From Peptococcaceae bacterium (GTDB lineage Bacteria > Bacillota > Peptococcia > Peptococcales > Peptococcaceae), in contig JAFQEO010000035.1 of the NCBI GenBank assembly GCA_017399005.1, positions 186,001 through 250,000 of the forward strand: a stretch of DNA of 64,000 nucleotides, read 5' to 3'. Shown piece by piece: positions 1 through 64,000 of the stretch; the stretch's first letter is position 1; each line of letters starts with the position of its first letter. Under the pieces are notes generated by a model, which worked only from the letters and a program-made list of their open reading frames with translations, did not search any database and was not told the origin of the DNA. Both the position numbers and the translations under genes were made by a program.

Positions 1-982
1 TATCTCCAGTTTTTGGAACATCCCCTAATGGGTTTTTCGGATCTGGAACATTCTCTACCGGCTGCCCCGGAATTATGATTGGCTCATCCGGTACATCTGG
101 TACATCCGGTTCATCTTTTGGCACATCCGGATTATCGGTCGGTACATCCGGGGTATCTGGAGAGCCTGGTGTGTCAGGACCGTCAGGTGATTTTGAATTT
201 GTAATGGTAAATCTGCTATTACTGTTCGTGATAGAAACCTGATAGCCAGCTGGAACATCTTTTTCTATAACACTCCAGTTCCCTGCACTATTCAAAGCCT
301 CCCAGCTATAAGACCAGTTATTAGAGCTATTCAGAATAACACTCTTCTGAACCACTCCGTCTTTCAGAATCTCTACACAGACCGAGTCCGGTCTATAACT
401 GGAATCGGCAGCATCCTTCCACAACTTGACCACGGTGTATCTCTCATACTCCGGATTAGGCGGTGTATGTTTACTGGATTTCGGGTTTGCCTCAACATCA
501 TAATCATATACGCCATTCACAGGGTTCGGTACATAAATCATGAAATCCTGAAAGGTAACAACTCCATCAGCATTTTGGGCTTTCGTTCCCTTCACCATGT
601 AAAGCCCTGCTTCCAGTTCAGCAAAGCATACCTTGCCTTTGTTATCCGTCTTTTGGCTCTGATATGCTTCTATTTGATTAGCCATAACATAGTTTCGGAC
701 TGTCTGAGCAGTATCCCGCCATTCACTCTGAGAGGTTATTCCATGGATTCTAATCGGATAGCCTGAGAATGGCTCTATCAGTCTGTATTCTCCATTGTCA
801 CAGAGTTCTGCCACCCGGTAGATATCAATGTCTAAGCCGGAAAACGCCTGCCCGTTTCGGGCATAGGTCAGTGTTAAACTGCATGGCTGGCTGATATCCA
901 CTACCGCAGCACTACATTCCGCCGAAATCATCCCGAAGCAAATCAATAATGTACAGAACGCACAGACGATTCGTTTTCTCAT
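1..982 (-). CDS. Cna-B-type surface/pilin protein with VPKTG sorting signal (C-terminus beyond window)
   Basis: Reading leftwards from an ATG at 982, about 327 codons stay open to the window edge. A signal peptide (MRKR, then a hydrophobic stretch) is followed by a pilin-like beta region, a Cna-B-type domain (motif YTVVKLWKDA), a Pro/Asp/Val-rich spacer (repeated DxPDxPD) and, right at the edge, VPKTGD, a variant LPXTG sorting signal. The start overlaps the sortase stop as ATGA, so the two are probably translationally coupled. Likely an ancillary or basal pilin anchored by the neighbouring sortase C or a housekeeping sortase. The membrane anchor and charged tail are not visible. The role is inferred from domain content and position. 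Confidence 0.85.
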   Translation of the reverse strand, partial: MRKRIVCAFCTLLICFGMISAECSAAVVDISQPCSLTLTYARNGQAFSGLDIDIYRVAELCDNGEYRLIEPFSGYPIRIHGITSQSEWRDTAQTVRNYVMANQIEAYQSQKTDNKGKVCFAELEAGLYMVKGTKAQNADGVVTFQDFMIYVPNPVNGVYDYDVEANPKSSKHTPPNPEYERYTVVKLWKDAADSSYRPDSVCVEILKDGVVQKSVILNSSNNWSYSWEALNSAGNWSVIEKDVPAGYQVSITNSNSRFTITNSKSPDGPDTPGSPDTPDVPTDNPDVPKDEPDVPDVPDEPIIIPGQPVENVPDPKNPLGDVPKTGD

Positions 983-1815
983 AGCTCATCCTCTCCCAAC
1001 ATTTCTTTTTTAACCGGTGCAACCATCACGTAAGCCAGCAGCACAAAAATAATCGGCAGTGCCACCATCGGCATCACAACCAGCGGATCTACACGATAAG
1101 CCTCATTGGCAATGTAGATACTGCGTTTTTGCGATGCATCAATCTGATGGCCTCTGACCAGCAATCGCTGCGTATTAATCCCGTATGGAGTACAGGTCAG
1201 CAAGGTACAATAATCCTTACCTTCCTCAATCTGAATCAGGCTGGTATCATCCGGCTCTACAATATGAATCTGGTCAACCTCGTATGTATATTTACGGTCC
1301 AGTATTTTAAAATAAAAGGTGTCTCCTACTTCTAAACGATCTAAATGGCTAAAGAGTACCGCTGTCGGAAGACCGCGATGTGCGGAAACAACACAGTGCG
1401 TATTTTCTCCTCCAACCGGAAGGCTTGTACCCTCCAGATGGCCGACCGCAATACTCAGTACCGCATCGGATGTACCGTGGTATACCGGAAGCTCCTGACC
1501 GATTTTGGGAATGGCCAGATAGCCCATCATTCCTGTTCCGCTGATATCCAGCGTATTCCAGTATTGCTCATCCAGCTTTGGATATTCCTCCAATGGAAGC
1601 GTAAGGCCTGCCAGTGCTTTGTTATAGTCATTGGCCTGTTCAAAAATATGGGTATAATCTTCCGGCTCATAGGCCGCAAGCATGGCTTCGTAGTCTACAA
1701 TGGCCTCACTGGCCGTTTTGGAGTTCCAGTAGCTGCTGACAGCCGGATATAACATCACGGACAGACCTATGAAAAAGGATACAAGAAGAATGATGGTCGA
1801 TTTTCTGCTTTGCAT
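979..1815 (-). CDS. srtC: Class C (pilin-polymerising) sortase
   Basis: About 278 residues. N-terminal membrane segment (residues about 7-28), sortase barrel with catalytic His146 (VSAHRGL), Cys208 in the TLLTC motif and Arg217 (NTQRLLVRG), and a C-terminal membrane helix typical of class C sortases. It would join pilin subunits at their LPXTG motifs by Lys isopeptide bonds. The ATG at 1815 has a strong GGGGGAGG just upstream. The frame is open to 1878, but that extension is Cys-rich and not sortase-like. It sits between the LPETG pilin and another sortase substrate, as in SpaA/Ebp-type pilus operons. No obvious DPW/DPF lid motif was seen. Confidence 0.95.
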   Translation of the reverse strand: MQSRKSTIILLVSFFIGLSVMLYPAVSSYWNSKTASEAIVDYEAMLAAYEPEDYTHIFEQANDYNKALAGLTLPLEEYPKLDEQYWNTLDISGTGMMGYLAIPKIGQELPVYHGTSDAVLSIAVGHLEGTSLPVGGENTHCVVSAHRGLPTAVLFSHLDRLEVGDTFYFKILDRKYTYEVDQIHIVEPDDTSLIQIEEGKDYCTLLTCTPYGINTQRLLVRGHQIDASQKRSIYIANEAYRVDPLVVMPMVALPIIFVLLAYVMVAPVKKEMLGEDEL

Positions 1816-1840
1816 AGGCCTCCCCCTAACGTCATAAATT

Positions 1841-1870
1841 TTCCGGCAGGGGCAAAACGCCCCGCCGGAA
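1841..1870 (-). terminator. Intercistronic stem-loop between pilin and sortase genes
   Basis: TTCCGGC(G)GGGC pairs with GCCCC(T)GCCGGAA around a GTTTT loop on the minus-strand RNA, about 40 nt after the pilin stop. Only a weak AT stretch follows, so it may be a partial terminator or an mRNA-stabilising end that keeps pilin transcripts in excess over sortase. Confidence 0.55.
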
Positions 1871-1910
1871 TCATTCATGTTAATCAGATTGTTATAATAT
1901 TAACGAATTG

Positions 1911-3398
1911 CTATTGGATCATACTCATACGTTTCTTGGTTACCAGCAGCACACCAGCACCTAAAACTACAATCATACCGCAGGTAACAAACATCACCGT
2001 GCCCATACCACCGGTTTCAGGCAGCATAGAACCGGTTTTGTTCACGACATGTACACCGGAGCCTGTGGAATAGATATCGCCATTAAATATTGCATCCAGA
2101 TTGCCATCACTGATAATAAATTTCTGACGGGCAGTCAGTTTGTTATAACCGTCAGGAGCTTCAGTTTCTTCCAGATAGTATGTCCCATTGTCAAAACCAA
2201 CGACACGAACTTTACCATCTTTCACTACAATGCTACCTCCGGTTTCATCGGCTCTGGCACGGCGATAGGTTACTCCGTCGTCCATCAGAACAACTGCAAC
2301 TTCATTACCGCCAGTTTGAGCATCATAAATTTTGAACTCAGCACCGTTAATTAAAGTATTCTGGCTGTCTGTTTTAACGATATCTATACCATAGGTATAA
2401 GTAGTAACTTCATCCTCGGTGGATTCGCCGCCTTCACCAAAAGTCAGCCACGCAGTATTCTTGTTCCCTTCACCCGCAATTTCCGCATTACGATTCAGCA
2501 TAGCAGTATAGTAGATAATCAGCTTGTCATTGGTTTCCAGTTTATCACACAAATCTTTGGTAAAGTGAACTTCGAAAGTACATCCATCTTCCACTTCAGA
2601 TGTATTAGTCTTTACGTCGTACTTGCTGATTTCAGTGTCATGCGTTTCGGTACCTGGAATAACATGTTCAACTTTGGTAACTTGCTGAAAAGTCAGACCA
2701 TCACCCATGGTATCGTGCAATACATAGTTTTCTGCACCAGCATGAACATTGATGGTTACACGATAGTTTACAATCTGACCGATATCGGCAGTATTTGTAT
2801 TACCCCACTGACTGGTGGAGTCTTCCTGAACCTGTTTATCGATGGTAGGAATACCGTTTTTCGCATTGATGGAAGCATCCGGGTTCGTAGTGGTTAAGCC
2901 GCACAGTGCACCCATGGTAGAGTCCACCAGATAGTACCCCAGTTCCAAAGCAGAGAACTTGCCGACATTGTCTGTAATAACAAACTCTCCCGCATTCTTA
3001 GAAGACTTTACAGGATCAATATTATGTGTCTTAGCAAAAGCAAGAGCCTCTTTTGCAAAATCTGCAATTGCTTCGTCCTCAGTGCGAGTATCTGTTTCTG
3101 TAGCTTTCCAGATCCATGTTACATAACCGGTTTCACTGGTTGTAAAATACGCTTTAACTGCCTCTGTTGCAAAGAAATTCGTCCAGGATGAATTTGCTTT
3201 ATAAGAGTATGCACCTTTCCCTTCAGTACTATAGCTTTCCAGGTCCAGCAGTCTGTAGATTTCATAGGTGGTATCTGTGCTCACACCATTGATAGTAATA
3301 GACCCTTTTTCAGTTTCGTCAGCGAATGCCGGAAGACCCATAGTCAGTGTCAGAAACAGAATCAGCATCACGCTAATCGCTTTTTTCATGTTTTTCAT
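1911..3398 (-). CDS. LPXTG-anchored major pilin (SpaA/SpaH type)
   Basis: 495 residues. Signal peptide (MKNMKKAIS, hydrophobic core, cleavage near AFADE), then Ig-like pilin domains that start like FimA/SpaH proteins (GSITINGVSTDTTYEIYRL), a Cna-B domain with the E-box YYLEETEAPDGY (residues about 405-416), sorting signal LPETG near residue 459, a hydrophobic helix and a basic tail (TKKRMSM). A Lys just before TIDKQVQ is a candidate pilin-motif acceptor. The E-box Glu normally forms an intramolecular isopeptide bond. Start ATG has AAAGGGA upstream. Its neighbour sortase C would polymerise it into the fibre shaft. Confidence 0.93.
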   Translation of the reverse strand: MKNMKKAISVMLILFLTLTMGLPAFADETEKGSITINGVSTDTTYEIYRLLDLESYSTEGKGAYSYKANSSWTNFFATEAVKAYFTTSETGYVTWIWKATETDTRTEDEAIADFAKEALAFAKTHNIDPVKSSKNAGEFVITDNVGKFSALELGYYLVDSTMGALCGLTTTNPDASINAKNGIPTIDKQVQEDSTSQWGNTNTADIGQIVNYRVTINVHAGAENYVLHDTMGDGLTFQQVTKVEHVIPGTETHDTEISKYDVKTNTSEVEDGCTFEVHFTKDLCDKLETNDKLIIYYTAMLNRNAEIAGEGNKNTAWLTFGEGGESTEDEVTTYTYGIDIVKTDSQNTLINGAEFKIYDAQTGGNEVAVVLMDDGVTYRRARADETGGSIVVKDGKVRVVGFDNGTYYLEETEAPDGYNKLTARQKFIISDGNLDAIFNGDIYSTGSGVHVVNKTGSMLPETGGMGTVMFVTCGMIVVLGAGVLLVTKKRMSMIQ

Positions 3399-3484
3399 AA
3401 TGTGTCCCTTTCTTTCGTCGTAGTATTTGTTTTTATGTCAGGGGCGGCGCAGAATACGAGTTATACGCCCGAAGAGGTGATTGC

Positions 3485-6400
3485 TTATCGTCCCCTCCTT
3501 TCATATCTGCGCCTCTGCCCGTAATACCAGATAAGTGAGCCTGCCATAATCAGCAGACCGCACAGTTTATACATTAAGCGTGCCAGCGAACCGGTGGCCG
3601 GCAGTTCCGGGCCTCCCGGATGATAGTTGTTGGTAATCGTCACCGAATATACGGGAGGATTCCCATCCGAGGCCGTAACCTCACCATAACGGGCAATCCA
3701 TTTTTCCTGTTCCCACGCTTCTTCTACAGAATAGGAAATCACATTCCCGCTTTCATCGGCATAAGGAAGCCCTAAAAAACTGCCCTGCCAGTTGTTTTTC
3801 AGGTTCAGCGTAACGGTTCGCCCCGTATTCACTCCGTTTGCCAGTAACCGAACCGTCACGGCATATTCCTGATACAGATTGGAATCATAACCTTCCGGAA
3901 TATCCCATACTTTGTTTACCGTTACCGATGTTTCGTTATTGGCGGCAAGCGGCGTGTTGGTTATCTGATACGCCCAGTCCTCTACGTCTTGAATATCGGT
4001 TGTCGAGATTTTTTTCATAGGTGTCAGAATCATGCCGCTGTTCTGGTTTGTCGTAGTGCTGATACGTCCATTGGATGTATTCAGCGTGCCCATGTAATAG
4101 TTACTATTGTATCTATTGAGATAGAAACGCAAACCGCTGCCCGCATCCCTTATCGAAAAACTCTGATAATTCTCACTGTTTGTGGTGGCAAAGAAGTATC
4201 TGCTTGAGCTTCCGCTTCCATAATAGAATGTAAGAATATGCCCTGCGCCATTGGTAAACTTGTATTTTCCGCCACTAATCGTAGCTTTCCAGAGCGCAAG
4301 GGATGAGTTTCTGGCGGTTGCTTCATCCACCCACTTCAGTTTTGTATCCGAAGCCGAAGTTGTGGAAAGATAGCCGTTGCTGTTTTTCAGAATATAGCTT
4401 TCGCCATTCTGAAAGCTCGTTGCCTCCGCCCATTCCGTTGTAGTCAGTTCAATCTCTGTAATTTTTCGAACCGTGGAGTAATAGCCGGACTCATAGGCTT
4501 CCTCAATACCGTACTCTACTTCTGTCATTGTTTCATAATCATATTTCGGCAGATTTGTCCAGGTATAGTGCCAGTTATTTTCATCACTGAGTACAATTTC
4601 CCGAATTCTGCGAACACTGCCATCCGGGTCGGTTACCGTCAGGTAGGCTGTGATATAATCACTTGAGTGGCTTATCGTATCCTCCCATTTTTTCAGAACC
4701 TGAACCGTTGTGGTTTCTGTCACCGTTTCCGGTGCATTGGTCACCACAATATAAACAGTCCGGGTTTCTTCATCAATCTCTATCCCATGCACCGTATAGC
4801 CTTTCGAAGGTTCATTGCCTGCACTGTCCGCAACCACATCCACATCGTAAGTAGCCAGTCCGGCTCTTTCAATGGTTAAGCGGATAACACCCTGCGTAAG
4901 CCCATACCCTTCTGCACCCGGTGCAGCTGTTTCCTTGATATAGTATGTGTTACCGGAGCCAAGCCCCCATAGTTCCGCTATACCGTTTGTCACGGTGAAG
5001 GTACTTCTGCTCACAATCCCCTGATTATAAGCCTCTTCACTTTCCCAAAGTTCTGCAGGGTTAGTACATGCCAGGTCTTCATAAACGGTAAATTGTGTTC
5101 CATCCAGTAATTCCTGCGTTAGAACATCCTCTTTTTGAATTTGCAGGCCGTAGCGAGGTGCCAAGTTAAAATAGATGGAGCAGTTGGATAACGAAGACCC
5201 GCGCTCTAAATAAAGAATGCTAAGTGTATGGTCGCCGGAGGTGATGTCCAGATTCATCAGACTGGTCTGCAGATTTCCCTGTACGGTTACCTGTCCGGTG
5301 GAGAAATCAATCATCCCTTCTTCTGCACCGTGAATACCGCCAATATCCAGCACCAGTTGTCCATCGATTAAAACCCAGAGGTCATCATCGCCGCTGAACT
5401 GGAACTGCATATCATTGCCGTATAAATCTTTGTTTCCTCCGCTTCCTGGATTGTTTGGCAGATAGAACTTGATATCGGTTCTCATTCCGTAAGCGTAATC
5501 GGTTTGTACGTTGTTGACAGAGTTGTAGTTGCCGGAATTATATTTAGAGTCGTATCTATAGTGCGGAACACCGGCATATTCTCCATCAACACCATCATAA
5601 TTATAAGTACCTACTGTTTTACCGTTCAGATTGGCATAAGGCGAGTTTAAAGGCAGAAAGTCGGAATTGGTTGAGCCAATGGCATCGGAAGTACCTTCCA
5701 GATATTCGTATACATAGAAACGGTCATTGCTCTGGTTGTAAGACGCCGCATTATGTTTGGAATCATAATAGTAATAGCCGTAATGCTCATTTGCCGGGTC
5801 ATCCATAATCTGAAACAGATGGTCACCCGTCCCTAAATAGGTTTTGCCTAAAATCCCCTCTCCGGTTTCCGGGTCAAAGCAGTTACTAGTAGAAAACAGT
5901 ATTTCTCCCAGCGCAGCGGAGTAAATATTTGGTGTAACAACGCCTTCACCGGGATAAATATTGTGATTGCTTCGATTATTTGGCATACATAGAAGTCCGC
6001 CGGTATCATTATCAATAAAAACAAAATCAAGTGTTTCCTGATTTCCATGGTTTACCGTTCCTGATGTGACCATAGACCAGGTTTCTGAATGATTAGTTGC
6101 AGTGATAGTAGCCTCTGCATTCACAGAATGAAGATTAATCAGATAATTGTAGTCAAACACATGCGTCGTAATAAAGGAGTTTGTGCTGACAGTATCCGCC
6201 ACTTTGGCATTAAAGGCGCCAATATCATAGGTACTTGCAACCCAGTCGGCATACAGCACTGCATTTCCGGTTATCTCCATTTCCGCGCCCGGCAGATAGT
6301 ACTTTGCGTTCGTTACATCGTACCAGCCTCTCAGCTTATAACTGTACTTATCAGGCGAGACCCATTCTGTTGGCAGTTCCATTGTCGAACCAAGCTGAAC

Positions 6401-8479
6401 ATTGTAGGCTGTGTTTGGGGAACCTGTCAAGTGACCAAGGCCTCCATCCGTGCCGTCCAGCCATACGGTATATCGTTCCGTCACACCAAGATAAAGAGTC
6501 GAGGCATTGTTTTTACTGCGTACCTCAAATTGCTGTAAATTGATGTTGTAACAAATACCATAATTATGATTATTGTCAGGATGAACAATCTTTATACCGC
6601 CTGTACCGCTGTTCTGTACCGCGTCAGACCAGTCCCGACTATAAATAACACCTGGGTCTCCACCAGGATGCAGATATCGTCCGGTGGCCACATTCTGAAT
6701 AATATAGTTATTGTCACTCTGTGTGAAATTCCATAGCAGACTGTCTGGATTTCCAATATCCGTATAGATACTGCCATCGTTCTCTATCATAATTGGAATG
6801 GCTTTGACACTTTGTTCTATTCCGCTGGCAGGCTGACTTCCTAATGCATAATACGCTCCATCCGATTCCACATAAAGAACAAAGCTTTTGCCGCTTGTAA
6901 AGGTCTCGTTCACATTGCCTGTATAATACAAGCTGTTTGCCAAATAGGTCAAATCACCGGTCGCCATTGTTTTTAACGCGAACGGTGAACATTCCGGTAC
7001 CAAACCATAGCCAAGAATGGCTGGGTCATAAATAGCAACCATCCGTTCCGAAACAGTGTCATTCCAGTCACCCTGAATGATGGTGATAGAATCTTCGTTC
7101 ACATCGGTAATGATTGCTACCGCCGTAGTCGCAGTGTCATTGATATATTCAGATGCTACATCTGCCTGTTCTGCATCGGCATATCCATCCAAACGCAGGA
7201 ATATCAGGCTGCCCGGCTGCGGTACACCGGTATCAGCCGGTTCATAAAGCCCTGCCTCATCCCATTCCAGACGCATGGATTCCGGCCCTGCATTGGCAGG
7301 CAGGTCTGCGGCTCCGGCATAATGCAGACAGAACGAAACAAACATGGCGGACCAGTCACCATAAGGGTTGCCATACCACTGGCCGTAGCGGGTAATACCA
7401 CGGCGAATGCCATGGAAATCAACCTCAAAGTTCAATGTGCTTTCAGTGTAACCAAGCTGTGAACGAGCCACGGAAACCAGCATTCTGGCTGTAGAGGTTT
7501 CTTCGGTTACATCACGAAGACTGTACTCCCAGTCATCTTCTGTTTCTAAATCGGCATCGATATTGCTGTAGCAGCTTGCCTCATGGATATGTTCTTCCAG
7601 CACACAGGCATCCGCAACTTCATAACAGGCATCTGTATGGGTATGAACAGCAGAGGCGGTTTCTCCGCATCCAAGTTCGGTTTCACCGGTCACACACTCT
7701 TCAGTATGCACATGGCCTTCGGCTTCGGTCATACCGCAGCCAAAACCGATTCCGATATAATAACAGTCCTCGGTATGTGTATGCCCTTCCATCACCACAT
7801 TTTCGACAGTTTCCTGCATATCAGTCGCTTCGAGCAGGATATAACAATCATCTGTATGGCTGTGCCCTTCGGTTTCTTCCAGCCCGCAGATGAATTCATC
7901 GCCAGGAACGTAACAGTTATCATCGTGAAAATGACCGTCTGTTTCTTCCATACCACAGATTTCTATATTTTCATAACAGTCTGAATCATGATTATGCTCT
8001 TCGTCTTCAGAGTTACAGATTAATTCCGATGTGAAGCAGTTACCCGTATGAGTATGGCCTTCCTGTTCTTCTATATCACAGACCAGTACAAGTTCACAAC
8101 AGGTTTCACTATGGAAGTGTTCTGCCTGTTCCGGTTCGGTGCAGATTAACTCCATTTGCAAGCTTTCTTCCCCGGAATCCTGCGGCAGATACTCATCCTG
8201 TCCACAAATCAACTCCCGCGCAATGCAGCTTTCATCATGTACATGACCGGCATACTCATCTAAATCGCAAACCAGGTAAACCGTCGAACAGTTTTCACCA
8301 TGCTGATGTTCCTCCATCCCGCAGAAAGCTTCTCCGGCCATTGTAATACCTGTCAGTTTCAGACACCAGAATACACCCAGCACAACAAAAAGCGAAAGAA
8401 GCGCAACAACCTGTCGTCTTGTGCTATGGGACATAATTCTATTCAGTTGTATCAAGTTTGCATTTACACGCGCCCTCAA
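3485..8479 (-). CDS. Giant pilus-tip adhesin: HxHx3C repeats, degenerate CHAP, fibro-slime and Cna-B domains, LPATG anchor
   Basis: 1664 residues. Signal/membrane segment (about 22-48); eleven H-x-H-x3-C repeats with intervening Cys (about 52-312); a CHAP-like domain (about 330-500) with GDWSAMFVSFC where active members have GDWCAMF (Ser377), and Ala453 at the expected catalytic His; lectin-like segments; an InlB-type repeat (about 690-760); a fibro-slime/PA14-like domain (about 985-1105, FSGDDDLWVLIDGQLVLD); Cna-B domains near 1115-1220, 1235-1330 and 1515-1620; LPATG at about 1626, a helix and an RRRYERRGR tail. The start is a TTG with AAGGA six bases upstream. The next ATG (8434) lacks a ribosome site. 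Placement before the major pilin suggests the tip subunit. Confidence 0.9.
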   Translation of the reverse strand: MRARVNANLIQLNRIMSHSTRRQVVALLSLFVVLGVFWCLKLTGITMAGEAFCGMEEHQHGENCSTVYLVCDLDEYAGHVHDESCIARELICGQDEYLPQDSGEESLQMELICTEPEQAEHFHSETCCELVLVCDIEEQEGHTHTGNCFTSELICNSEDEEHNHDSDCYENIEICGMEETDGHFHDDNCYVPGDEFICGLEETEGHSHTDDCYILLEATDMQETVENVVMEGHTHTEDCYYIGIGFGCGMTEAEGHVHTEECVTGETELGCGETASAVHTHTDACYEVADACVLEEHIHEASCYSNIDADLETEDDWEYSLRDVTEETSTARMLVSVARSQLGYTESTLNFEVDFHGIRRGITRYGQWYGNPYGDWSAMFVSFCLHYAGAADLPANAGPESMRLEWDEAGLYEPADTGVPQPGSLIFLRLDGYADAEQADVASEYINDTATTAVAIITDVNEDSITIIQGDWNDTVSERMVAIYDPAILGYGLVPECSPFALKTMATGDLTYLANSLYYTGNVNETFTSGKSFVLYVESDGAYYALGSQPASGIEQSVKAIPIMIENDGSIYTDIGNPDSLLWNFTQSDNNYIIQNVATGRYLHPGGDPGVIYSRDWSDAVQNSGTGGIKIVHPDNNHNYGICYNINLQQFEVRSKNNASTLYLGVTERYTVWLDGTDGGLGHLTGSPNTAYNVQLGSTMELPTEWVSPDKYSYKLRGWYDVTNAKYYLPGAEMEITGNAVLYADWVASTYDIGAFNAKVADTVSTNSFITTHVFDYNYLINLHSVNAEATITATNHSETWSMVTSGTVNHGNQETLDFVFIDNDTGGLLCMPNNRSNHNIYPGEGVVTPNIYSAALGEILFSTSNCFDPETGEGILGKTYLGTGDHLFQIMDDPANEHYGYYYYDSKHNAASYNQSNDRFYVYEYLEGTSDAIGSTNSDFLPLNSPYANLNGKTVGTYNYDGVDGEYAGVPHYRYDSKYNSGNYNSVNNVQTDYAYGMRTDIKFYLPNNPGSGGNKDLYGNDMQFQFSGDDDLWVLIDGQLVLDIGGIHGAEEGMIDFSTGQVTVQGNLQTSLMNLDITSGDHTLSILYLERGSSLSNCSIYFNLAPRYGLQIQKEDVLTQELLDGTQFTVYEDLACTNPAELWESEEAYNQGIVSRSTFTVTNGIAELWGLGSGNTYYIKETAAPGAEGYGLTQGVIRLTIERAGLATYDVDVVADSAGNEPSKGYTVHGIEIDEETRTVYIVVTNAPETVTETTTVQVLKKWEDTISHSSDYITAYLTVTDPDGSVRRIREIVLSDENNWHYTWTNLPKYDYETMTEVEYGIEEAYESGYYSTVRKITEIELTTTEWAEATSFQNGESYILKNSNGYLSTTSASDTKLKWVDEATARNSSLALWKATISGGKYKFTNGAGHILTFYYGSGSSSRYFFATTNSENYQSFSIRDAGSGLRFYLNRYNSNYYMGTLNTSNGRISTTTNQNSGMILTPMKKISTTDIQDVEDWAYQITNTPLAANNETSVTVNKVWDIPEGYDSNLYQEYAVTVRLLANGVNTGRTVTLNLKNNWQGSFLGLPYADESGNVISYSVEEAWEQEKWIARYGEVTASDGNPPVYSVTITNNYHPGGPELPATGSLARLMYKLCGLLIMAGSLIWYYGQRRRYERRGR

Positions 8480-8510
8480 AACTGTTCCTTCTTTCTTTTA
8501 CGTCAAATGT

Positions 8511-9110
8511 TTATCCTAACCACTTAAACTCAAAAACCGGCCAGAATTTGCACAATATTTTTCCAATTGTGTGATCAGTAGAAATACACCCAATCACACT
8601 GCTGCGGCTGTCAATAGAAGTCTCACGATGATCTCCCATCATGAAATAGGCATTTTCCGGCACCTGATATGGGAACTCAATGTCACATTCTCCTAACGCC
8701 ATATCCTGAACATATGGCTCATCCAGTTTAAGACCATTGACAAAAACCGTACCATCAGGCTCAATCCACAGATAATCGCCCGGTGTCGCAATTACACGCT
8801 TAATTAAGATTTTGTTTGAATAGTAGAACGCACACAAATCGCCTGTTTCCAGCTTGTCCGTTTTGGCCAGAAGAACGATATCTCCATCGTTAAGATTCGG
8901 TTCCATACTTGTGCCTGCGATTTGTAATACAGGGAGAACCAGCGTTGCAATAATAGCAGATATAGCCGCAACAACAATCAGTGCATCTACAGTTCTTCGC
9001 AGAAGTCGGCGAAAACGGCGCTTATAAATTTCACGGCCCAGTTCCTGCTGTAATTCGTCCAGCCCCGGCCGTTCTTTTTTTTCATGCTTTCCTTTATATC
9101 TCTTTATCAT
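8511..9110 (-). CDS. lepB: Signal peptidase I
   Basis: 199 residues. A charged cytoplasmic N-terminus (about 1-40), one membrane helix (about 41-63), then the periplasmic-side catalytic domain with nucleophile Ser68 in GTSMEP and general base Lys104 in IKRVIATPGD, plus the later box GDHRETSIDSR. It removes signal peptides from exported proteins. It is embedded in the pilus operon (about 30 bp before the tip adhesin), as dedicated signal peptidases often are in pilus islands, so pilins are likely substrates. AGGATG precedes the ATG. It is a paralogue rather than necessarily the housekeeping enzyme. Confidence 0.93.
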   Translation of the reverse strand: MIKRYKGKHEKKERPGLDELQQELGREIYKRRFRRLLRRTVDALIVVAAISAIIATLVLPVLQIAGTSMEPNLNDGDIVLLAKTDKLETGDLCAFYYSNKILIKRVIATPGDYLWIEPDGTVFVNGLKLDEPYVQDMALGECDIEFPYQVPENAYFMMGDHRETSIDSRSSVIGCISTDHTIGKILCKFWPVFEFKWLG

Positions 9111-9159
9111 GTTACATCCTGATTTCTTTTTATCGTAGGTATCGGCAGATTATCATGCA

Positions 9160-9663
9160 TCATTCCTGATTTCTCTTCGGCAGCGAAATCGCCAGCAGTT
9201 CCCGAAGGCCGTTGTGGGCATTAAAAAAGGCCTCCAGCCTCTGGGCCACTTCATCCCAGTACGCCTCGGACTCCTGTTTTGCTTTTGTCAGCATTTCATC
9301 ACAGCGCGCTCTGGTTTCCCGTTCCATCAATTCACACTGTTTCTTCGCTGCAGCAATTTTTGCATTTGCTTCTTCCGTACTCTCCCGTTCCCGTCGTTCA
9401 CAGATTGCCTTCTGACGGTCGCTGAGAGATTCAATATTATCCATATACTGCTGACAGGCCGCCTGTGCCGCCTCAAACACTCCGTTTAACCGCAGCGATG
9501 CTTCCGCAATCGACCCCGCCTCTTCTATTTCAAGCTGTTTCTGATGCAATCGTGCCTCTGTCTCTTTCAGCTGTTTTTTGACTGCCTCCAGTTCCTCACC
9601 CTGATCTACCAGTATCTGCAGCAAATCAGCACGGGACAGTTTCTTCAGATTATATTCATTCAT
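9160..9663 (-). CDS. Coiled-coil protein of unknown function at head of pilus operon
   Basis: 167 residues from an ATG with GGAG eight bases upstream; a longer in-frame start at 9687 has no ribosome site. The N-terminus MNEYNLKKLSRADLLQILVD is a compact motif, followed by two long Glu/Lys/Gln/Ala-rich coiled-coil stretches (about 25-130) and a short C-terminal part. There is no signal peptide, so it is cytoplasmic. It is the first gene after the operon promoter at 9725-9753. It is not similar to a sortase or a pilin. I do not recognise its biochemical role; a scaffold or DivIVA-like spatial role for pilus assembly is only a guess. Confidence 0.75.
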   Translation of the reverse strand: MNEYNLKKLSRADLLQILVDQGEELEAVKKQLKETEARLHQKQLEIEEAGSIAEASLRLNGVFEAAQAACQQYMDNIESLSDRQKAICERRERESTEEANAKIAAAKKQCELMERETRARCDEMLTKAKQESEAYWDEVAQRLEAFFNAHNGLRELLAISLPKRNQE

Positions 9664-9724
9664 ATTTATCGCTCCATAAGATGTCATCTATTTCATAGCA
9701 CATTATCTATAGTTATCATATCCT

Positions 9725-9753
9725 ATTTTATATGATTTTCCGTCATGAATCAA
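9725..9753 (-). promoter_or_regulatory. Promoter of pilus operon
   Basis: On the minus strand TTGATT (9753-9748), 17-bp spacer, TAAAAT (9730-9725), about 60 bp before the coiled-coil gene. A housekeeping-sigma type promoter; no separate regulator gene is visible in the window. Confidence 0.55.
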
Positions 9754-9846
9754 CAATAAAAATGGTATTTTTACCCCCGTTACATATTCTGGTTATCTGA
9801 TTTTGCAATCATAATCTGTTTCGCTATAACCCATACTGCCTCCTAT

Positions 9847-9880
9847 AAAAAAAGCCCCGTCTGCATAAAGCGGACGAGGC
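9847..9880 (-). terminator. Rho-independent terminator
   Basis: Hairpin GCCTCGTC...GAC(G)GGGC followed by seven T on the minus strand. It is the second of two tandem terminators behind trxA and shields the pilus operon promoter. Confidence 0.65.
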
Positions 9881-9918
9881 ACAAGGTACAGATACAAAAC
9901 AGATGCAAGACAGACAAC

Positions 9919-9943
9919 AAAAAACGGACCCGACGGGTCCGTT
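9919..9943 (-). terminator. Rho-independent terminator of trxA
   Basis: AACGGACCC / GGGTCCGTT hairpin with a 3-nt loop, followed by a T-run on the minus strand, directly after the trxA stop. Confidence 0.85.
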
Positions 9944-9955
9944 TTAAAGGTTTAA

Positions 9956-10279
9956 TTAAACTTCCAGCATTCTTGCGATTTCAGCTTTTGGACGGAAACC
10001 AACGATTCTGCTAGCTTCCTGACCGTTTTTGAATACGATCAGAGTTGGAATGCTCATTACGCCGTAAGACTGAGCGATTCTGCCGCAGTCGTCTACGTTC
10101 AGTTTGCATACTTTTGCTTTGCCTGCAAAATCATTTGCCAGTTCATCAACGATTGGAGCAATCATTTTGCAAGGACCGCACCATGCTGCCCAGAAGTCAA
10201 CCAGTACTGGCTGTTCGGACTGCAGAACTTCAGCGCGGAAATTGTCTTCCGTTAACATAATTACATTTTCGCTTGCCAT
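9956..10279 (-). CDS. trxA: Thioredoxin
   Basis: 107 residues, full family length. It has the thioredoxin fold with active site WCGPC (Cys34/Cys37) and the cis-proline loop MSIPT. It reduces protein disulfides in the cytoplasm. It is monocistronic: its own promoter (10339-10367) and two terminators flank it. AGGAGG lies just before the ATG. Confidence 0.97.
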   Translation of the reverse strand: MASENVIMLTEDNFRAEVLQSEQPVLVDFWAAWCGPCKMIAPIVDELANDFAGKAKVCKLNVDDCGRIAQSYGVMSIPTLIVFKNGQEASRIVGFRPKAEIARMLEV

Positions 10280-10338
10280 AATATTTAACCTCCTGATATA
10301 GTGAAATACAACGATTCACAAAAAATCAACATGAATAT

Positions 10339-10367
10339 AGTTTACAGAATACCGGCTCAAAAGTCAA
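10339..10367 (-). promoter_or_regulatory. trxA promoter
   Basis: Minus strand TTGACT (10367-10362), 17-bp spacer, TAAACT (10344-10339), 60 bp from the start codon. Confidence 0.6.
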
Positions 10368-10413
10368 TGACATTCTGTCAGGTTTACCGGGAATCCACAA
10401 AATTTCCTCAGTT

Positions 10414-11127
10414 TTATAGGGATTTTAAAAGCTGCTGAATTACATGACCGGCCAGAAGCAATCCTGCTACCGACGGCACATAAGAAATGCTGCCCGGTAC
10501 CGGTTTCTTTCCTTCCTCTGCAGCCTGCGGCCGATAAACCGGCTGTGCTGTGGAATACAGAACCTCCACACCGGATGCAATGCCTCTGTCGCGCAGTTCT
10601 TTGCGCATCACGCGGGCCAGCGGACAGGTGTGGGTTTTGCTGATATCCACCACTTCAAACTTTGTGGCATCCAGTTTATTGGCGGTACCCATGCTGCTGA
10701 TAACCGGAATGTTCCGCTCTCTTGCGTATAAAATCAGCGCCAGCTTTGCCGTAACCGTATCCACGGCATCGATGATATAATCGTACTGCGCCTCCCCCAG
10801 CACCGACTGCAGATTGTCATTCAGCAGAAATGCACTGACCGGGTTCACCTTAATATCCGGATTGATATCCTGAATCCGCTCTGCCATTACCTGTACTTTC
10901 GGCTGGCCGACGGTTTTCTGTGTGGCATGAATCTGCCGGTTCAGATTGGTAATATCCACGGTATCGCTGTCAATCAGAGTCAGCGTTCCCACGCCGGCAC
11001 GGGCTAAGGCCTCCGCCGTAAAGGAGCCAACCCCGCCGATACCAGCAATCAGAATATGAGAATTCTGCAGTTTTGCTATGCCCTCATCACCAATCAGCAT
11101 GCGGGTGCGATCATAGATATCTGCCAT
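10414..11127 (-). CDS. tcdA: tRNA threonylcarbamoyladenosine dehydratase (ThiF/E1-like)
   Basis: About 237 residues. Rossmann nucleotide motif GIGGVGSFTAEALARAGVG, the E1-type signature TLIDSDTVDITNLNRQ, and the later SYVPSVAGLLLAGHVIQQL. Members (CsdL/YgdL) use ATP to cyclise t6A37 of tRNA to ct6A. The preferred ATG (11127) has AGAGGTG upstream, made up partly of the coaD stop codon region, so coaD and tcdA are probably coupled. The CxxC zinc ligands of some ThiF relatives are not seen. Confidence 0.9.
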   Translation of the reverse strand: MADIYDRTRMLIGDEGIAKLQNSHILIAGIGGVGSFTAEALARAGVGTLTLIDSDTVDITNLNRQIHATQKTVGQPKVQVMAERIQDINPDIKVNPVSAFLLNDNLQSVLGEAQYDYIIDAVDTVTAKLALILYARERNIPVISSMGTANKLDATKFEVVDISKTHTCPLARVMRKELRDRGIASGVEVLYSTAQPVYRPQAAEEGKKPVPGSISYVPSVAGLLLAGHVIQQLLKSL

Positions 11128-11138
11128 GCTTTGCACCT

Positions 11139-11630
11139 CTATTCCTCTTCTGTGCGGCCATATTTTGCTTTTAACGCCCTGGCAACAGGAGCGGATACAT
11201 ATTTATCAATACTGCCGCCCAGACTGGCGATATTGCGAATCTGACTGGAACTGATAAAGGAATGTTCCGCATCGGCAATAAAGAACACGGTTTCCAGCTC
11301 CTCGTTCAAATCTTTATTAAACAGCGCCATCTGCATTTCATATTCAAAATCCGATACCACACGCAGACCGCGAATCAGCGCCGTTGCCTCCTGCTCTTTT
11401 GCAAAATCGACCAGCAGACCGGAGAATGCCTTAACGGTCACATTATCCAGATGGGCAGCGCTTTCCTCTGCCAGTTTTGTGCGTTCCTCCAGAGAGAACA
11501 GAGTTTTTTTATTATTATCCGCAGCAACGCCCACAATAACATGGTCAAACAGTCTGGCCGCACTGGTCAGTACGCTCAGATGTCCGTTGGTGATAGGGTC
11601 AAAAGTTCCTGCGTAGATAGCTGTCTTCAT
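11139..11630 (-). CDS. coaD: Phosphopantetheine adenylyltransferase
   Basis: 163 residues, full length. It carries the nucleotidyltransferase motif GTFDPITNGH and the C-terminal SSSQIR (ISSSQIRNIASLGG). It transfers AMP from ATP to 4'-phosphopantetheine to form dephospho-CoA, the penultimate step of CoA synthesis. It starts 13 bp after the dnaE stop and is followed by tcdA 11 bp on, so it lies in a dnaE-coaD-tcdA operon. Confidence 0.96.
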   Translation of the reverse strand: MKTAIYAGTFDPITNGHLSVLTSAARLFDHVIVGVAADNNKKTLFSLEERTKLAEESAAHLDNVTVKAFSGLLVDFAKEQEATALIRGLRVVSDFEYEMQMALFNKDLNEELETVFFIADAEHSFISSSQIRNIASLGGSIDKYVSAPVARALKAKYGRTEEE

Positions 11631-11643
11631 ACAATTCCTCCTG

Positions 11644-14600
11644 TTACTCCTCTTTTACCGAGATGTTCTCGGCACCGAGAAGCTGGCTTAACGCCATAAT
11701 CAAATCAATGTCACTGCTTACCCAGTATTGATATTCGGCCAGCACCATTTTTTTCTGTTCGCTGAAATAAAAATAGACTGGCATTGGTCCGTTATGCTGC
11801 CGCAGAATCTGTTTCAGTTTCTGCTGAACCTGCGGTGTGCTGTGCTCTGCATCCAGGCGCAGATACAGTTTCTTTTTCTGTTTTTTTGCCACTTCCTGTA
11901 AAGATGCTACTTGCGGTGAGGCAGCCTGCGGAGCCGCTTGCTGTGCAGGCCGTGACGGACTGGCCTGATAATGCGGTTCCGGTGCAGATGTATACGGCTG
12001 TGCCGGAGCATCGGGAACACTGCGGGCAAAGGTCTGGCCTTTGGCTTTCATTTCATTCCACTGTGCATCATCCGGCAGCGGGAGAATCTCATCAGCCGAT
12101 AACTTTGGATTTTCATCCTGTGCCAGATAACGGCCTTTCACAAGAACAATGGCATCTTTCTCAATCATTTCACGATAGCGCACGAAGGTTTTCGGGAACA
12201 CCAGTATTTCTATGGAGCCGGTTAAATCCTCAAACTGGCAGGTGGCCATAGTATCCCCTTTTTTGGTCGTACTGATTTTAAAGGTATTAATCATACCGGC
12301 AACCACGATGCGCTGCTGGTCATGCTCTTCGGTTAATTCGGCCAGCGATACCGACGTTTTTTCGCTGATGACCTTTGTGTAGTTATCCAGCGGATGGCCG
12401 CTTACATACAGGCCCAGAATCTGTTTTTCCATAGCCAGCAGCTCCTGGCTGCTGAACTCAGGTACATCGGGTAGCGGAATCGGTGCATAGCGGGAGGTCA
12501 GCCCGGTCTGCTCCTCATCTAAATCAAACAGCGATATCTGTGCGCTGGATTTGCTGCGCAGTATTTCATGGCCCTGCTCCAGGCATAAATCCAGAATAGT
12601 AAGCAGCTGGCGTTTGCTGCCTGCCACCGAATCAAAGGCGCCGCCTTTAATCAGATTTTCAATCATGCGCTTGTTTACCTGGCTTAAATCCACGCGGGCG
12701 CAGAAATCCTGCAGCGAAGCAAATGGCCCGTCCTGATTGCGAATCTCGATAATGGACTGCATTGCCCCTTTGCCCACATTTTTCATGGCAGCCAGCCCAA
12801 ACCGGATGCGGCCGTTTGTAACGGTGAAGGTTTCCTGACTCTCGTTTACATCCGGGGTCAGTACCGGAATCCCCATCCGTTTGCATTCGGCGATATAAAA
12901 GGACACGCGGTCCGCCGAATCCATAATGCTGGTTAACAGCGCCGCCATAAATTCCACCGGATAGTGGGCTTTCAGATAAGCGGTCTGGTAGGCTACGATT
13001 GCATAGGCCGCACTGTGACTTTTGTTAAAACCGTAACCGGCGAAGTACTCGATTAACTCAAACACTTTTGCTGCAATGCTGCGGTCCACATTATTTTTTT
13101 CCGCACCGTCCAGAAAATCCTGTTTCATGGCTGCAATGATTTCCGGTTTCTTTTTGCCCATAGCACGACGCAGCATATCGGCCTGTCCCAGAGAGAAGCC
13201 GGCTAAATCGCTGGCGATACGCATAACCTGTTCCTGATACAGGATAACCCCGTAGGTCGGTTTCAGAATTGGTTCCAGAAGCGGATGCAGATATTCAATT
13301 TCTTTGCGCCCGTGTTTGCGCTGAATAAAGTCGTCGGCCATGCCGCTGTTTAACGGCCCCGGACGATACAGCGCCACCAGCGCAATGACATCTTCCAGGT
13401 CGTTTGGCTGCAGCTCTTTCATAATCGCCCGCAGACCGCCGCTTTCCAGCTGGAATACACCGATGCTTTCGCCGTCGCATAACAGCTGATAAGTTTTCCG
13501 GTCATCCATCGGCATGGTGTTAAAATCAATAGTAACGCCATGATTCTGTTTAATCATATCCACGGCCTTGTTGATAACGGTCAGGGTGCGCAGACCCAGA
13601 AAATCCATTTTCAGCAGTCCGATTTCCTCTACGTTCTCTTTGGCAAACTGGGTGATAACACCGCACTCTGCCGATTTCTGCAGAGGCAGATAGGTATCTA
13701 GCGGGTCTCGGGAAATTACCACACCGGCTGCGTGAGTGCCCGCATGACGAGGCAGACCTTCCAGTTTCTGTGCTGTTTCGATTAATTCTTTAATCTGTTC
13801 GTCTTCCTCACAGTAACCGCGCAACTCCTGCGAAGCGTGCAGCGCTTTATCAATAGTCATGCCCAGCTCATTAGGAATGGCCTTGGATACTTTGTTTACC
13901 GTTGCAATAGGGATATTCAGCACACGGCCTACATCACGAATGGCCCCGCGGGCTGCCATGGTACCGAATGTGATAATCTGACACACATGGTCCTGCCCGT
14001 ATTTCTCGATTACATAGTCGATAACCTCACCTCTGCGCTCGTAGCAGAAGTCAATATCGATATCGGGCATGCTGACACGTTCCGGATTCAGGAATCGCTC
14101 AAAGAGTAAATCGTATTTCAGCGGGTCAATGTCGGTGATATGCAGCGCATAGGAAACAATGCTTCCGGCTGCCGAACCACGGCCCGGCCCAACATAAATG
14201 CCCTTCTCACGGGCAAAGCGGATAAAGTCCCATACAATCAGAAAGTAGCCCGAGTAGCCCATCTGTTTGATAACCGACAGCTCATATTCCAGACGCTTTG
14301 TGACTTCCTCGGTCACCGGATTATAGCGTGTTTTGATTTCCTGATAACACAGTTCTTCAAAATAGCTGTCCAGTGTATAGCCGTCCGGTACATCAAAAAT
14401 CGGCATATGGTTCTCGCCGAAAGTGAAATCAAAATCACACTGTTCGGCAATTTTTAAGGTATTGGTCAGCGATTCGGGATAGTCGCCCAGAATCTGCTGC
14501 ATTTCATCATAGCTCTTCAGATAGAAGTTGTCGCTTTCAAACCGCATGCGGTTTACATCGTCCAGTGTCTTGCCCATCTGAATGCACATCATAACATCCT

Positions 14601-15273
14601 GTGTTTTGGCATCTTCCCGGTTCACATAATGATTGTCGTTGGTTGCCACTAGCGGGATATTCAGCTCACGGCTGAGGATGTTCAGATGATAGTTAATCTG
14701 CATCTGCTCATGGATGCCGTGGTTCTGCACTTCAAAATAATAATTGTCGGCACCGAAGGTGTTCTGATACCACAGAGCGGCCTCCCGTGCGCCATCCAGA
14801 TCTTCCTGAAGGATTTTCTGCGCCACCTCCCCGGCCAGACAGCCGGAAAGTGCAATCAGCCCTTCATGGTACTGCTCCAGAATTTCACGGTCTACGCGGG
14901 GCTTATAATAAAAGCCTTCCAGCGATGCCAGCGACTCCAGCCGGGACAGATTGCGGTAGCCCTGTTCATTTTTCACCAGCAGCACCAGATGATAGGCGCC
15001 ATCATCCAGCCCGGCCTGTTTATCAAAACGGGTGCGGGGTGCCACATACACCTCACAGCCAATGATTGGCTTCACCCCGGCTTTTTTGCAGGCCTTGTAA
15101 AAATCGACTACCCCGTACATCACGCCGTGGTCGGTAATGGCAATGGCCGGCTGGTTTAAGTCCTTCGCACGCTGAATCATTTCATCCAGTTTGCTGGCGC
15201 CGTCCAGCAGGCTGTATGCAGTATGATTATGCAGATGCACGAACGGCTTCATTTCAGTTACATCAGGTTCCAT
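11644..15273 (-). CDS. dnaE: DNA polymerase III alpha subunit (DnaE type)
   Basis: 1209 residues. N-terminal PHP domain (HLHNHTAYSLLDG near residue 13), polymerase core with the catalytic acidic motif PDIDIDF near residue 406, helix-hairpin-helix region, an internal clamp-binding motif QISLFDL near 912, an OB-fold (VAGMINTFKISTTKKGDTM) and a Pro/Ala/Gln-rich linker before a C-terminal domain. It synthesises DNA at the fork. In Bacillota that also have PolC it mainly extends primers; polC is not in this window. AAAGGAG precedes the ATG. The linker (residues about 1085-1130) is longer than usual. Confidence 0.97.
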   Translation of the reverse strand: MEPDVTEMKPFVHLHNHTAYSLLDGASKLDEMIQRAKDLNQPAIAITDHGVMYGVVDFYKACKKAGVKPIIGCEVYVAPRTRFDKQAGLDDGAYHLVLLVKNEQGYRNLSRLESLASLEGFYYKPRVDREILEQYHEGLIALSGCLAGEVAQKILQEDLDGAREAALWYQNTFGADNYYFEVQNHGIHEQMQINYHLNILSRELNIPLVATNDNHYVNREDAKTQDVMMCIQMGKTLDDVNRMRFESDNFYLKSYDEMQQILGDYPESLTNTLKIAEQCDFDFTFGENHMPIFDVPDGYTLDSYFEELCYQEIKTRYNPVTEEVTKRLEYELSVIKQMGYSGYFLIVWDFIRFAREKGIYVGPGRGSAAGSIVSYALHITDIDPLKYDLLFERFLNPERVSMPDIDIDFCYERRGEVIDYVIEKYGQDHVCQIITFGTMAARGAIRDVGRVLNIPIATVNKVSKAIPNELGMTIDKALHASQELRGYCEEDEQIKELIETAQKLEGLPRHAGTHAAGVVISRDPLDTYLPLQKSAECGVITQFAKENVEEIGLLKMDFLGLRTLTVINKAVDMIKQNHGVTIDFNTMPMDDRKTYQLLCDGESIGVFQLESGGLRAIMKELQPNDLEDVIALVALYRPGPLNSGMADDFIQRKHGRKEIEYLHPLLEPILKPTYGVILYQEQVMRIASDLAGFSLGQADMLRRAMGKKKPEIIAAMKQDFLDGAEKNNVDRSIAAKVFELIEYFAGYGFNKSHSAAYAIVAYQTAYLKAHYPVEFMAALLTSIMDSADRVSFYIAECKRMGIPVLTPDVNESQETFTVTNGRIRFGLAAMKNVGKGAMQSIIEIRNQDGPFASLQDFCARVDLSQVNKRMIENLIKGGAFDSVAGSKRQLLTILDLCLEQGHEILRSKSSAQISLFDLDEEQTGLTSRYAPIPLPDVPEFSSQELLAMEKQILGLYVSGHPLDNYTKVISEKTSVSLAELTEEHDQQRIVVAGMINTFKISTTKKGDTMATCQFEDLTGSIEILVFPKTFVRYREMIEKDAIVLVKGRYLAQDENPKLSADEILPLPDDAQWNEMKAKGQTFARSVPDAPAQPYTSAPEPHYQASPSRPAQQAAPQAASPQVASLQEVAKKQKKKLYLRLDAEHSTPQVQQKLKQILRQHNGPMPVYFYFSEQKKMVLAEYQYWVSSDIDLIMALSQLLGAENISVKEE

Positions 15274-15364
15274 TGGGTTCTCCTTTCTGCAGAAATGACA
15301 TAGAAAACAGCAGATTGTGCCGGTTGTGTACGACTCTCTCTGCTGCTGTTTCTATATAGGTTTT

Positions 15365-16678
15365 CTATTTTTTATGAACTTTCAGAATGATGTGTGCTTT
15401 GTATTTCAGCTGTTCTGCCGAACGCACCACCACTTCTGCCTTGCAGTATTTTTTATCGGTCTGCAGAAGCTCTACCGTTACCGAGATTTCCTCATCCTGA
15501 TGCACAGGATTGATGCAGATTAAATGCATTTCGTCCACCACGGTCTGCAGGCGATGCAGTTTGCGGGCTGCAATGGTAGAGGCATTGCTGATAATCATTG
15601 TCATAGCACCGGAGCTGGCAAAGTTGGCCTCGTTCATCATAAACTGGGTTACATTGCCCACAATGGTGATTTTATTATCTTCTGTGCTGTCCCCCAGTTT
15701 AAAGCCGCTCAGTGTCAGGTTATCCACTGTTTCGCCAAACTGCGGCTGTTTCTGCGTCTGCTGCAGAGCCTGGATAATATCCTGACGGTTTACCACGCCA
15801 ACCAGACGGTTGTCTTCATCTACAACCGGAATCATGTCACAGTCTTCCCATACCAGAAGGCGGGAAATATGGCTTACCAGGCTTTCCGGATGTGCGGTAA
15901 GCATTTCCGTATCCATAACTTCACTGACCGGCATATTGCTGCTCATACCGGTAACCGATAACGGTGTTACCACGCCAAGCAGTTTGTTTTCCGAGCCCAC
16001 AACCGGGAAGTTGCTGTGCCCCGATTTCAGGGTGCGTTCGTGCCAGTCCAGAATGGTATCATGCGGATATAGTGTGGATACATCGTGTTTCATAATGTCG
16101 CCGATGCGAACCAGATCCTGCTGAATCAGACGCTCGTAAATCGCTTTATTAATCATGGAGATGGTTTCAAAGGCATCATATGGAGTCGCCAGTACCGGTG
16201 TACCGGTTTCCTCTGCCTGACGCAGCAGCTCTTTCGATGGTGCGGAGCCGCCTACAATCAGAATGGCTGCCCCTTTTTTTACAGCCAGACTCTGTAATTC
16301 CGGCATGTTGCTGACAATCACCAGAGTATTGCCTGTCACATGTTTCTGAATCAGTTCCTCTTTCGTAAAGCATGCTGCAAAGGACTTCGGAATACGCCCG
16401 CTGTGATTCTGACCAGCCAGAAATGCGCCTTCCACAATTAAATTAATTTCATGCAGCGTCATGTCCTCCAGCTGTTTCTTTACCGGTTTTTCAATACGCA
16501 CAGTGGCAACCTTCGGAATAGAACTTACCAGCCCTACATTCTCTGCCTGTTTAATAGCGCGATAGGCAGTGCCTTCACTTACTTCCAGATCTTTTGCAAT
16601 CTGGCGTACCGATACCTTGGTCCCAACCTCTAATGCTTCAATATATTTTAAAATCTGTTCGTGTTTTGTAGCGGTCAT
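15365..16678 (-). CDS. HTH-DRTGG-CBS-hot-dog regulatory protein (YtoI family)
   Basis: About 437 residues. N-terminal winged helix (KVSVRQIAKDLEVSEGTAYRAIK), a DRTGG domain (about 75-180), two CBS modules (about 190-310; DILDWHERTLKSGHSNFPVV and MIPVVDEDNRLVGVVNRQDI) and a C-terminal hot-dog/MaoC-like region. Proteins of this layout (Bacillus YtoI) are putative transcriptional regulators sensing an adenine nucleotide through the CBS pair. Their targets are unknown. The ATG at 16678 has GAGGTGA upstream; an in-frame GTG at 16687 is less likely. It stands alone next to dnaE. Confidence 0.88.
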   Translation of the reverse strand: MTATKHEQILKYIEALEVGTKVSVRQIAKDLEVSEGTAYRAIKQAENVGLVSSIPKVATVRIEKPVKKQLEDMTLHEINLIVEGAFLAGQNHSGRIPKSFAACFTKEELIQKHVTGNTLVIVSNMPELQSLAVKKGAAILIVGGSAPSKELLRQAEETGTPVLATPYDAFETISMINKAIYERLIQQDLVRIGDIMKHDVSTLYPHDTILDWHERTLKSGHSNFPVVGSENKLLGVVTPLSVTGMSSNMPVSEVMDTEMLTAHPESLVSHISRLLVWEDCDMIPVVDEDNRLVGVVNRQDIIQALQQTQKQPQFGETVDNLTLSGFKLGDSTEDNKITIVGNVTQFMMNEANFASSGAMTMIISNASTIAARKLHRLQTVVDEMHLICINPVHQDEEISVTVELLQTDKKYCKAEVVVRSAEQLKYKAHIILKVHKK

Positions 16679-16781
16679 CCGATTCACCTCACATCTATTA
16701 TACTATAACAATTCTATAACTACAACAGATTTTCATAATTGTTTTATAACAGTTTTTGATTTTTTATGACCGCTGCCAGTG

Positions 16782-16955
16782 TTATCCCCAGTGGTGCTTT
16801 CGCATATAACCGTTTACAAGACCACCCAGCTTTCCACTCTCAATGGATGTCAGCTCCCCCCATCCCGCGCTCTTAATCTTTTCCGCATAGCCAAGCTGAT
16901 TGGCAATATCCAGTTTCAGAATATCCTTTGTGTAATAGGTTTTCGTACGGCTCAT
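16782..16955 (-). CDS. Alpha/beta-type small acid-soluble spore protein (SASP)
   Basis: 57 residues from the ATG at 16955, which has AAAGGGG eight bases upstream. The core LDIANQLGYAEKI...GWGELTSIESGKLGGLVNGYMRK follows the SASP alpha/beta pattern (hydrophobic helix, G-W-G-x-L-T-S-x-x-x-G-K-x-G-G). Such proteins coat spore DNA and are cut by the Gpr protease at germination. It is one of two spore-lineage markers here (with the YmxH-type gene). The sequence is divergent, so its function in sporulation is inferred. Confidence 0.78.
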   Translation of the reverse strand: MSRTKTYYTKDILKLDIANQLGYAEKIKSAGWGELTSIESGKLGGLVNGYMRKHHWG

Positions 16956-17050
16956 AAAAGTGCCCCTTTCGTTCAATATTTCTTAATAATATGACCGAAA
17001 GACAATAATATTATGATAAACGAGACCGATAGACAGATTTCTATAAACTT

Positions 17051-17126
17051 TGTCGAAAATTGATGGAATATTCTTACATATTATTTTGTAAAACATATTT
17101 ACAAGTAACTGGAAGTTTGTTACAAT
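17051..17126 (+). promoter_or_regulatory. 76-bp promoter/operator module, copy A (Rpn gene)
   Basis: Contains TTTACA (17098-17103), 17-bp spacer, TACAAT (17121-17126). The -35 box is the right arm of an inverted repeat TGTAAA-N5-TTTACA (17087-17103). The whole 76 bp aligns without gaps to 50165-50240 (63 of 76 identical by hand count), including the spacer and about 30 bp upstream of the palindrome. Confidence 0.75.
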
Positions 17127-17166
17127 CTAATTCAAGGAATTACAGTTATTCCCATAACAACTTATC

Positions 17167-18009
17167 ATGTCCAGTAAATTGACAGAAAGGTTTGATGTAC
17201 AGATGAAAACATTCCAGGAACAACAGGCCATCGTTCGACGTATGAATGTCATCGATGACCAGTTTTTTCAAAAAGTTGCCGAAGATCGGGAAGTATGTGA
17301 GGAACTTCTACAGATACTTCTGGACAAACCCGATTTGCAGATTATTGAAAGCCAGACACAGCGCCCTCTGCGAAATATTCATGCCCGCTCGGTGATTCTG
17401 GATGCACTATGCAGAGATTCAAGCGGAAGCCTCTTTAACATTGAGGTACAGAAAGATGATAAAAAGCGAAAACACTCCAAGGCTGACGAATATCAGAAAC
17501 GGGTGCGTTATAATCTTGCCAGTATGGACACTACCTTTGCTGAAAAAGGTATGGCATTTCATCAGTTGCCCGATTTGTATGCCGTTTTTATTTCTCAGAT
17601 AGACCCCTTTGAGAAACACAAATCTACTTATCACATTCGCAGGTCACTTGAAGAAACGGATACAACTGTGTATAATGGAATACACGAGATTTATGTAAAT
17701 ACTTCCGTTAACGACGGCACACTTATCGCAGAACTGATGCAGTATTTTGAAAACAGCAATGGAATCAATCCTAATTTTGAAAAACTCAGTTACCGTGTAG
17801 AACAATTTAAGGAATCCGAAAAAGGAGTGACATCTATGGCAAGTGTATTTGACGAATATGCAGAGGAATATGCGCAGGAACGGGAAAAGGCTGCTGCTGT
17901 ACGCCTGCTGAAAGAAGGGGTACCGGCTGAAATTATTGTAAAAGCTTTGCCTTCTCTCTCTATTGAAGACATTAAACAGCTGCAGCACGCTGAACTGGCC
18001 GAAGCATAG
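17167..18009 (+). CDS. Rpn/PD-(D/E)XK nuclease family putative transposase
   Basis: 280 residues (or 268 from the ATG at 17203, which has AGAAAGG 12 bases upstream; neither start has an ideal ribosome site). The PD-(D/E)XK core is visible: Asp in VILDALCRD and the E-V-Q-K motif, followed by the typical KRVRYNLASMD region and a charged C-terminal tail (EYAEEYAQEREKAAAVRLLKEG). Relatives are annotated as recombination-promoting nucleases or PD-(D/E)XK family transposases and often occur as dispersed copies. It is the only plus-strand gene in 30 kb and is preceded by the shared 76-bp promoter module. Confidence 0.85.
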   Translation: MSSKLTERFDVQMKTFQEQQAIVRRMNVIDDQFFQKVAEDREVCEELLQILLDKPDLQIIESQTQRPLRNIHARSVILDALCRDSSGSLFNIEVQKDDKKRKHSKADEYQKRVRYNLASMDTTFAEKGMAFHQLPDLYAVFISQIDPFEKHKSTYHIRRSLEETDTTVYNGIHEIYVNTSVNDGTLIAELMQYFENSNGINPNFEKLSYRVEQFKESEKGVTSMASVFDEYAEEYAQEREKAAAVRLLKEGVPAEIIVKALPSLSIEDIKQLQHAELAEA

Positions 18010-18040
18010 GTACAATCAGAAAAATTGCATAAAAACAGAA

Positions 18041-18080
18041 AACACGCCGCATCGCTATAAACAGACGAATGCGGCGTGTT
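18041..18080. terminator. Bidirectional terminator between convergent genes
   Basis: 12-bp perfect stem AACACGCCGCAT / ATGCGGCGTGTT with a 16-nt loop, between the plus-strand Rpn gene and the minus-strand gene ending at 18084. Confidence 0.85.
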
Positions 18081-18083
18081 TCT

Positions 18084-18503
18084 TTATGCCGGCTGTATGG
18101 CCGACAGGTAATCATCAATTTTGTAAATCAGCTGGATGGTATCTTCCAGCACCTGATTGTCGCTCTGCTCTAGGCGGAACATAAACACCAGGTCAAAGGT
18201 AAAGGAGTTGCGTTTCGGCAGCGGCCCTGCCAGTGTCAGAATCGGTTTTATCGGTTTGCCGTGCTGCTGTTCCTGCACAATCATTTTGCGCAAATCCGGT
18301 TTCACCTGCAGAGACACTTTGTCTTTGATGGCTTTCTCCACATTGTCATCCCACGGGATGTCCTGTGTAAACACCTGATGCTTATACAGTTCACACATAT
18401 GGGACACCACAATGTTTCCGGTTTTGTTTTCCGTAATCTCCACATTCATCTGTTCACGTTCAAACGCTGCAATAATGGTTTCTTTCTGCAGACAGCCTTC
18501 CAT
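18084..18503 (-). CDS. Conserved-looking hypothetical protein
   Basis: 139 residues; AGAAGGAGAG precedes the ATG, supporting expression. It is soluble, mixed alpha/beta, with no signal peptide, no membrane segment and no recognised motif. It has features of a small regulatory or heat-shock-like fold (strand-rich C-terminus FTFDLVFMFRLEQSD) but I do not recognise the family. It is monocistronic between two terminators. Confidence 0.7.
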   Translation of the reverse strand: MEGCLQKETIIAAFEREQMNVEITENKTGNIVVSHMCELYKHQVFTQDIPWDDNVEKAIKDKVSLQVKPDLRKMIVQEQQHGKPIKPILTLAGPLPKRNSFTFDLVFMFRLEQSDNQVLEDTIQLIYKIDDYLSAIQPA

Positions 18504-18602
18504 TTACCACTCTCTCCTTCTAAATTTCTGCATACTTGTTTTCTGCATGTGATTGTAGCACAGCCAGCCATTTCTTGCAAGTGAAAAAAGCGCCAAACAG
18601 AA

Positions 18603-18636
18603 AAACGGCCTGAATCCGTTCGGCTTCAGACCATTT
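18603..18636 (-). terminator. Terminator of the zinc-ribbon gene
   Basis: GG(T)CTGAA / TTCAGGCC stem with a G-U pair on the minus-strand RNA, followed by GTTTTT. Confidence 0.6.
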
Positions 18637-18648
18637 TATTACTTTTTG

Positions 18649-18951
18649 TTATTTTCTGAATATGCGCTTCAGCTTTTCTATGAAAATCAGGCGGTTCAGT
18701 TTTCTGAAATTTAACCTTTCAATCCGTGCCTCTTCTTCCGTCGGTGTTCCATAATTCGACTGAAAGGTTTCGCTGTGCCAGCTGCCGCAATCCAGTTCCC
18801 GCATGCCGCATGCCCAGATATCATTATATTTTCCACAGTGCGGGCAGGAAGAATTGTAACCGGACGTAATTCCGAAGCCCATAAACTGTTTGCGATCCAG
18901 TTCTCCGCCGCAAATTGGACAATTTATCACACTATAATCAGGTTTAAACAT
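18649..18951 (-). CDS. Small zinc-ribbon protein, function unknown
   Basis: 100 residues from the ATG at 18951 (GGAGG nine bases upstream). It has two CxxC pairs near the N-terminus (CPICGG at about 11 and CPHCG at about 36) that would bind one zinc, then a charged basic tail (NFRKLNRLIFIEKLKRIFRK). Similar short zinc-ribbon proteins are common in Bacillota without assigned function. Two further Cys (WACGMRELDCGSW) could be structural. Confidence 0.75.
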   Translation of the reverse strand: MFKPDYSVINCPICGGELDRKQFMGFGITSGYNSSCPHCGKYNDIWACGMRELDCGSWHSETFQSNYGTPTEEEARIERLNFRKLNRLIFIEKLKRIFRK

Positions 18952-19080
18952 TTCTACTCGCCTCCAGATAATCAGACCTTGTCTCTCTGTTATCATCTTA
19001 CCACAGTTTGTGCATAAATGCGCATTGTTAAGAATTATACGGGTATAGCTAATCCTGACATATCAGTAATAATTGTTTTT

Positions 19081-19923
19081 TTATTTCTCCAGCCCCAGCA
19101 GTTTTGCGCCGTTTTTCCACATGATGTTTTCCAGCACATCCGGTTTAAACGGCAGCTGTTCGTATAATTTCAGTGCATCGGCATAATGTACGCCCGGATG
19201 AGCGCTGGCAAACAGAATTTTATCCGGAATGATGGTGTTTGCCGCTTCGATATAGAAATTGCTCATCGGGAAGGTTTCATACTCGGACAGTTCCATATAC
19301 ACATTTCTGTGACGGAATGCCAGGCAGATCATCTCATTTACATAAGGCCATGCCCCGTGGCTGATAATCATTTTCAGATTCGGGAAATCGCGGGCAATCG
19401 GGTCCAGATATTCCGGCGACGCATCTTTAATAACAGTGCCGTCTACAAAACGGGACGGGCCGCCTGTGATAATCACCGGCACGTTCAGTTTATCGCACAG
19501 CTCATAAATATGATAGTACTTCTCATCATTGGCAGCCAGGCGGGCATGCATCGGGTCAACCGAAACACCACAGAAGCCTTCGTTTTTGATGCGATGCTCG
19601 ATTTCTTTTAACGCGATACCGCCTTTGTGCGGGTCGGCACCCACAAAGCCTTTAAAGATATCCGGATATTCATCGCAGAAGCCCTTTACTGCATCGTTGC
19701 TGGATGCACTGCCAAAGGTGGTTTCGATATCACGACCGGTAATCACAGCCGCCATAACATCGTGGGCTTTTAAATCATCCACGATCTCGTCTAACGGACG
19801 AGCCTCCGCATCCAGATACTCCTCCATGCTTCTGCCTTTTAACAGCATATCTTTAAATGCCACAGCCAGACTTTCCAGCTGCGGTCTGGTGTGCGGACGA
19901 AAACGAAAATCGATAAATTTCAT
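19081..19923 (-). CDS. Amidohydrolase-2 family protein lacking the HxH metal motif
   Basis: 280 residues with the TIM-barrel pattern of PF04909-type amidohydrolases: start MKFIDFRFRP, strand/helix repeats, a conserved ISHGAWPYVNEM and a late FASAHPG. In active members the first strand carries D-x-H-x-H; here it reads D-F-R-F-R-P-H, so both usual ligands are Arg. The later conserved His (SHG) and Asp (DPMHAR) remain. It may be a non-metal or decarboxylase-like branch, or a binding protein. GAGGTGA precedes the ATG. Monocistronic behind the trmD operon terminator. Confidence 0.8.
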   Translation of the reverse strand: MKFIDFRFRPHTRPQLESLAVAFKDMLLKGRSMEEYLDAEARPLDEIVDDLKAHDVMAAVITGRDIETTFGSASSNDAVKGFCDEYPDIFKGFVGADPHKGGIALKEIEHRIKNEGFCGVSVDPMHARLAANDEKYYHIYELCDKLNVPVIITGGPSRFVDGTVIKDASPEYLDPIARDFPNLKMIISHGAWPYVNEMICLAFRHRNVYMELSEYETFPMSNFYIEAANTIIPDKILFASAHPGVHYADALKLYEQLPFKPDVLENIMWKNGAKLLGLEK

Positions 19924-20027
19924 AATGCTTCACCTCAGAATTAAAATAATCATTAAAACAATCATTAAAACGATCTCTGAAGTCATTATATCCCTCTGCG
20001 CCGCGAAACGCAATTGTGAGCGAACAC

Positions 20028-20082
20028 AAAAAAGCTGTTCATCCATCTGATAGATTGACTATATCAGACAGACAAACAGCTT
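20028..20082 (-). terminator. Terminator of the ffh-trmD operon
   Basis: AAGCTGTT / AACAGCTT stem (20032-20039 with 20075-20082), internal second hairpin CTGATA...TATCAG, followed by six T on the minus strand. Confidence 0.7.
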
Positions 20083-20091
20083 GCCGTTTGC

Positions 20092-20832
20092 TTATTCACA
20101 TTCCAGTTCGGCTTTGATTTCTGCCAGCATTTTCGCCTCTTCTTTGTTCAGCTCATAATGCTCTAATAAATCGGGCCGACGCTCCAGCGTGCGGCGCAGC
20201 GATTCTTTTTTGCGCCATTTACGAATGTTTTCATGATGACCGCTTAACAGAACCTCCGGCACTTCCATACCCTCGAAATTCTGAGGCCGTGTGTAGTGCG
20301 GATATTCCAGAAGCCCGTTATAGAACGAGTCCTCCTCGTAGGATTCCTGCTCTTTGATAACACCCGGAATCAGACGGCTGATGGCATCAATCATTACCAT
20401 GGCAGGCAGTTCGCCGCCGGTTAACACATAATCGCCAATGGAATACTCCTGTGTCACAAACGAGCGGATGCGTTCGTCAAAGCCTTCATAATGGCCGCAG
20501 ATAAACGCCAGCCGTTTCTTTTTGGACAGTTCACAGGCAGCTTCCTGATTGAACACCTTCCCCTGCGGAGACATCAGAATGATTTCGGTGTCCGGGTCGT
20601 TTAAATCCAGATTGTCGCGCAGTGCAGAGATAACCGGTTCTGGCTGAAGCACCATACCGGCGCCGCCGCCAAAGGGATAGTCATCTACCGAGCGATGTTT
20701 GTTTGTGGAGTATTCCCGAAAGTTGATAACATCGATATTCAGAATATCTTTGCTTCTGGCCTTGCCCAAAAGGCTCGAGCCCAGAGGGCCGGAGAACATT
20801 TCCGGAAACAGCGAGAAAATTTTAATGTCCAT
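20092..20832 (-). CDS. trmD: tRNA (guanine-37-N1)-methyltransferase
   Basis: 246 residues, full length. Trefoil-knot SPOUT methyltransferase with the signature [17 protein letters not shown], the knot region [12 protein letters not shown] and [13 protein letters not shown]. It methylates G37 next to the anticodon using SAM to prevent frameshifting. It is the last gene of the ylxM-ffh-rpsP-khpA-ylqD-rimM-trmD operon, 17 bp after rimM. The rplS gene that often follows is absent here. Confidence 0.97.
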
Positions 20833-20849
20833 TGTGTTTCACTCTCTCC

Positions 20850-21356
20850 TTAATCCAGGAGGCCGTCTGGAATTTCCACATCCATGCGTTTCTGGTCTAA
20901 ATCAATATTTTTTACCACGGTCTTCAGGGCAGGCAGATAGAATTCCCCAAAGTCACCGTCAGCCTCGTATAAATCCACGCTGCTGTTCTGCACCACATTG
21001 ATGATTTTGCCGTAGCTTACATCGCCCTGGAACACTTCCAGCCCGATGAGTTCATGAATAAAATATGCACCTTTCGGTTTTACGGCATCTTCCGGTTTCA
21101 CGCACAGGTAGATGTTTTTGAGCCGTTCCGCCTGGGTGCGGTCCTCGATGCCTTTTAACATCACCAGAATGTTGCTTTTATGTTCGCGGGCACTGATAAC
21201 CTCCACCTCTTCATAGCGGCCGCCCGGCAGTTCCAGCAGAGCCTGTTTCAGCTTGCGGAAGCGTTTGTTGTTATCGGTTAACGGCAGCAGAACCAGTTCG
21301 CCTTTAATACCGTGGGCATTGATAATCTTTCCGATACGGATGTTCTTCTGTTCCAT
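20850..21356 (-). CDS. rimM: Ribosome maturation factor RimM
   Basis: 168 residues. N-terminal RimM domain (IRIGKIINAHGIKGELVLLP) and C-terminal PRC-barrel (AYFIHELIGLEVFQ). It binds S19 and assists 30S head assembly. Canonical position between the ylqD/khpA genes and trmD. Confidence 0.95.
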   Translation of the reverse strand: MEQKNIRIGKIINAHGIKGELVLLPLTDNNKRFRKLKQALLELPGGRYEEVEVISAREHKSNILVMLKGIEDRTQAERLKNIYLCVKPEDAVKPKGAYFIHELIGLEVFQGDVSYGKIINVVQNSSVDLYEADGDFGEFYLPALKTVVKNIDLDQKRMDVEIPDGLLD

Positions 21357-21360
21357 ACGC

Positions 21361-21774
21361 TTACGCCTTTGGATTGATTGCGATTACGATATCGTCTTTT
21401 AAGATAACTTCGCAGCTTACATTTGCAGTAAATGGTTCGCCTACACGGATTTCCTGCAGGAAGTTGCCTTCCCCTGTTTCTACGATTTCACCGTCCGGCA
21501 GTTCCAGAATTGCCTGCAGACTCATTTTCAGCTGGTCGCGGTAAGTAACCAGTTTGTCTTTCTCGCCCATAAACTGACGACGGTACATATCCACATTTGG
21601 ATCCCCCTGCAGAGTCAGTTTGGTGATTGCTTTGTTCATGCTTTCATCAAACACTTTGATATCTTCATTGATTTTATCGATTTCCACCTGCACCTGGCTG
21701 CCGGCTTTTGCTTTATACCCATCGGTAACAACCTGTTTGATGGTCAGTTTGCCCATCATCTGAATTTTATCCAT
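21361..21774 (-). CDS. ylqD: YlqD family protein
   Basis: About 137 residues from the ATG at 21774 (AAGGAGG eight bases upstream). N-terminal MDKIQMMGKLTIKQVVTDG, a coiled-coil centre and a beta-rich C-terminus ending in VILKDDIVIAINPKA. YlqD proteins sit between khpA and rimM in many Bacillota. Their function is unknown, but context suggests RNA or ribosome work. Stops 4 bp before rimM. The frame is open further upstream, but that part overlaps the terminator hairpin region and lacks a ribosome site. Confidence 0.88.
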   Translation of the reverse strand: MDKIQMMGKLTIKQVVTDGYKAKAGSQVQVEIDKINEDIKVFDESMNKAITKLTLQGDPNVDMYRRQFMGEKDKLVTYRDQLKMSLQAILELPDGEIVETGEGNFLQEIRVGEPFTANVSCEVILKDDIVIAINPKA

Positions 21775-21826
21775 GAGAAGTGCCTCCTTAAAATAATATG
21801 TATCAGTATATGCAGACAGCTGCAAT

Positions 21827-21876
21827 AAAAAACCGACTATCGACAAGTATCATACCTGGTTCCTGTCAGCAGTCGG
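21827..21876 (-). terminator. Internal terminator between khpA and ylqD
   Basis: GCCGACT...AGTCGG(T) long hairpin followed by six T on the minus strand. It would lower transcription of ylqD-rimM-trmD relative to rpsP-khpA. Confidence 0.6.
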
Positions 21877-21885
21877 CTTCTATCA

Positions 21886-22113
21886 TTACATAATTTCTAC
21901 TGTAACCTTTTTATTTGCTTTTACAGCAGCTGCTTTGACCACTGTGCGGATGGCTTTGGCAATACGGCCCTGTTTGCCGATTACCTTCCCCATATCTTCC
22001 TGCGCAACGGTCAGATGAATGGTAATTTCTTTCCCATTCTCAACCTGAGTCACTTTTACAGCTTCAGGCTGATCTACTAAGGATTTCGCTAAGTGTTCCA
22101 CTAAAGCTAACAC
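21886..22113 (-). CDS. khpA: KH-domain RNA-binding protein KhpA
   Basis: 75 residues, essentially a single type II KH domain with the GxxG loop GKQGR (MGKVIGKQGRIAKAIRTVV). KhpA acts with KhpB as a small-RNA/mRNA-binding pair affecting cell division and elongation in Gram-positives. It lies 13 bp behind rpsP. Confidence 0.95.
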   Translation of the reverse strand: MLALVEHLAKSLVDQPEAVKVTQVENGKEITIHLTVAQEDMGKVIGKQGRIAKAIRTVVKAAAVKANKKVTVEIM

Positions 22114-22125
22114 GAAAATCCCTCC

Positions 22126-22371
22126 TTATTTCAACAGACCCTGCTGTCTTAACAGAGATTTTACTGTATCGGAAGGCTGAGCGCCAACGCTTAACCATTT
22201 TTCAGCTTTCTCAGCGTTGATTTCAACTGCTGCTGGCTGACGGTTTGGATCGTAAGTACCAATTACTTCGATGAATGCACCATCTCTACGAGAACGGGAG
22301 TCAGCTACAACGATACGGTAGAAAGGATTCTTTTTAGCACCCATTCTGGTTAATCTGATTTTTGTTGCCAT
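22126..22371 (-). CDS. rpsP: 30S ribosomal protein S16
   Basis: 81 residues with the N-terminal signature [20 protein letters not shown]. 30S body protein. Good GAGGTG ribosome site. Sits between ffh and khpA in the usual order. Confidence 0.98.
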
Positions 22372-22443
22372 GTTTTTTCACCTCCTCTAACTGCTAAAGT
22401 AATTTATATCATGCGATACGAGGGACTCGCTCCCCCGCGTTTA

Positions 22444-23796
22444 TCACATAAACGGCAGTTTAAATTTCCCTGCGCCGCCTTTTTTGCCTTTCTTCCCGGT
22501 AGCCATACCGGAGAACTGTTTTAAAAGCATCTGCGACTGTTCATATTGTTTAATCAGGCGGTTTACATCCTGCACCTTCATCCCGGAACCGGCTGCAATA
22601 CGTTTGCGGCGGCTGCCGTTGATGATTTTCGGATTCCGGCGTTCTGCCGGTGTCATCGACAGGATAATGGCTTTTGTCTGCGCCAGGTCTCTGTCGCTCA
22701 CCTGAATATCTTTTAATTTGTTTTTGCTCATGCCAGGCATCATTTCCAGCATATTGCTGATACTGCCCATATTTTTAATCTGGTCCATCTGTTCCAGATA
22801 GTCTTCCAGCGTAAACTCGGCTTTGAGCATTTTTTTCTGCATCTCTTCCGCTTTCTGCTGGTCGATGTTTTCCTGTGCTTTCTCAATCAGGGTCATTACA
22901 TCACCCATGCCCAGAATACGGGATGCCATGCGGTCTGGATGGAATGGTTCCAGCGCATCCAGTTTTTCACCCATACCGGCAAATTTGATTGGCTTACCGG
23001 TAATCGATTTAATGGATAACGCCGCACCGCCTCGGGTGTCGCCGTCCAGCTTGGTTAACACAACGCCGGTGATATCCAGCAGTTCGTTAAAGCTGTCAGC
23101 CACATTCACCGCATCCTGCCCGACCATGGAGTCTACAACCAGCAGGATTTCGGTAGGTTCCGCAACCGCTTTAATGTTTTTCAGCTCTTCCATCAGCACT
23201 TCATCGATGTGCAGACGACCGGCTGTATCTAAAATGACTACGTCATTTCCTTTTGTTTTTGCATGTTCAATGGCACCTTTGGCGATATCCACCGGGCTGA
23301 TTTTATCCCCCAGTGTGAACACCGGAATATCCAGCTGTTCGCCAAGCACCTGCAGCTGTTTGATAGCCGCCGGACGATATACGTCGCAGGCTGTCAGCAG
23401 CGGGCGTTTGCCCTGTTTTTTCAAAAGACGCCCCAGCTTGCCGCTGGTGGTGGTTTTACCGGAACCCTGAAGCCCTACCATCATAATAACAGTCGGTGGT
23501 TTCGGGGAGATTGTCAGCTTGCTCTGTTTGCCGCCCAGCAGTTCGGTTAATTCATCGTGTACGATTTTTACCACCTGCTGCCCCGGAGTCAGACTTTCCA
23601 TTACTTCTTCCCCGACTGCACGGCTGTTTACCTTATCGATGAACTGTTTTACTACTTTATAGTTAACGTCCGCTTCCAGCAGAGCCACTTTTACTTCACG
23701 CATTACAGCTTTCAGGTCTTTCTCGGTAATCTTCCCCTGCCCTTTCATGCGTTTGAAAATATCCTGCAGCTTATCGCCTAATCCATCAAAGGCCAT
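22444..23796 (-). CDS. ffh: Signal recognition particle protein Ffh (SRP54)
   Basis: About 450 residues from MAFDGLGDKLQDIF (ATG 23796; ribosome site AAAGGGGG). N-domain helices, G-domain with GLQGSGKTTT (P-loop), DTAGR and TKLDGDTRGGAALS, and a Met-rich M-domain (MLEMMPGMSK, GSGMKVQDVNRL) that binds 4.5S RNA and signal peptides. Targets membrane proteins to FtsY/SecYEG. It follows ylxM by 56 bp. Confidence 0.97.
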   Translation of the reverse strand: MAFDGLGDKLQDIFKRMKGQGKITEKDLKAVMREVKVALLEADVNYKVVKQFIDKVNSRAVGEEVMESLTPGQQVVKIVHDELTELLGGKQSKLTISPKPPTVIMMVGLQGSGKTTTSGKLGRLLKKQGKRPLLTACDVYRPAAIKQLQVLGEQLDIPVFTLGDKISPVDIAKGAIEHAKTKGNDVVILDTAGRLHIDEVLMEELKNIKAVAEPTEILLVVDSMVGQDAVNVADSFNELLDITGVVLTKLDGDTRGGAALSIKSITGKPIKFAGMGEKLDALEPFHPDRMASRILGMGDVMTLIEKAQENIDQQKAEEMQKKMLKAEFTLEDYLEQMDQIKNMGSISNMLEMMPGMSKNKLKDIQVSDRDLAQTKAIILSMTPAERRNPKIINGSRRKRIAAGSGMKVQDVNRLIKQYEQSQMLLKQFSGMATGKKGKKGGAGKFKLPFM

Positions 23797-23852
23797 GTTT
23801 GCTCCCCCTTTCCAAAGGTTCCATGCCGTTGCCGGCATCTCAATCGTTTATG

Positions 23853-24176
23853 TTACTCTTCCAGACCCAGCTGTTTCAGAATGGCCAGAGCCTCTTCATT
23901 GCCCTCAACCGCATCAGCCAGCTTCTCCAGAAGATTTCTGCGTTCCATTTCGCGTTCTGCCAGATGGAGCTTTTCTTCATACTTCTCCAGCAGATGTTCG
24001 GTGCGTTTAATCAGATCGTGAACCGCAGGCCGCGAAATATTCTGCTCCGCTGCGATTTCACCAAGCGACAGGTCGCACTGATGATATAAATCGAAAACAT
24101 CCTGCTGTTTCTCGGTCAGCAGACCGCCGTATAAATCGTACAGCATCACAAGCTGTGCTCTGTGTTCCAGCGTCAT
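23853..24176 (-). CDS. ylxM: SRP-associated sigma-region-4-like protein YlxM
   Basis: 107 residues. Helix-turn-helix like sigma region 4 (LYDLYGGLLTEKQQDVFDLYHQCDLSLGEIAAEQNISRPAVHDLIKR, here only partly quoted as LSLGEIAAEQNISRPAVHD). YlxM modulates SRP in Streptococcus. First gene of the seven-gene operon; promoter at 24223-24251. Confidence 0.92.
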   Translation of the reverse strand: MTLEHRAQLVMLYDLYGGLLTEKQQDVFDLYHQCDLSLGEIAAEQNISRPAVHDLIKRTEHLLEKYEEKLHLAEREMERRNLLEKLADAVEGNEEALAILKQLGLEE

Positions 24177-24222
24177 TTCCGTTCACCTCATCTGTTAACC
24201 CTTTGTCCTTAACACCTTTGAT

Positions 24223-24251
24223 AGTTTACTGTAAAACAAAAAGGATGTCAA
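24223..24251 (-). promoter_or_regulatory. Promoter of the ylxM-ffh operon
   Basis: Minus strand TTGACA (24251-24246), 17-bp spacer, TAAACT (24228-24223). The -35 box lies inside the right arm of the preceding terminator hairpin. Confidence 0.65.
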
Positions 24252-24272
24252 GTATTTTTACTAAACATCCTT
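24237..24272 (-). terminator. Terminator of the DUF554-DUF1653 unit
   Basis: AAGGATGT / ACATCCTT stem with a 16-nt loop, followed by TTTTTGTTTT on the minus strand. Confidence 0.65.
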
Positions 24273-24396
24273 AAAAATTTCTGATAAACCGATTTTATTG
24301 TATGCAAAAGCAAAACCGTATAGGTTGTACAGCGGATAGTTGTCCACAGCTCGATGTTTTACTCGATGTTTTGCCTGATGCTTTCACTGAAACAAA

Positions 24397-24630
24397 TCAG
24401 CTCTCTGCGCCATCTTCAACAGGAGCAAACCGTTTTACAACGCTGCCGTCCGGCAGTGTGACATCCTCTAAAAACATGGCTAACGGCCGTGCCCAGATGC
24501 CAAAATCACCGTACAGCGCCTGATAGATAACCAGTTCTTCCTCCGTTTCCGTATGCTTTGCCACATGAAGCACTTTATACAGCTTGTCTTTGTAATGACG
24601 GTAAGTCCCGCCCATGATTAATTCGTCCAT
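24397..24630 (-). CDS. DUF1653 domain protein
   Basis: 77 residues from the ATG at 24630 (GGAG upstream). Reads MGGTYRHYKDKLYKVLHVAKHTETEEELVIYQALYG (quoted in part: GGTYRHYKDKLY, ELVIYQALYG), the DUF1653 pattern of a small beta-barrel of unknown role. It starts 14 bp after the DUF554 gene and is likely co-transcribed with it. Confidence 0.88.
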   Translation of the reverse strand: MDELIMGGTYRHYKDKLYKVLHVAKHTETEEELVIYQALYGDFGIWARPLAMFLEDVTLPDGSVVKRFAPVEDGAES

Positions 24631-24644
24631 TGTGTTTCTCCTTT

Positions 24645-25364
24645 TTATAACGGCAGGAATGCCCATGCGACTGCGATGATTAATGCGGGAAGCATATTGG
24701 CTACACGGATTTTAAGATTCCACAGCAGATTGGCGCCGACGCAGAAAATCATAATGGAGCCCACCAGCGACAGATTGCTAAGCGCTGCGGCGGTCATCAT
24801 CGGCTCGATAAAACGGGCCAGCAGTGTGATGGATCCCTGAAACAGTGCCACCGGCACTGCGGAAAAGATGCAGCCTTTCCCCATGGAGGCGGTCATAATC
24901 ATAATGATAATCAGGTCCAGTACGGCTTTGGCAGCCAGTGTGGAGTAATCGCCGCTGATGCCGTCCTGAATAGCGCCCACCACGGCCATGGCTCCGATAC
25001 ATACCGTTAGGGATGCGGTTACAAAGCCATCCACAAAGCCGGCATCGCCGGTGCTTCCGGTTTTGATTTTCAGCCATTCGCCGAACCGCTCCATGTGATG
25101 CTCGATATTCATCCACTCGCCGATTAAAGACCCGATGGCAAAGCTGCCAATCATCATCATGGTTCCGCCGCTGGACAGTTTCCCATCGGCAACGGTCATC
25201 ATTTCCTGCAGAACTCCGCTGATTCCAAGAAATAGAACACAGACAGCCGTTGCAACCATCAAAGTATCCTGAAACCGTTTTTCCAGCCGGTTGCCGAACA
25301 GCATCCCGAAGATACCGCCTGCCAGAATGCCTCCTACATTTATAATAGTCCCTAATCCAAACAT
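24645..25364 (-). CDS. DUF554 family membrane protein
   Basis: 239 residues, about seven hydrophobic segments, beginning MFGLGTIINVGGILAGGIFG, with VCIGAMAVVGAIQDG in the middle. DUF554 (YdfK/YqgA) proteins are predicted inner-membrane transporters of unknown substrate. AAGGGAA lies before the ATG. Confidence 0.9.
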   Translation of the reverse strand: MFGLGTIINVGGILAGGIFGMLFGNRLEKRFQDTLMVATAVCVLFLGISGVLQEMMTVADGKLSSGGTMMMIGSFAIGSLIGEWMNIEHHMERFGEWLKIKTGSTGDAGFVDGFVTASLTVCIGAMAVVGAIQDGISGDYSTLAAKAVLDLIIIMIMTASMGKGCIFSAVPVALFQGSITLLARFIEPMMTAAALSNLSLVGSIMIFCVGANLLWNLKIRVANMLPALIIAVAWAFLPL

Positions 25365-25467
25365 GTCTGTTTCCCTTCTCTCTAAACATTCTTTTTAAAA
25401 CACAGTCGCTCTAAAACACATTCTGTCGAAAACGTTGCTCTAAAACATAAATCTGAAACTTCAGATT

Positions 25468-25797
25468 TTACAGAATGACCATCAGCTGTTCTGTTACGAA
25501 CACGACAAAAACAGCCCCGAGCGCAACCAGTGTAAGCCCGTAATTCCGATAGGCAAGTATCACTGCCGCAATCATGCCGAACACGGCGGAAATCAGGCTG
25601 GATGTGGAGTACAGAATACTCGGCAGCGTCATGGCAGCCAGCACCGCATAGGGCACATAATATAAAAAGGAACGGATAAACCGGTTCTGAATCCTGCGGC
25701 GCATAAAAGTCAGCGGCAGAAAACGCGGAATATAGGTAACAATGGCCATCACGGCTACTGCAATCAATACATAGGTCATATTATAGGTGTGTGCCAT
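25468..25797 (-). CDS. azlD: Branched-chain amino acid exporter small subunit AzlD
   Basis: 109 residues, four hydrophobic helices, with TYIPRFLPLTFMRRR typical of AzlD. It forms with AzlC a branched-chain amino-acid export pair. Its GGAGG ribosome site is inside the end of azlC, 3 bp upstream, so translation is coupled. Confidence 0.92.
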   Translation of the reverse strand: MAHTYNMTYVLIAVAVMAIVTYIPRFLPLTFMRRRIQNRFIRSFLYYVPYAVLAAMTLPSILYSTSSLISAVFGMIAAVILAYRNYGLTLVALGAVFVVFVTEQLMVIL

Positions 25798-25800
25798 TCT

Positions 25801-26517
25801 TTACGCCTCCTCCTCGTCTTTCACCGGCCATTTCCAGGCAGCAAAGCTGCTGGCTGCCACAGCACAGATGATAATCACCCAGCCGCTGGAGAGCTGGCTC
25901 AGCACCGGCAAATAATAAAACAGACAGCTGATACCGGCCGCGATAACAATCACCCAGGCCAGAGCGTGTTCGGTACGGGCCGGTGGAATGATAACCGCCA
26001 GGAACATGCCGTAAATGGCAATGCCTAATGCACTGCGCACCATATCCGGCAGCAGCGAAACAGCGGTGGCACCGATAAGCGTGCCCAGCGCCCAGCCCCA
26101 GAACGGCAGAGTCATCAGCCCCAGAAAATAGGCAAAGGGAATCTGCCCTTTGTGCTGCATACTCACACCAAAGATTTCATCGGTTACACCAAAGGACATC
26201 ACCAGACGCTGCGGAATTGGCAGAGCCGGGTCGATTTTCTGCGACAGCGACAGGCTCATCAGCAGATAACGGATATTGATAACGAAGGTTGTCAGCCCGA
26301 TTTCAAACAGGCTGCCTCCGCTGATAATCAGAGCGGTACCGGCAAACTGCCCGGCCGATGTCAGGTTGGTCATGGAAATTAAAACGGCAATCCAGAACGG
26401 CAGGTCGTTTTCGGTACACATCAGCCCGAAGGTGACACTGACCGACAGATACCCCAGACAGATTGGTATCCCGTTTCGCAAACCATGCAGATACGCAGAT
26501 TTCATAGTTCCAGACAA
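25801..26517 (-). CDS. azlC: Branched-chain amino acid exporter large subunit AzlC
   Basis: About 238 residues; multiple membrane segments; GLRNGIPICLGYLSVSVTFG and SMTNLTSAGQFAG are AzlC features. The best start is TTG at 26517 with GGAGG nine bases upstream; the first ATG (26505) is 21 bases from that site. Exports leucine/isoleucine/valine or analogues with AzlD. No regulator is adjacent. Confidence 0.92.
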   Translation of the reverse strand: MSGTMKSAYLHGLRNGIPICLGYLSVSVTFGLMCTENDLPFWIAVLISMTNLTSAGQFAGTALIISGGSLFEIGLTTFVINIRYLLMSLSLSQKIDPALPIPQRLVMSFGVTDEIFGVSMQHKGQIPFAYFLGLMTLPFWGWALGTLIGATAVSLLPDMVRSALGIAIYGMFLAVIIPPARTEHALAWVIVIAAGISCLFYYLPVLSQLSSGWVIIICAVAASSFAAWKWPVKDEEEA

Positions 26518-26636
26518 AACAATGCGCCTCCTTTTTGTGTCAATGCAGAGATATTGCCTTAGAGCATGAATACACCTCAATTATATATACTTAAATTTGT
26601 ATAAACATGCAGACAATTCGCTTCCTGTTTTTTGTT

Positions 26637-26672
26637 AAAAAAGCCTACTGACCGTTATCACAGGCAGTAGGC
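26637..26672 (-). terminator. Terminator of the small membrane protein gene
   Basis: GCCTACTG / CAGTAGGC stem with a 14-nt loop, followed by six T on the minus strand. Confidence 0.8.
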
Positions 26673-26761
26673 AATTGTCTTGTCTATGCAATATAAAATT
26701 GTATAACTTTCCATAAAATTTGTCAACCGTTAGATTGCTTAAATTAGATTGCTTAAAACTA

Positions 26762-27037
26762 TTAATCTTTAATCAGTACCACATTGTTGCTGTGTACCAG
26801 ATATACCTTGCCGTTAATGCGAACCTGAATCTGGTCGCTGTCGGTGTAGTCGGTCCAGCTTTCCACTTTGCCCTGTACAATCTCGCCGTTTGGCAGTTCG
26901 ATAATAGCACGGTCATAGGCGTAGGTCAGGTCGATAATGGTACGATTATAAAAGTGCTCGCTAACGATATAGCCTGCACCAATTAACAGCGCCAGAACAA
27001 GAATGACAGACAGAATGATGGTAAGTTTTTTCTTCAT
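26762..27037 (-). CDS. Small single-pass membrane protein, unknown function
   Basis: 91 residues from the ATG at 27037, which has a near-perfect AGGAGGTG six bases upstream. The frame extends to 27130 (Lys/Asn/Pro repeats, NKPVNKSINKPINP), overlapping no other gene but without a matching ribosome site. Positive N-terminus MKKK, one hydrophobic helix (about 6-24), then an extracytoplasmic beta-rich domain (IIELPNGEIVQGKVESW; QVRINGKVYLVHSNNVVLI). No family recognised. Confidence 0.75.
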   Translation of the reverse strand: MKKKLTIILSVILVLALLIGAGYIVSEHFYNRTIIDLTYAYDRAIIELPNGEIVQGKVESWTDYTDSDQIQVRINGKVYLVHSNNVVLIKD

Positions 27038-27148
27038 ATGAGACACCTCCTGTTTCTCCGTAATCGGATTAATAGGTTTGTTGATAGATTTGTTTACAGG
27101 TTTATTTATAGTTTCTTCCATTGCTTCCAAGAATCCTGCCGAATCCGG

Positions 27149-28384
27149 TTAAAATACCTGCATCCAGGCCAGCACCGTACCGACGATGGTCAACAGAAGC
27201 CCTAAAACGGTCAGCATATTGGCAATGTTGTTGGTGCGGGTCTGGTACATTAAATCCAGTTCCGATTCCAGCAGTTCCAGCAGATATTTGATTTTGTCGA
27301 TAATCGGCGTAATCTGCTGACTGTTCAGAATGACCTTCTCCAGCTCGCCCAGTTCGGTCATATCAATGTTTTCCACGCGGTTCAGAGTGGCAATCAGCTC
27401 CCGGCGATAATCTTTGGTGCGCTGGATGTCATCCCGGAAGTTGCCGGTGCGGCTCTGCTGAAACGATGCCTGAAACTCCAGAATGCGATGGGCAATGGTT
27501 TTCATAGCCATAACCAGCTCCACCGCATAGATAATGCCGTGGTTGACACCGGCCACCGCCGGATTTAACGCAAAATACGGATTCATACCGCCGTAATAGG
27601 TGCCGCCAAAACTGGTCTGGTTTTCCCGATAGCGCTTTGCCGCCGGGGAATCAATCAGATTCAGCAGCAGGAAGTTGCTGCCGAAGGTGATAAACTCTAC
27701 AAAATCACGGCTGCTCCAGTCGGGCTGAATGCGCGTCTCGGCCAGTTCGGCAGGGATATGGTTCCAGCCTTCGTCGCCGCTGATAATGCCGTACATGCGA
27801 GGCTTCTCGGTTTTCATAATATACGCAATATCCTCCATCTGCCCGAACCGGTTCAGTTCAATCAGATGGGCCAGCTGACCATGTTCGCCGTAGAAGTTCA
27901 TCTTTTTCAGAAACTGCTGATACATCTCATGTACCGACAGCGACACACCCCATGCATCAAAATGAATCTTTGCGCCATTGCTGTTGCAGTGATGCAGATA
28001 CACCATCTGCGATGTAGGGACATCGCGAAACTGCAGATTAAAGGTCAGTTTGCCGATATTGATTTCCGGGAACGCGGTAAACAGCACCTGCATCTGATGC
28101 ACTGCAGCCTTGTCCATATGCACCGGCTCGTTGCACAAAAGCGCCCGCCAGCATTCAAAGGGCAGCCCGCCGCCGTGCAGAAACTGCTGAACCGTTTTAA
28201 AATCCTGAAAAACCGGCGAATCATCATCTTCCATCCCTGCATACGGGTATTCCTGCTTTATGTTCTGACGCAGCTTTGCCATTCGCTGCTCTGCCTCCGC
28301 TTCCGGAAACAGCGTAAAATAAAGAATATAACTGATTTTGCCGTCAAAGGTAACGTCGTCCCCGTGAATGTTATAAGATGACAT
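27149..28384 (-). CDS. Hypothetical protein with C-terminal membrane anchor
   Basis: 411 residues; GGAAGGGGTGAGG before the ATG. The long soluble part (1-370) includes an aromatic-rich N-terminus (SYILYFTLFPEAE) and a helical region (KVILNSQQITPIIDKIKYLLELLESELDLMYQTRTN), ending in one or two hydrophobic helices (MLTVLGLLLTIVGTVLAWMQ). The helix-then-hairpin end resembles CorA/RMD1-type topology, but the GMN motif is absent, so I do not call it a transporter. About 110 bp upstream of the small membrane protein gene, possibly the same transcript. Confidence 0.7.
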   Translation of the reverse strand: MSSYNIHGDDVTFDGKISYILYFTLFPEAEAEQRMAKLRQNIKQEYPYAGMEDDDSPVFQDFKTVQQFLHGGGLPFECWRALLCNEPVHMDKAAVHQMQVLFTAFPEINIGKLTFNLQFRDVPTSQMVYLHHCNSNGAKIHFDAWGVSLSVHEMYQQFLKKMNFYGEHGQLAHLIELNRFGQMEDIAYIMKTEKPRMYGIISGDEGWNHIPAELAETRIQPDWSSRDFVEFITFGSNFLLLNLIDSPAAKRYRENQTSFGGTYYGGMNPYFALNPAVAGVNHGIIYAVELVMAMKTIAHRILEFQASFQQSRTGNFRDDIQRTKDYRRELIATLNRVENIDMTELGELEKVILNSQQITPIIDKIKYLLELLESELDLMYQTRTNNIANMLTVLGLLLTIVGTVLAWMQVF

Positions 28385-28415
28385 AGCCTCACCCCTTCCT
28401 CTCTTGTTTCCTGTC

Positions 28416-29333
28416 CTATTTTATAAGCATCTCTTTGCGAATCATGGCGACAAACCGGTGAATCGGCTCGCCTGCGTTCTTGCGGTAAACGGCCACATGC
28501 ACCAGCTCCGGCACCACCTGATTCATAAGCCCTTCAAATTTCAGTGCCACATATTTCTTGCTGTTGAAGTAATACTGATACGCCAGCCCGCTCATTAAGG
28601 TAATGGCGCCGGCCTTTTCCATCATGCTGCGGTGAAAGTCGGCGTCGTTGGAACAGATGACATTGTTCATAAAAATGTGTTCCCGCATATCATCCACCGG
28701 AATGATGTTATAAAGCGTCTTTGCCGCCGCCTGGTTAAAATCCAGTTCGGTAATCACCGTTTTTTCGCCGCTGTACTGGCGCCGGTCCATAACGGCCACC
28801 ATATCATCCCGCATCAGCAGTTCCATTTCCAGCGTATCGGGATGCTCGTCCAGCTTTCGCTGAAGCTCTCTGCCGTTAATGGTCATAAGCCCGATATCAC
28901 TGATACCGCTGCGGACATTCTGCAGCACATCATCCACATTTGAAAAGGATACCACATTCACCTGTACATCTACCTGCTGTGCATGCAGTTTTGCAATCAG
29001 ATTGGGCAGCACCAGATTGGTTACCGAAGAGGTAGAGCTAATCTGCATACTGATTTTTTCTGTATCCAGAGGAATCTGACTGTTCCGGATTTCCTGCCGC
29101 AGATAGGCCTCCTCATCCAGCACAAGCTGGGCAAATTTCAGCACTTTCTCGCCCATAGGCGTTAAACGCACCCCCACATTGGTGCGCACCAGAATATCCA
29201 CACCCAGTTCCTTCTCCAGCTGTTTGATACTTTTACTCACAGCCTGCTGTGTTGCATACATCCGCTGTGCCGTTCCGGTGATGGAACCGGTCTGTGCAAT
29301 ATCCACCAGGCATTTCAACTGTTCCAGCCGCAT
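28416..29333 (-). CDS. LysR-family transcriptional regulator (copy 1)
   Basis: 305 residues. N-terminal winged helix MRLEQLKCLVDIAQTGSITG with QQAVSKSIKQLEKELG, then a periplasmic-binding-like effector domain (about 90-300). The ATG at 29333 has GGGGG upstream; a longer frame exists. Paralogue of the LysR gene at 34628-35524, with shared features such as AYQYYFNSKKYVAL/SYQYFFNTRKYIAL. It lies downstream of and codirectional with a phosphodiesterase gene, the same arrangement as the other copy, suggesting it regulates that gene. Effector unknown. Confidence 0.92.
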   Translation of the reverse strand: MRLEQLKCLVDIAQTGSITGTAQRMYATQQAVSKSIKQLEKELGVDILVRTNVGVRLTPMGEKVLKFAQLVLDEEAYLRQEIRNSQIPLDTEKISMQISSTSSVTNLVLPNLIAKLHAQQVDVQVNVVSFSNVDDVLQNVRSGISDIGLMTINGRELQRKLDEHPDTLEMELLMRDDMVAVMDRRQYSGEKTVITELDFNQAAAKTLYNIIPVDDMREHIFMNNVICSNDADFHRSMMEKAGAITLMSGLAYQYYFNSKKYVALKFEGLMNQVVPELVHVAVYRKNAGEPIHRFVAMIRKEMLIK

Positions 29334-29457
29334 AGCAGCCCCCGCTTTCCTGAACGATACTCTATCAAAACACGAACAAAACATTAACAAAACACTAACT
29401 GCACTTCCATAATACTTCTATATTAATAGGAATGGGTGAAGATAGCAAGCAGTTTTA

Positions 29458-29490
29458 CAAAAAAACGGGAAGTGCAGATGCACTTCCCGT
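29458..29490 (-). terminator. Terminator of phosphodiesterase gene 1
   Basis: 11-bp stem ACGGGAAGTGC / GCACTTCCCGT, 4-nt loop, followed by seven T on the minus strand. Closely resembles the terminator of the paralogous gene (35652-35679). Confidence 0.9.
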
Positions 29491-29543
29491 ACAATACGCA
29501 ACCATTTCGTCTGCATGGAGGCAGACAGTGGTTCTGTTATGAA

Positions 29544-31631
29544 TTACAGGCTTTCGGTCAGAATCTGATAAGCAGGTGCGCCTTCACATTCTGCAGGGAT
29601 TTCAACACCCAGCAGTACCGCAGCGGTTGGAGCGATATCCACTTCACGGATGTAGCCTTTAATCTGGTAGTTTTCTTTAACACCAGGGCCAGCTGCCACC
29701 AGGATTGGGGATACAGATGTATCGTTATGACCCTGTGCGGTAGACATGGATTCACCGTGGTCGAAGTTGTAGCTTTCGTGCAGCATGAATACGATATCTG
29801 CTGCCAGTTCGCCGCCCATACCCAGTAATACAGCATCTTTGTTGTGCAGAGCCAGTGCTACGATACGTTTACCGGTTTTTGCATCTTTGTAGCCGTACAG
29901 GTCGGTGATAATCTGTTCTTCCAGTTCGTATTTATCGGCAGGGTCTACGATACCGTGTTTGTCACGGCCTTTCAGGTTCACGTAGATGGAGTTGGAACGG
30001 GTCTGGATTGCTCTTGTTTTGCTCCAGTCGATTTCGTTGATTTCGTTGCCGTTTTCATCTTTTTTCAGAACGGTATAGCCCAGACGTTTCATAACACCAA
30101 CGTTAACCGATTCGTTGGAACCGATTTCCTGATGGTCATGTTCCGGACAAATCAGAGCGTGGTCACTTGTTACGATAATGGTCCAGCCTTTATCGATGTA
30201 TGGCAGGAAGGAACCGATGTAATCATCGCTCCATTTGTAGGTGTTTTCATGCCATGCACGAACAACGCTTTCGTCAACTTTGGATGTTTCACGGTTTTTC
30301 AGATATTTCATGTATGCATGGCCAGCCAGGTCAGGACCGTGGAAGTGGCTGAAGATTACTTCTACGCCTTCTTCGTCCATCATGTACTGCATAGCGTCAG
30401 CCTGCCATTTTGCGGACTGTGCCCACTGTTCCTGCGCACATTTGATAATCAGGTCTTCATCCTGGCATGCAGCCATGGATGTTGCTGGTGGAGGGCCGAA
30501 ACGTTCCATAACTTTGTCAAAGATCCATCTTGGGCACCAGCAGTCGCTGTTTTCACAGTTAACTGCACAGCCTGCCCACAGACGAACATAGGAACCGTCT
30601 TCACGGATTTCCAGAGCGCGCATGTTACGAACAACTTTTACGATGTTGCCTTTGTTGTCCGGCATGATGTCCGGGCAGTTTGGTGTGTATACATCGTTTT
30701 CCAGAACAAATAATGGTTCCGGCTGTTCTTTTGCAGCGTATACAGCGATTCTGTCGTATTTGCCTTCTTCGTTTTTCAGAATCAGAGCATATTTTTTCAC
30801 ATGGCCCCATTTGTAGTAAATGGTGAATTCTTTTGCGCCTTCCGGAGCATTTGCCCAGCCTTCAGGCTCGGTGATTGGGGACATGGATAAGTGACATGGC
30901 CAGTCAGCCAGTTCGTCCATGTTTGCGCCTTCGTATGCGATGGAGTTACGGATAGAGAATAAACCTGGTTCGTAGCCCTGGAATACCAGACCATCCAGAT
31001 ATTCGTTTTCGTAGAATTCTTTAATACGAGGGTCTTTAATATCCATTACCATTGCGCGTTTTGGCGCTTTCTGTTCGGTAATGTCGCCGTCAATGTGGCT
31101 GCCCTGTGCCGCATAGCCGCGGAAACCGCCTGTAGAGGTTTTGGTTGTAGCGATTACTACGAATTCTTCGTCCACTTTATGGGTACTGTTGCCCAGAGCA
31201 CCTGGAGAGGTACCGTCAACTACCATCAGGTTTGGATCATCGCTGGTTGGAGGCCATGCGCCGCCCGGCCAGTGCCATACCAGAGTTTTTTTGCCTGCAG
31301 CAACGGTGCAGTTCCACAGTGGTTCCGCTTTCAGGAATTTGCTCATGAATGCTTCCTGAGTCATATCCAGTTCACCTGGAACCTGCAGGTTGTAGTCGAT
31401 AATCCCGTGTGTCATTGGGTAGCAGCCTGTTGCCAGTGTTGCCCACAGTGGAGGTGTGATGGTTGGCATTGCGCCTAACAGCACCAGGTCTTCACGTGCG
31501 GAACCCATTTCAATCATTTTTTTCAGATTCGGCATTTTTCCTGCATCTACCATTGCTTTGGAAAAACGAGGGTCCATACCGTCCAGACCCAGAATCAGCA
31601 GTTTGTTGGTTAAGCCTTTACTTCTTAACAT
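29544..31631 (-). CDS. Alkaline phosphatase superfamily phosphodiesterase/nucleotide pyrophosphatase (copy 1)
   Basis: 695 residues from MLRSKGLTNKLLILGLDG (ATG 31631; AAGGATG upstream). Superfamily metal and nucleophile sites are visible: GLDGMDP, Thr in TITPPLWATLATG, HFHGPDLAGHAY, SDHAL and DHGES. No signal peptide or membrane segment, so cytoplasmic. The family (PF01663) hydrolyses phosphodiesters or related esters; the substrate here is unknown. A paralogue lies at 35745-37844 with the same start motif MLRSKGL and the same ending type (CEGAPAYQI). Each is followed by a LysR gene. Confidence 0.9.
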   Translation of the reverse strand: MLRSKGLTNKLLILGLDGMDPRFSKAMVDAGKMPNLKKMIEMGSAREDLVLLGAMPTITPPLWATLATGCYPMTHGIIDYNLQVPGELDMTQEAFMSKFLKAEPLWNCTVAAGKKTLVWHWPGGAWPPTSDDPNLMVVDGTSPGALGNSTHKVDEEFVVIATTKTSTGGFRGYAAQGSHIDGDITEQKAPKRAMVMDIKDPRIKEFYENEYLDGLVFQGYEPGLFSIRNSIAYEGANMDELADWPCHLSMSPITEPEGWANAPEGAKEFTIYYKWGHVKKYALILKNEEGKYDRIAVYAAKEQPEPLFVLENDVYTPNCPDIMPDNKGNIVKVVRNMRALEIREDGSYVRLWAGCAVNCENSDCWCPRWIFDKVMERFGPPPATSMAACQDEDLIIKCAQEQWAQSAKWQADAMQYMMDEEGVEVIFSHFHGPDLAGHAYMKYLKNRETSKVDESVVRAWHENTYKWSDDYIGSFLPYIDKGWTIIVTSDHALICPEHDHQEIGSNESVNVGVMKRLGYTVLKKDENGNEINEIDWSKTRAIQTRSNSIYVNLKGRDKHGIVDPADKYELEEQIITDLYGYKDAKTGKRIVALALHNKDAVLLGMGGELAADIVFMLHESYNFDHGESMSTAQGHNDTSVSPILVAAGPGVKENYQIKGYIREVDIAPTAAVLLGVEIPAECEGAPAYQILTESL

Positions 31632-31889
31632 TCTAATCATCCTTTCTTTAATATGTGAATTAAATGAATGTATAGATTGCCCTATGGTTATATTATAGCG
31701 AATCATTCAAAAAATTGAAAACAACCATATTTCTTGCCCTATTCGGTTTTGCCACAACACAAAGTTGTGACGATTCGCTTTGCTACAACAAAAAACAACA
31801 GGCATTTGTTCGGCACCGGTTCCAGTTCCGGCCTTTCCAGTATGCCTGCCGGCTTCCTTTATTTTTTTCAGATTTCCCCAATTCCTGTA

Positions 31890-31918
31890 TTCACAATCCG
31901 TATGTAATCTGCTATAAT
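31890..31918 (+). promoter_or_regulatory. Promoter of the 53-aa protein gene
   Basis: TTCACA (31890-31895), 17-bp spacer, TATAAT (31913-31918), 35 bp before the start codon. Confidence 0.65.
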
Positions 31919-31952
31919 ATTGCAAAGAATGACTTTGAGGAGGCATATAACG

Positions 31953-32114
31953 ATGGCAGAAAACAATCGTAATGATAGCAACTTTATTTTATCCACAGAC
32001 TTAAAACCAGGCTATGATACTGCAGAACCAACTCAGACCAAGAAAGACAAATACATCAAAATTGGTATTGCAGTAGGTGCTATTGCACTGTTCCTGCTTC
32101 TGGTAATTTTATAA
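31953..32114 (+). CDS. Small tail-anchored-type membrane protein
   Basis: 53 residues; GAGGAGG nine bases before the ATG and a clear promoter make it a real gene. Polar N-terminal half (MAENNRNDSNFILSTDLKPG), then Lys-rich stretch and a C-terminal hydrophobic helix (IGIAVGAIALFLLLVIL) ending at the stop. No family recognised. It stands alone on the plus strand between minus-strand genes and has its own terminator. Confidence 0.75.
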   Translation: MAENNRNDSNFILSTDLKPGYDTAEPTQTKKDKYIKIGIAVGAIALFLLLVIL

Positions 32115-32151
32115 TTCCTGATACCAGTCCGATTCATCAGGCATAACACAG

Positions 32152-32174
32152 ACGCCCAGCTATACGCCGGGCGT
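32152..32174. terminator. Bidirectional terminator
   Basis: ACGCCC / GGGCGT stem between the convergent small membrane protein and amidase genes. Confidence 0.6.
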
Positions 32175-32197
32175 TATTCATTTTACGGAACTTCCGC

Positions 32198-32731
32198 TTA
32201 CGGAACATCCACAATCCGTATCTGCTTTGTGGCGGCATCGTAGGCCACCTCAAACCCCAGACTGACTGCAAACTGCCTGAGATGCACAAAATTGGCGCCC
32301 TCCAGCAACACACTGCGGCAGGTATGGCTCTTTAACCCTCTGGTGTTCACCGCCAGATATTTGCTCACATTGTTATCAAACAGCTGCGCCATCTCCACCG
32401 ATGCTTTTGTATGCTCCCACGGCTCCAGCTGATAATACACCTCAAAGCCTGTGCCGCCGCCCGCATTGGTATGCACAGCAACGGCAAAGTCCGGATTGTA
32501 CGCATTGCACTCCGCAATCTCCTCTTTTAAACGGTCTTCCTCATCCGCCGAGCGGGACAGTTTCACCTGCACCCCGTGACGGCGCAAATCACGCTGCATT
32601 AAAAGCGCAATAGATAAATTGATGCCCGCCTCCGTTAAACCCAGCGCTTTGTTCACCGTACCCGGGTCGGGCCCGCCGTGCCCCACCGCAATAAAGATCC
32701 GTAACGGCTGTTTTATATAATCACGTGCCAT
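32198..32731 (-). CDS. N-acetylmuramoyl-L-alanine amidase (Amidase_3 type)
   Basis: 177 residues. Zn-amidase motifs: AVGHGGPDPGT (first His), a Glu in LGLTEAGINL, and AVAVHTNAGGGTGFEVYY (second His plus). The C-terminal 40 residues (NFVHLRQFAVSLGFEVAYD) look like a copper-amine-oxidase-N-type stalk repeat seen on cell-wall proteins. No signal peptide. It cuts the lactyl-peptide bond of peptidoglycan. Downstream of a holin-like gene, a lysis-cassette order. TGAGG precedes the ATG. Confidence 0.88.
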   Translation of the reverse strand: MARDYIKQPLRIFIAVGHGGPDPGTVNKALGLTEAGINLSIALLMQRDLRRHGVQVKLSRSADEEDRLKEEIAECNAYNPDFAVAVHTNAGGGTGFEVYYQLEPWEHTKASVEMAQLFDNNVSKYLAVNTRGLKSHTCRSVLLEGANFVHLRQFAVSLGFEVAYDAATKQIRIVDVP

Positions 32732-32771
32732 TGAGTAACCTCACTCCTCACATTATCATAACATTATCATC

Positions 32772-32951
32772 ATGCCAGGAAGCACAGAACGTGTGGACCG
32801 CCTTCTGCATACCCGACCAGAAAGGCGTCGGGCACGATGGACATTGCCGAAGATTGTTCATAGCGTGGAAGACAAAGTCTTACAAAGCCGAACAATCGAG
32901 AAAATGTCCAGCATTAAACAGAAAAGGGAACACGTCTGTCCTTCCTGGCAT
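32772..32951. repeat. 180-bp multibranched foldback element
   Basis: Outer 11-bp arms ATGCCAGGAAG (32772-32782) and CTTCCTGGCAT (32941-32951); inner pairs ACGTGT/ACACGT (32789-32794, 32930-32935) and CCTTCTG/CAGAAAAGG; side hairpin CCCGAC/GTCGGG (32812-32832); central arm GGACATT/AATGTCC and GATTGTTC/GAACAATC capped by AAGAC-AAA-GTCTT (32869-32881). It fills the gap between holin and amidase. It may be a structured RNA, a MITE or a regulatory foldback; nothing coding is seen in it. Confidence 0.7.
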
Positions 32952-32954
32952 AGA

Positions 32955-33140
32955 CTAATGATTCTCGCCCCACCATACCCAGAGTGACGACAGAATCGTC
33001 AGCAAAGCGGACAGGAACTCACTTAACTCCTCCTCGGATATCGGCAGAATGCTGTAGCCGAATACCAGAAGCAGCTGGTTCAGCAATGCCAGAAACAGCA
33101 CCGCTGTACGAACCAGCACGGCAATCTGCTCTTTGGTCAT
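32955..33140 (-). CDS. Holin-like small membrane protein
   Basis: 61 residues; two hydrophobic helices (about 8-30 and 43-57) separated by an acidic turn (ISEEELSEF) and ending WVWWGENH, the pattern of SPP1-type phage holins. GAAAGGGATGATGCTCG precedes the ATG. Together with the downstream amidase it resembles a lysis cassette, and DUF2922/DUF1659 genes precede it. Confidence 0.78.
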   Translation of the reverse strand: MTKEQIAVLVRTAVLFLALLNQLLLVFGYSILPISEEELSEFLSALLTILSSLWVWWGENH

Positions 33141-33176
33141 CGAGCATCATCCCTTTCCTGCATATTATGTTATGCA

Positions 33177-33404
33177 CTAAAACAGCGTTCTGTCGCTGAT
33201 GGTACGCACATAGGCAGCCTCCGCCACCGATAACAGGTTCCCCGCTTTATCGCCAAACACATTTTTGCTGATGATGGTATCCGCCGCAGTGGACACCTCC
33301 TCCGCTGTTACATCCTCACGCACCGGCATAGAGTGGGATACATTGGTATCACCCTCGGTACTGTATTTTACATATAATTTACGGCTTGTTACTGTTTCAG
33401 ACAT
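33177..33404 (-). CDS. DUF2922 domain protein
   Basis: 75 residues: SRKLYVKYSTEGDTNVSHSM and VSTAADTIISKNVFG match the DUF2922 pattern. Function unknown. It is 16 bp behind the DUF1659 gene; the pair commonly occurs together in Bacillota. Confidence 0.85.
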   Translation of the reverse strand: MSETVTSRKLYVKYSTEGDTNVSHSMPVREDVTAEEVSTAADTIISKNVFGDKAGNLLSVAEAAYVRTISDRTLF

Positions 33405-33420
33405 CTTCTATTCTCCTCTC

Positions 33421-33618
33421 TTACACACTTAATACTCTTGTTTCCACCACACGCATTTCACTCATCGGGTTCTCCATTAACCCCGCATACAGATTCAGGC
33501 ATTCCGCCACATCGGCATCCTGCGCCTCCGGGTTTACATTCTGGAAGGTGGTGGTGCTTTTCTTCTCCTCGCTGTCGGTTGTGATAACCTGTGCTTTCAC
33601 TGCATTTGTAACTGCCAT
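33421..33618 (-). CDS. DUF1659 domain protein
   Basis: 65 residues with the DUF1659 pattern (KKSTTTFQNVNPEAQDADV; LYAGLMENPMSEMRVVETRV). Unknown function. First gene of DUF1659-DUF2922-holin-amidase. GGAGA upstream of the ATG. Confidence 0.85.
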   Translation of the reverse strand: MAVTNAVKAQVITTDSEEKKSTTTFQNVNPEAQDADVAECLNLYAGLMENPMSEMRVVETRVLSV

Positions 33619-33743
33619 AACAATTCATTCTCCTTTTCACTGATACTGGTACTACATTGGTATAATCATGATTATGTACTGCGTCAGCCGGCCTCGCTGA
33701 CAGTGCATATGATACCGCAGATTGTGAAAATCAGCAAAATCAC

Positions 33744-33829
33744 TATCCTGCAAAAACGTGCAGGATATCAGTACAAAGCTGCAGGATATCGCAAACATCC
33801 TGCAGGATAACGACGGTTTCTGCAGGATA
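33744..33829. repeat. Iteron-like array of TGCAGGATA
   Basis: Direct copies of TGCAGGATA at 33759, 33780, 33801 and 33821 (spacing 21, 21, 20 bp, i.e. two helical turns) and one inverted copy at 33744-33752. Lies between the DUF1659 gene and the toxin transcript terminator. Looks like a protein-binding array. Confidence 0.7.
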
Positions 33830-33856
33830 ACGGAAACTTGAAAAACATGCCGCATA

Positions 33857-33884
33857 CAAAAAAACACCCGCCGTCCGGCAGGTG
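33857..33884 (-). terminator. Terminator of the toxin mRNA
   Basis: On the minus-strand RNA CACCTGCC-GGAC-GGCGGGTG (one G-U pair) followed by seven T. Ends the transcript started at the toxin promoter, giving an RNA of about 325 nt. Confidence 0.75.
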
Positions 33885-33939
33885 CTGTTCCAGTAAATCG
33901 CTTAAGCTATGTGTATTTTAATTTGTTTTGCATGTGTGG

Positions 33940-33969
33940 TTGACAGAATAAAGAACCTTATGGTATCAT
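33940..33969 (+). promoter_or_regulatory. Promoter of antitoxin RNA
   Basis: TTGACA (33940-33945), 18-bp spacer, TATCAT (33964-33969) on the plus strand. Confidence 0.6.
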
Positions 33970-33975
33970 ATACTT

Positions 33976-34053
33976 AACAAATGGAGTTGCCGCTTTTGGC
34001 GAGGCGGTCAGTCCATAATTGGTGCTAAGCCGTCCTTACCGGGCGGCATTTTT
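33976..34053 (+). ncRNA. Candidate antisense antitoxin RNA (about 78 nt)
   Basis: Starts a few bases after a plus-strand promoter and ends in an intrinsic terminator: GCCGTCC-ttacc-GGGCGGC (34029-34047) plus a T-run. There is no reading frame with a ribosome site. It is fully complementary to the 3' part of the toxin mRNA, covering its stop codon. Its 5' part (GGAGTTGCCGCTTTTGGCG) resembles the toxin mRNA leader (AGAGTTGCCGTTTGGCGG), so the two RNAs share a similar hairpin. Layout matches TxpA/RatA and BsrG/SR4 systems. Confidence 0.7.
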
Positions 34054-34129
34054 ACTTTCTGTTTATCAACAGAGAAGCTAAGCCTAGTAACACCAGACAG
34101 AATGTTAATAACTCCATCCATGTAACCAT
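34052..34129 (-). CDS. Type I toxin, holin-like small hydrophobic peptide
   Basis: 25 residues, starting MVTWMELL and ending INRK, with one hydrophobic helix and a basic C-terminus. GGGGGTGATG is placed eight bases before the ATG (an in-frame ATG two codons upstream is possible). This matches the 'putative holin-like toxin' (TxpA/BsrG-type) family: a short membrane peptide that depolarises the membrane when unchecked. Its promoter is at 34188-34216, and the convergent small RNA covers its 3' end. It is too short for usual gene callers. Confidence 0.75.
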   Translation of the reverse strand: MVTWMELLTFCLVLLGLASLLINRK

Positions 34130-34187
34130 AGGCATCACCCCCTTACTCAAGAGAGTGACCAACCGCCAAACGGCAACTCTAAAACAA

Positions 34188-34216
34188 ATTATAACATGCG
34201 AACAAACATTCTGCAA
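34188..34216 (-). promoter_or_regulatory. Toxin promoter
   Basis: Minus strand TTGCAG (34216-34211), 17-bp spacer, TATAAT (34193-34188), giving a leader of about 50 nt with a GCCGtttGGC hairpin. Confidence 0.7.
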
Positions 34217-34259
34217 GTAATATCTGTAAATTTAGAATATTATTTCCTGTTCGGATACA

Positions 34260-34295
34260 AAAAAAGCAGCGGACCCCCATCCGCTGCTTTTTTCT
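34260..34295. terminator. Bidirectional terminator-like hairpin
   Basis: AAAAAAAGCAGCGGA-cccccaTCCGCTGCTTTTTT, near-perfect and flanked by A- and T-runs. No gene ends close by. It separates the toxin locus from the repeat copy at 34333. Confidence 0.75.
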
Positions 34296-34332
34296 TTGTT
34301 TGTTCATCGCCACACATGGAAACTTTGAACAT

Positions 34333-34450
34333 GTTTGTGTTATGAATCCCTCCGGGGGCTGCGTCCGTTTTTCTATCGTCGGTCTGTTTTATCCGGTTTT
34401 TATTTGTGTTCCTGCTTCTGCCCGATGAGCGTGCCGCTCAGCTTTTGTGT
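34333..34450. repeat. 118-bp repeat, copy 1
   Basis: Aligns to 62466-62583 in the same orientation with one mismatch (117 of 118 by hand). In copy 2 the last 51 bp encode the C-terminus of the gene at 62533-63021; here that gene is absent, so this copy is an orphan 3' gene end plus downstream DNA. Confidence 0.9.
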
Positions 34451-34481
34451 TTTCTATTTTATACAATAGATTCGGCGCAAT

Positions 34482-34510
34482 CGTCTCAATATTGAGACGG
34501 TTGCATGCAA
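34482..34510. promoter_or_regulatory. Perfect palindromes, possible operator
   Basis: 18-bp perfect palindrome CGTCTCAATATTGAGACG (34482-34499) followed at once by TTGCATGCAA (34501-34510). Lies in a 500-bp gene-free stretch (34130-34627) whose other content is the toxin promoter, a terminator, the 118-bp repeat and the LysR terminator. Confidence 0.45.
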
Positions 34511-34539
34511 TCAAATAGACGATAAATAGCTTAACAGAG

Positions 34540-34583
34540 CAAAAAACGGGGAACCGCTGTCCTGCCGGATAACGATTCCCCGT
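34540..34583 (-). terminator. Terminator of LysR copy 2
   Basis: ACGGGGAA / TTCCCCGT stem (34546-34553 with 34576-34583), followed by six T on the minus strand. Confidence 0.65.
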
Positions 34584-34627
34584 AATGAATATACGCTATT
34601 TTAATATAATGTGATTTCGCTGTATGA

Positions 34628-35524
34628 CTATTTTATGTGCAGCTCTGTTCGCACTTTTCGCACAATTTCCTGAATAACGGCATCTGCATCCCGGCGATAA
34701 ACGGCGGTGTGCAGAATGGTCACTTCCTGATTCTCAATAGGCAGTGCAATATACTTCCGGGTATTGAAAAAATACTGGTAGCTGAGGCCGGTCATTACCA
34801 CACTGGCGCTTGTCTTCTCAAGCATGGCCCGGTGAAAATCGATGTCGTTTGAACTTGCGGAAAACGGAACAACCATCAGATTATGGTCCCACTTGTCTGC
34901 CGGTTCAACATTAAACAGCGTTTTCTTCTGACTGTCAAAAACCGTTTCCTCCAGGCTCTCCCGGCTGCCGCTGTAGCTTTCTTTTTTCATGACTGCTACA
35001 ATCTCATCCCTCATCAGAATTTCAGCCTGCAGCTCCTCCTCAAACGCTGAAAATTTCTGCTGAAAGGTCTCCGCATTTATGCTGATAAAACCGATATCCT
35101 TTTCGCCGCTTCGCACCTGTTCCAGCACCGCAAGCATTGTCTCCATGGAGGATATCTCAAAAAACAGTTCCTGTTTTCTGGCCTCATATCCGGCAATCAC
35201 CGACGGCAGTGCCAGACTGGCCACACAGGATGTGGAGCCGATTCTTACGTGCGTCCGCATCTGCGGCATCCCTTCCCGAAAGCGCTCTGCAAGGCTTTCT
35301 TTCTCCGCAAGGGTGTTTCGGGCAAAGGCCAGCATCTGTTCCCCGTATTCGGTCAAAACGGTTTTATTGTTTTCTTTCACGAAGAGCGGTCTGCCCATTT
35401 CCTCTTCCAGCTGTTTCATGCTGATACTGACCGCCTGCTGTGTTACATATAATTTCTGGGCGGCTGCACTGAACGAACCGTTTTCCGCCACGGCTTCCAG
35501 ATATTCCAGCTGTTCAAAACGCAT
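34628..35524 (-). CDS. LysR-family transcriptional regulator (copy 2)
   Basis: 298 residues. Winged helix MRFEQLEYLEAVAENGSFSA with QQAVSISMKQLEEEMGRPLF, then the effector-binding domain. Clear paralogue of the gene at 28416-29333 (collinear, same length, many identical blocks). Located downstream of phosphodiesterase copy 2 in the same direction, about 220 bp away and separated by a terminator. It most likely controls that gene; effector unknown. Confidence 0.92.
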   Translation of the reverse strand: MRFEQLEYLEAVAENGSFSAAAQKLYVTQQAVSISMKQLEEEMGRPLFVKENNKTVLTEYGEQMLAFARNTLAEKESLAERFREGMPQMRTHVRIGSTSCVASLALPSVIAGYEARKQELFFEISSMETMLAVLEQVRSGEKDIGFISINAETFQQKFSAFEEELQAEILMRDEIVAVMKKESYSGSRESLEETVFDSQKKTLFNVEPADKWDHNLMVVPFSASSNDIDFHRAMLEKTSASVVMTGLSYQYFFNTRKYIALPIENQEVTILHTAVYRRDADAVIQEIVRKVRTELHIK

Positions 35525-35651
35525 TCTTTTCCCCCGCTTTCCGCTCTGCTCTTTCGTTTCTTTCCGTCATTCCTTCATTCCTTCATTCCGTTCTTTCCAT
35601 ATTATTTTACAGCAGCTGAAAGATTTGTGCAATGCCCAATCGCCGCAACAT

Positions 35652-35679
35652 AAAAAAACGGGAAGGCGTCCCTTCCCGT
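35652..35679 (-). terminator. Terminator of phosphodiesterase gene 2
   Basis: ACGGGAAGG / CCTTCCCGT stem, 4-nt loop, followed by seven T on the minus strand; similar to the hairpin behind copy 1. Confidence 0.88.
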
Positions 35680-35744
35680 TAACGATGTTCTCTCTATTTG
35701 CTCATTCACTCTGTTTACAGGTGTTCTCTGTACAGTCGTCTAGT

Positions 35745-37844
35745 TTACAGCTTTTCGGTGAAAATCTGATATGCCGGAGCCCCTTCGCACTGTGCCGGAA
35801 TATCCACACCCAGCAGCACTGCAGCAGTCGGTGCCACGTCTACTTCACGGATGTAGCCCTGTACTTCATAGTTTTCTTTTACACCAGGCCCTGCAATGAT
35901 GTAAATCGGCGAGGTGGTGGTGTTGGCATGCCCTACTGCTGTGGATAAGGATTCGCCATGGTCAAAGTTGTAGTCGTCGTGCAGGAAGAAGATGATATCC
36001 GCTGCATACTCACCGCCAACGCCCAGTAAAACAGCGTCTTTATTGTGCAGTGCCAGCGATACAACACGTTTGCCGGTAACAGGGTCTCTATAACCATACA
36101 AATCGGTGATAATCTGTTCTTCCAGCTCGTATTTGTCAGCCGGGTCCACAATGCCGTAACGGTCACGGCCTTTCAGATTCACATAAATGCTGTTGGAACG
36201 CTGCTGCACCGCCCGTGTTTTGCTCCAGTCCACCATTCTGTGGCCGTCTTCATCGGTGGTCATAACGGTATAGCCCAGTTTTTCCATAACACCCACATTC
36301 AGCCCGTAGTTGTCGGCAATGTTGTGCATGTCGCCTTCGCGGCAGATTAACGCATGGTCAGAGAATACGTTCAGTACATAGCCTTTTTCGATATACGGGA
36401 TAAACTGACCGATGTACCAGTCGGTTAAGGTATAGGTAGCTTCTGCACGTTTCATCATCTCTTCTTCCGAGAATGGCGAATTATCACGCTGTTTCAGATA
36501 TTTGTTGTAGCTGTGCCCTTCCAGGTCCGGTCCGTGGTAATGGGAGAAGATCACATCCACGCCCTTTTCATCCAGCATGTACTTCAGGCTTTCGGCCTGC
36601 CATTTTGCAGCCTGTTCCCACTGTGCATGTGCGCATTTATACATAATGTCTAAATCATGGCAGCCGGATAAGGAGGTTGGTGCCGGATAGCCAAACCGTT
36701 CATACACTTCATCGTGAATCCACTGCGGATAGTAAATGGCTTTTGTATCGATGTCCATACCGTCGGAAATCCAGATTTTAATGATGCTGCCGTCATCGGC
36801 CAGGTCCATGATACGCATATTTCTATACAGACGGCACGGTTTTTTGGTACCAAAGTTGATACCCACATCCGGTACCTGTGTCAGTACATCTTTTTGGATA
36901 ACGGCATTTGGTTCTGCCTGTTCCTTGGATGTGTAGAAGGCTACTCTGTCATAGAAGCCCTCTTCATTTTTCAGCAGCAGACATGGTCTTGGCATTTTGC
37001 CAAACATGCATGCCAGGGTGAATTCCTTTGCACCTTCCGGAACTTCACCGGCCCAACCGGATGGTTCGGTAAACGGTGTGTAACTTACAGGAATGGCCCC
37101 GTCGGCCAGAGAATCCATCTGGCTCTGTGCCGAATCCAGGAAGTCAAAGCGGAAGTCCATCAGGTTGCCAACGCTGTAGTCGTTAAAGGTGCCCACTTCG
37201 TTTTTCAGGGCTTCTTTGAATTCATCAAAGTGTTTCTGTTTTCTTGGATAAATCGGTGTCCATTTTGGAGGTGCAACTTCCACTTCGGAAGGGTCGCCCT
37301 TGATTTCATCCAGTTTTACAATAACACCCGGCAGATAGGCAGGCTCTTTTGTAATATCGCTTGCTACCGCCAGCATTTCAAAATCGGCACGCAGTGCAGA
37401 GAACCCCAGTGCACCCGGAGAGGTACCGTCAACAACCATCAGATTTTCGCTGTCGGAGCTTGGCGGCCAGGAAGCGCCAGGCCAGTGCCAGACAAGCGTT
37501 TTTTTACCAGCTTCCGCTGTGATGTTCCACAGCTGTTCTGCTTTACAGGAGGTGGAGTAAATACCGCTGTAGGTAAAATCCAGTTCTCCTTTCGGACTCA
37601 TATTAAAGTCTACAATGCCGTGTGTCATTGGATACGCACCGGTAGCCAGTGTTGCCCACATCGGCGGTGTAATGGTTGGAACACCGCCCAGTAATACCAG
37701 GTCTTTGCGGGCAGCGCCCATTTCAATCAGTTTTTTGGTGTTTGGCATTTTGCCTTCATCCACAAATTTGCGTGTCAGGTTCGGGTCCATCCCGTCAATG
37801 CCCAGCAGAATCATTTTGTCTGCCAGCCCTTTGCTTCGCAGCAT
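35745..37844 (-). CDS. Alkaline phosphatase superfamily phosphodiesterase/nucleotide pyrophosphatase (copy 2)
   Basis: 699 residues from MLRSKGLADKMILLGIDG (ATG 37844, AAAGGGG nine bases upstream). Same motifs as copy 1: GIDGMDP, nucleophile Thr in TITPPMWATLATG, HYHGPDLEGHSY, SDHAL, DHGES. Cytoplasmic, no signal peptide. The middle third (about 200-330) differs most between copies, while metal-site blocks are nearly identical, suggesting divergence in substrate choice after duplication. Substrate unknown. Confidence 0.9.
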   Translation of the reverse strand: MLRSKGLADKMILLGIDGMDPNLTRKFVDEGKMPNTKKLIEMGAARKDLVLLGGVPTITPPMWATLATGAYPMTHGIVDFNMSPKGELDFTYSGIYSTSCKAEQLWNITAEAGKKTLVWHWPGASWPPSSDSENLMVVDGTSPGALGFSALRADFEMLAVASDITKEPAYLPGVIVKLDEIKGDPSEVEVAPPKWTPIYPRKQKHFDEFKEALKNEVGTFNDYSVGNLMDFRFDFLDSAQSQMDSLADGAIPVSYTPFTEPSGWAGEVPEGAKEFTLACMFGKMPRPCLLLKNEEGFYDRVAFYTSKEQAEPNAVIQKDVLTQVPDVGINFGTKKPCRLYRNMRIMDLADDGSIIKIWISDGMDIDTKAIYYPQWIHDEVYERFGYPAPTSLSGCHDLDIMYKCAHAQWEQAAKWQAESLKYMLDEKGVDVIFSHYHGPDLEGHSYNKYLKQRDNSPFSEEEMMKRAEATYTLTDWYIGQFIPYIEKGYVLNVFSDHALICREGDMHNIADNYGLNVGVMEKLGYTVMTTDEDGHRMVDWSKTRAVQQRSNSIYVNLKGRDRYGIVDPADKYELEEQIITDLYGYRDPVTGKRVVSLALHNKDAVLLGVGGEYAADIIFFLHDDYNFDHGESLSTAVGHANTTTSPIYIIAGPGVKENYEVQGYIREVDVAPTAAVLLGVDIPAQCEGAPAYQIFTEKL

Positions 37845-38060
37845 AATAAAAACCCCTTTCTGCAAGTTCCCTTGTCCATATATCCATAAAACAGATATAT
37901 TGGATAGATACATGGAATAGATACATTCATACTACATGATGTAATTATACCTTCCATTGTATCAGCAGACAAGCAAATGGTTTTTAACCGTTTTTCAAAA
38001 GGGTACAAATAACTTTTACAAAGCATCTGAAAAGCAGCCATACATCCGTTTTCCGGAAAA

Positions 38061-38083
38061 TCAAAAAAGCCGTCACATGGACG
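38061..38083 (-). terminator. Terminator of the der-ylmA operon
   Basis: GCCGTC-acatg-GACGGC followed by six T on the minus strand. A second hairpin GATGCC/GGCATC lies at 38131-38150. Confidence 0.75.
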
Positions 38084-38242
38084 GCTCTTCTGATCGTTTC
38101 AGGATGAAATAAATTAGACGCAATAATAAGATGCCAATGAGAAAAGGCATCGTTCACCCTTGTTTTGCATTATACACGATATACTTTTATTTTACAATAC
38201 CCGTTTTAATTGTATGGTGTACAAATTTTTCCAGTTTATTCT

Positions 38243-39013
38243 CTATTTTGCGTGAATAAAGAATCTTTCGTTACGCTCAAATACATCTACTTCGGAGCCG
38301 TAGAAGTCCTGTAGATTCTCGAGCTGAATCACATCTTTCAAGTCGCCCTTGGAGTGGATTCTGCCTTCTTTAATCAGCAGTGCCTTATTGAACATCGGCA
38401 GAATTTCGTCGGTGTTGTGGGTTACAAAGAAGATGCTCTTTTTGTCTTCCGCCAGTTTTTCAATCAGGTTATACAAATCCTTCTTGGCGAAGATATCCAG
38501 GCCATTGCAGGCTTCATCAAAAATAATGATTTCCGGATCGCTGATTAATGCACGCCCGATAACCACTTTCTGTTTTTCCCCCTGCGACAGACTGGAGAAG
38601 GTGCGGTCACGCAGCTTCATAATACCCAGTTTTTCCATCACAGCTTCCGCTTTGGCAATATCCTCATCGCTAACCTGTTCCCACAGGCCCAGACTAGCAA
38701 ACTTGCCGCTCAGGATAATTTCCAGCGGTGTATCATGAACCGGAATATTTTCGGTCAGCGCATTACTGATCCAGCCGATATGTTTGCGTAAATCTGCGAT
38801 TGGACAACTGCCGAACTGATAGCCCAGCACATTGGCATACCCGCCGTAGAGCGGAAAAATATAGCCGTTAATCATGTTCAGCAGAGTTGTTTTCCCGGAA
38901 CCGTTCAGCCCCAGAATAATCCAGTGTTCCCCGGCTTCCACCTGCCAGTTTACACCATCCAGAATCAGTTTGCCGTTTTTCCGGTAACTTACATTCTGCA
39001 AATCTATAATCAT
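38243..39013 (-). CDS. ABC transporter ATP-binding protein (YlmA-like)
   Basis: 256 residues from the ATG at 39013 (AAGGTGA upstream; a GTG three codons earlier is possible). Walker A GLNGSGKTT, signature LSQGEKQKV, Walker B IIIFDEA, H-loop VTHNTDE. Layout and length resemble Bacillus YlmA. No partner permease is adjacent, so the transport role is uncertain. Last gene of der-plsY-gpsA-ykvA-this. Confidence 0.9.
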   Translation of the reverse strand: MIIDLQNVSYRKNGKLILDGVNWQVEAGEHWIILGLNGSGKTTLLNMINGYIFPLYGGYANVLGYQFGSCPIADLRKHIGWISNALTENIPVHDTPLEIILSGKFASLGLWEQVSDEDIAKAEAVMEKLGIMKLRDRTFSSLSQGEKQKVVIGRALISDPEIIIFDEACNGLDIFAKKDLYNLIEKLAEDKKSIFFVTHNTDEILPMFNKALLIKEGRIHSKGDLKDVIQLENLQDFYGSEVDVFERNERFFIHAK

Positions 39014-39046
39014 GCTGCTCACCTTCTGTTCTGTATAATCCGTTGA

Positions 39047-39448
39047 TTATTCCCCTTTGCCGATTGCTTTTGCAATCATTGCCATGGTTTTTGCATTCTT
39101 TTCTTCTTTTTTCTTTGCTTCTTTCTCCCGTTTTTTCGCTGCTTTCTCACGGCGTTTCTGATCGGCTACCTCATCCCATCCGTATTCATCCAGAATATCT
39201 TTTGGGGTTTTTGTGATAAACCAGTTCAGCATATACAGCAGAATCGCCAGGTCATCAATATGCCCGAACAGCGGAAAGTCAAAAATAAAATCAAACGGGA
39301 ACAGCAGATAACCGATGGTTACAAACAGAAACACCAGTTTATTGGCCCGTTCCACCCGGGAATCCGCCATCAGATTTACAGCCAGAGGCAGAGTGGCCTT
39401 CATATTCCAGATTGCCCGTACCCCTTTGCTGATTGGATTGCGTTTCAT
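39047..39448 (-). CDS. DUF1232 (YkvA-type) membrane protein
   Basis: 133 residues from the ATG at 39448 (GAGGTG six bases upstream). The DUF1232 core YLLFPFDFIFDFPLFGHIDDLAILL has the P-x-D-x-I-P-D-like turn and hydrophobic helices (quoted parts: FPFDFIFDFP, GHIDDLAILL). A highly charged Lys/Glu tail (REKAAKKREKEAKKKEEKN) follows. Function unknown. Confidence 0.85.
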   Translation of the reverse strand: MKRNPISKGVRAIWNMKATLPLAVNLMADSRVERANKLVFLFVTIGYLLFPFDFIFDFPLFGHIDDLAILLYMLNWFITKTPKDILDEYGWDEVADQKRREKAAKKREKEAKKKEEKNAKTMAMIAKAIGKGE

Positions 39449-39500
39449 AGAAATCACCTCGTCAAATGGTTCAAACGATTATTTTACAGCAATTATATGC

Positions 39501-40520
39501 CTATACGCCCAGCATTTCTTTCTCCCGTTCGCTTTTCTTATTGCGGCCCATCAGTTCTCCAACAGCCTGCTGAACAGGGAAATCCTCAAACAGTACTTTG
39601 TACATCATTTCTGCAATCGGCATGGAAATGCCCAGCTCGCGAGCCAGTTCCACCGTTGCCTTTGTGGTTTTTACACCTTCGACTACCATGCCCATATCGT
39701 TCAGAATCTCATCCAGTTTTTTACCCTGGCCCAGTGCCAGACCGCACCGATGGTTTCGGCTGTGGCGGCTTGTGCAGGTTACTACCAGGTCACCGATACC
39801 GGTTAAGCCGGAGAATGTCATAGGGTCGGCACCCAGTTTTGTGCCCAGGCGGCTGATTTCTGCCATACCGCGGGTTAATAACGCAGCCTGGGTATTGTCA
39901 CCCAGCCCTAAGCCGATTGCAATACCGGTAGCAATTGCAATAATATTTTTAATAGCACCGCCAATTTCGGTACCAATTAAATCATTATTGGTATACACAC
40001 GGAATGCCGGTGCCATAAACAGGTCCTGCACCGCATCGGCCACTTCCGAATTCTGCGAACAGGATACCACAGCTGTCGGCATTTCGCGGCCTACTTCCTC
40101 CGCATGGCTTGGTCCGTAAAGAGCAACAAACCGGTTGATACTGCCCGGAATCACATCTTCCACAACCTGGCTCATGCGCAGATTGGTTCCTACTTCCAGA
40201 CCTTTGGCCGTATTAATCAGAATAGCCTTTTCCGGCAGTAAATCTTTCATATTGTTCAAATTTTCGCGCAATGTCTGTGATGGCACTGCCAGCACCACAT
40301 AATCGGTATCTTCCAGTGCATATGCCAGATCGGTTGTCACCTGAATACCTTCCGGCAGAGTTACATCAGGCAGATATTTTTTATTTTCACGAGTGCTGTT
40401 CATCTCATCTGCCTGTTCAGCACGACGGCACCACATCAGCACCGGCTGACCTTTCTGAGCCAGCACGATTGCCAGAGCAGTACCCCAGCTTCCGCAGCCT
40501 AATACGGTTACTTTACTCAT
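39501..40520 (-). CDS. gpsA: Glycerol-3-phosphate dehydrogenase [NAD(P)+]
   Basis: 339 residues. N-terminal dinucleotide motif VLGCGSWGTALA, then GPSHAEEV and the catalytic-domain KNIIAIATGIAIGLGLGDN. It reduces dihydroxyacetone phosphate to sn-glycerol-3-phosphate for phospholipids. Its start overlaps the end of plsY by 8 bp, coupling supply and use of glycerol-3-phosphate. Confidence 0.97.
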   Translation of the reverse strand: MSKVTVLGCGSWGTALAIVLAQKGQPVLMWCRRAEQADEMNSTRENKKYLPDVTLPEGIQVTTDLAYALEDTDYVVLAVPSQTLRENLNNMKDLLPEKAILINTAKGLEVGTNLRMSQVVEDVIPGSINRFVALYGPSHAEEVGREMPTAVVSCSQNSEVADAVQDLFMAPAFRVYTNNDLIGTEIGGAIKNIIAIATGIAIGLGLGDNTQAALLTRGMAEISRLGTKLGADPMTFSGLTGIGDLVVTCTSRHSRNHRCGLALGQGKKLDEILNDMGMVVEGVKTTKATVELARELGISMPIAEMMYKVLFEDFPVQQAVGELMGRNKKSEREKEMLGV

Positions 40521-41157
40521 TTTCAGTGCTCCCTTCTGTGCCTTGTTCTGTCACGGGTTCTGGATCCGGTTTTTTCTGACCCAGTTTGTTTTCTGTGCCG
40601 TTTACCAGACGCTTAATGTTCGGAATATGACGACAGATTACCACAATGGCTGCCACCCCGATACCAATTACATAACTGTTTGGCGCGCCAAAATAATAAA
40701 GCAGAATTGGAGCCAGCCATGCCGCCAGAATAGAAGCCAGCGACATATAACGGGTAATCAGACACACCAGAGCCACTTCTGCCAGCAGAATGGCCAGTGT
40801 AATCGGGGACATAAACAGCAGCACACCGCCGCCGGTTGCAATCCCTTTGCCGCCTTTGAATTTGAGAAAACAGCTGAACATATGACCCATAACAGCCATA
40901 AAGCCGCCAATGAGTGCACCGGCCTCCCCTGCCAGCTGATAACCCAGAAACGCACCCATCCAGCCTTTCCAGCCATCACACAGAAGCACAACAAGGCCAT
41001 AGCGAATCCCCAGAGTTCTCCACACATTGGTGAAGCCTACATTACCGCTGCCATGCTGCCGGATATCAATCCCTTTGGATTTTCCAACCAGATAGCCGAA
41101 GGGAATCGACCCGATCAGATAAGCACAAATTGCGGTTACAATCCACATACCAATCAC
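40513..41157 (-). CDS. plsY: Acyl-phosphate:glycerol-3-phosphate acyltransferase
   Basis: 214 residues, five or more membrane helices. Family motifs GSIPFGYLVGK, HGSGNVGFTNVWRTLG and FKGGKGIATGGGVL. Makes lysophosphatidic acid from acyl-phosphate, first step of phospholipid synthesis. The C-terminal tail (GQKKPDPEPVTEQGTEGS) is hydrophilic. Begins 7 bp after der. Confidence 0.96.
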   Translation of the reverse strand: MIGMWIVTAICAYLIGSIPFGYLVGKSKGIDIRQHGSGNVGFTNVWRTLGIRYGLVVLLCDGWKGWMGAFLGYQLAGEAGALIGGFMAVMGHMFSCFLKFKGGKGIATGGGVLLFMSPITLAILLAEVALVCLITRYMSLASILAAWLAPILLYYFGAPNSYVIGIGVAAIVVICRHIPNIKRLVNGTENKLGQKKPDPEPVTEQGTEGSTENE

Positions 41158-41164
41158 TCCTCAC

Positions 41165-42487
41165 TTACTCTTCAGCAGAACGTTTTCTCACCACAAAGCG
41201 AATAGGAGTGCCTTCAAAGCCAAAGTTTTCTCTGATTTTGTTTTCCAGGAAACGTTCATAGGAAAAATGCATAATTTCCGGTTCGTTTACAAACAGCACA
41301 AAGGTAGGCGGTTTTACACCGCTCTGTGTTGCGTACATGATTTTCAGGCGTTTGCCTTTATCCGATGGCGGCGGGTTCAGCTGAACTGCATCACGGATGA
41401 TTTCATTCAGAACACTGGTGCTGATACGGGTGTTGTTCTGTTCCACTGCCACATTAACCATATCCAGAATACGGCTTACACGCTGTTTTGTTTCAGCCGA
41501 TACGAAAATCATTGGTGCATACTGTAAAAATAACAGTTCACTGCGGATTTTCTTTTCCATAACAGCCGATGTTTTATCATCTTTTTCGATTAAGTCCCAT
41601 TTGTTCACAACCAGAATGATGGCCTTGCCCTGTTCATGGGCATAACCCACAATTTTTTTATCCTGTTCAATCAGGCCTTCTTCCGCATTGATAACCATCA
41701 GTACCGCATCACAGCGGTCAACAGCACGCAGAGAACGGATAACACTGTATCGTTCGGTTGTAGTTTCCGCCACTTTGCTCTTGCGACGCATGCCGGCAGT
41801 ATCCACAATTACATAACGCTGCCCGTTGCGTTCAAACGGTGTATCAATGGCATCACGGGTGGTACCCGGAATATTGCTTACGATGGAACGTTCCTGACCC
41901 AGAATTGCATTGGTCAGAGAGGATTTCCCTACGTTTGGACGGCCAACCACCGCAATTTTGATAACGTCCGGTTCATAATCATCGTCCTCAAAATCATCCA
42001 GCAGTTCCATTAAGCGGTCTAACAGGTCACCGGTATTCATACCATGACTTGCCGAAATTGGATATGGTTCGCCCAGACCCAGCTGATAATATTCATAAAT
42101 ATCATCCAGCTTGTTAAAGTTTTCTACTTTGTTCACTGCCAGGATTACTTCTTTTTTGGTACGGCGCAGCATATTGGCAATTTCCATATCCTCTACGGTT
42201 ACGCCAACACGGATATCGCACATAAAAATAATCACATCGGCTTCTTCCATCGCCACCTGTGCCTGTTTACGCACACGGGATAAGATGGTATCATCACTTT
42301 TCACTTCAATCCCGCCGGTATCAATTAACGTAAATTTGCGGTCATTCCATTCCGCATCCTGATACAGACGGTCACGGGTTACCCCCGGATAGTCTTCTAC
42401 GATGGCCAGATGGCTGCGGGTCAGACGGTTAAACAGCGTCGACTTGCCCACATTTGGACGGCCAACAATCGCTACAACTGGTTTCAT
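41165..42487 (-). CDS. der: Ribosome-assembly GTPase Der (EngA)
   Basis: 440 residues, two tandem GTPase domains (GRPNVGKSTLFNRL at about 8 and GRPNVGKSSLTNAI at about 183, each with G3 and NKxD motifs: DTGG, NKVE; DTAG, NKWD) and a C-terminal KH-like domain. Acts in 50S subunit maturation. First gene of the der-plsY-gpsA-ykvA-ABC operon. Confidence 0.98.
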   Translation of the reverse strand: MKPVVAIVGRPNVGKSTLFNRLTRSHLAIVEDYPGVTRDRLYQDAEWNDRKFTLIDTGGIEVKSDDTILSRVRKQAQVAMEEADVIIFMCDIRVGVTVEDMEIANMLRRTKKEVILAVNKVENFNKLDDIYEYYQLGLGEPYPISASHGMNTGDLLDRLMELLDDFEDDDYEPDVIKIAVVGRPNVGKSSLTNAILGQERSIVSNIPGTTRDAIDTPFERNGQRYVIVDTAGMRRKSKVAETTTERYSVIRSLRAVDRCDAVLMVINAEEGLIEQDKKIVGYAHEQGKAIILVVNKWDLIEKDDKTSAVMEKKIRSELLFLQYAPMIFVSAETKQRVSRILDMVNVAVEQNNTRISTSVLNEIIRDAVQLNPPPSDKGKRLKIMYATQSGVKPPTFVLFVNEPEIMHFSYERFLENKIRENFGFEGTPIRFVVRKRSAEE

Positions 42488-42583
42488 ATATCTATAAAAA
42501 CTCCTTCCTGATACTGCCTAGTAAAAATAGCTATATTCTTATATATTATCCCCGAAAATCGCCGTCCAGTCAAGAGTCTGGGC

Positions 42584-42626
42584 AAAAAACAAGCCGGTCA
42601 TCATGTTGTATCATGATAACCGGCTT
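42584..42626 (-). terminator. Terminator of the dapB-asd-dapA operon
   Basis: AAGCCGGT..ATCATG / CATGAT..ACCGGCTT long stem followed by a T-rich run on the minus strand. Confidence 0.85.
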
Positions 42627-42658
42627 ATGTTGGAACTTACATAAAACCTGTACGGAAC

Positions 42659-43537
42659 TTATACCAGTTCTAAATCTTTCATGGTTTTCAGTACGGCTGC
42701 TTTTTCTGCATCGTTTGCTTCTACCAGAGGCAGACGAACTTTGCCGTTGCCAAAGCCAACCTGACTCAGCGCAAATTTTACTGGTACAGGGTTGGAGGTA
42801 ATAAACAGAGATTTGAAAATCGGATACAGTTTGCGATGCATTGCTTCTGCTTCCTTTACATTGCCTGCTGCATATGCATCCACCATAGCGTGAATCTGGC
42901 TGCCAACAACATGACCAGCCACGCTGATAATCCCGTAACCGCCCACAGCCATCATTGGCAGAGTCAGGGAGTCGTCACCGCTGTAAATAATGAAGTCATC
43001 ATCTACCAGCTGACGAATCTGGCTAACCTGTTCAATGCTGCCTGCAGCTTCTTTTACCGCTACGATATTATCAATTTTAGACAGACGAGCAATCAGATCC
43101 GGGCTCATGTTTACACCGCAGCGGCCTGGAATGTTGTACAGAATGATTGGCAGGGAAACTGCTTCTGCAACCGCTTTGAAGTGCTGATACATCCCTTCCT
43201 GAGATGGTTTGTTATAGTATGGTTCAACCACCAGCAGACCGTCTACACCCAGAGCTTCCATTTCTTTCGATGCTTCAATGGTAGATGCTGTGCTGTTGGT
43301 ACCGGTACCAACAACGATGGCTGCTTTACCGCCAATGGCTTCTTTCACTGCTTTTACAATATTTACTTTTTCTTCATGTGTTAAAGTCGGGGTTTCTGCT
43401 GTGGTACCGCAAACAACCAGACCGTCGTTGCCGTTTTCCACCAGATGAGCCGCCAGACGTTTTACTTCCGCGTAATCTACTTCACCGTTTTCTGTGAATG
43501 GGGTAACCATTGCTGTTAATACTCTGCCGAAATTCAT
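42659..43537 (-). CDS. dapA: 4-hydroxy-tetrahydrodipicolinate synthase
   Basis: 292 residues, full length. TIM barrel with GTTAETPTL, the tyrosine-bearing YNIPGRCG and Schiff-base lysine in IVAVKEAAG. Condenses aspartate semialdehyde with pyruvate, the first committed step to lysine and diaminopimelate. Third gene of dapB-asd-dapA under a lysine riboswitch. Confidence 0.97.
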   Translation of the reverse strand: MNFGRVLTAMVTPFTENGEVDYAEVKRLAAHLVENGNDGLVVCGTTAETPTLTHEEKVNIVKAVKEAIGGKAAIVVGTGTNSTASTIEASKEMEALGVDGLLVVEPYYNKPSQEGMYQHFKAVAEAVSLPIILYNIPGRCGVNMSPDLIARLSKIDNIVAVKEAAGSIEQVSQIRQLVDDDFIIYSGDDSLTLPMMAVGGYGIISVAGHVVGSQIHAMVDAYAAGNVKEAEAMHRKLYPIFKSLFITSNPVPVKFALSQVGFGNGKVRLPLVEANDAEKAAVLKTMKDLELV

Positions 43538-43582
43538 TGGAACTCCTCCTTTGGATATCTGTATGATAATAATAACAATTTC

Positions 43583-44593
43583 TTAAATCAGGTTCTGACG
43601 CAGTAATTCTTCTGCAATCTGCACTGCGTTTGTTGCAGCGCCTTTACGAATCTGGTCAAATGCAATCCACATATTCAGTGCGGTGTCGCAGCCCAGGTCA
43701 CGACGGATACGGCCAACGTATACTTCGTCTGTGTCGGATGTGAACAGAGGCATTGGATATACATTGTTGTGCGGATCGTCCTGAATAATCAGGCCAGGTG
43801 CCGCTGCCAGCAGTTCTCTTGCTTCTTCCGGAGTGATGGTTTCTTCTGTTTCAACATAAACAGATTCGGAATGGCTGCGGTATACTGGTACACGTACAGC
43901 GGTAGGTGTAATTGCAATGCTGTCGTCGCCCAGAATTTTGTGAGTTTCGTAAACCAGTTTCATTTCTTCTTTTGTATAGTCATCATCCATCCATACATCG
44001 ATGTGTGGAATCAGGTTGAATGCAATCTGATGCTGGAAGATTTCCGGTTTGATTTCTTCGCCGTTCAGAGTCTGTTTTACCTGCAGAGTTAATTCATCAA
44101 TTGCTTCTTTACCAGCACCGGATACTGCCTGATAGGTGGAAACGATAACACGTTTTACTTTGCTTTTTTTGTACAGAGGGTACAGAGCACTTACCAGCAG
44201 AATGGTGGAGCAGTTTGGATTGGCAATCAGACCTTTGTGGTCTTTCAGTGCTTCCGGGTTAACTTCCGGCACAACCAGAGGAACATCCGGTTCTAAACGG
44301 AATGTGCTGCTGTTATCGATTACTACACAGCCTTTGCTCTGTGCAATACGGCCGTATGCACGGCTTGCAGGACCACCTGCAAACAGAGCCAGATCTACAT
44401 CATCGAAAGAGTTTTCAGTTGTTTCCTGTACAGTGTAAGTTTTACCCTGATATTCGATTTCAGTGCCGGCACTTCTTTTACTTGCCAGCAGGCGTAATTC
44501 TTTGTAAGGAATTTTGCGTTCTGCCATTACTTTTAAAATTTCCTGGCCTACAGCACCTGTTGCCCCTACGACTGCAATTGTTAATTCTTTCAT
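43583..44593 (-). CDS. asd: Aspartate-semialdehyde dehydrogenase
   Basis: 336 residues. N-terminal NADP motif VVGATGAVGQEILKV, catalytic Cys in NPNCSTI, later YQAVSGAGKEA and HSESVYVE. Reduces aspartyl phosphate to the semialdehyde, feeding DapA. Lies 45 bp before dapA. Confidence 0.97.
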   Translation of the reverse strand: MKELTIAVVGATGAVGQEILKVMAERKIPYKELRLLASKRSAGTEIEYQGKTYTVQETTENSFDDVDLALFAGGPASRAYGRIAQSKGCVVIDNSSTFRLEPDVPLVVPEVNPEALKDHKGLIANPNCSTILLVSALYPLYKKSKVKRVIVSTYQAVSGAGKEAIDELTLQVKQTLNGEEIKPEIFQHQIAFNLIPHIDVWMDDDYTKEEMKLVYETHKILGDDSIAITPTAVRVPVYRSHSESVYVETEETITPEEARELLAAAPGLIIQDDPHNNVYPMPLFTSDTDEVYVGRIRRDLGCDTALNMWIAFDQIRKGAATNAVQIAEELLRQNLI

Positions 44594-44660
44594 TGTTCTT
44601 CCTCCAGTAATATTTATTTATGACATTCTTTTTGATACAAACACATTAATAACATTCCAA

Positions 44661-45452
44661 CTACAGAATATTTTCCAAATCTTCAACCAGACCGGTCCAG
44701 CTTCTTACTTTTTTTGCTGCCAGAGCAATACCAGGCATGAAGGATTCTCTAGATAAGGAGTCATGACGGATTGTCAGTGTCTGACCCAGGCCACCGAAAA
44801 TTACCTCCTGGCTTGCTACAAAGCCAGGCAGACGCACGCTGTGTACGCGCATACCTTCGTATTCGCCGCCGCGAGCACCTTCAATTTTTTCATATTCGTC
44901 GGCCATACCCTGTTTAAATGCGGTACGGTTTTCTGCAATTTTTGCCAGTGTAGTTACGGCAGTGCCCGATGGAGCATCCAGTTTTTTATCATGATGCAGC
45001 TCGATAACTTCCACATGCGGCATATATTTGGCTGCTTCTGCAGCAAATTTCATCATTAATACAGCACCGATTGCATAGTTGGCTGCGTGGAACATACTGG
45101 TGTTGTTTTCTTCGGCCAGTTTGCCCATTTCAGCGCGTTCCTCTGCACTTAAACCAGTGGTGCCGGTTACCACGGCAATCCCTTTTTTCAGTACCTGCGG
45201 TACATTAGCACGCATAGCATCGGCTACCGTAAAATCAATCATAACATCTACTTCAGTTTCTGCCAGCAGTTTTTCCAGATTGGTTTCTACCAGAACACCT
45301 TCCACCGGACGGCCAATCAGTGCCCCGATTTCCATGCCCTGATATTCACGGTCAAACGCCGCAACCAGTTCCAGTTCCGGGTCATCCACTACTGTACGAC
45401 AGATTTCACGGCCCATACGGCCGCAGGCTCCCATTACCCCAACACGAATCAT
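44661..45452 (-). CDS. dapB: 4-hydroxy-tetrahydrodipicolinate reductase
   Basis: 263 residues. NAD(P) motif GVMGACGRMGREIC, VVTGTTGLS, the catalytic E-L-H-H-D-K-K-L-D-A-P-S-G-T-A block and EVIFGGLGQTLTIRHDS. Second committed step of the diaminopimelate branch. First gene behind the lysine riboswitch. Confidence 0.97.
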   Translation of the reverse strand: MIRVGVMGACGRMGREICRTVVDDPELELVAAFDREYQGMEIGALIGRPVEGVLVETNLEKLLAETEVDVMIDFTVADAMRANVPQVLKKGIAVVTGTTGLSAEERAEMGKLAEENNTSMFHAANYAIGAVLMMKFAAEAAKYMPHVEVIELHHDKKLDAPSGTAVTTLAKIAENRTAFKQGMADEYEKIEGARGGEYEGMRVHSVRLPGFVASQEVIFGGLGQTLTIRHDSLSRESFMPGIALAAKKVRSWTGLVEDLENIL

Positions 45453-45502
45453 ATGAAATTCCTCCTCTTACTCTCAGGGATAAGTTTCCAGCATCTCTTT
45501 AC

Positions 45503-45535
45503 AAAAAAAGCTAAAGGGAGAAACAACCCTTTAGC
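45503..45535 (-). terminator. Riboswitch expression-platform terminator
   Basis: GCTAAAGGG / CCCTTTAGC stem followed by seven T on the minus strand, between the lysine aptamer and dapB. Confidence 0.85.
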
Positions 45536-45784
45536 CAGATAGCTGCAGATAACCCCCATCCCCATACATGATAGCTCAACAGCACCTGCTTGGGTTTCAG
45601 ATGCTGACAGTCCTGTACCTGTTCGATACAGCCCCAGCCTGTTCCCTCAGGACAACAACAGACTTCGGCGAGCCTTCCTTTTATACCGGTTCAGCGATTT
45701 CCTGAATCTCCCCGACACTACTGATAAGGTTCGCGCCTCTACCCTATCTACTCAGACAAGGCATATTGTTATAGAATTTAGTTG
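45536..45784 (-). ncRNA. Lysine riboswitch (L box)
   Basis: On the minus strand the leader carries the lysine-aptamer core AGAGGCGCGAACC, ATCAGTAGTGTCGGGG, GGAAGGCTCGCCGAAG and CTGGGGCTG in the right order, ending in a terminator. Lysine binding would stop transcription of dapB-asd-dapA. The boundaries are approximate. This explains the 600-bp gap between dapB and the gene at 46080. Confidence 0.9.
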
Positions 45785-45790
45785 CCTATA

Positions 45791-45819
45791 ATCTTATCAT
45801 TACGACTGTTCGCTGTCAA
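45791..45819 (-). promoter_or_regulatory. Promoter of the lysine operon
   Basis: Minus strand TTGACA (45819-45814), 17-bp spacer, TAAGAT (45796-45791), just before the riboswitch. Confidence 0.8.
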
Positions 45820-45902
45820 CCATACAAATGTCTTTTTGCGGAAAAATACAGAAAAAATACAATGTACAGAACCTGTTAAGAAATACCGACTTTCTGCAGA
45901 AA

Positions 45903-45930
45903 AATCCCGGCCATTAACTGACCGGAATTT
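45903..45930. terminator. Hairpin behind the helical-protein gene
   Basis: CCGGcCA-ttaac-TGaCCGG with A-run on one side and T-run on the other. Confidence 0.5.
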
Positions 45931-46079
45931 TTGATTGATATCCGTTGTTATCCATTATCGGAAAACCGTTTCCGTTTTTTTAAGATGCGTGTTTTTCGAA
46001 ACAGCGGGCTTCTTTTTTCAATTTTCCGGTTTCGAAAAAACCGGCGTCTGTTTCGGAATAATCGTTTGAAAATACCCAT

Positions 46080-46394
46080 TTATTTTGTAATATCCTTTGC
46101 ATCGTTTCGTTTGCTTTCCAGATAAGCATCCACATAAGGTTCCGCTTTCTCCTGAATGCTTTCCGCGATTGCTTCTGCAATATTCCCTGCCTCTTCCAGA
46201 TTAGCTTCCAGTTTTTCTTCTACTTTATCCAGCATTTCATCCAGTTTTTCTTCCACATTTTCCGACAGCGCCTCGGCAATATTGCTTACTTCCTCCAGAT
46301 TTGTATCCAGATGTTCCGCTGCATGTTCCAGCACCGATTCTGCTTTATCCAGTATCTGCTCCGCTTTCTCTTTCAGATTATCCATGACATCCAT
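46080..46394 (-). CDS. Amphipathic all-helical acidic protein, unknown function
   Basis: 104 residues, AGGAGG eight bases upstream. No signal or hydrophobic segment; Glu/Ala/Lys-rich helices with an internal duplication: NLEEVSNIAEALSENVEEK (about 32-50) and NLEEAGNIAEAIAESIQEK (about 69-87). Resembles LEA/apolipoprotein-like amphipathic repeats, possibly membrane-surface or stress related, but no family is recognised. Confidence 0.75.
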   Translation of the reverse strand: MDVMDNLKEKAEQILDKAESVLEHAAEHLDTNLEEVSNIAEALSENVEEKLDEMLDKVEEKLEANLEEAGNIAEAIAESIQEKAEPYVDAYLESKRNDAKDITK

Positions 46395-46546
46395 GAGAAA
46401 TACCTCCTGTATATAAAATTTGTTCTTCCTGATTTTATTTTACTCTTCTTCTTTTAAAATTACAAGAGAGTACTGAATCGTCTGCAATACCCTTGAAATA
46501 AACGAAAAACGCTGTTTTTTGACAGCACTCCATTTTATTTCCGCTA

Positions 46547-46825
46547 CTACAGAAGCCCTTTACCATACAGGATAACCGGAATTATAATCTGAATTATCAA
46601 AATAGCCGGCATGCCGATTGTGAACGCTTTGTGCATCGTTTTATGATGAAACACCTGCATACCGAGATAACAGCCCAGGCTGCCGCCCAGTAAGGCTGTA
46701 ATAAAAAAATTCCGTTCCGGAATCCGCCATTGGTCTCTGCGGGCTTTTTGCTTGTCGATGCCCATCATTGCAAAACCGGTGAAGTTCACCACTGTCAGAT
46801 AAATACTCAGTATTGTGAAAATCAT
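46547..46825 (-). CDS. DUF1294 family membrane protein
   Basis: 92 residues with two to three hydrophobic helices and the DUF1294 pattern GIDKQKARRDQWRIPERNFF...GGSLGCYLGMQVFHHKT. Small membrane protein of unknown function. GAAAGGATGATTGG upstream of the ATG. Confidence 0.88.
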   Translation of the reverse strand: MIFTILSIYLTVVNFTGFAMMGIDKQKARRDQWRIPERNFFITALLGGSLGCYLGMQVFHHKTMHKAFTIGMPAILIIQIIIPVILYGKGLL

Positions 46826-46848
46826 CCAATCATCCTTTCGAAATCAAT

Positions 46849-46892
46849 AAAAAAAGGATATTCCATTCACCTTGCGGCTATGAAATATCCTT
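46849..46892 (-). terminator. Terminator of infC-rpmI-rplT
   Basis: AAGGATATT / AATATCCTT stem followed by a T-run on the minus strand. Confidence 0.8.
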
Positions 46893-46899
46893 AGATACC

Positions 46900-47256
46900 T
46901 TATGCTAAAGCTTTTTTAGCAACTTCTACTAAATCGCTGAAAGCTTTTGGATCAGTAATAGCCAGGTCAGCTAATACTTTACGGTTGATTTCTACACCAG
47001 CTTTTGTTAAGCCGTTGATGAATCTGCTGTAGGACATATCGTTCATTCTGCATGCAGCGTTGATACGAGCAATCCACAGTTTGCGGAAATCACGTTTGCG
47101 CAGTTTACGGTGAGCGTAAGCGTAACGTAAGGAACGCATTACAGCCTGGTTAGCTACGCGGTAGATTTTGGAACGGTTACCATAGTAACCTTTTGCCTGT
47201 CTTAAGATTTTTTTATGTCTGCGGTGAGAAGTTACACCACGTTTTACTCTTGCCAT
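46900..47256 (-). CDS. rplT: 50S ribosomal protein L20
   Basis: 118 residues, [20 protein letters not shown] start and [14 protein letters not shown]. Binds 23S rRNA early in assembly; in Bacillota it also represses this operon through the leader. 32 bp after rpmI. Confidence 0.98.
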
Positions 47257-47288
47257 GGGTTGTCCAACCTCCTTCTATATCTTACCTA

Positions 47289-47486
47289 TTATTTGTAAGG
47301 AATTAATTTTGTTACACGTTTAGCATCGCCTTCAAACATAATTGCGGATTTACGCAGGTTACGTTTTCTCTTAGGAGATTTTTTTTCTAAGATGTGGCTT
47401 GTGAAAGCGTGGTTTCTTTTGATTTTACCAGAACCGGTTTTGCTGAATCTTTTAGCAGCACCTCTGTGGGTTTTCATTTTTGGCAT
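47289..47486 (-). CDS. rpmI: 50S ribosomal protein L35
   Basis: 65 residues, [20 protein letters not shown], strongly basic. Between infC and rplT in the conserved order. Confidence 0.98.
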
Positions 47487-47553
47487 TGTAATTTCCTCCT
47501 CTCGCTTGCTGATTCATCAGGTACAATGTATATACTACAATGTATTTTTATTA

Positions 47554-48066
47554 TTAGTCTCTGGACGGAGCCAGGATCATAATCATGTTACGGCCTTCCA
47601 CTTTTGCAGGTTTTTCAACTTTTGCAACACCGGTCAGCTCTTCTGCGAAACGTTCACACAGTTCCTTGCCCAGTTCCGGATGGGTAATTTCTCTACCGCG
47701 GAACATGATGGTAACTTTTACTTTGTCACCGGCAGCCAGGAATTTCGAAGCGTTTTTCGCTTTTGTCAGGAAGTCGTGATCTTCGATGTTTGGTCTCAGT
47801 TTCACTTCTTTTACGCTGATAACTTTCTGATTTTTCTTCGCTTCTTTTTCGCGTTTGCTCTGTTCATATTTATATTTACCATAATCCATGATACGGCATA
47901 CTGGAGGATTTGCATTTGGAGCAATTTCTACCAGATCCAGATTTTTTTCTGCTGCAATTTTCGCAGCATCGCGAGGTGCCATAACACCCAGCTGCTGACC
48001 AGCATCATCGATTAAACGAACTTCTTTACAACGAATCTCTTCGTTAATTCTTAATTCTTTACTAAT
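47554..48066 (-). CDS. infC: Translation initiation factor IF-3 with an AUU start codon
   Basis: 170 residues: N-domain (KELRINEEIRCKEVRLID), linker, C-domain (KEVKLRPNIEDHDF, GREITHPELG). Keeps 30S and 50S apart and checks initiator tRNA. The frame is open upstream to 48159, but that part is the leader. Homology and a strong AGGGAGGG place the start at ATT 48066-48064, the rare start that IF-3 itself discriminates against, giving autoregulation. Leader attenuator and promoter lie upstream. Confidence 0.95.
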   Translation of the reverse strand: MSKELRINEEIRCKEVRLIDDAGQQLGVMAPRDAAKIAAEKNLDLVEIAPNANPPVCRIMDYGKYKYEQSKREKEAKKNQKVISVKEVKLRPNIEDHDFLTKAKNASKFLAAGDKVKVTIMFRGREITHPELGKELCERFAEELTGVAKVEKPAKVEGRNMIMILAPSRD

Positions 48067-48106
48067 TGTGATTCCCTCCCTGGAATGAAGCACTTGACTG
48101 AACAAC

Positions 48107-48136
48107 AAAAAAGGCGAATGGAGAATCCCATCCGCC
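48107..48136 (-). terminator. L20-type leader attenuator
   Basis: GGCGGATGG / CCATTCGCC stem followed by six T on the minus strand, about 40 nt before infC; fits the attenuator of the infC-rpmI-rplT leader controlled by L20. Confidence 0.75.
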
Positions 48137-48265
48137 TGAATAAACATACATATCCACAAAGATACCCATGTAAAAGACTTTTATGAACCAACACAGCAAC
48201 CGGCCGGAAGGTGAGAAACGGATGGTTTCTACTTGAATAGCTTATTTGTTTCAATCAACTCGTAT

Positions 48266-48294
48266 ATAATACAATGTTTCATTCTGATTGTCAA
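48266..48294 (-). promoter_or_regulatory. Promoter of infC-rpmI-rplT
   Basis: Minus strand TTGACA (48294-48289), 17-bp spacer, TATTAT (48271-48266); leader of about 190 nt. The remaining gap to 48551 holds the divergent beta-CASP gene promoter (TATAAT at about 48491). Confidence 0.75.
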
Positions 48295-48551
48295 CTGTTT
48301 TTTAATTATTTTTCAAATTAATTTTTCGGTCATGAAATCTCTGACTCCATCATATTTTACATGGTCAGCCCGCTTATTACAAGTCCTTTCTACCAGTTTC
48401 TATCCATTTCGAATAATAAATCTAATATAAAAATTTCAACGTCCACCAATTAAGGAACTTTGTCCATTGTTTTGCAATCAGAAATCCTGTATAATATATT
48501 TGAACGACTAAAACAAAAACAGCTTGTATTGCTTAGAAAGAAGGGAACAAT

Positions 48552-50159
48552 ATGAAAATTGCGTTTTATGGAGCTGCCCACGAAGTGACAGGTTCCTGTA
48601 CTATTATTTATGCAAACGGCAAAACCATTCTGGTAGACTGCGGCCTGGAACAGGGCCCGGATATTTATGAAAACTGTACCCTGCCTTTTGCACCTTCTCA
48701 GATTGACTATGTGCTTTTAACCCATGCCCATATCGACCACTCTGGTAAAATTCCATCGCTGACAGCCGGCGGCTTCCGCGGCAAAATCTATACAACCGAA
48801 GCAACCGTGAAATTGTGCAATATCATGCTGCTGGATTCGGCACACATTCAGGAATCCGAGGCAAAATGGCGCAACCGCCGGGCAAAACGCTCCGGTGCAG
48901 AGCCTTATGTGCCGCTGTATACCACAGAAGATGCCGAGCGCGCTCTGAAACAGTTTGTGCCGTGCCAGTATGAAACCCCTGTCGATTTATGCAAAGGCAT
49001 TCGCGTATCCTTTACCGATGCCGGCCATCTGCTTGGCTCTGCAAGTATCCGCCTTTCTATCACAGAAGGCGGCCACACAGAAACCATTGTATTCTCCGGA
49101 GACCTGGGCAACTACGACCGCCCTCTGATTAACGATCCGAAAAATCCGAAAGACGCCGACTATGTGGTTATCGAATCCACCTACGGAAACCGGCTGCATG
49201 GCGAACGGCCCGATTATGTAAGCCAGCTGACCCGCATTCTGCAGGAAACTTTTGACCGGGGCGGCAATGTGGTAATTCCTTCTTTTGCAATTGGCCGTAC
49301 GCAGGAGCTTTTATATCTGTTCCGCATCATCAAGGAACAGAAACTGATTCACGGGCACGAAAACTTCCCGGTTTATGTAGACAGCCCGCTGGCCGTAGAG
49401 GCTACCGAAATCTACAGCAGCAACCTGACAGCCTTTTTTGACCAGGAAACACTGGATTTACTGGCGCAGGGCATCAACCCGATTAAATTCCCGGGGCTTA
49501 CCTTATCTATCTCCAGCGATGACTCCATGCTCATTAATCTGGATAAAACACCAAAGGTTATCCTTTCTGCCAGCGGTATGTGTGAAGCAGGCCGAATCCG
49601 CCATCATTTAAAACACAACCTCTGGCGAAGAGAATCCACCATCCTCTTTGTAGGTTATCAGGCAGCAGGCACACTGGGCAGTATTATTGTAAACGGTGCG
49701 CCTGAAGTAAAACTGTTTAACGAAACCATTCAGGTTAACGCACAGATTGAACAGCTTGACGGTATCAGCGGTCATGCCGACCGGGATATGCTGTTAAACT
49801 GGCTGAATGCTTTTGAAAAGAAACCGAAAATGGTATTTGTAAACCACGGGCACGACACCGTATGCGATGAATTTGCCCAGATGGTTACCGGACAGCTTGG
49901 CCTCAATGCCACCGCCCCGTACAATGGAGCCGAATATGATTTATTATCCGGCGCTACATTGATTCAGGGCAATACCAAACGCATTGAAAAGAAACCGGTG
50001 GAATGTGCCAAACAGAAAGTCACCCCTGCCTTCCGCGATTTACTGGCAGCAGGCCGCTGGCTCATGGCCATCATCGAAAAATATCGCGACGGCGCCAACA
50101 CCGACCTCAAGAAATTTGCAAAACAGATTATCACCCTGTGCGAAAAATGGGATAAATAA
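48552..50159 (+). CDS. MBL-fold beta-CASP hydrolase (putative RNase)
   Basis: 535 residues. Metal site T-H-A-H-I-D-H (His58, His60, Asp62, His63), GHLLGSASI, FSGDLG; beta-CASP domain with IPSFAIGRTQELLY, SASGMCEAGRIRHHL; RNA-specificity C-terminal part (QLDGISGHADRDML). Relatives process RNA or act on unknown nucleic acids. AGAAGGG precedes the ATG. Its last 27 bp, stop included, recur at 51129-51155 behind the inserted antitoxin/GNAT genes. Confidence 0.92.
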   Translation: MKIAFYGAAHEVTGSCTIIYANGKTILVDCGLEQGPDIYENCTLPFAPSQIDYVLLTHAHIDHSGKIPSLTAGGFRGKIYTTEATVKLCNIMLLDSAHIQESEAKWRNRRAKRSGAEPYVPLYTTEDAERALKQFVPCQYETPVDLCKGIRVSFTDAGHLLGSASIRLSITEGGHTETIVFSGDLGNYDRPLINDPKNPKDADYVVIESTYGNRLHGERPDYVSQLTRILQETFDRGGNVVIPSFAIGRTQELLYLFRIIKEQKLIHGHENFPVYVDSPLAVEATEIYSSNLTAFFDQETLDLLAQGINPIKFPGLTLSISSDDSMLINLDKTPKVILSASGMCEAGRIRHHLKHNLWRRESTILFVGYQAAGTLGSIIVNGAPEVKLFNETIQVNAQIEQLDGISGHADRDMLLNWLNAFEKKPKMVFVNHGHDTVCDEFAQMVTGQLGLNATAPYNGAEYDLLSGATLIQGNTKRIEKKPVECAKQKVTPAFRDLLAAGRWLMAIIEKYRDGANTDLKKFAKQIITLCEKWDK

Positions 50160-50160
50160 A
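50134..50160 (+). repeat. Direct repeat, left copy (3' end of beta-CASP gene)
   Basis: 27 bp identical to 51129-51155 (begins ccctgtgcgaaaaatggg, ends in the stop and an A-run). The two copies bracket the antitoxin/GNAT cassette. Confidence 0.9.
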
Positions 50161-50164
50161 ATAA

Positions 50165-50240
50165 TGTCGAAAATTGTTGGAATTTTCTTACATTAACTTG
50201 TGCAAATTGTATTTACAATTAACTGGAAGTTTGATACAAT
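50165..50240 (+). promoter_or_regulatory. 76-bp promoter/operator module, copy B (TA cassette)
   Basis: TTTACA (50212-50217), 17-bp spacer, TACAAT (50235-50240); inverted repeat TGCAAA-N5-TTTACA over the -35. Ungapped match to 17051-17126. Confidence 0.75.
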
Positions 50241-50275
50241 TCTGGTTGTGAGGTTTCATCCAGATAATCCGCCTA

Positions 50276-50326
50276 TTTACAATAACAACTGTTTCTTATA
50301 TAATAGAATCAAGAAGTGTTGTTATT
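50276..50326 (+). promoter_or_regulatory. Second promoter with flanking inverted repeat
   Basis: TTTACA (50276-50281), 17-bp spacer, TATAAT (50299-50304). AATAACAAC (50281-50289) and GTTGTTATT (50318-50326) flank the -10, a likely autoregulation operator for the antitoxin. Confidence 0.6.
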
Positions 50327-50371
50327 TTATGCTTAGCATATACTATATCGACATTGCAAAGGAGGGGTACC

Positions 50372-50536
50372 ATGGCAACAACATCTATTACAAAAAACTT
50401 TGTAATTCATGATCAGGAAAACTATCTGAAGTTAAAAAAAGAACTGGACAGTCGTCCTGCAAGAACTGTTCGTACCAGTGAAAACTCCTCTCTGAAACGG
50501 GGAAAAGAAAAATTAGCACAATTATCGTGTCGTTAA
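50372..50536 (+). CDS. Putative antitoxin partner of the GNAT protein
   Basis: 54 residues, MATTSITKNFVIHDQENYLK start, Arg/Ser/Lys-rich tail (RTVRTSENSSLKRGKEKLAQ). AAAGGAGGGG is ideally placed before the ATG. Overlaps the next gene by 10 bp, the usual layout of antitoxin-toxin pairs. N-terminal half predicted to be a short DNA-binding or dimerising unit, C-terminal half flexible. Family not recognised with certainty; role inferred from size, overlap and partner. Confidence 0.7.
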   Translation: MATTSITKNFVIHDQENYLKLKKELDSRPARTVRTSENSSLKRGKEKLAQLSCR

Positions 50537-51096
50537 AAGATTTTCTGGACGGAGCCTCTGACGATGCTGAAAAAGCATATCGCATGGAGGCTCTGTTTTC
50601 TTTTCATTGTGTCTTAGACTCTGATATTGAACACTTCCTGCATCATCGCGCCATTGATTTTGATAATCGAGGCTGGTGCAGCGTATATCTTCTTCTAGAC
50701 GAGGCTGCACTTGAAAACAAAAAATATCGTATCCTCGCCTATTTTACACTTTCGCATAAAGCAATGGTTCCGCATACTATCAGCAAATCAAAAATTAAAA
50801 CAGTAACCGGCGGGCTAAAAGAAGCGGACTCCCTGCATTTCGTTCTAATCGGTCAGCTTGGAAAACATATTGAAGAAATGCCGGATGGTTCTTGGAATAT
50901 AGCTTCTGTTCATTTAACAGAAATACTGGATTATGCATTTGAAATCATTGAAGAATCCAGCGCTTTAATTCCGTGCCGCTGCGTTTTAATTGAGTGTGAC
51001 CAGGAACGAACCAAACTACATCAGCTTTACAAAAACTACGGTTTTAAACTTTTACAGCAGGATGACAACCTATTGCAATTTTATAAACCATTATAG
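50527..51096 (+). CDS. GNAT-fold acetyltransferase, putative toxin
   Basis: 189 residues from a GTG that overlaps the end of the antitoxin frame. GNAT-like pattern: strand-rich centre, FVLIGQLGKH (acetyl-CoA loop region) and C-terminal CRCVLIECDQERTKLHQLYK then NYGFKLL, the usual GNAT ending (parts only quoted). With the small upstream gene it resembles GNAT toxin-antitoxin modules that acetylate aminoacyl-tRNA, but it could also be an ordinary acetyltransferase. Bracketed by the 27-bp repeat and AT-richer than its neighbours. Confidence 0.75.
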   Translation: MSLKDFLDGASDDAEKAYRMEALFSFHCVLDSDIEHFLHHRAIDFDNRGWCSVYLLLDEAALENKKYRILAYFTLSHKAMVPHTISKSKIKTVTGGLKEADSLHFVLIGQLGKHIEEMPDGSWNIASVHLTEILDYAFEIIEESSALIPCRCVLIECDQERTKLHQLYKNYGFKLLQQDDNLLQFYKPL

Positions 51097-51128
51097 CCAC
51101 GACTCAAGACCATCATTAAATAAAATCG

Positions 51129-51155
51129 CCCTGTGCGAAAAATGGGATAAATAAA
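51129..51155 (+). repeat. Direct repeat, right copy
   Basis: 27-bp copy of the beta-CASP gene's 3' end, preceded by a diverged further stretch (cgac..caaga) of the same gene end; followed by the hairpin at 51181-51240. Confidence 0.9.
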
Positions 51156-51180
51156 CACCACATAATCCATTTCAAAACAG

Positions 51181-51240
51181 GAAAAAGGTCTGAATATATT
51201 GCTCGTAATCCAGCGAAAGCAATATAACAGACCTTTTTTA
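51181..51240 (+). terminator. Terminator
   Basis: AAAAAGGTCTG..ATATTGCT / AGCAATAT..CAGACCTTTTTT long stem with T-run. Probably the original terminator of the beta-CASP gene, now behind the cassette. Confidence 0.8.
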
Positions 51241-51365
51241 TTTATGTTACATTTTATTTTGTAGTAAAGATGTTGAGTCGTCTTCCCCTGTTCTTTTTAC
51301 CCCTTTTATGCTACAATGACCTAAGTTGTTTCCGCAACAATCTGTAACAATCAAGGAGCATATAT

Positions 51366-52658
51366 ATGAAAAAAAGAACGCAATTTATTGCTTCCCTTGT
51401 CTTATTGACCATACTATTTACATTTGTTTTTCCATTTGCGAATCTGCCTGCATATGCTCAGGATGAACCGATACTCCAGGCAGAAGCCGCTATATTAGTG
51501 GATGCTGTCAGCGGGAAGATTCTTTATGAAAAGAATTCGGAAGCTCTTCTTGGGGTGGCCTCCATGTCAAAAATGATGACAGAATACCTTGTATTAGAAG
51601 CTATTAAATCCGGAAGCATCACCTGGAATCAGAATGTCACCATTGATGAATCTGTGCATAAACTTTCAGAAGTGCCGGGATTATCGAATATTGTCCTGAA
51701 ACAAGGAGAACCTTATACAGTAAAAGAACTTTATGAGGCAATGGCTATCTTTTCCGGCAATGCTGCCGCGGCAGCGCTGGCACAATTAATAGGCGGCACG
51801 GAAAAGGATTTTGTCATCCTGATGAACGAAAAAGCCGCGGAGCTGAATCTGAAAGATTATAAATTTGTCAACGCATCCGGTTTGAACAACTCGGATCTCC
51901 CTTATCCATATCCTGCGGGAGAGCAAAATGATGAAAATCTTATGTCTGCACGTGCCGCTGCCAGACTGGCATATTATTTGCTATCCGATTATCCTGAGGT
52001 TCTGGATACTGCAAAAAAACCATCTCTGCTGTTTAAGGACGGAAAAACATATCCAAATTCCAACTGGATGCTGCCGGGACTGATTGCCGAATACCATGGA
52101 GTTGACGGTTTAAAGACCGGTTATACAGGTTTCGCCGGCAACTGTTTTACTGGAACAGCCGAGCGAAACGGGACAAGATACCTTTCCGTTGTGATGCATG
52201 CAGAAACCAGATTATCACGGTTTTCCGAAACGGAAAAACTTCTGAATTATGCATTTCATAACTTTTCTGCAGAAGAGATTATAGAAAAAGGACATCCGGT
52301 AGCAACAATGTCTGTTCCGAACGGCAAGGAAACCTCTGTAACAGTTGAAACCGATGCTGCACTGAATGTTATCATCAAACAGGGAGAAAAAGAATCTCTT
52401 AAAACAAAACTCGTACTGGATCCCGATATGCTTGATGAAGACGGAAACCTGACTGCACCACTCAATAAAGGCGATAAAGTCGGTTATCTGACGCTTGATT
52501 TCGATAGTTCTGACCCTGGTTTCTTAACTGAAAATGGTGAACAAAGTATTCGTGTAGATGTTGTCGTTAGTGAAACAGTTGAAAAAGCAAACCCGCTCGT
52601 ACTGTGCATACGATTTATTGGAGAGTTTATCAGTAATATCTGGAATCATATCTTTTAA
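51366..52658 (+). CDS. dacF: D-alanyl-D-alanine carboxypeptidase (DacF/PBP5 type)
   Basis: 430 residues. Signal peptide (MKKRTQF, cleavage near AYAQDE), active-site S66-x-x-K69 (SMSK), SGN (130-132), KTG near 250, a C-terminal PBP5-like beta domain and a final amphipathic/hydrophobic helix for membrane binding. Trims the terminal D-Ala of peptidoglycan stem peptides. AAGGAG precedes the ATG. DacF types are often linked with sporulation in this phylum. Confidence 0.93.
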   Translation: MKKRTQFIASLVLLTILFTFVFPFANLPAYAQDEPILQAEAAILVDAVSGKILYEKNSEALLGVASMSKMMTEYLVLEAIKSGSITWNQNVTIDESVHKLSEVPGLSNIVLKQGEPYTVKELYEAMAIFSGNAAAAALAQLIGGTEKDFVILMNEKAAELNLKDYKFVNASGLNNSDLPYPYPAGEQNDENLMSARAAARLAYYLLSDYPEVLDTAKKPSLLFKDGKTYPNSNWMLPGLIAEYHGVDGLKTGYTGFAGNCFTGTAERNGTRYLSVVMHAETRLSRFSETEKLLNYAFHNFSAEEIIEKGHPVATMSVPNGKETSVTVETDAALNVIIKQGEKESLKTKLVLDPDMLDEDGNLTAPLNKGDKVGYLTLDFDSSDPGFLTENGEQSIRVDVVVSETVEKANPLVLCIRFIGEFISNIWNHIF

Positions 52659-52693
52659 CCGCTGAAACACACACAGAAAGCAAAATAAAAAAC

Positions 52694-52729
52694 AAGGCTG
52701 AGATGTTTTTATGCATCTCAGCCTTTGTT
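52694..52729 (+). terminator. dacF terminator (left copy of 36-bp duplicated hairpin)
   Basis: AAGGCTGAGATG / CATCTCAGCCTT stem with T-run. Recurs at 54011-54046 with one loop difference (35 of 36). Confidence 0.9.
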
Positions 52730-52869
52730 ATTTACGGAACCAGTTTGCCTGTAAACTGCATAGCAAATGCTTTGAATTTTCCGGCTGCCGGTGACTGGCA
52801 CAGGTATCATCGGTGGCATACAATATGAATCTTCGACACAACCCGCCAAAACATTACAAAAATGCCCGC

Positions 52870-52898
52870 TTGTAATTAGAATTACAGTACTGTAAAAT
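52870..52898 (+). promoter_or_regulatory. Promoter with two overlapping palindromes (second Rpn gene)
   Basis: TTGTAA (52870-52875), 17-bp spacer, TAAAAT (52893-52898). Palindromes TGTAATT-AG-AATTACA (52871-52886) and TTACAGTACTGTAA (52882-52895) fill the promoter, so a dimeric repressor is likely. Confidence 0.65.
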
Positions 52899-52976
52899 AT
52901 ATACATAGAAATATCTGTATAATTGCGCAATCAGAATTTCTCCTATCTATATTTGCATACAGAAGGGACGATACCC

Positions 52977-53948
52977 GTGGGACAGAAAGACACTCTTACA
53001 AAACAATATATCTCAAACAATACTGTTTTTGCAGATATTTGCAACTATTACATTTATCATGGCAAACCGGTTATTCAGCCGGAACAGCTTCATCCATTAG
53101 ACCCTAGAGAATTTGCTCTGATTCGGAATTCCAATACAACAAAGCATTTATCACCCGTTCAGAAACAGCGTGATGTATTAAAATATATGACAGTAAAAGC
53201 TACCGATACAGCAGCCTACCTGATTATCGGCATTGAAAACCAGAGCGATATTCACTACGCTATGCCAATACGCAATATGCTGTATGATGCACTGCAATAC
53301 GAAAATCAGTTGCAGGAAATTGCGGCAAAACATCGAACTAAAAAAGAGAACAAGAATTTTATATCCGGTTTCCAGAAAACCGATAAATTGCTGCCGGTTA
53401 TTACACTGGTGGCATACTTTGGCACTAAACCATGGGACGGGGCAACCTGTCTGCATGATATGCTGCAGTTTGATGATCCTGCCCTGCTGCACTATGTCGC
53501 AGATTATCCATTACAACTGATTGATCCGCATCAAATGAACGATACTGCACTAAATCAGTTAACCAGCAGTGCAAGAGAAGTATTCAGCTTTATCAAATAT
53601 GCAAATGATAAAAACAGACTGCAGGAATTACTTCAGAAACCACATTATCAGGCATTGGATCCGCTGGCAGCGGAAGTAATTAATGTTTGTACCAGTGCAG
53701 GGCTGACACTGCAAGCCAGAGACAAGGAGGATGTTAACATGTGTAAAGCAATAGATGAAATGCGTGAAGAAAGCCATGCCAACGGTCTTAGAGAAGGGCT
53801 CACGGAAGGCCGTAATGAAAGAAGCAAAGAAATGGCTGTAGCATTGTTGAAAGAAAAAATATTTTCCAGCGAGAAAATTGCCAATCTGACGCAACTCACC
53901 GTACAGGAAATTGAACAGCTGAAGGAACAGCTTACAGCTCATAATTAA
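52977..53948 (+). CDS. Rpn-family recombination-promoting nuclease/putative transposase
   Basis: 323 residues from a GTG with AAGGGA eight bases upstream (frame open to 52923). Rpn pattern: KQYISNNTVFADICNYYIYHG start, nuclease core D..YLIIGIENQSD..MPIRNMLYDALQY (parts), middle domain PVITLVAYFGTKPWDG and a helical tail with EGLTEGRNE. Relatives stimulate RecA-independent recombination. Unlike the nuclease at 17167 it has E-N-Q rather than E-V-Q-K. Flanked by duplicated terminators behind dacF. Confidence 0.88.
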   Translation: MGQKDTLTKQYISNNTVFADICNYYIYHGKPVIQPEQLHPLDPREFALIRNSNTTKHLSPVQKQRDVLKYMTVKATDTAAYLIIGIENQSDIHYAMPIRNMLYDALQYENQLQEIAAKHRTKKENKNFISGFQKTDKLLPVITLVAYFGTKPWDGATCLHDMLQFDDPALLHYVADYPLQLIDPHQMNDTALNQLTSSAREVFSFIKYANDKNRLQELLQKPHYQALDPLAAEVINVCTSAGLTLQARDKEDVNMCKAIDEMREESHANGLREGLTEGRNERSKEMAVALLKEKIFSSEKIANLTQLTVQEIEQLKEQLTAHN

Positions 53949-54010
53949 CCGTTCAAAATTGTTCATACGGCAGCAGATCATAAGAAAAATATAACCGTAC
54001 TCTACACAAA

Positions 54011-54046
54011 AAGGCTGAGATGTTTTTACGCATCTCAGCCTTTGTT
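54011..54046. terminator. Bidirectional terminator (right copy of 36-bp duplicated hairpin)
   Basis: Same 12-bp stem as 52694-52729, between the Rpn gene and convergent thrS. Confidence 0.9.
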
Positions 54047-54075
54047 TCGTTCTATTGAGTTATTCGTTATGTCTC

Positions 54076-55983
54076 TTATCTTCTTTCTTTAATTTCCAGA
54101 GCCAGGTCTGCTACCATCTGGTCTACCGGTACTGCACCCAGGTCGCCTTCGCCGCGTTTACGCAGGCCTACAGTGCCGCTGGTTGCTTCTTTTTCGCCAA
54201 CTACCAGCATGTAAGGCACTTTCTGCATCTGGGATTCACGGATTTTATAACCGATTTTTTCGTTACGGCTGTCAACTTCTACGCGTACGCCCGCAGCTTC
54301 CAGTTTTGCAGCCACTTCATAAGCATAATCGTTGAATTTATCGGTGATTGGCAGCACTCTTGCCTGTACTGGAGACAGCCAGGTTGGGAATGCACCTGCA
54401 AAGTGTTCGGTTAAGATACCGATGAAACGTTCGATACTGCCGAATACGGTTCTGTGAACCATAACCGGACGATGTTTTTCACCGTCTTCACCGATATAGC
54501 ACATATCGAATTTTTCAGGCATCTGGAAGTCCAGCTGAATGGTACCGCACTGCCATGTACGATCCAGGCAGTCCTGCAGATGGAAGTCAATCTTTGGCCC
54601 ATAGAATGCGCCGTCGCCTTCGTTTACGATGTAATCCATGCCCAGTTCGGTTAATGCATCACGCAGAGCGTCGGTTGCTTTTTCCCACAGTTCGTCGGAA
54701 CCCATGGAATCTTCCGGACGGGTGGACAGTTCTACATGGTAGTTGAAGCCGAAGGTTTTATATACGCTGTCAATCAGTTTGATAACGCCTTTTACTTCTT
54801 CGTTAATCTGTTCCGGCAGCATGAAGATGTGAGCATCGTCCTGTGTAAATGCACGTACACGCATTAAGCCGTGTAACGCACCGGATAATTCATGACGATG
54901 TACCAGACCCAGTTCACTCCAGCGCAGAGGCAGTTCGCGATAGCTGTGTAACTGGCTGTTATACAGCAGAATACCGCCAGGGCAGTTCATTGGTTTGATT
55001 GCAAATGGTTCTTCATCGATTGTGGTGAAGTACATATTTTCCTGATAATGCGCCCAGTGACCGGAACGTTCCCACAGAGTACGGTTCATAATCAGCGGTG
55101 TGCGGATTTCATCGTAGCCTGCTTTTTCGTGCAGTTCACGCCAGAATGCTTCCAGGTTGTTACGCAGTACAATGCCTTTTGGATAGAACAGCGGGAAGCC
55201 TGGAGCTTCGTCTACGAAAGTAAACAGCTGTAATTCCTGCCCCAGTTTACGATGGTCACGGCGTTTTGCTTCTTCCAGTTTGAACAGATGTTCATCCAGG
55301 TCCGCTTTTTTCTGGAAGCAGGTACCGTAAATACGCTGCAGCATTTTATTTTTTTCGCTGCCTCTCCAGTAAGCACCAGCCAGATTTAATAATTTGATTG
55401 CTTTAACAGCACCTGTGCTCACAATATGAGGGCCGGCACACAGGTCGGTAAATTCACCCTGTGTATAGATGCTGATGGTAGCATCTTCCGGCAGGTCGTT
55501 GATTAATTCCACTTTGTATGGTTCACCTTTTTCGGTAAACATAGCGATTGCATCTGCACGGGACAGTTCCTGACGGGTGTAGGTTTCGTCAGCCTGTACA
55601 ATTTTCATCATTTCTGCTTCGATTGCTTCCAGGTCTGCCGGTGTGAATTTGTGTTCGGAATCAAAGTCATAGTAGAAACCGTCTTTGATTGCAGGCCCGA
55701 TACCCAGTTTGGTGCCAGGGAACAGTTTCTGTACAGCCTGAGCCAGAATGTGAGAAGTACTGTGGCGGAAGGTTTCTTTCCCTTCTGCATCGTCAAATGT
55801 GTAAATGCTCAGAGTGGCATCCGCAGTGATTGGCTGGTTTAAGCCCACCATTTCATCATTTACTTTTGCAACGATTGCTTTTTTTGCTAACCCATTGCTG
55901 ATATTTTTTGCTACTTCCAGAGGTGTTACGACATCCTGTTCAAAAGTACGAACAGAACCGTCTGGCAGTGTAATGTGAATCAT
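54076..55983 (-). CDS. thrS: Threonyl-tRNA synthetase
   Basis: 635 residues, full length: TGS domain (1-60), editing domain with HSTSHILAQAV, class II motifs (MNCPGGILLY; RVRAFTQDDAHIF; late FGSIERFIGILTEH) and anticodon-binding C-terminal domain. Charges tRNA-Thr. AAGGAGAG before the ATG. Controlled by the T-box upstream. Confidence 0.98.
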   Translation of the reverse strand: MIHITLPDGSVRTFEQDVVTPLEVAKNISNGLAKKAIVAKVNDEMVGLNQPITADATLSIYTFDDAEGKETFRHSTSHILAQAVQKLFPGTKLGIGPAIKDGFYYDFDSEHKFTPADLEAIEAEMMKIVQADETYTRQELSRADAIAMFTEKGEPYKVELINDLPEDATISIYTQGEFTDLCAGPHIVSTGAVKAIKLLNLAGAYWRGSEKNKMLQRIYGTCFQKKADLDEHLFKLEEAKRRDHRKLGQELQLFTFVDEAPGFPLFYPKGIVLRNNLEAFWRELHEKAGYDEIRTPLIMNRTLWERSGHWAHYQENMYFTTIDEEPFAIKPMNCPGGILLYNSQLHSYRELPLRWSELGLVHRHELSGALHGLMRVRAFTQDDAHIFMLPEQINEEVKGVIKLIDSVYKTFGFNYHVELSTRPEDSMGSDELWEKATDALRDALTELGMDYIVNEGDGAFYGPKIDFHLQDCLDRTWQCGTIQLDFQMPEKFDMCYIGEDGEKHRPVMVHRTVFGSIERFIGILTEHFAGAFPTWLSPVQARVLPITDKFNDYAYEVAAKLEAAGVRVEVDSRNEKIGYKIRESQMQKVPYMLVVGEKEATSGTVGLRKRGEGDLGAVPVDQMVADLALEIKERR

Positions 55984-56054
55984 AATCGTCTCTCCTTTTC
56001 TAAAAAACAGATTGCTCTGTCATTGCTCAAAATAATTTACGTTCCGCAGAACAA

Positions 56055-56300
56055 CAAAAAAGCATCCGTCCCGTATTGGGACGAATGCTAATAATCCGTG
56101 GTTCCACCCAGTTTAGCGCAGAATAAACCCTGCACTCACTTTATGACGATATAACGGTGTCATCCGTTCGCTGTTCACAGCGAAAACTCCGAGATGGTAT
56201 CTGTATGATACGCCGTAAGGCACTTCCAGCCAGGGTGCCTCTCTCTGTCACTTAATAGCATACAGCATGTTCTCTTCCATGTTTTTATCATATGATTTTG
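56055..56300 (-). ncRNA. T-box leader of thrS (Thr specifier)
   Basis: Minus-strand RNA has the antiterminator T-box GGGTGGAACCACG (around 56097-56110), a plausible ACC specifier in GATACCATC, and the terminator GCATTCGTCCC / GGGACGGATGC followed by six T (56056-56088). Uncharged tRNA-Thr would promote thrS read-through. Left part of the 460-bp gap between thrS and the permease gene. Confidence 0.92.
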
Positions 56301-56315
56301 TATTATCTTATATAA

Positions 56316-56343
56316 ATTATAGAGATTCTGCGCAGGATGTCAA
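56316..56343 (-). promoter_or_regulatory. thrS promoter
   Basis: Minus strand TTGACA (56343-56338), 16-bp spacer, TATAAT (56321-56316), upstream of the T-box. Confidence 0.75.
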
Positions 56344-56446
56344 GGCTTTTTGTCCATATTTTTATCGTCATTGCGGACAAATCACCCTTTTGTGCCGCTG
56401 TGCATAAACTGTTGACGACAAGGACTCGCACAAAGGAGCTGTTTGC

Positions 56447-57754
56447 ATGGAAAACGACACCACAAACAAAAGCAGCAAAACTAAAACGATTCAAAAAGCC
56501 GAAAATATAAAAGCGGTTGTTTTTAAAAGAGAAACACTGGATCGGCTCGTTCTGGGCAAGTGGACCGGGATTCCCATTATGCTGCTGCTGCTTGCTTTTA
56601 TATTCTGGCTGACCATCTGCGGAGCCAACTATCCCTCCCATTTTCTAAGCTGGCTTTTTGCACAGATTGGTACTCTGCTGGATTCCCTGCTTCTGGCTCT
56701 GGAAATTCCCGAATGGCTGCGAAGCTGCCTGACGGAGGGGATTTACCGCACACTGAGCTGGGTGGTTGCCGTTATGCTTCCGCCGATGTCCATCTTTTTT
56801 CCGCTGTTTGCCATTCTGGAGGAATGCGGCTATCTGCCGCGTGTGGCCTTTCATCTGGATACCTGTTTTAAAAAAGCGGGTACCTGCGGAAAACAGGGCC
56901 TTACCACATGTATGGCACTGGGCTGCAATGCGGCAGGAGTTACCGGATGCAGCATGATTGAATCGCCCCGGGAACGGCTGATTGCAATTTTAACCAACAG
57001 CTTTACACCATGCAACGGACGGCTGCCTATGCTGATTGCAATTGTTATTATGTTTTTTGCAGCCGACAGTACGTTTTTTGCAGCTTTTGTAATGCTTTTT
57101 CTGCTTATTTTCAGTTTTTCTGCCACATTGACCGTTTCCAGCCTGTTATCGCGCACCATTTTAAAAGGGATGCCCTCTGCCTTTCATCTGGAGCTTCCGC
57201 CTTATCGTAAACCGCAGATTGGGGCTATTATTGTAAAATCGCTTCGTGACCGCGCCCTGTTTGTGCTGTTGCGTGCCATTGTGATTGCTGCCCCCGCCGG
57301 GCTGTTTATCTGGATTCTGACCCATACACAATTAAACAGCCAGCCTGTCATTCTCGGTATGGCAAACTTTTTAAACCCGCTGGCAGAACCCTTCGGTATG
57401 GACGGTATCATCCTGCTTGCCTTTCTGCTGGGCTGGCCTGCCAACGAGATTGTAATTCCTCTGATGCTGATGATGTATTTATCCACCGGCTCTATGGTGG
57501 AAATGGAAAACTACACCGCCCTGCATCAGATTTTAACGGCAAACGGCTGGACGTGGCAGACCGCTGCCTCGGTATTAGTATTCAGCCTGTTTCACTGGCC
57601 CTGCTCTACCACATGCCTCACCATACAAAAAGAAACCGGCAGCATAAAATGGACCCTGCTGGCCATATTGCTCCCCACGGTCACAGGCTTTACGCTCTGC
57701 TTTCTGCTGCAGCAGCTTTTTAAAATAATCGCTCTGGTTCCGGCTGTTTTTTAA
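56447..57754 (+). CDS. FeoB-like membrane permease lacking the GTPase domain
   Basis: 435 residues; AAGGAG nine bases before the ATG, so the N-terminus is complete. After a 35-residue polar start come FeoB gate-type segments: VMLPPMSIFFPLFAILEECG, ALGCNAAGV (FeoB GxGCNVPA), SFTPCNGRLPML (FeoB CxxRLP) and a second gate half, about ten helices. Real FeoB has a 270-residue G-domain before these; none is encoded here and no FeoA is near. May transport a divalent metal or work with a GTPase elsewhere. Confidence 0.85.
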   Translation: MENDTTNKSSKTKTIQKAENIKAVVFKRETLDRLVLGKWTGIPIMLLLLAFIFWLTICGANYPSHFLSWLFAQIGTLLDSLLLALEIPEWLRSCLTEGIYRTLSWVVAVMLPPMSIFFPLFAILEECGYLPRVAFHLDTCFKKAGTCGKQGLTTCMALGCNAAGVTGCSMIESPRERLIAILTNSFTPCNGRLPMLIAIVIMFFAADSTFFAAFVMLFLLIFSFSATLTVSSLLSRTILKGMPSAFHLELPPYRKPQIGAIIVKSLRDRALFVLLRAIVIAAPAGLFIWILTHTQLNSQPVILGMANFLNPLAEPFGMDGIILLAFLLGWPANEIVIPLMLMMYLSTGSMVEMENYTALHQILTANGWTWQTAASVLVFSLFHWPCSTTCLTIQKETGSIKWTLLAILLPTVTGFTLCFLLQQLFKIIALVPAVF

Positions 57755-57768
57755 CGATTTCTGCATAC

Positions 57769-57799
57769 AAAAAAGAGTCCCCGCAGGACTCTTTTTTTG
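57769..57799. terminator. Bidirectional terminator
   Basis: AAAAAAGAGTCC-ccgca-GGACTCTTTTTTT between convergent permease and glnS genes. Confidence 0.9.
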
Positions 57800-57816
57800 A
57801 TTGTATCGATTTCCTT

Positions 57817-59484
57817 TTATTTCTGTTCCGGTTTGTAGCTGTCTTTTAACGATACCGTCTGGTTGAATACCAGATGTTCCGGTGTGGAGTAACGGCTGTC
57901 TACACAGAAATACCCGGTGCGCAGGAACTGGAATTTGTCGCCTGCTTTTGCATCTTTCATATCCGGTGTGGCTTTACAGCCTGTTTTCACTACCAGAGAT
58001 TCCGGATTCAGATATTCCATAAAGTCGCCTTCGCCCTGTTCCGGCAGCAGTAAAAAGTCCAGCATGTGCACTTCCGCATCCAGCGCAGTGCTTGCTTCTA
58101 CCCAGTGCAGAGTGCCTTTTACTTTGCGGTTTGCGTTTTCCATACCGCTTCTTGTGGTCGGGTCGTAGCTGCATTTCAGCTCAATGATATTGCCATCTTC
58201 GTCTTTTACCACTTCATCACACTGGATGATGTACGCATGTTTCAGACGAACTTCTTTGCCCGGTTTCAGACGGAAGAATTTATTGTTTGCTTCTTCTTTG
58301 AAGTCTTCCCGTTCAATATAGATTTCACGGCTGAATGGAATCTGATAGTTGCCAAGTTCCGGCTGGTTTGGATTGATTTCTGCATCCAGCCATTCTACCT
58401 GACCTTCCGGATAGTTGGTGATTGTAATTTTTAATGGATCCAGCACTACCATTGCACGGCGTGCGTTCTGGTTTAAATCTTCACGCAGGCAGTACTCCAG
58501 CATAGCAAATTCCACACGGCTGTTGGATTTGGAAACCCCAATCATATCACAGAAATTGCGGATAGCCTCCGGTGTATACCCTCTGCGGCGCATACCGGAA
58601 ATGGTAGGCATGCGAGGGTCATCCCAGCCGTCTACAATGCCTTCATCCACCAGTTTTTTCAGTTTACGCTTGCTGGTGATGGTGTTGTTCAGTTCCAGAC
58701 GGGCAAATTCATACTGATGCGGACGGGACGGGAATTTTGCAAAGTCCATCAGGTTGTCCAGAACCCAGTCATACAATGGACGATGGTCTTCAAATTCCAG
58801 TGTACATACAGAATGAGAAATGCCTTCAATGGCATCGGAGATTGGATGGGCAAAGTCATACATTGGATAAATGCACCATTCATCCCCTGTGCGGTGATGA
58901 TGCGCTTTTGCGATACGGTAGATAATCGGGTCACGCATATTGATATTCGGCGATGCCATATCAATTTTTGCACGCAGCACTTTTGCGCCGTCGGCAAATT
59001 CGCCGTTTTTCATAGCTTCAAATAATGCCAGGTTTTCTTCCACAGAGCGGTCACGGTACGGGCTGTTTTTACCCGGTTCGGTTAAAGTGCCGCGGTATTC
59101 ACGCATTTCATCGGCTGTTAAATCGCACACAAAGGCTTTGCCGTCTTTGATTAACTGCACAGCGCATTCATAGAATGTGTGGAAATAGTCCGATGCATAG
59201 CGCACATCGCCTTCCCATTTGAAGCCCAGCCATTCTACGTCCTGTTTGATAGAATCTACATATTCGGTATCTTCTTTTACCGGGTTGGTATCGTCAAAAC
59301 GCAGATTGCAGCGCCCGTTGTTGCGCTGTGCCAGCCCGAAATTCAGGCAGATGGATTTTGCATGGCCCACATGCAGATAGCCGTTCGGTTCCGGTGGAAA
59401 ACGGGTATATATATCTTTCGCACCATTTGCGATATCTTCGTCAATGATTGCCTGCACAAAATTGGATGTACTTGTTACACTCAC
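57817..59484 (-). CDS. glnS: Glutaminyl-tRNA synthetase
   Basis: 555 residues. Class I motifs [15 protein letters not shown] (HIGH type) and ITSKRKL (KMSKS type), then two beta-barrel anticodon domains. Presence of GlnRS in a Bacillota genome is notable because most members use GluRS plus GatCAB. Start is a GTG with GGAGG nine bases upstream. Its R-x-E-x-A/N-x-G-Y-L-H region and [12 protein letters not shown] favour GlnRS over a GluRS. Confidence 0.95.
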
Positions 59485-59617
59485 AGTATCGTTCCTCCTA
59501 CAACAATAATATTCTATATATTATAATACAACGCTTTATAGGACTGCAATTAAAAATTAAAAAAATCCCGAAAATCCAGCAAAAACTTTAAAACAGATTC
59601 TGCGAAACCCACTGCTT

Positions 59618-59917
59618 CTAAAACAGGTTTTTCTTAAACCGCATCGGGCTGTGCCCCAAATCCACAATTACAACCTCCTGCCCGATTTTATGCACACAGT
59701 GCCACGGAATCTGCAGGCTGTTTTTTTCCGACCACATGCCGGTAAAACCGTTTCGTCCGCCCAGATACAGCACCTCGATGCGCCCTGTATCTGCATCAAA
59801 CGACAGATTGGGCTCATAAATCACACCAAGCCGGGTGCCGTCATACAAATTTACAATATTCTTTCCCGTTAAATCACTGAGCCGGATGGTTTCACTCTCC
59901 ATCGTTATTCGCTCCAT
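59618..59917 (-). CDS. YlmC/YmxH family PRC-barrel protein
   Basis: 99 residues from the ATG at 59917 (GGGGGAGG upstream; MESET at 59902 is an alternative). IRLSDLTGKNIVNLYDGTRLG and IEVLYLGGRNG are typical of the YlmC/YmxH family, small PRC-barrel proteins linked to sporulation loci. Function unknown. Overlaps the 3' end of the membrane-protein gene context by sharing its ribosome site. Confidence 0.88.
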   Translation of the reverse strand: MERITMESETIRLSDLTGKNIVNLYDGTRLGVIYEPNLSFDADTGRIEVLYLGGRNGFTGMWSEKNSLQIPWHCVHKIGQEVVIVDLGHSPMRFKKNLF

Positions 59918-59919
59918 CG

Positions 59920-60246
59920 TTATCCTCCCCCTCCTGCATGGATTCTGCACAATACAGCCAGCACAAGAGGCTGCACACAGGCCAGCAGTATTGAAACAAC
60001 AGCAAGAGGGTCCAGCTGCATCTGGTAAATCAGAATCCGCTCCGGCAGCTCTAAACCAAGAAAACCGGTCAGCATCACAAGTGACAGATAAATGCCTCCC
60101 GCAATACCCACCAGCTGGCGTAAAGCCTCCGCCAGAGGGCTTGTCAGCACATAGTCCTGCCGGTAGCCAGTCCCCCGCATACGCAGATACACCGACAATC
60201 CCATACACAAAGCAAGTCCTGCAAACAACAACCAGCCAGATAACAT
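59920..60246 (-). CDS. Small membrane protein, unknown function
   Basis: 108 residues, ATG at 60246 with GAGGTGA five bases upstream (an in-frame GTG lies at 60255). Three or four hydrophobic helices (WLLFAGLALCMGLSVYL; LVGIAGGIYLSLVMLTGFLG; LAVVSILLACVQPLVLAVLC). Stop is 2 bp from the YmxH gene, so they are coupled. No family recognised; partner role with the YmxH protein is inferred. Confidence 0.75.
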   Translation of the reverse strand: MLSGWLLFAGLALCMGLSVYLRMRGTGYRQDYVLTSPLAEALRQLVGIAGGIYLSLVMLTGFLGLELPERILIYQMQLDPLAVVSILLACVQPLVLAVLCRIHAGGGG

Positions 60247-60375
60247 CCCCCTCACCTCATTACAGGATATGCGAGACTTATTTCCATTATACCACCTGCA
60301 GCAATTATGATTTGCCAGGTGTCTGCATTGAAACGGAACATATGCGCAGCGTTGTCCAATGTGCGATGAACGCCA

Positions 60376-60473
60376 GTAGGGGTCGGCGTCCCCGACGACC
60401 CGTTAAGCAATATCATGCGATTTTACGGGTCGATGTGGTTCGGCACAGAAAAGCGCGCCAGTTCGACCCCTAC
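60376..60473. repeat. Palindromic dispersed repeat (GTAGGGG type), copy 1
   Basis: Ends GTAGGGGTCG and CGACCCCTAC; inner inverted pair GACCCGT/ACGGGTC. Shares CAGAAAAGCGCGC(C/T)AGT with the element at 63064-63175 (other strand). Confidence 0.75.
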
Positions 60474-60495
60474 AAATACAAATGAATGATACCTT

Positions 60496-60524
60496 GTAGG
60501 GGCCGTTGACCACAACGGCCCGTA
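60496..60524. repeat. Short GTAGGGG-type hairpin
   Basis: GTAGGGGCCGTTG-acca-CAACGGCCC, immediately behind copy 1 and before the exporter stop; may also end that transcript. Confidence 0.6.
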
Positions 60525-60531
60525 TTTCTCT

Positions 60532-61626
60532 TTACTGCAGTCTGTAATGCTCCTCTATTTCATCGTATTCCACTTTTTCACCGCCGATTTCCCGCTTGAT
60601 ACGGGTCAGGTTCCAGGTTTTATACATGATACGCTCCGCCTCAACGGTAATATTCCAGTAATGAAGCGGCAGTAAATCGCCCATATGCTGCAGCATGTGC
60701 ATCATTTCCTGCTCCAGCTGAACCTCACGGCAGCTAAAGGCTTTCATCATTTCATCATCAAAAGGCGCATCTTTCAGCAGATATTCAAAAATACGCTGAT
60801 GATTATATAAAATTTCCATCAGATACTGATACACAATCTGCCGTACTGCCTCGCTGCCCTCAAGCCGCGGTGCCAGCACAATACTGCGATGAATTTCTAC
60901 CAGACGCTCTAAATTGGATGCCAGCGCATTAATGGTTCGCCGCGCCAGATACAGCTCATCACGGGCTGTTTTTTCATTATAGTCCAGTTTGCTGTCTACC
61001 GACAGTTTATAAATATTGCGGGTTTCCTGAATCTGATCGCGCAAATGCATCACGCGCTGCTGTACATCTTCTTTATTCAGATGGGTATCCCGGCGCAAAT
61101 CCTCCACACAGTCCCGATACAGCGTTTCAAAGGCATCACGCAGGTCATCCACATGCTCCTGCAGGCGATATTTATGCTGCGGACGAATCAGATAATTGAG
61201 CCCGAATCCAATGGAAAGACCAATGGCAATCATACAGATACGCTGTGCAACCGCCATTGTAAAGTTATCCAGCGGTGTCTGCCCGATAACAATAATCGTA
61301 ACCAGAAGCAGCTCCACACTTTCACGCACATTGAGCCGCACACAAATCATAATGGCAATAATGGCACTAATCCCGATGGCCAGATTGGCTCCCCGGAAAT
61401 AATAGGCCACAATAATGGCCAGTATGCACCCGAAAACGGTGGCAACAATTTCATTTTTTATGGTATTCATCGAGCTTTTCAGCGAAGGCTGCACGGCCAC
61501 AATGGTGGTAATGGCTGCCAGAGTTGTATTCTGAAACTCCAGCAAATCACACACCATCAGCGCCAGAAAAATGGCAAGCCCTGTTTTTATGGTACGCATC
61601 CCAAGCCCCCAGGTTCTATGCTGCAA
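60532..61626 (-). CDS. Aromatic acid exporter (ArAE/FUSC-like) family protein
   Basis: 364 residues from a TTG at 61626 (AGGGG seven bases upstream; ATG at 61599 possible). N-terminal half has about six helices (TGLAIFLALMVCDLLEFQNTT; SIGFGLNYL) of the ArAE_1 type, C-terminal half is a long cytoplasmic helical domain (ETRNIYKLSVDSKLDYNEKTARDEL). Putative efflux permease; substrate unknown. Confidence 0.85.
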   Translation of the reverse strand: MQHRTWGLGMRTIKTGLAIFLALMVCDLLEFQNTTLAAITTIVAVQPSLKSSMNTIKNEIVATVFGCILAIIVAYYFRGANLAIGISAIIAIMICVRLNVRESVELLLVTIIVIGQTPLDNFTMAVAQRICMIAIGLSIGFGLNYLIRPQHKYRLQEHVDDLRDAFETLYRDCVEDLRRDTHLNKEDVQQRVMHLRDQIQETRNIYKLSVDSKLDYNEKTARDELYLARRTINALASNLERLVEIHRSIVLAPRLEGSEAVRQIVYQYLMEILYNHQRIFEYLLKDAPFDDEMMKAFSCREVQLEQEMMHMLQHMGDLLPLHYWNITVEAERIMYKTWNLTRIKREIGGEKVEYDEIEEHYRLQ

Positions 61627-61873
61627 GGCAATCCCCTCTTTCTGCTAATTTTGTCTGCTAATTTTGTCTGCTGATTTTGTCTGCTGATTCTATCATACTC
61701 AGTGTACCACATATTTCATTTTCCGTGTATGCAAATCCTCTTTTTTCAAAAAAAATCCGCCGGTCCGCCTTCTGCTCTATTGACGGGCTATGGCGGAATG
61801 GCTATACTTTTTAAGAAAGAATCGAAAAAGATTGACACATTAAAAGAAAATCAGAAAAGAGGCGCACCATCTC

Positions 61874-62341
61874 ATGTTTCATATCGTTTTAGTAGAACCG
61901 GAAATTCCGGCAAATACAGGCAATATCTCCCGCACTTGTGCCATCACCGGCTCTTCCCTGCACTTAATCAAACCGCTGGGCTTCTCCATCGATGACAAAC
62001 AGCTCAAGCGGGCCGGTTTAGACTACTGGCACCTGCTGGATTTACACATTTACGAAAATCTCGATGAATTTCTGGAAAAACACGGCGACAAACGCCTGTT
62101 TTTAGCCACCACCAAAGCCGATAAACACTACGACGAAGTAGAATTTCAGGACGGAGACTTTATCGTATTCGGCAAAGAAACCAAAGGTCTGCCGCAGATG
62201 ATGCACGACCGCTACCCGGACACCCGCATCAAAATCCCGATGCTGGATAACGCCGCAGCCCGCTCCTTAAACTTGTCCAACTCCGCAGCCATCATTGTGT
62301 ACGAAGCATTGCGCCAGGTTGGATTTTTAGGATTAAAGTAA
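61874..62341 (+). CDS. trmL: tRNA (cytidine(34)-2'-O)-methyltransferase
   Basis: 155 residues, SPOUT fold: MFHIVLVEPEIPANTGNISR, GKETKGLPQ, IPMLDNAAARSLNLSNSAAI. Methylates the wobble ribose of tRNA-Leu. Plus strand, own terminator. Confidence 0.95.
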   Translation: MFHIVLVEPEIPANTGNISRTCAITGSSLHLIKPLGFSIDDKQLKRAGLDYWHLLDLHIYENLDEFLEKHGDKRLFLATTKADKHYDEVEFQDGDFIVFGKETKGLPQMMHDRYPDTRIKIPMLDNAAARSLNLSNSAAIIVYEALRQVGFLGLK

Positions 62342-62372
62342 AGAGAATTCACGTAAAACTGTATGATTACCA

Positions 62373-62410
62373 AAGGATGACTTCCCGTTCAGGGCCGTCA
62401 TCCTTTTCTT
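62373..62410 (+). terminator. trmL terminator
   Basis: AAGGATGAC / GTCATCCTT stem, followed by TTCTTTTT. Confidence 0.85.
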
Positions 62411-62465
62411 TTTATGCTTTTCTTTTTTGCTTTCCGTTCCTAATGTTTCGGATACATCCCCTCTG

Positions 62466-62583
62466 GTTTGTGTTATGAATCCCTCCGGGGGCTGCGTCCG
62501 TTTTTCTATCGTCGGTCTGTTTTATCCGGTTTTTATTTGTGTTCCTGCTTCTGCCCGATGAGCGTGCCGCTCAACTTTTGTGT
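62466..62583. repeat. 118-bp repeat, copy 2
   Basis: Matches 34333-34450 with one mismatch. Its right 51 bp code for the C-terminus of the gene at 62533-63021. Confidence 0.9.
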
Positions 62584-63021
62584 GCTATGGATTTTTGCCT
62601 CCAGCACGCGCAAATTATCGTACACTCGCACACAGGTGCCGCCGGTAAAGCGGATATACACACCGCTCTCATCCTGTATGAGCTGCTCTGCATGGTGCAG
62701 CACCACATAGCCGGTAACGGCATCGTACCGGCCGATTTTTTCCCGCCCTTTTACCGGCACCAGGCAAAACTCCTGCTTCAGCACAAGGGGCACACGGCGG
62801 GCATTTTGACCCAGCACCGTGCGGCTCTGCCGTGTTAATACCGACACGCTGCTTCTCAGGTGAAACAGCATATCATCCAGCACGCTGCACAGGCGTACGG
62901 GGATTTGCTCTGTACTGCCGTCTAAATAAAGAATCTCCGTGCCGTTGGTGCCGTCGGGCAGATATACCGGCAGAACGGCGCAGATTTGCTGCCAGTGGGT
63001 TTTATAACGGGGCGGGAGCAA
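62533..63021 (-). CDS. Hypothetical protein, distant resemblance to ComK
   Basis: 162 residues. Reads as alternating strands and short helices: LPVYLPDGTNGTEILYLDG, then LTRQSRTVLGQNARRVPLVL, FCLVPVKGREK, VVLHHAEQL and YIRFTGGTCVRVYDNLRVLE. The order (paired Arg-rich helix, hydrophobic-Pro strand, F-P strand, F-x-G-G box) is reminiscent of ComK competence regulators, but the similarity is weak and I leave it unnamed. Its 3' end is duplicated at 34333-34383. Confidence 0.6.
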   Translation of the reverse strand: MLPPRYKTHWQQICAVLPVYLPDGTNGTEILYLDGSTEQIPVRLCSVLDDMLFHLRSSVSVLTRQSRTVLGQNARRVPLVLKQEFCLVPVKGREKIGRYDAVTGYVVLHHAEQLIQDESGVYIRFTGGTCVRVYDNLRVLEAKIHSTQKLSGTLIGQKQEHK

Positions 63022-63063
63022 TGATTTTTGAATAAGGCAGCGCCTCCTTCTTCGGGGTTGGGA

Positions 63064-63175
63064 TAATTCGCCTGCGGCGAACGGGCTGTCGGGGACGCCA
63101 GCCCCTACACATTACGCCCGTAGGGGACGGCGCCACTAGCGCGCTTTTCTGCGCTGGAGACGTCCCGTCAATATT
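63064..63175. repeat. GTAGGGG-type dispersed repeat, copy 2
   Basis: Contains ACGGGCTGTCGGGGACGCC-AGCCCCTAC and GTAGGGGACGGCGCC...GACGTCCCGTC, sharing the CAGAAAAGCGCGC core on the opposite strand with 60376-60473. Confidence 0.7.
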
Positions 63176-63335
63176 AGTATCGGCCTTCCCAGATGGAGCC
63201 TTTCACCAGATCATAGATATCGGCATTGATATCCTGCAAATGCTCCACCGCAAAGGTGTTCTGGCGCAGTTCCAGCAGAATCTCCGTCAGCAGTTGTTTT
63301 TCGCTCAATGCCAGCAATTCTTCATGTTTTTCCAA
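63174..63335 (-). CDS. 53-residue hypothetical protein
   Basis: TTG start with GGAGG eight bases upstream; short acidic helical protein (MEKHEELLALSEKQLLTEIL start, LVKGSIWEGRY end). No hydrophobic segment. Codon use and ribosome site support it. It lies between two accessory genes of the same strand; function unknown. Confidence 0.6.
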   Translation of the reverse strand: MEKHEELLALSEKQLLTEILLELRQNTFAVEHLQDINADIYDLVKGSIWEGRY

Positions 63336-63372
63336 TCGGTTCGCCTCCTTTCTGTGAACCAGCCACTATCCC

Positions 63373-63496
63373 AGGAACGCAGGATTTTTGTCAGAGAACA
63401 AGGCGGATTTGGATTTTTTGAGCGACGCGTATTAAACATACGCAAGGCGAAAAAAATCCAAACCAACGCCGCTATCTGGCAAAAAGACAAGTTCCT
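63373..63496. repeat. 124-bp foldback element
   Basis: Arms AGGAAC..TTTTTGtCAG (63373-) and CTGgCAAAAA..GTTCCT (-63496) with inner pairs GGCG..TTTGGATTTTTT / AAAAAATCCAAA..CGCC and GCGTAT-taaac-ATACGC at the tip. Begins at the stop codon of the right-edge gene. MITE- or REP-like. Confidence 0.75.
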
Positions 63497-64000
63497 AAGC
63501 GGAGATTTCGCCACGCTGCCACTCGTATTCTTTCTCCACCGCCTCTTCCACGGTATGGATGCGGCGTTCATCAAATTTTTTGTAAATGCCCTCGATGTAG
63601 CTCCAGGTGCAGCCGTTCTGCATAGCGGCCTGCTGAAAGGCATAGCGCAGCAGGTCGGCTTTCTCTGTGCTGAATACGGCACCCCATTCCCCGTCTGGCA
63701 GGGTTCCGGGCATGTAGCATTTGTCGTACACTTTCTCCACGTCGCTTTCATATGCCGCCCGCCCCCAGTATTTACGCGTCAGTTCGGCGGCAAAGTTCTT
63801 CATCTGCACGATAACGCCTCTGGTGGTAAGATGCTGATTCTCGCCGTAGCGAATCTGCTCGTCCGGATTTTCTGCCGCTGCCTCCTCGCCCGCGCCTTGA
63901 CGAAGACGACGACTGGTTTTATCACATACATCCATATCTCCATCTACATCTCCATCTACATCCATATCCTTATCTACATCTACATCTTCATCTACATATT
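63495..64000 (-). CDS. DnaD-like protein with Asp-Val repeat linker (N-terminus beyond window)
   Basis: The reading frame is open to the right edge (about 167 codons visible). Visible order: repeat linker of Asp-Val/Gly/Met units (DVDVDKDMDVDG), a charged stretch, then a C-terminal domain LLRYAFQQAAMQNGCTWSYIEGIY with EYEWQRGE, matching the DnaD/phage replisome-organiser C-domain (A-x-x-x-A-x-x-x-G-x-x-W-x-Y-I-x-x-I). Such proteins load helicase at origins in Bacillota phages and elements. The N-terminal domain and start are not visible. Confidence 0.7.
   Translation of the reverse strand, partial: YVDEDVDVDKDMDVDGDVDGDMDVCDKTSRRLRQGAGEEAAAENPDEQIRYGENQHLTTRGVIVQMKNFAAELTRKYWGRAAYESDVEKVYDKCYMPGTLPDGEWGAVFSTEKADLLRYAFQQAAMQNGCTWSYIEGIYKKFDERRIHTVEEAVEKEYEWQRGEISA
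63930..63998. repeat. Hexanucleotide repeat tract
   Basis: Roughly eleven tandem units of GATGTA/GATGGA/GATATG type on the minus strand, in frame, coding Asp-Val/Gly/Met. Length variation by slippage would stay in frame. Confidence 0.8.

Follow-up and report, generated by a model that had tools for sequence, protein, structure and literature searches.

What is known of rpn genes, and of the routes by which comparable single genes enter chromosomes? Rpn proteins (YhgA-like, PF04754; PMC10327210, PMC5350276) belong to a PD-(D/E)XK-type family with a conserved D..ExQ pattern, and Rpn of E. coli acts as a DNA endonuclease and increases RecA-independent recombination (PMC5350276). The RpnL/RpnS pairs of E. 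coli are reported to be phage-defense toxin-antitoxin genes-within-genes, in which a strong Shine-Dalgarno (SD) sequence and an in-frame internal start give rise to a small C-terminal protein; rpn genes are reported without target duplications, and there is no evidence for their autonomous transposition (PMC10327210). Insertion with a long target duplication of variable length is known for restriction-modification genes, according to the accounts of Nobusato 2000 and Furuta 2010 cited in PMC3031569 and PMC3874152. Finally, integron gene cassettes, each a gene with an attC hairpin, produce a repeated gene-hairpin order.

In the window (the 64,000-nucleotide stretch of a Peptococcaceae genome that was analyzed, whose positions are given below without prefix), an rpn gene lies between a gene for a dacF-like D-alanyl-D-alanine carboxypeptidase (51366..52658, plus strand; PF00768, E 2e-72, with PBP5_C) and the convergent thrS, encoding threonyl-tRNA synthetase (54076..55983, minus strand; TIGR00418, E 4e-223). 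The order is dacF (+), hairpin copy 1 (52694..52729), rpn (+), hairpin copy 2 (54011..54046) and thrS (−), and the direct repeats bound a segment of 1.28 kb (52730..54010, plus strand) that holds a leader, a promoter region and rpn but no terminator, and that runs up to the copied hairpin. We propose, with a probability of roughly 0.6, that rpn is a defense-type nuclease gene with an internal antitoxin that was captured at the bidirectional terminator between dacF and thrS, and that the 36-bp terminator was duplicated around the insert. The exactness of the duplication, the rarity of the hairpin and its ownership by thrS are established observations, and from these and the parallel cases below we infer that rpn came in by insertion with duplication of a long target of variable length, and not through Rpn-mediated transposition.

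The original prediction described a hairpin of 36 bp, identical at 35 positions and changed only in the loop, behind dacF and again behind rpn, and both coordinates and alignment agree with it. The copies form a direct repeat of exactly 36 bp whose identity ends at both edges of the core and whose sole mismatch is a T/C in the loop; measured over 39 bp, the repeat is 94.9% identical (E 1.6e-9 in a 107-kb self-search). Both copies fold strongly (−22 to −25 kcal/mol, z −6 to −9) and score as terminators. Throughout the 2.4-Mb genome, the stem with three or fewer mismatches occurs only at these two copies and at one chance-like site with three mismatches, and the possibility that the hairpin is a frequent genomic terminator is therefore rejected, as the original prediction needed it to be. 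A relaxed form of the hairpin, AAGGCTGRGA...TCTCAGCCTT, is present just three times among eight genomes from the genus: at both window copies and directly behind the thrS gene of a relative, G001, whose ThrS protein is 97% identical to that of the window and which has no Rpn beside thrS. Because the hairpin is otherwise found only right behind this Rpn-free thrS, copy 2 is, as judged by sequence comparison, the native terminator of thrS, now also serving rpn, and copy 1 on the dacF side is the presumed duplicate, with its T-tract kept on the minus strand. Read in the thrS sense, copy 1 retains the tail CAGCCTTGTTTTTTAT, near the CAGCCTTGTTTTTAT of G001, and copy 2 enters the insert after CAGCCTT; this pattern would fit an insertion beside a duplicated hairpin, although the T-tract is short and functionally constrained. 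Apart from the hairpin copies themselves, no long inverted-repeat pair spans the rpn insert.

Comparison with relatives places rpn in a region that has gained several genes. In G004 and G005, the infC leader and infC come after thrS, which is likely the ancestral order; in G001 and G002, a beta-CASP metallo-hydrolase gene sits between infC and thrS, together with further genes of their own before thrS. Relative to its kin, the present genome has added a two-gene module, dacF and rpn between infC and thrS, and the thrS-side gap is, by these gene orders, a growth point for gene gain. The simplest history offered by the original prediction, a convergent dacF-terminator-thrS arrangement followed by insertion, stands in part. 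Duplication of the terminator by insertion is supported by the single hairpin of G001, which lacks Rpn, and by target-derived repeats at other insertions; the empty dacF-terminator-thrS site was not found, because dacF is lineage-specific (a close dacF is absent from every searched genome of the genus) and relatives carry thrS-infC or other genes there. Nor did searches via relatives of dacF, of the neighbor of the L115 Rpn gene and of the neighbor of the major facilitator superfamily (MFS) gene, both described below, recover a full empty site.

Is the gene between the hairpins an rpn gene, and does it encode an antitoxin? The predicted RpnL nuclease (52977..53948, plus strand; 323 aa) begins at a GTG preceded by GAAGGG and matches PF04754 with E 8e-9 and 35.8 bits against a cut-off of 21, as the original assignment to Rpn would have it. 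Its score against NCBIfam TIGR01784 (27.3 bits) falls below the cut-off of 52.1, which most other Rpn loci of the genome also miss. In an alignment of 31 homologues, the catalytic-type residue D66 is present in at least 90% and E87, N88 and Q89 are invariant, which parallels the D..ExQ pattern of the E. coli proteins. The predicted model of RpnL has a pLDDT of 85, and a Foldseek search of the Rpn fold returned no significant match, several of the non-significant matches being PD-(D/E)XK nucleases. A structure of P0002 predicted without an alignment (pLDDT 44) was unusable. Within the gene, an SD sequence, AAGGAGG (53724..53730, plus strand), lies 8 nt ahead of an in-frame ATG at 53739, which is the candidate start of an intragenic RpnS antitoxin (MCKAIDEM..., about 69 aa; 53739..53948, plus strand), a layout like that of RpnL/RpnS in E. 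coli. The equivalent MCKA ATG is preceded by an SD at least 5 nt long in 28 of 36 homologues; among other in-frame Met codons, the figure is 24 of 327. Such an internal start in a distant subfamily backs the idea of a gene-within-gene antitoxin. The likeness to E. coli extends to single-gene horizontal gain and to several copies per genome: this rpn is one of about nine Rpn-like loci here, and the "first" Rpn of the window lies at 17167-18009 (PF12784). We also note an orphan RpnS-like short ORF on contig C35 of this genome, G000 (C35:268353-268607); at its start, 85 bp match the Rpn locus of contig C8 at 99% identity.

A second repeat-flanked insertion lies 1.5 kb upstream of rpn. A 31-bp sequence from the end of the beta-CASP gene (48552..50159, plus strand) occurs twice by self-search, once as the true 3′ end of the gene (50130..50160) and again at 51125..51155, where the native beta-CASP terminator comes next, and between them is the two-gene module (50372..51096, plus strand) encoding a 54-aa small protein and a 189-aa acetyltransferase-like protein. 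G001 and G002 have a single beta-CASP 3′ end, which in G001 is directly followed by the beta-CASP terminator. The unduplicated site is thus clean for this module only; for rpn, the single homologous terminator behind G001 thrS stands without Rpn, but dacF is absent. The module has no Pfam match, and its plasmid relatives are 34% identical, one of them annotated as an acetyltransferase behind a 58-aa ORF; from layout and relatives, we regard it as putatively toxin-antitoxin-like.

Do other rpn genes lie between duplicated hairpins, as the original prediction anticipated? One further copy in the same genome does: the L115 Rpn gene (contig C37, L115:3560-4664), likewise situated between facing genes, is flanked by an intact and a decayed copy (42 bp, 83%) of another terminator hairpin. 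The closest relative of the window rpn, a decayed gene in G001 (contig C9, L122:6378-7202) that has its own terminator-like hairpin, is instead flanked by copies, 138-143 bp long, of the beginning of the neighboring pgi gene. The two hairpin-flanked Rpn genes of the genome have unrelated hairpins, and the notion that the hairpin is a part carried by Rpn genes was rejected. Repeats at three other loci (L061, L080 and L089) proved to be tandem Rpn paralogues and not insertion scars. Neither the terminal inverted repeats nor the fixed-length target duplication of a transposon or IS is found, the repeats running from 31 to 143 bp; because their lengths differ between cases, they are not a fixed transposase footprint.

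How unusual are such repeats? When 400-bp flanks were compared at a score threshold of 46, flank-to-flank similarity was high for 3 of the 13 genus Rpn loci versus 3 of 297 control ORFs drawn from about 0.53 Mb of the genome surveyed as stretches (p 0.001, post hoc); without the window locus, the post hoc value is p 0.013. One of the three high-scoring control ORFs is the two-gene module. The remaining 10 of the 13 Rpn loci have no such repeats; most distant Rpn loci have none, with repeats there only from tandem paralogues; and none of the five rpn genes of E. coli K-12, rpnA-E, has flanking repeats. The idea that repeats accompany every gene gain was likewise rejected, since most other gains examined lack them, among them dacF, beta-CASP, a sigma factor and a permease (gains including those in G001 and G002).

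Repeated hairpins were also seen around other genes. An MFS transporter gene (C35:141798-143158) sits between two identical 29-bp terminators and, because this gene is an ordinary one, terminator pairs can arise around genes other than rpn; a hairpin similar to the one flanking it comes after an Rpn fragment in G001 (L121:7067). Two short loci (C35:173325-174061 and 252028-252524) lie between repeated terminator-like hairpins, and by eye we take them to resemble type I toxin loci that encode very small hydrophobic peptides. A 3.6-kb unit of roughly three genes (C35:319734-323453) lies between the copies of a 51-bp direct repeat that includes a hairpin. Type I restriction specificity genes at C35:261206-263817, which carry repeats and enclose a tyrosine-recombinase-like gene, are, by eye, probably a shuffling system. 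Finally, three related leader hairpins (C35:55707, 61189 and 62112), two of them near purC/purB-like genes, are possibly a shared regulatory terminator.

Could the second hairpin have another origin? An Rpn-hairpin-thrS fragment from a related strain might have entered by homologous recombination in thrS and an illegitimate join beside the resident hairpin, and the single differing base of the window hairpins, like the 83-86% identity of the L122 and L115 repeats, is what one would see between donor and resident copies or with age. We consider this course of events unlikely: it presupposes an earlier insertion elsewhere that calls for the same explanation, and the pgi start that the outer copy at L122 most resembles is G001's own, ahead of those of the relatives tested. 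Less likely still is a plain insertion of rpn between dacF and thrS, with the hairpin copied locally afterwards since each gene needs a terminator. Both hairpins look functional, and the MFS gene between identical terminators offers a precedent, but the repeats at the parallel insertions are coding pieces, the 3′ end of beta-CASP and the 5′ end of pgi, and a need for terminators therefore cannot explain their copying.

The original prediction further suggested that Rpn might have a part in its own spread, for example if the nuclease made a staggered cut in the hairpin and so promoted its own insertion. The endonuclease activity and stimulation of recombination described in E. coli (PMC5350276) speak for such a role, as does the presence of two Rpn genes of this genome within duplicated terminators between facing genes. 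Nevertheless, we hold it to be very improbable, and the suggestion is not borne out: the neighboring module, which has no Rpn, bears the same scar and none is seen at rpnA-E of E. coli K-12, two findings that argue against Rpn-driven spread; the repeat lengths vary over the range given above; and the literature describes no autonomous transposition (PMC10327210). The scar points to a general entry route of small mobile genes and not to a power of Rpn.

For capture at the terminator, the reading that we prefer, we propose the following sequence of events. Foreign DNA was probably joined at a staggered or cruciform-cut break in the terminator, and filling in of the break would have copied the 36-bp terminator to either side of the insert; arriving without a terminator, rpn would use the copied hairpin. 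Toxin addiction may then keep such repeat-flanked and easily lost insertions in place, and we hypothesize that, as direct repeats favor precise loss, addictive cargo is over-represented among the survivors. A broader version, in which cruciform or staggered cuts at terminators between facing genes admit small toxin or defense genes, duplicate the hairpin and let rpn and toxin-antitoxin-like genes accumulate because addictive cargo blocks loss, is speculative and, in our judgment, improbable.

Set against the described systems, the locus differs from E. coli rpn, for which target-site duplications are neither reported nor found here, in that such duplications are present at the window gene and at two relatives within the genus. 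The resemblance to integron cassettes is superficial: the gene-hairpin-gene-hairpin order is shared, but there is no integrase at the locus, the hairpins are locus-specific 36-bp terminators and not attC sites, and the repeats of the parallel cases are not hairpins. With the insertion of restriction-modification genes, as PMC3031569 and PMC3874152 recount it, the locus shares a single toxin-like nuclease unit, the lack of an IS or integrase between the repeats, and a direct repeat of local sequence that is variable in length, 31-143 bp here versus on the order of 100 bp in those accounts. The differences from that mode lie in the cargo, which here is Rpn or a two-gene acetyltransferase-like module, and in the target, which in two cases is a terminator hairpin. 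The mode known from restriction-modification genes thus probably extends to rpn and to a toxin-antitoxin-like module.

These observations bear on the movement of single defense genes, rpn among them, in the absence of a transposase, and they tie rpn and a toxin-antitoxin-like module to an insertion mode known from restriction-modification genes. A genus with several repeat-flanked insertions of differing age provides concrete junctions at which both the insertion and the loss of such genes can be studied.
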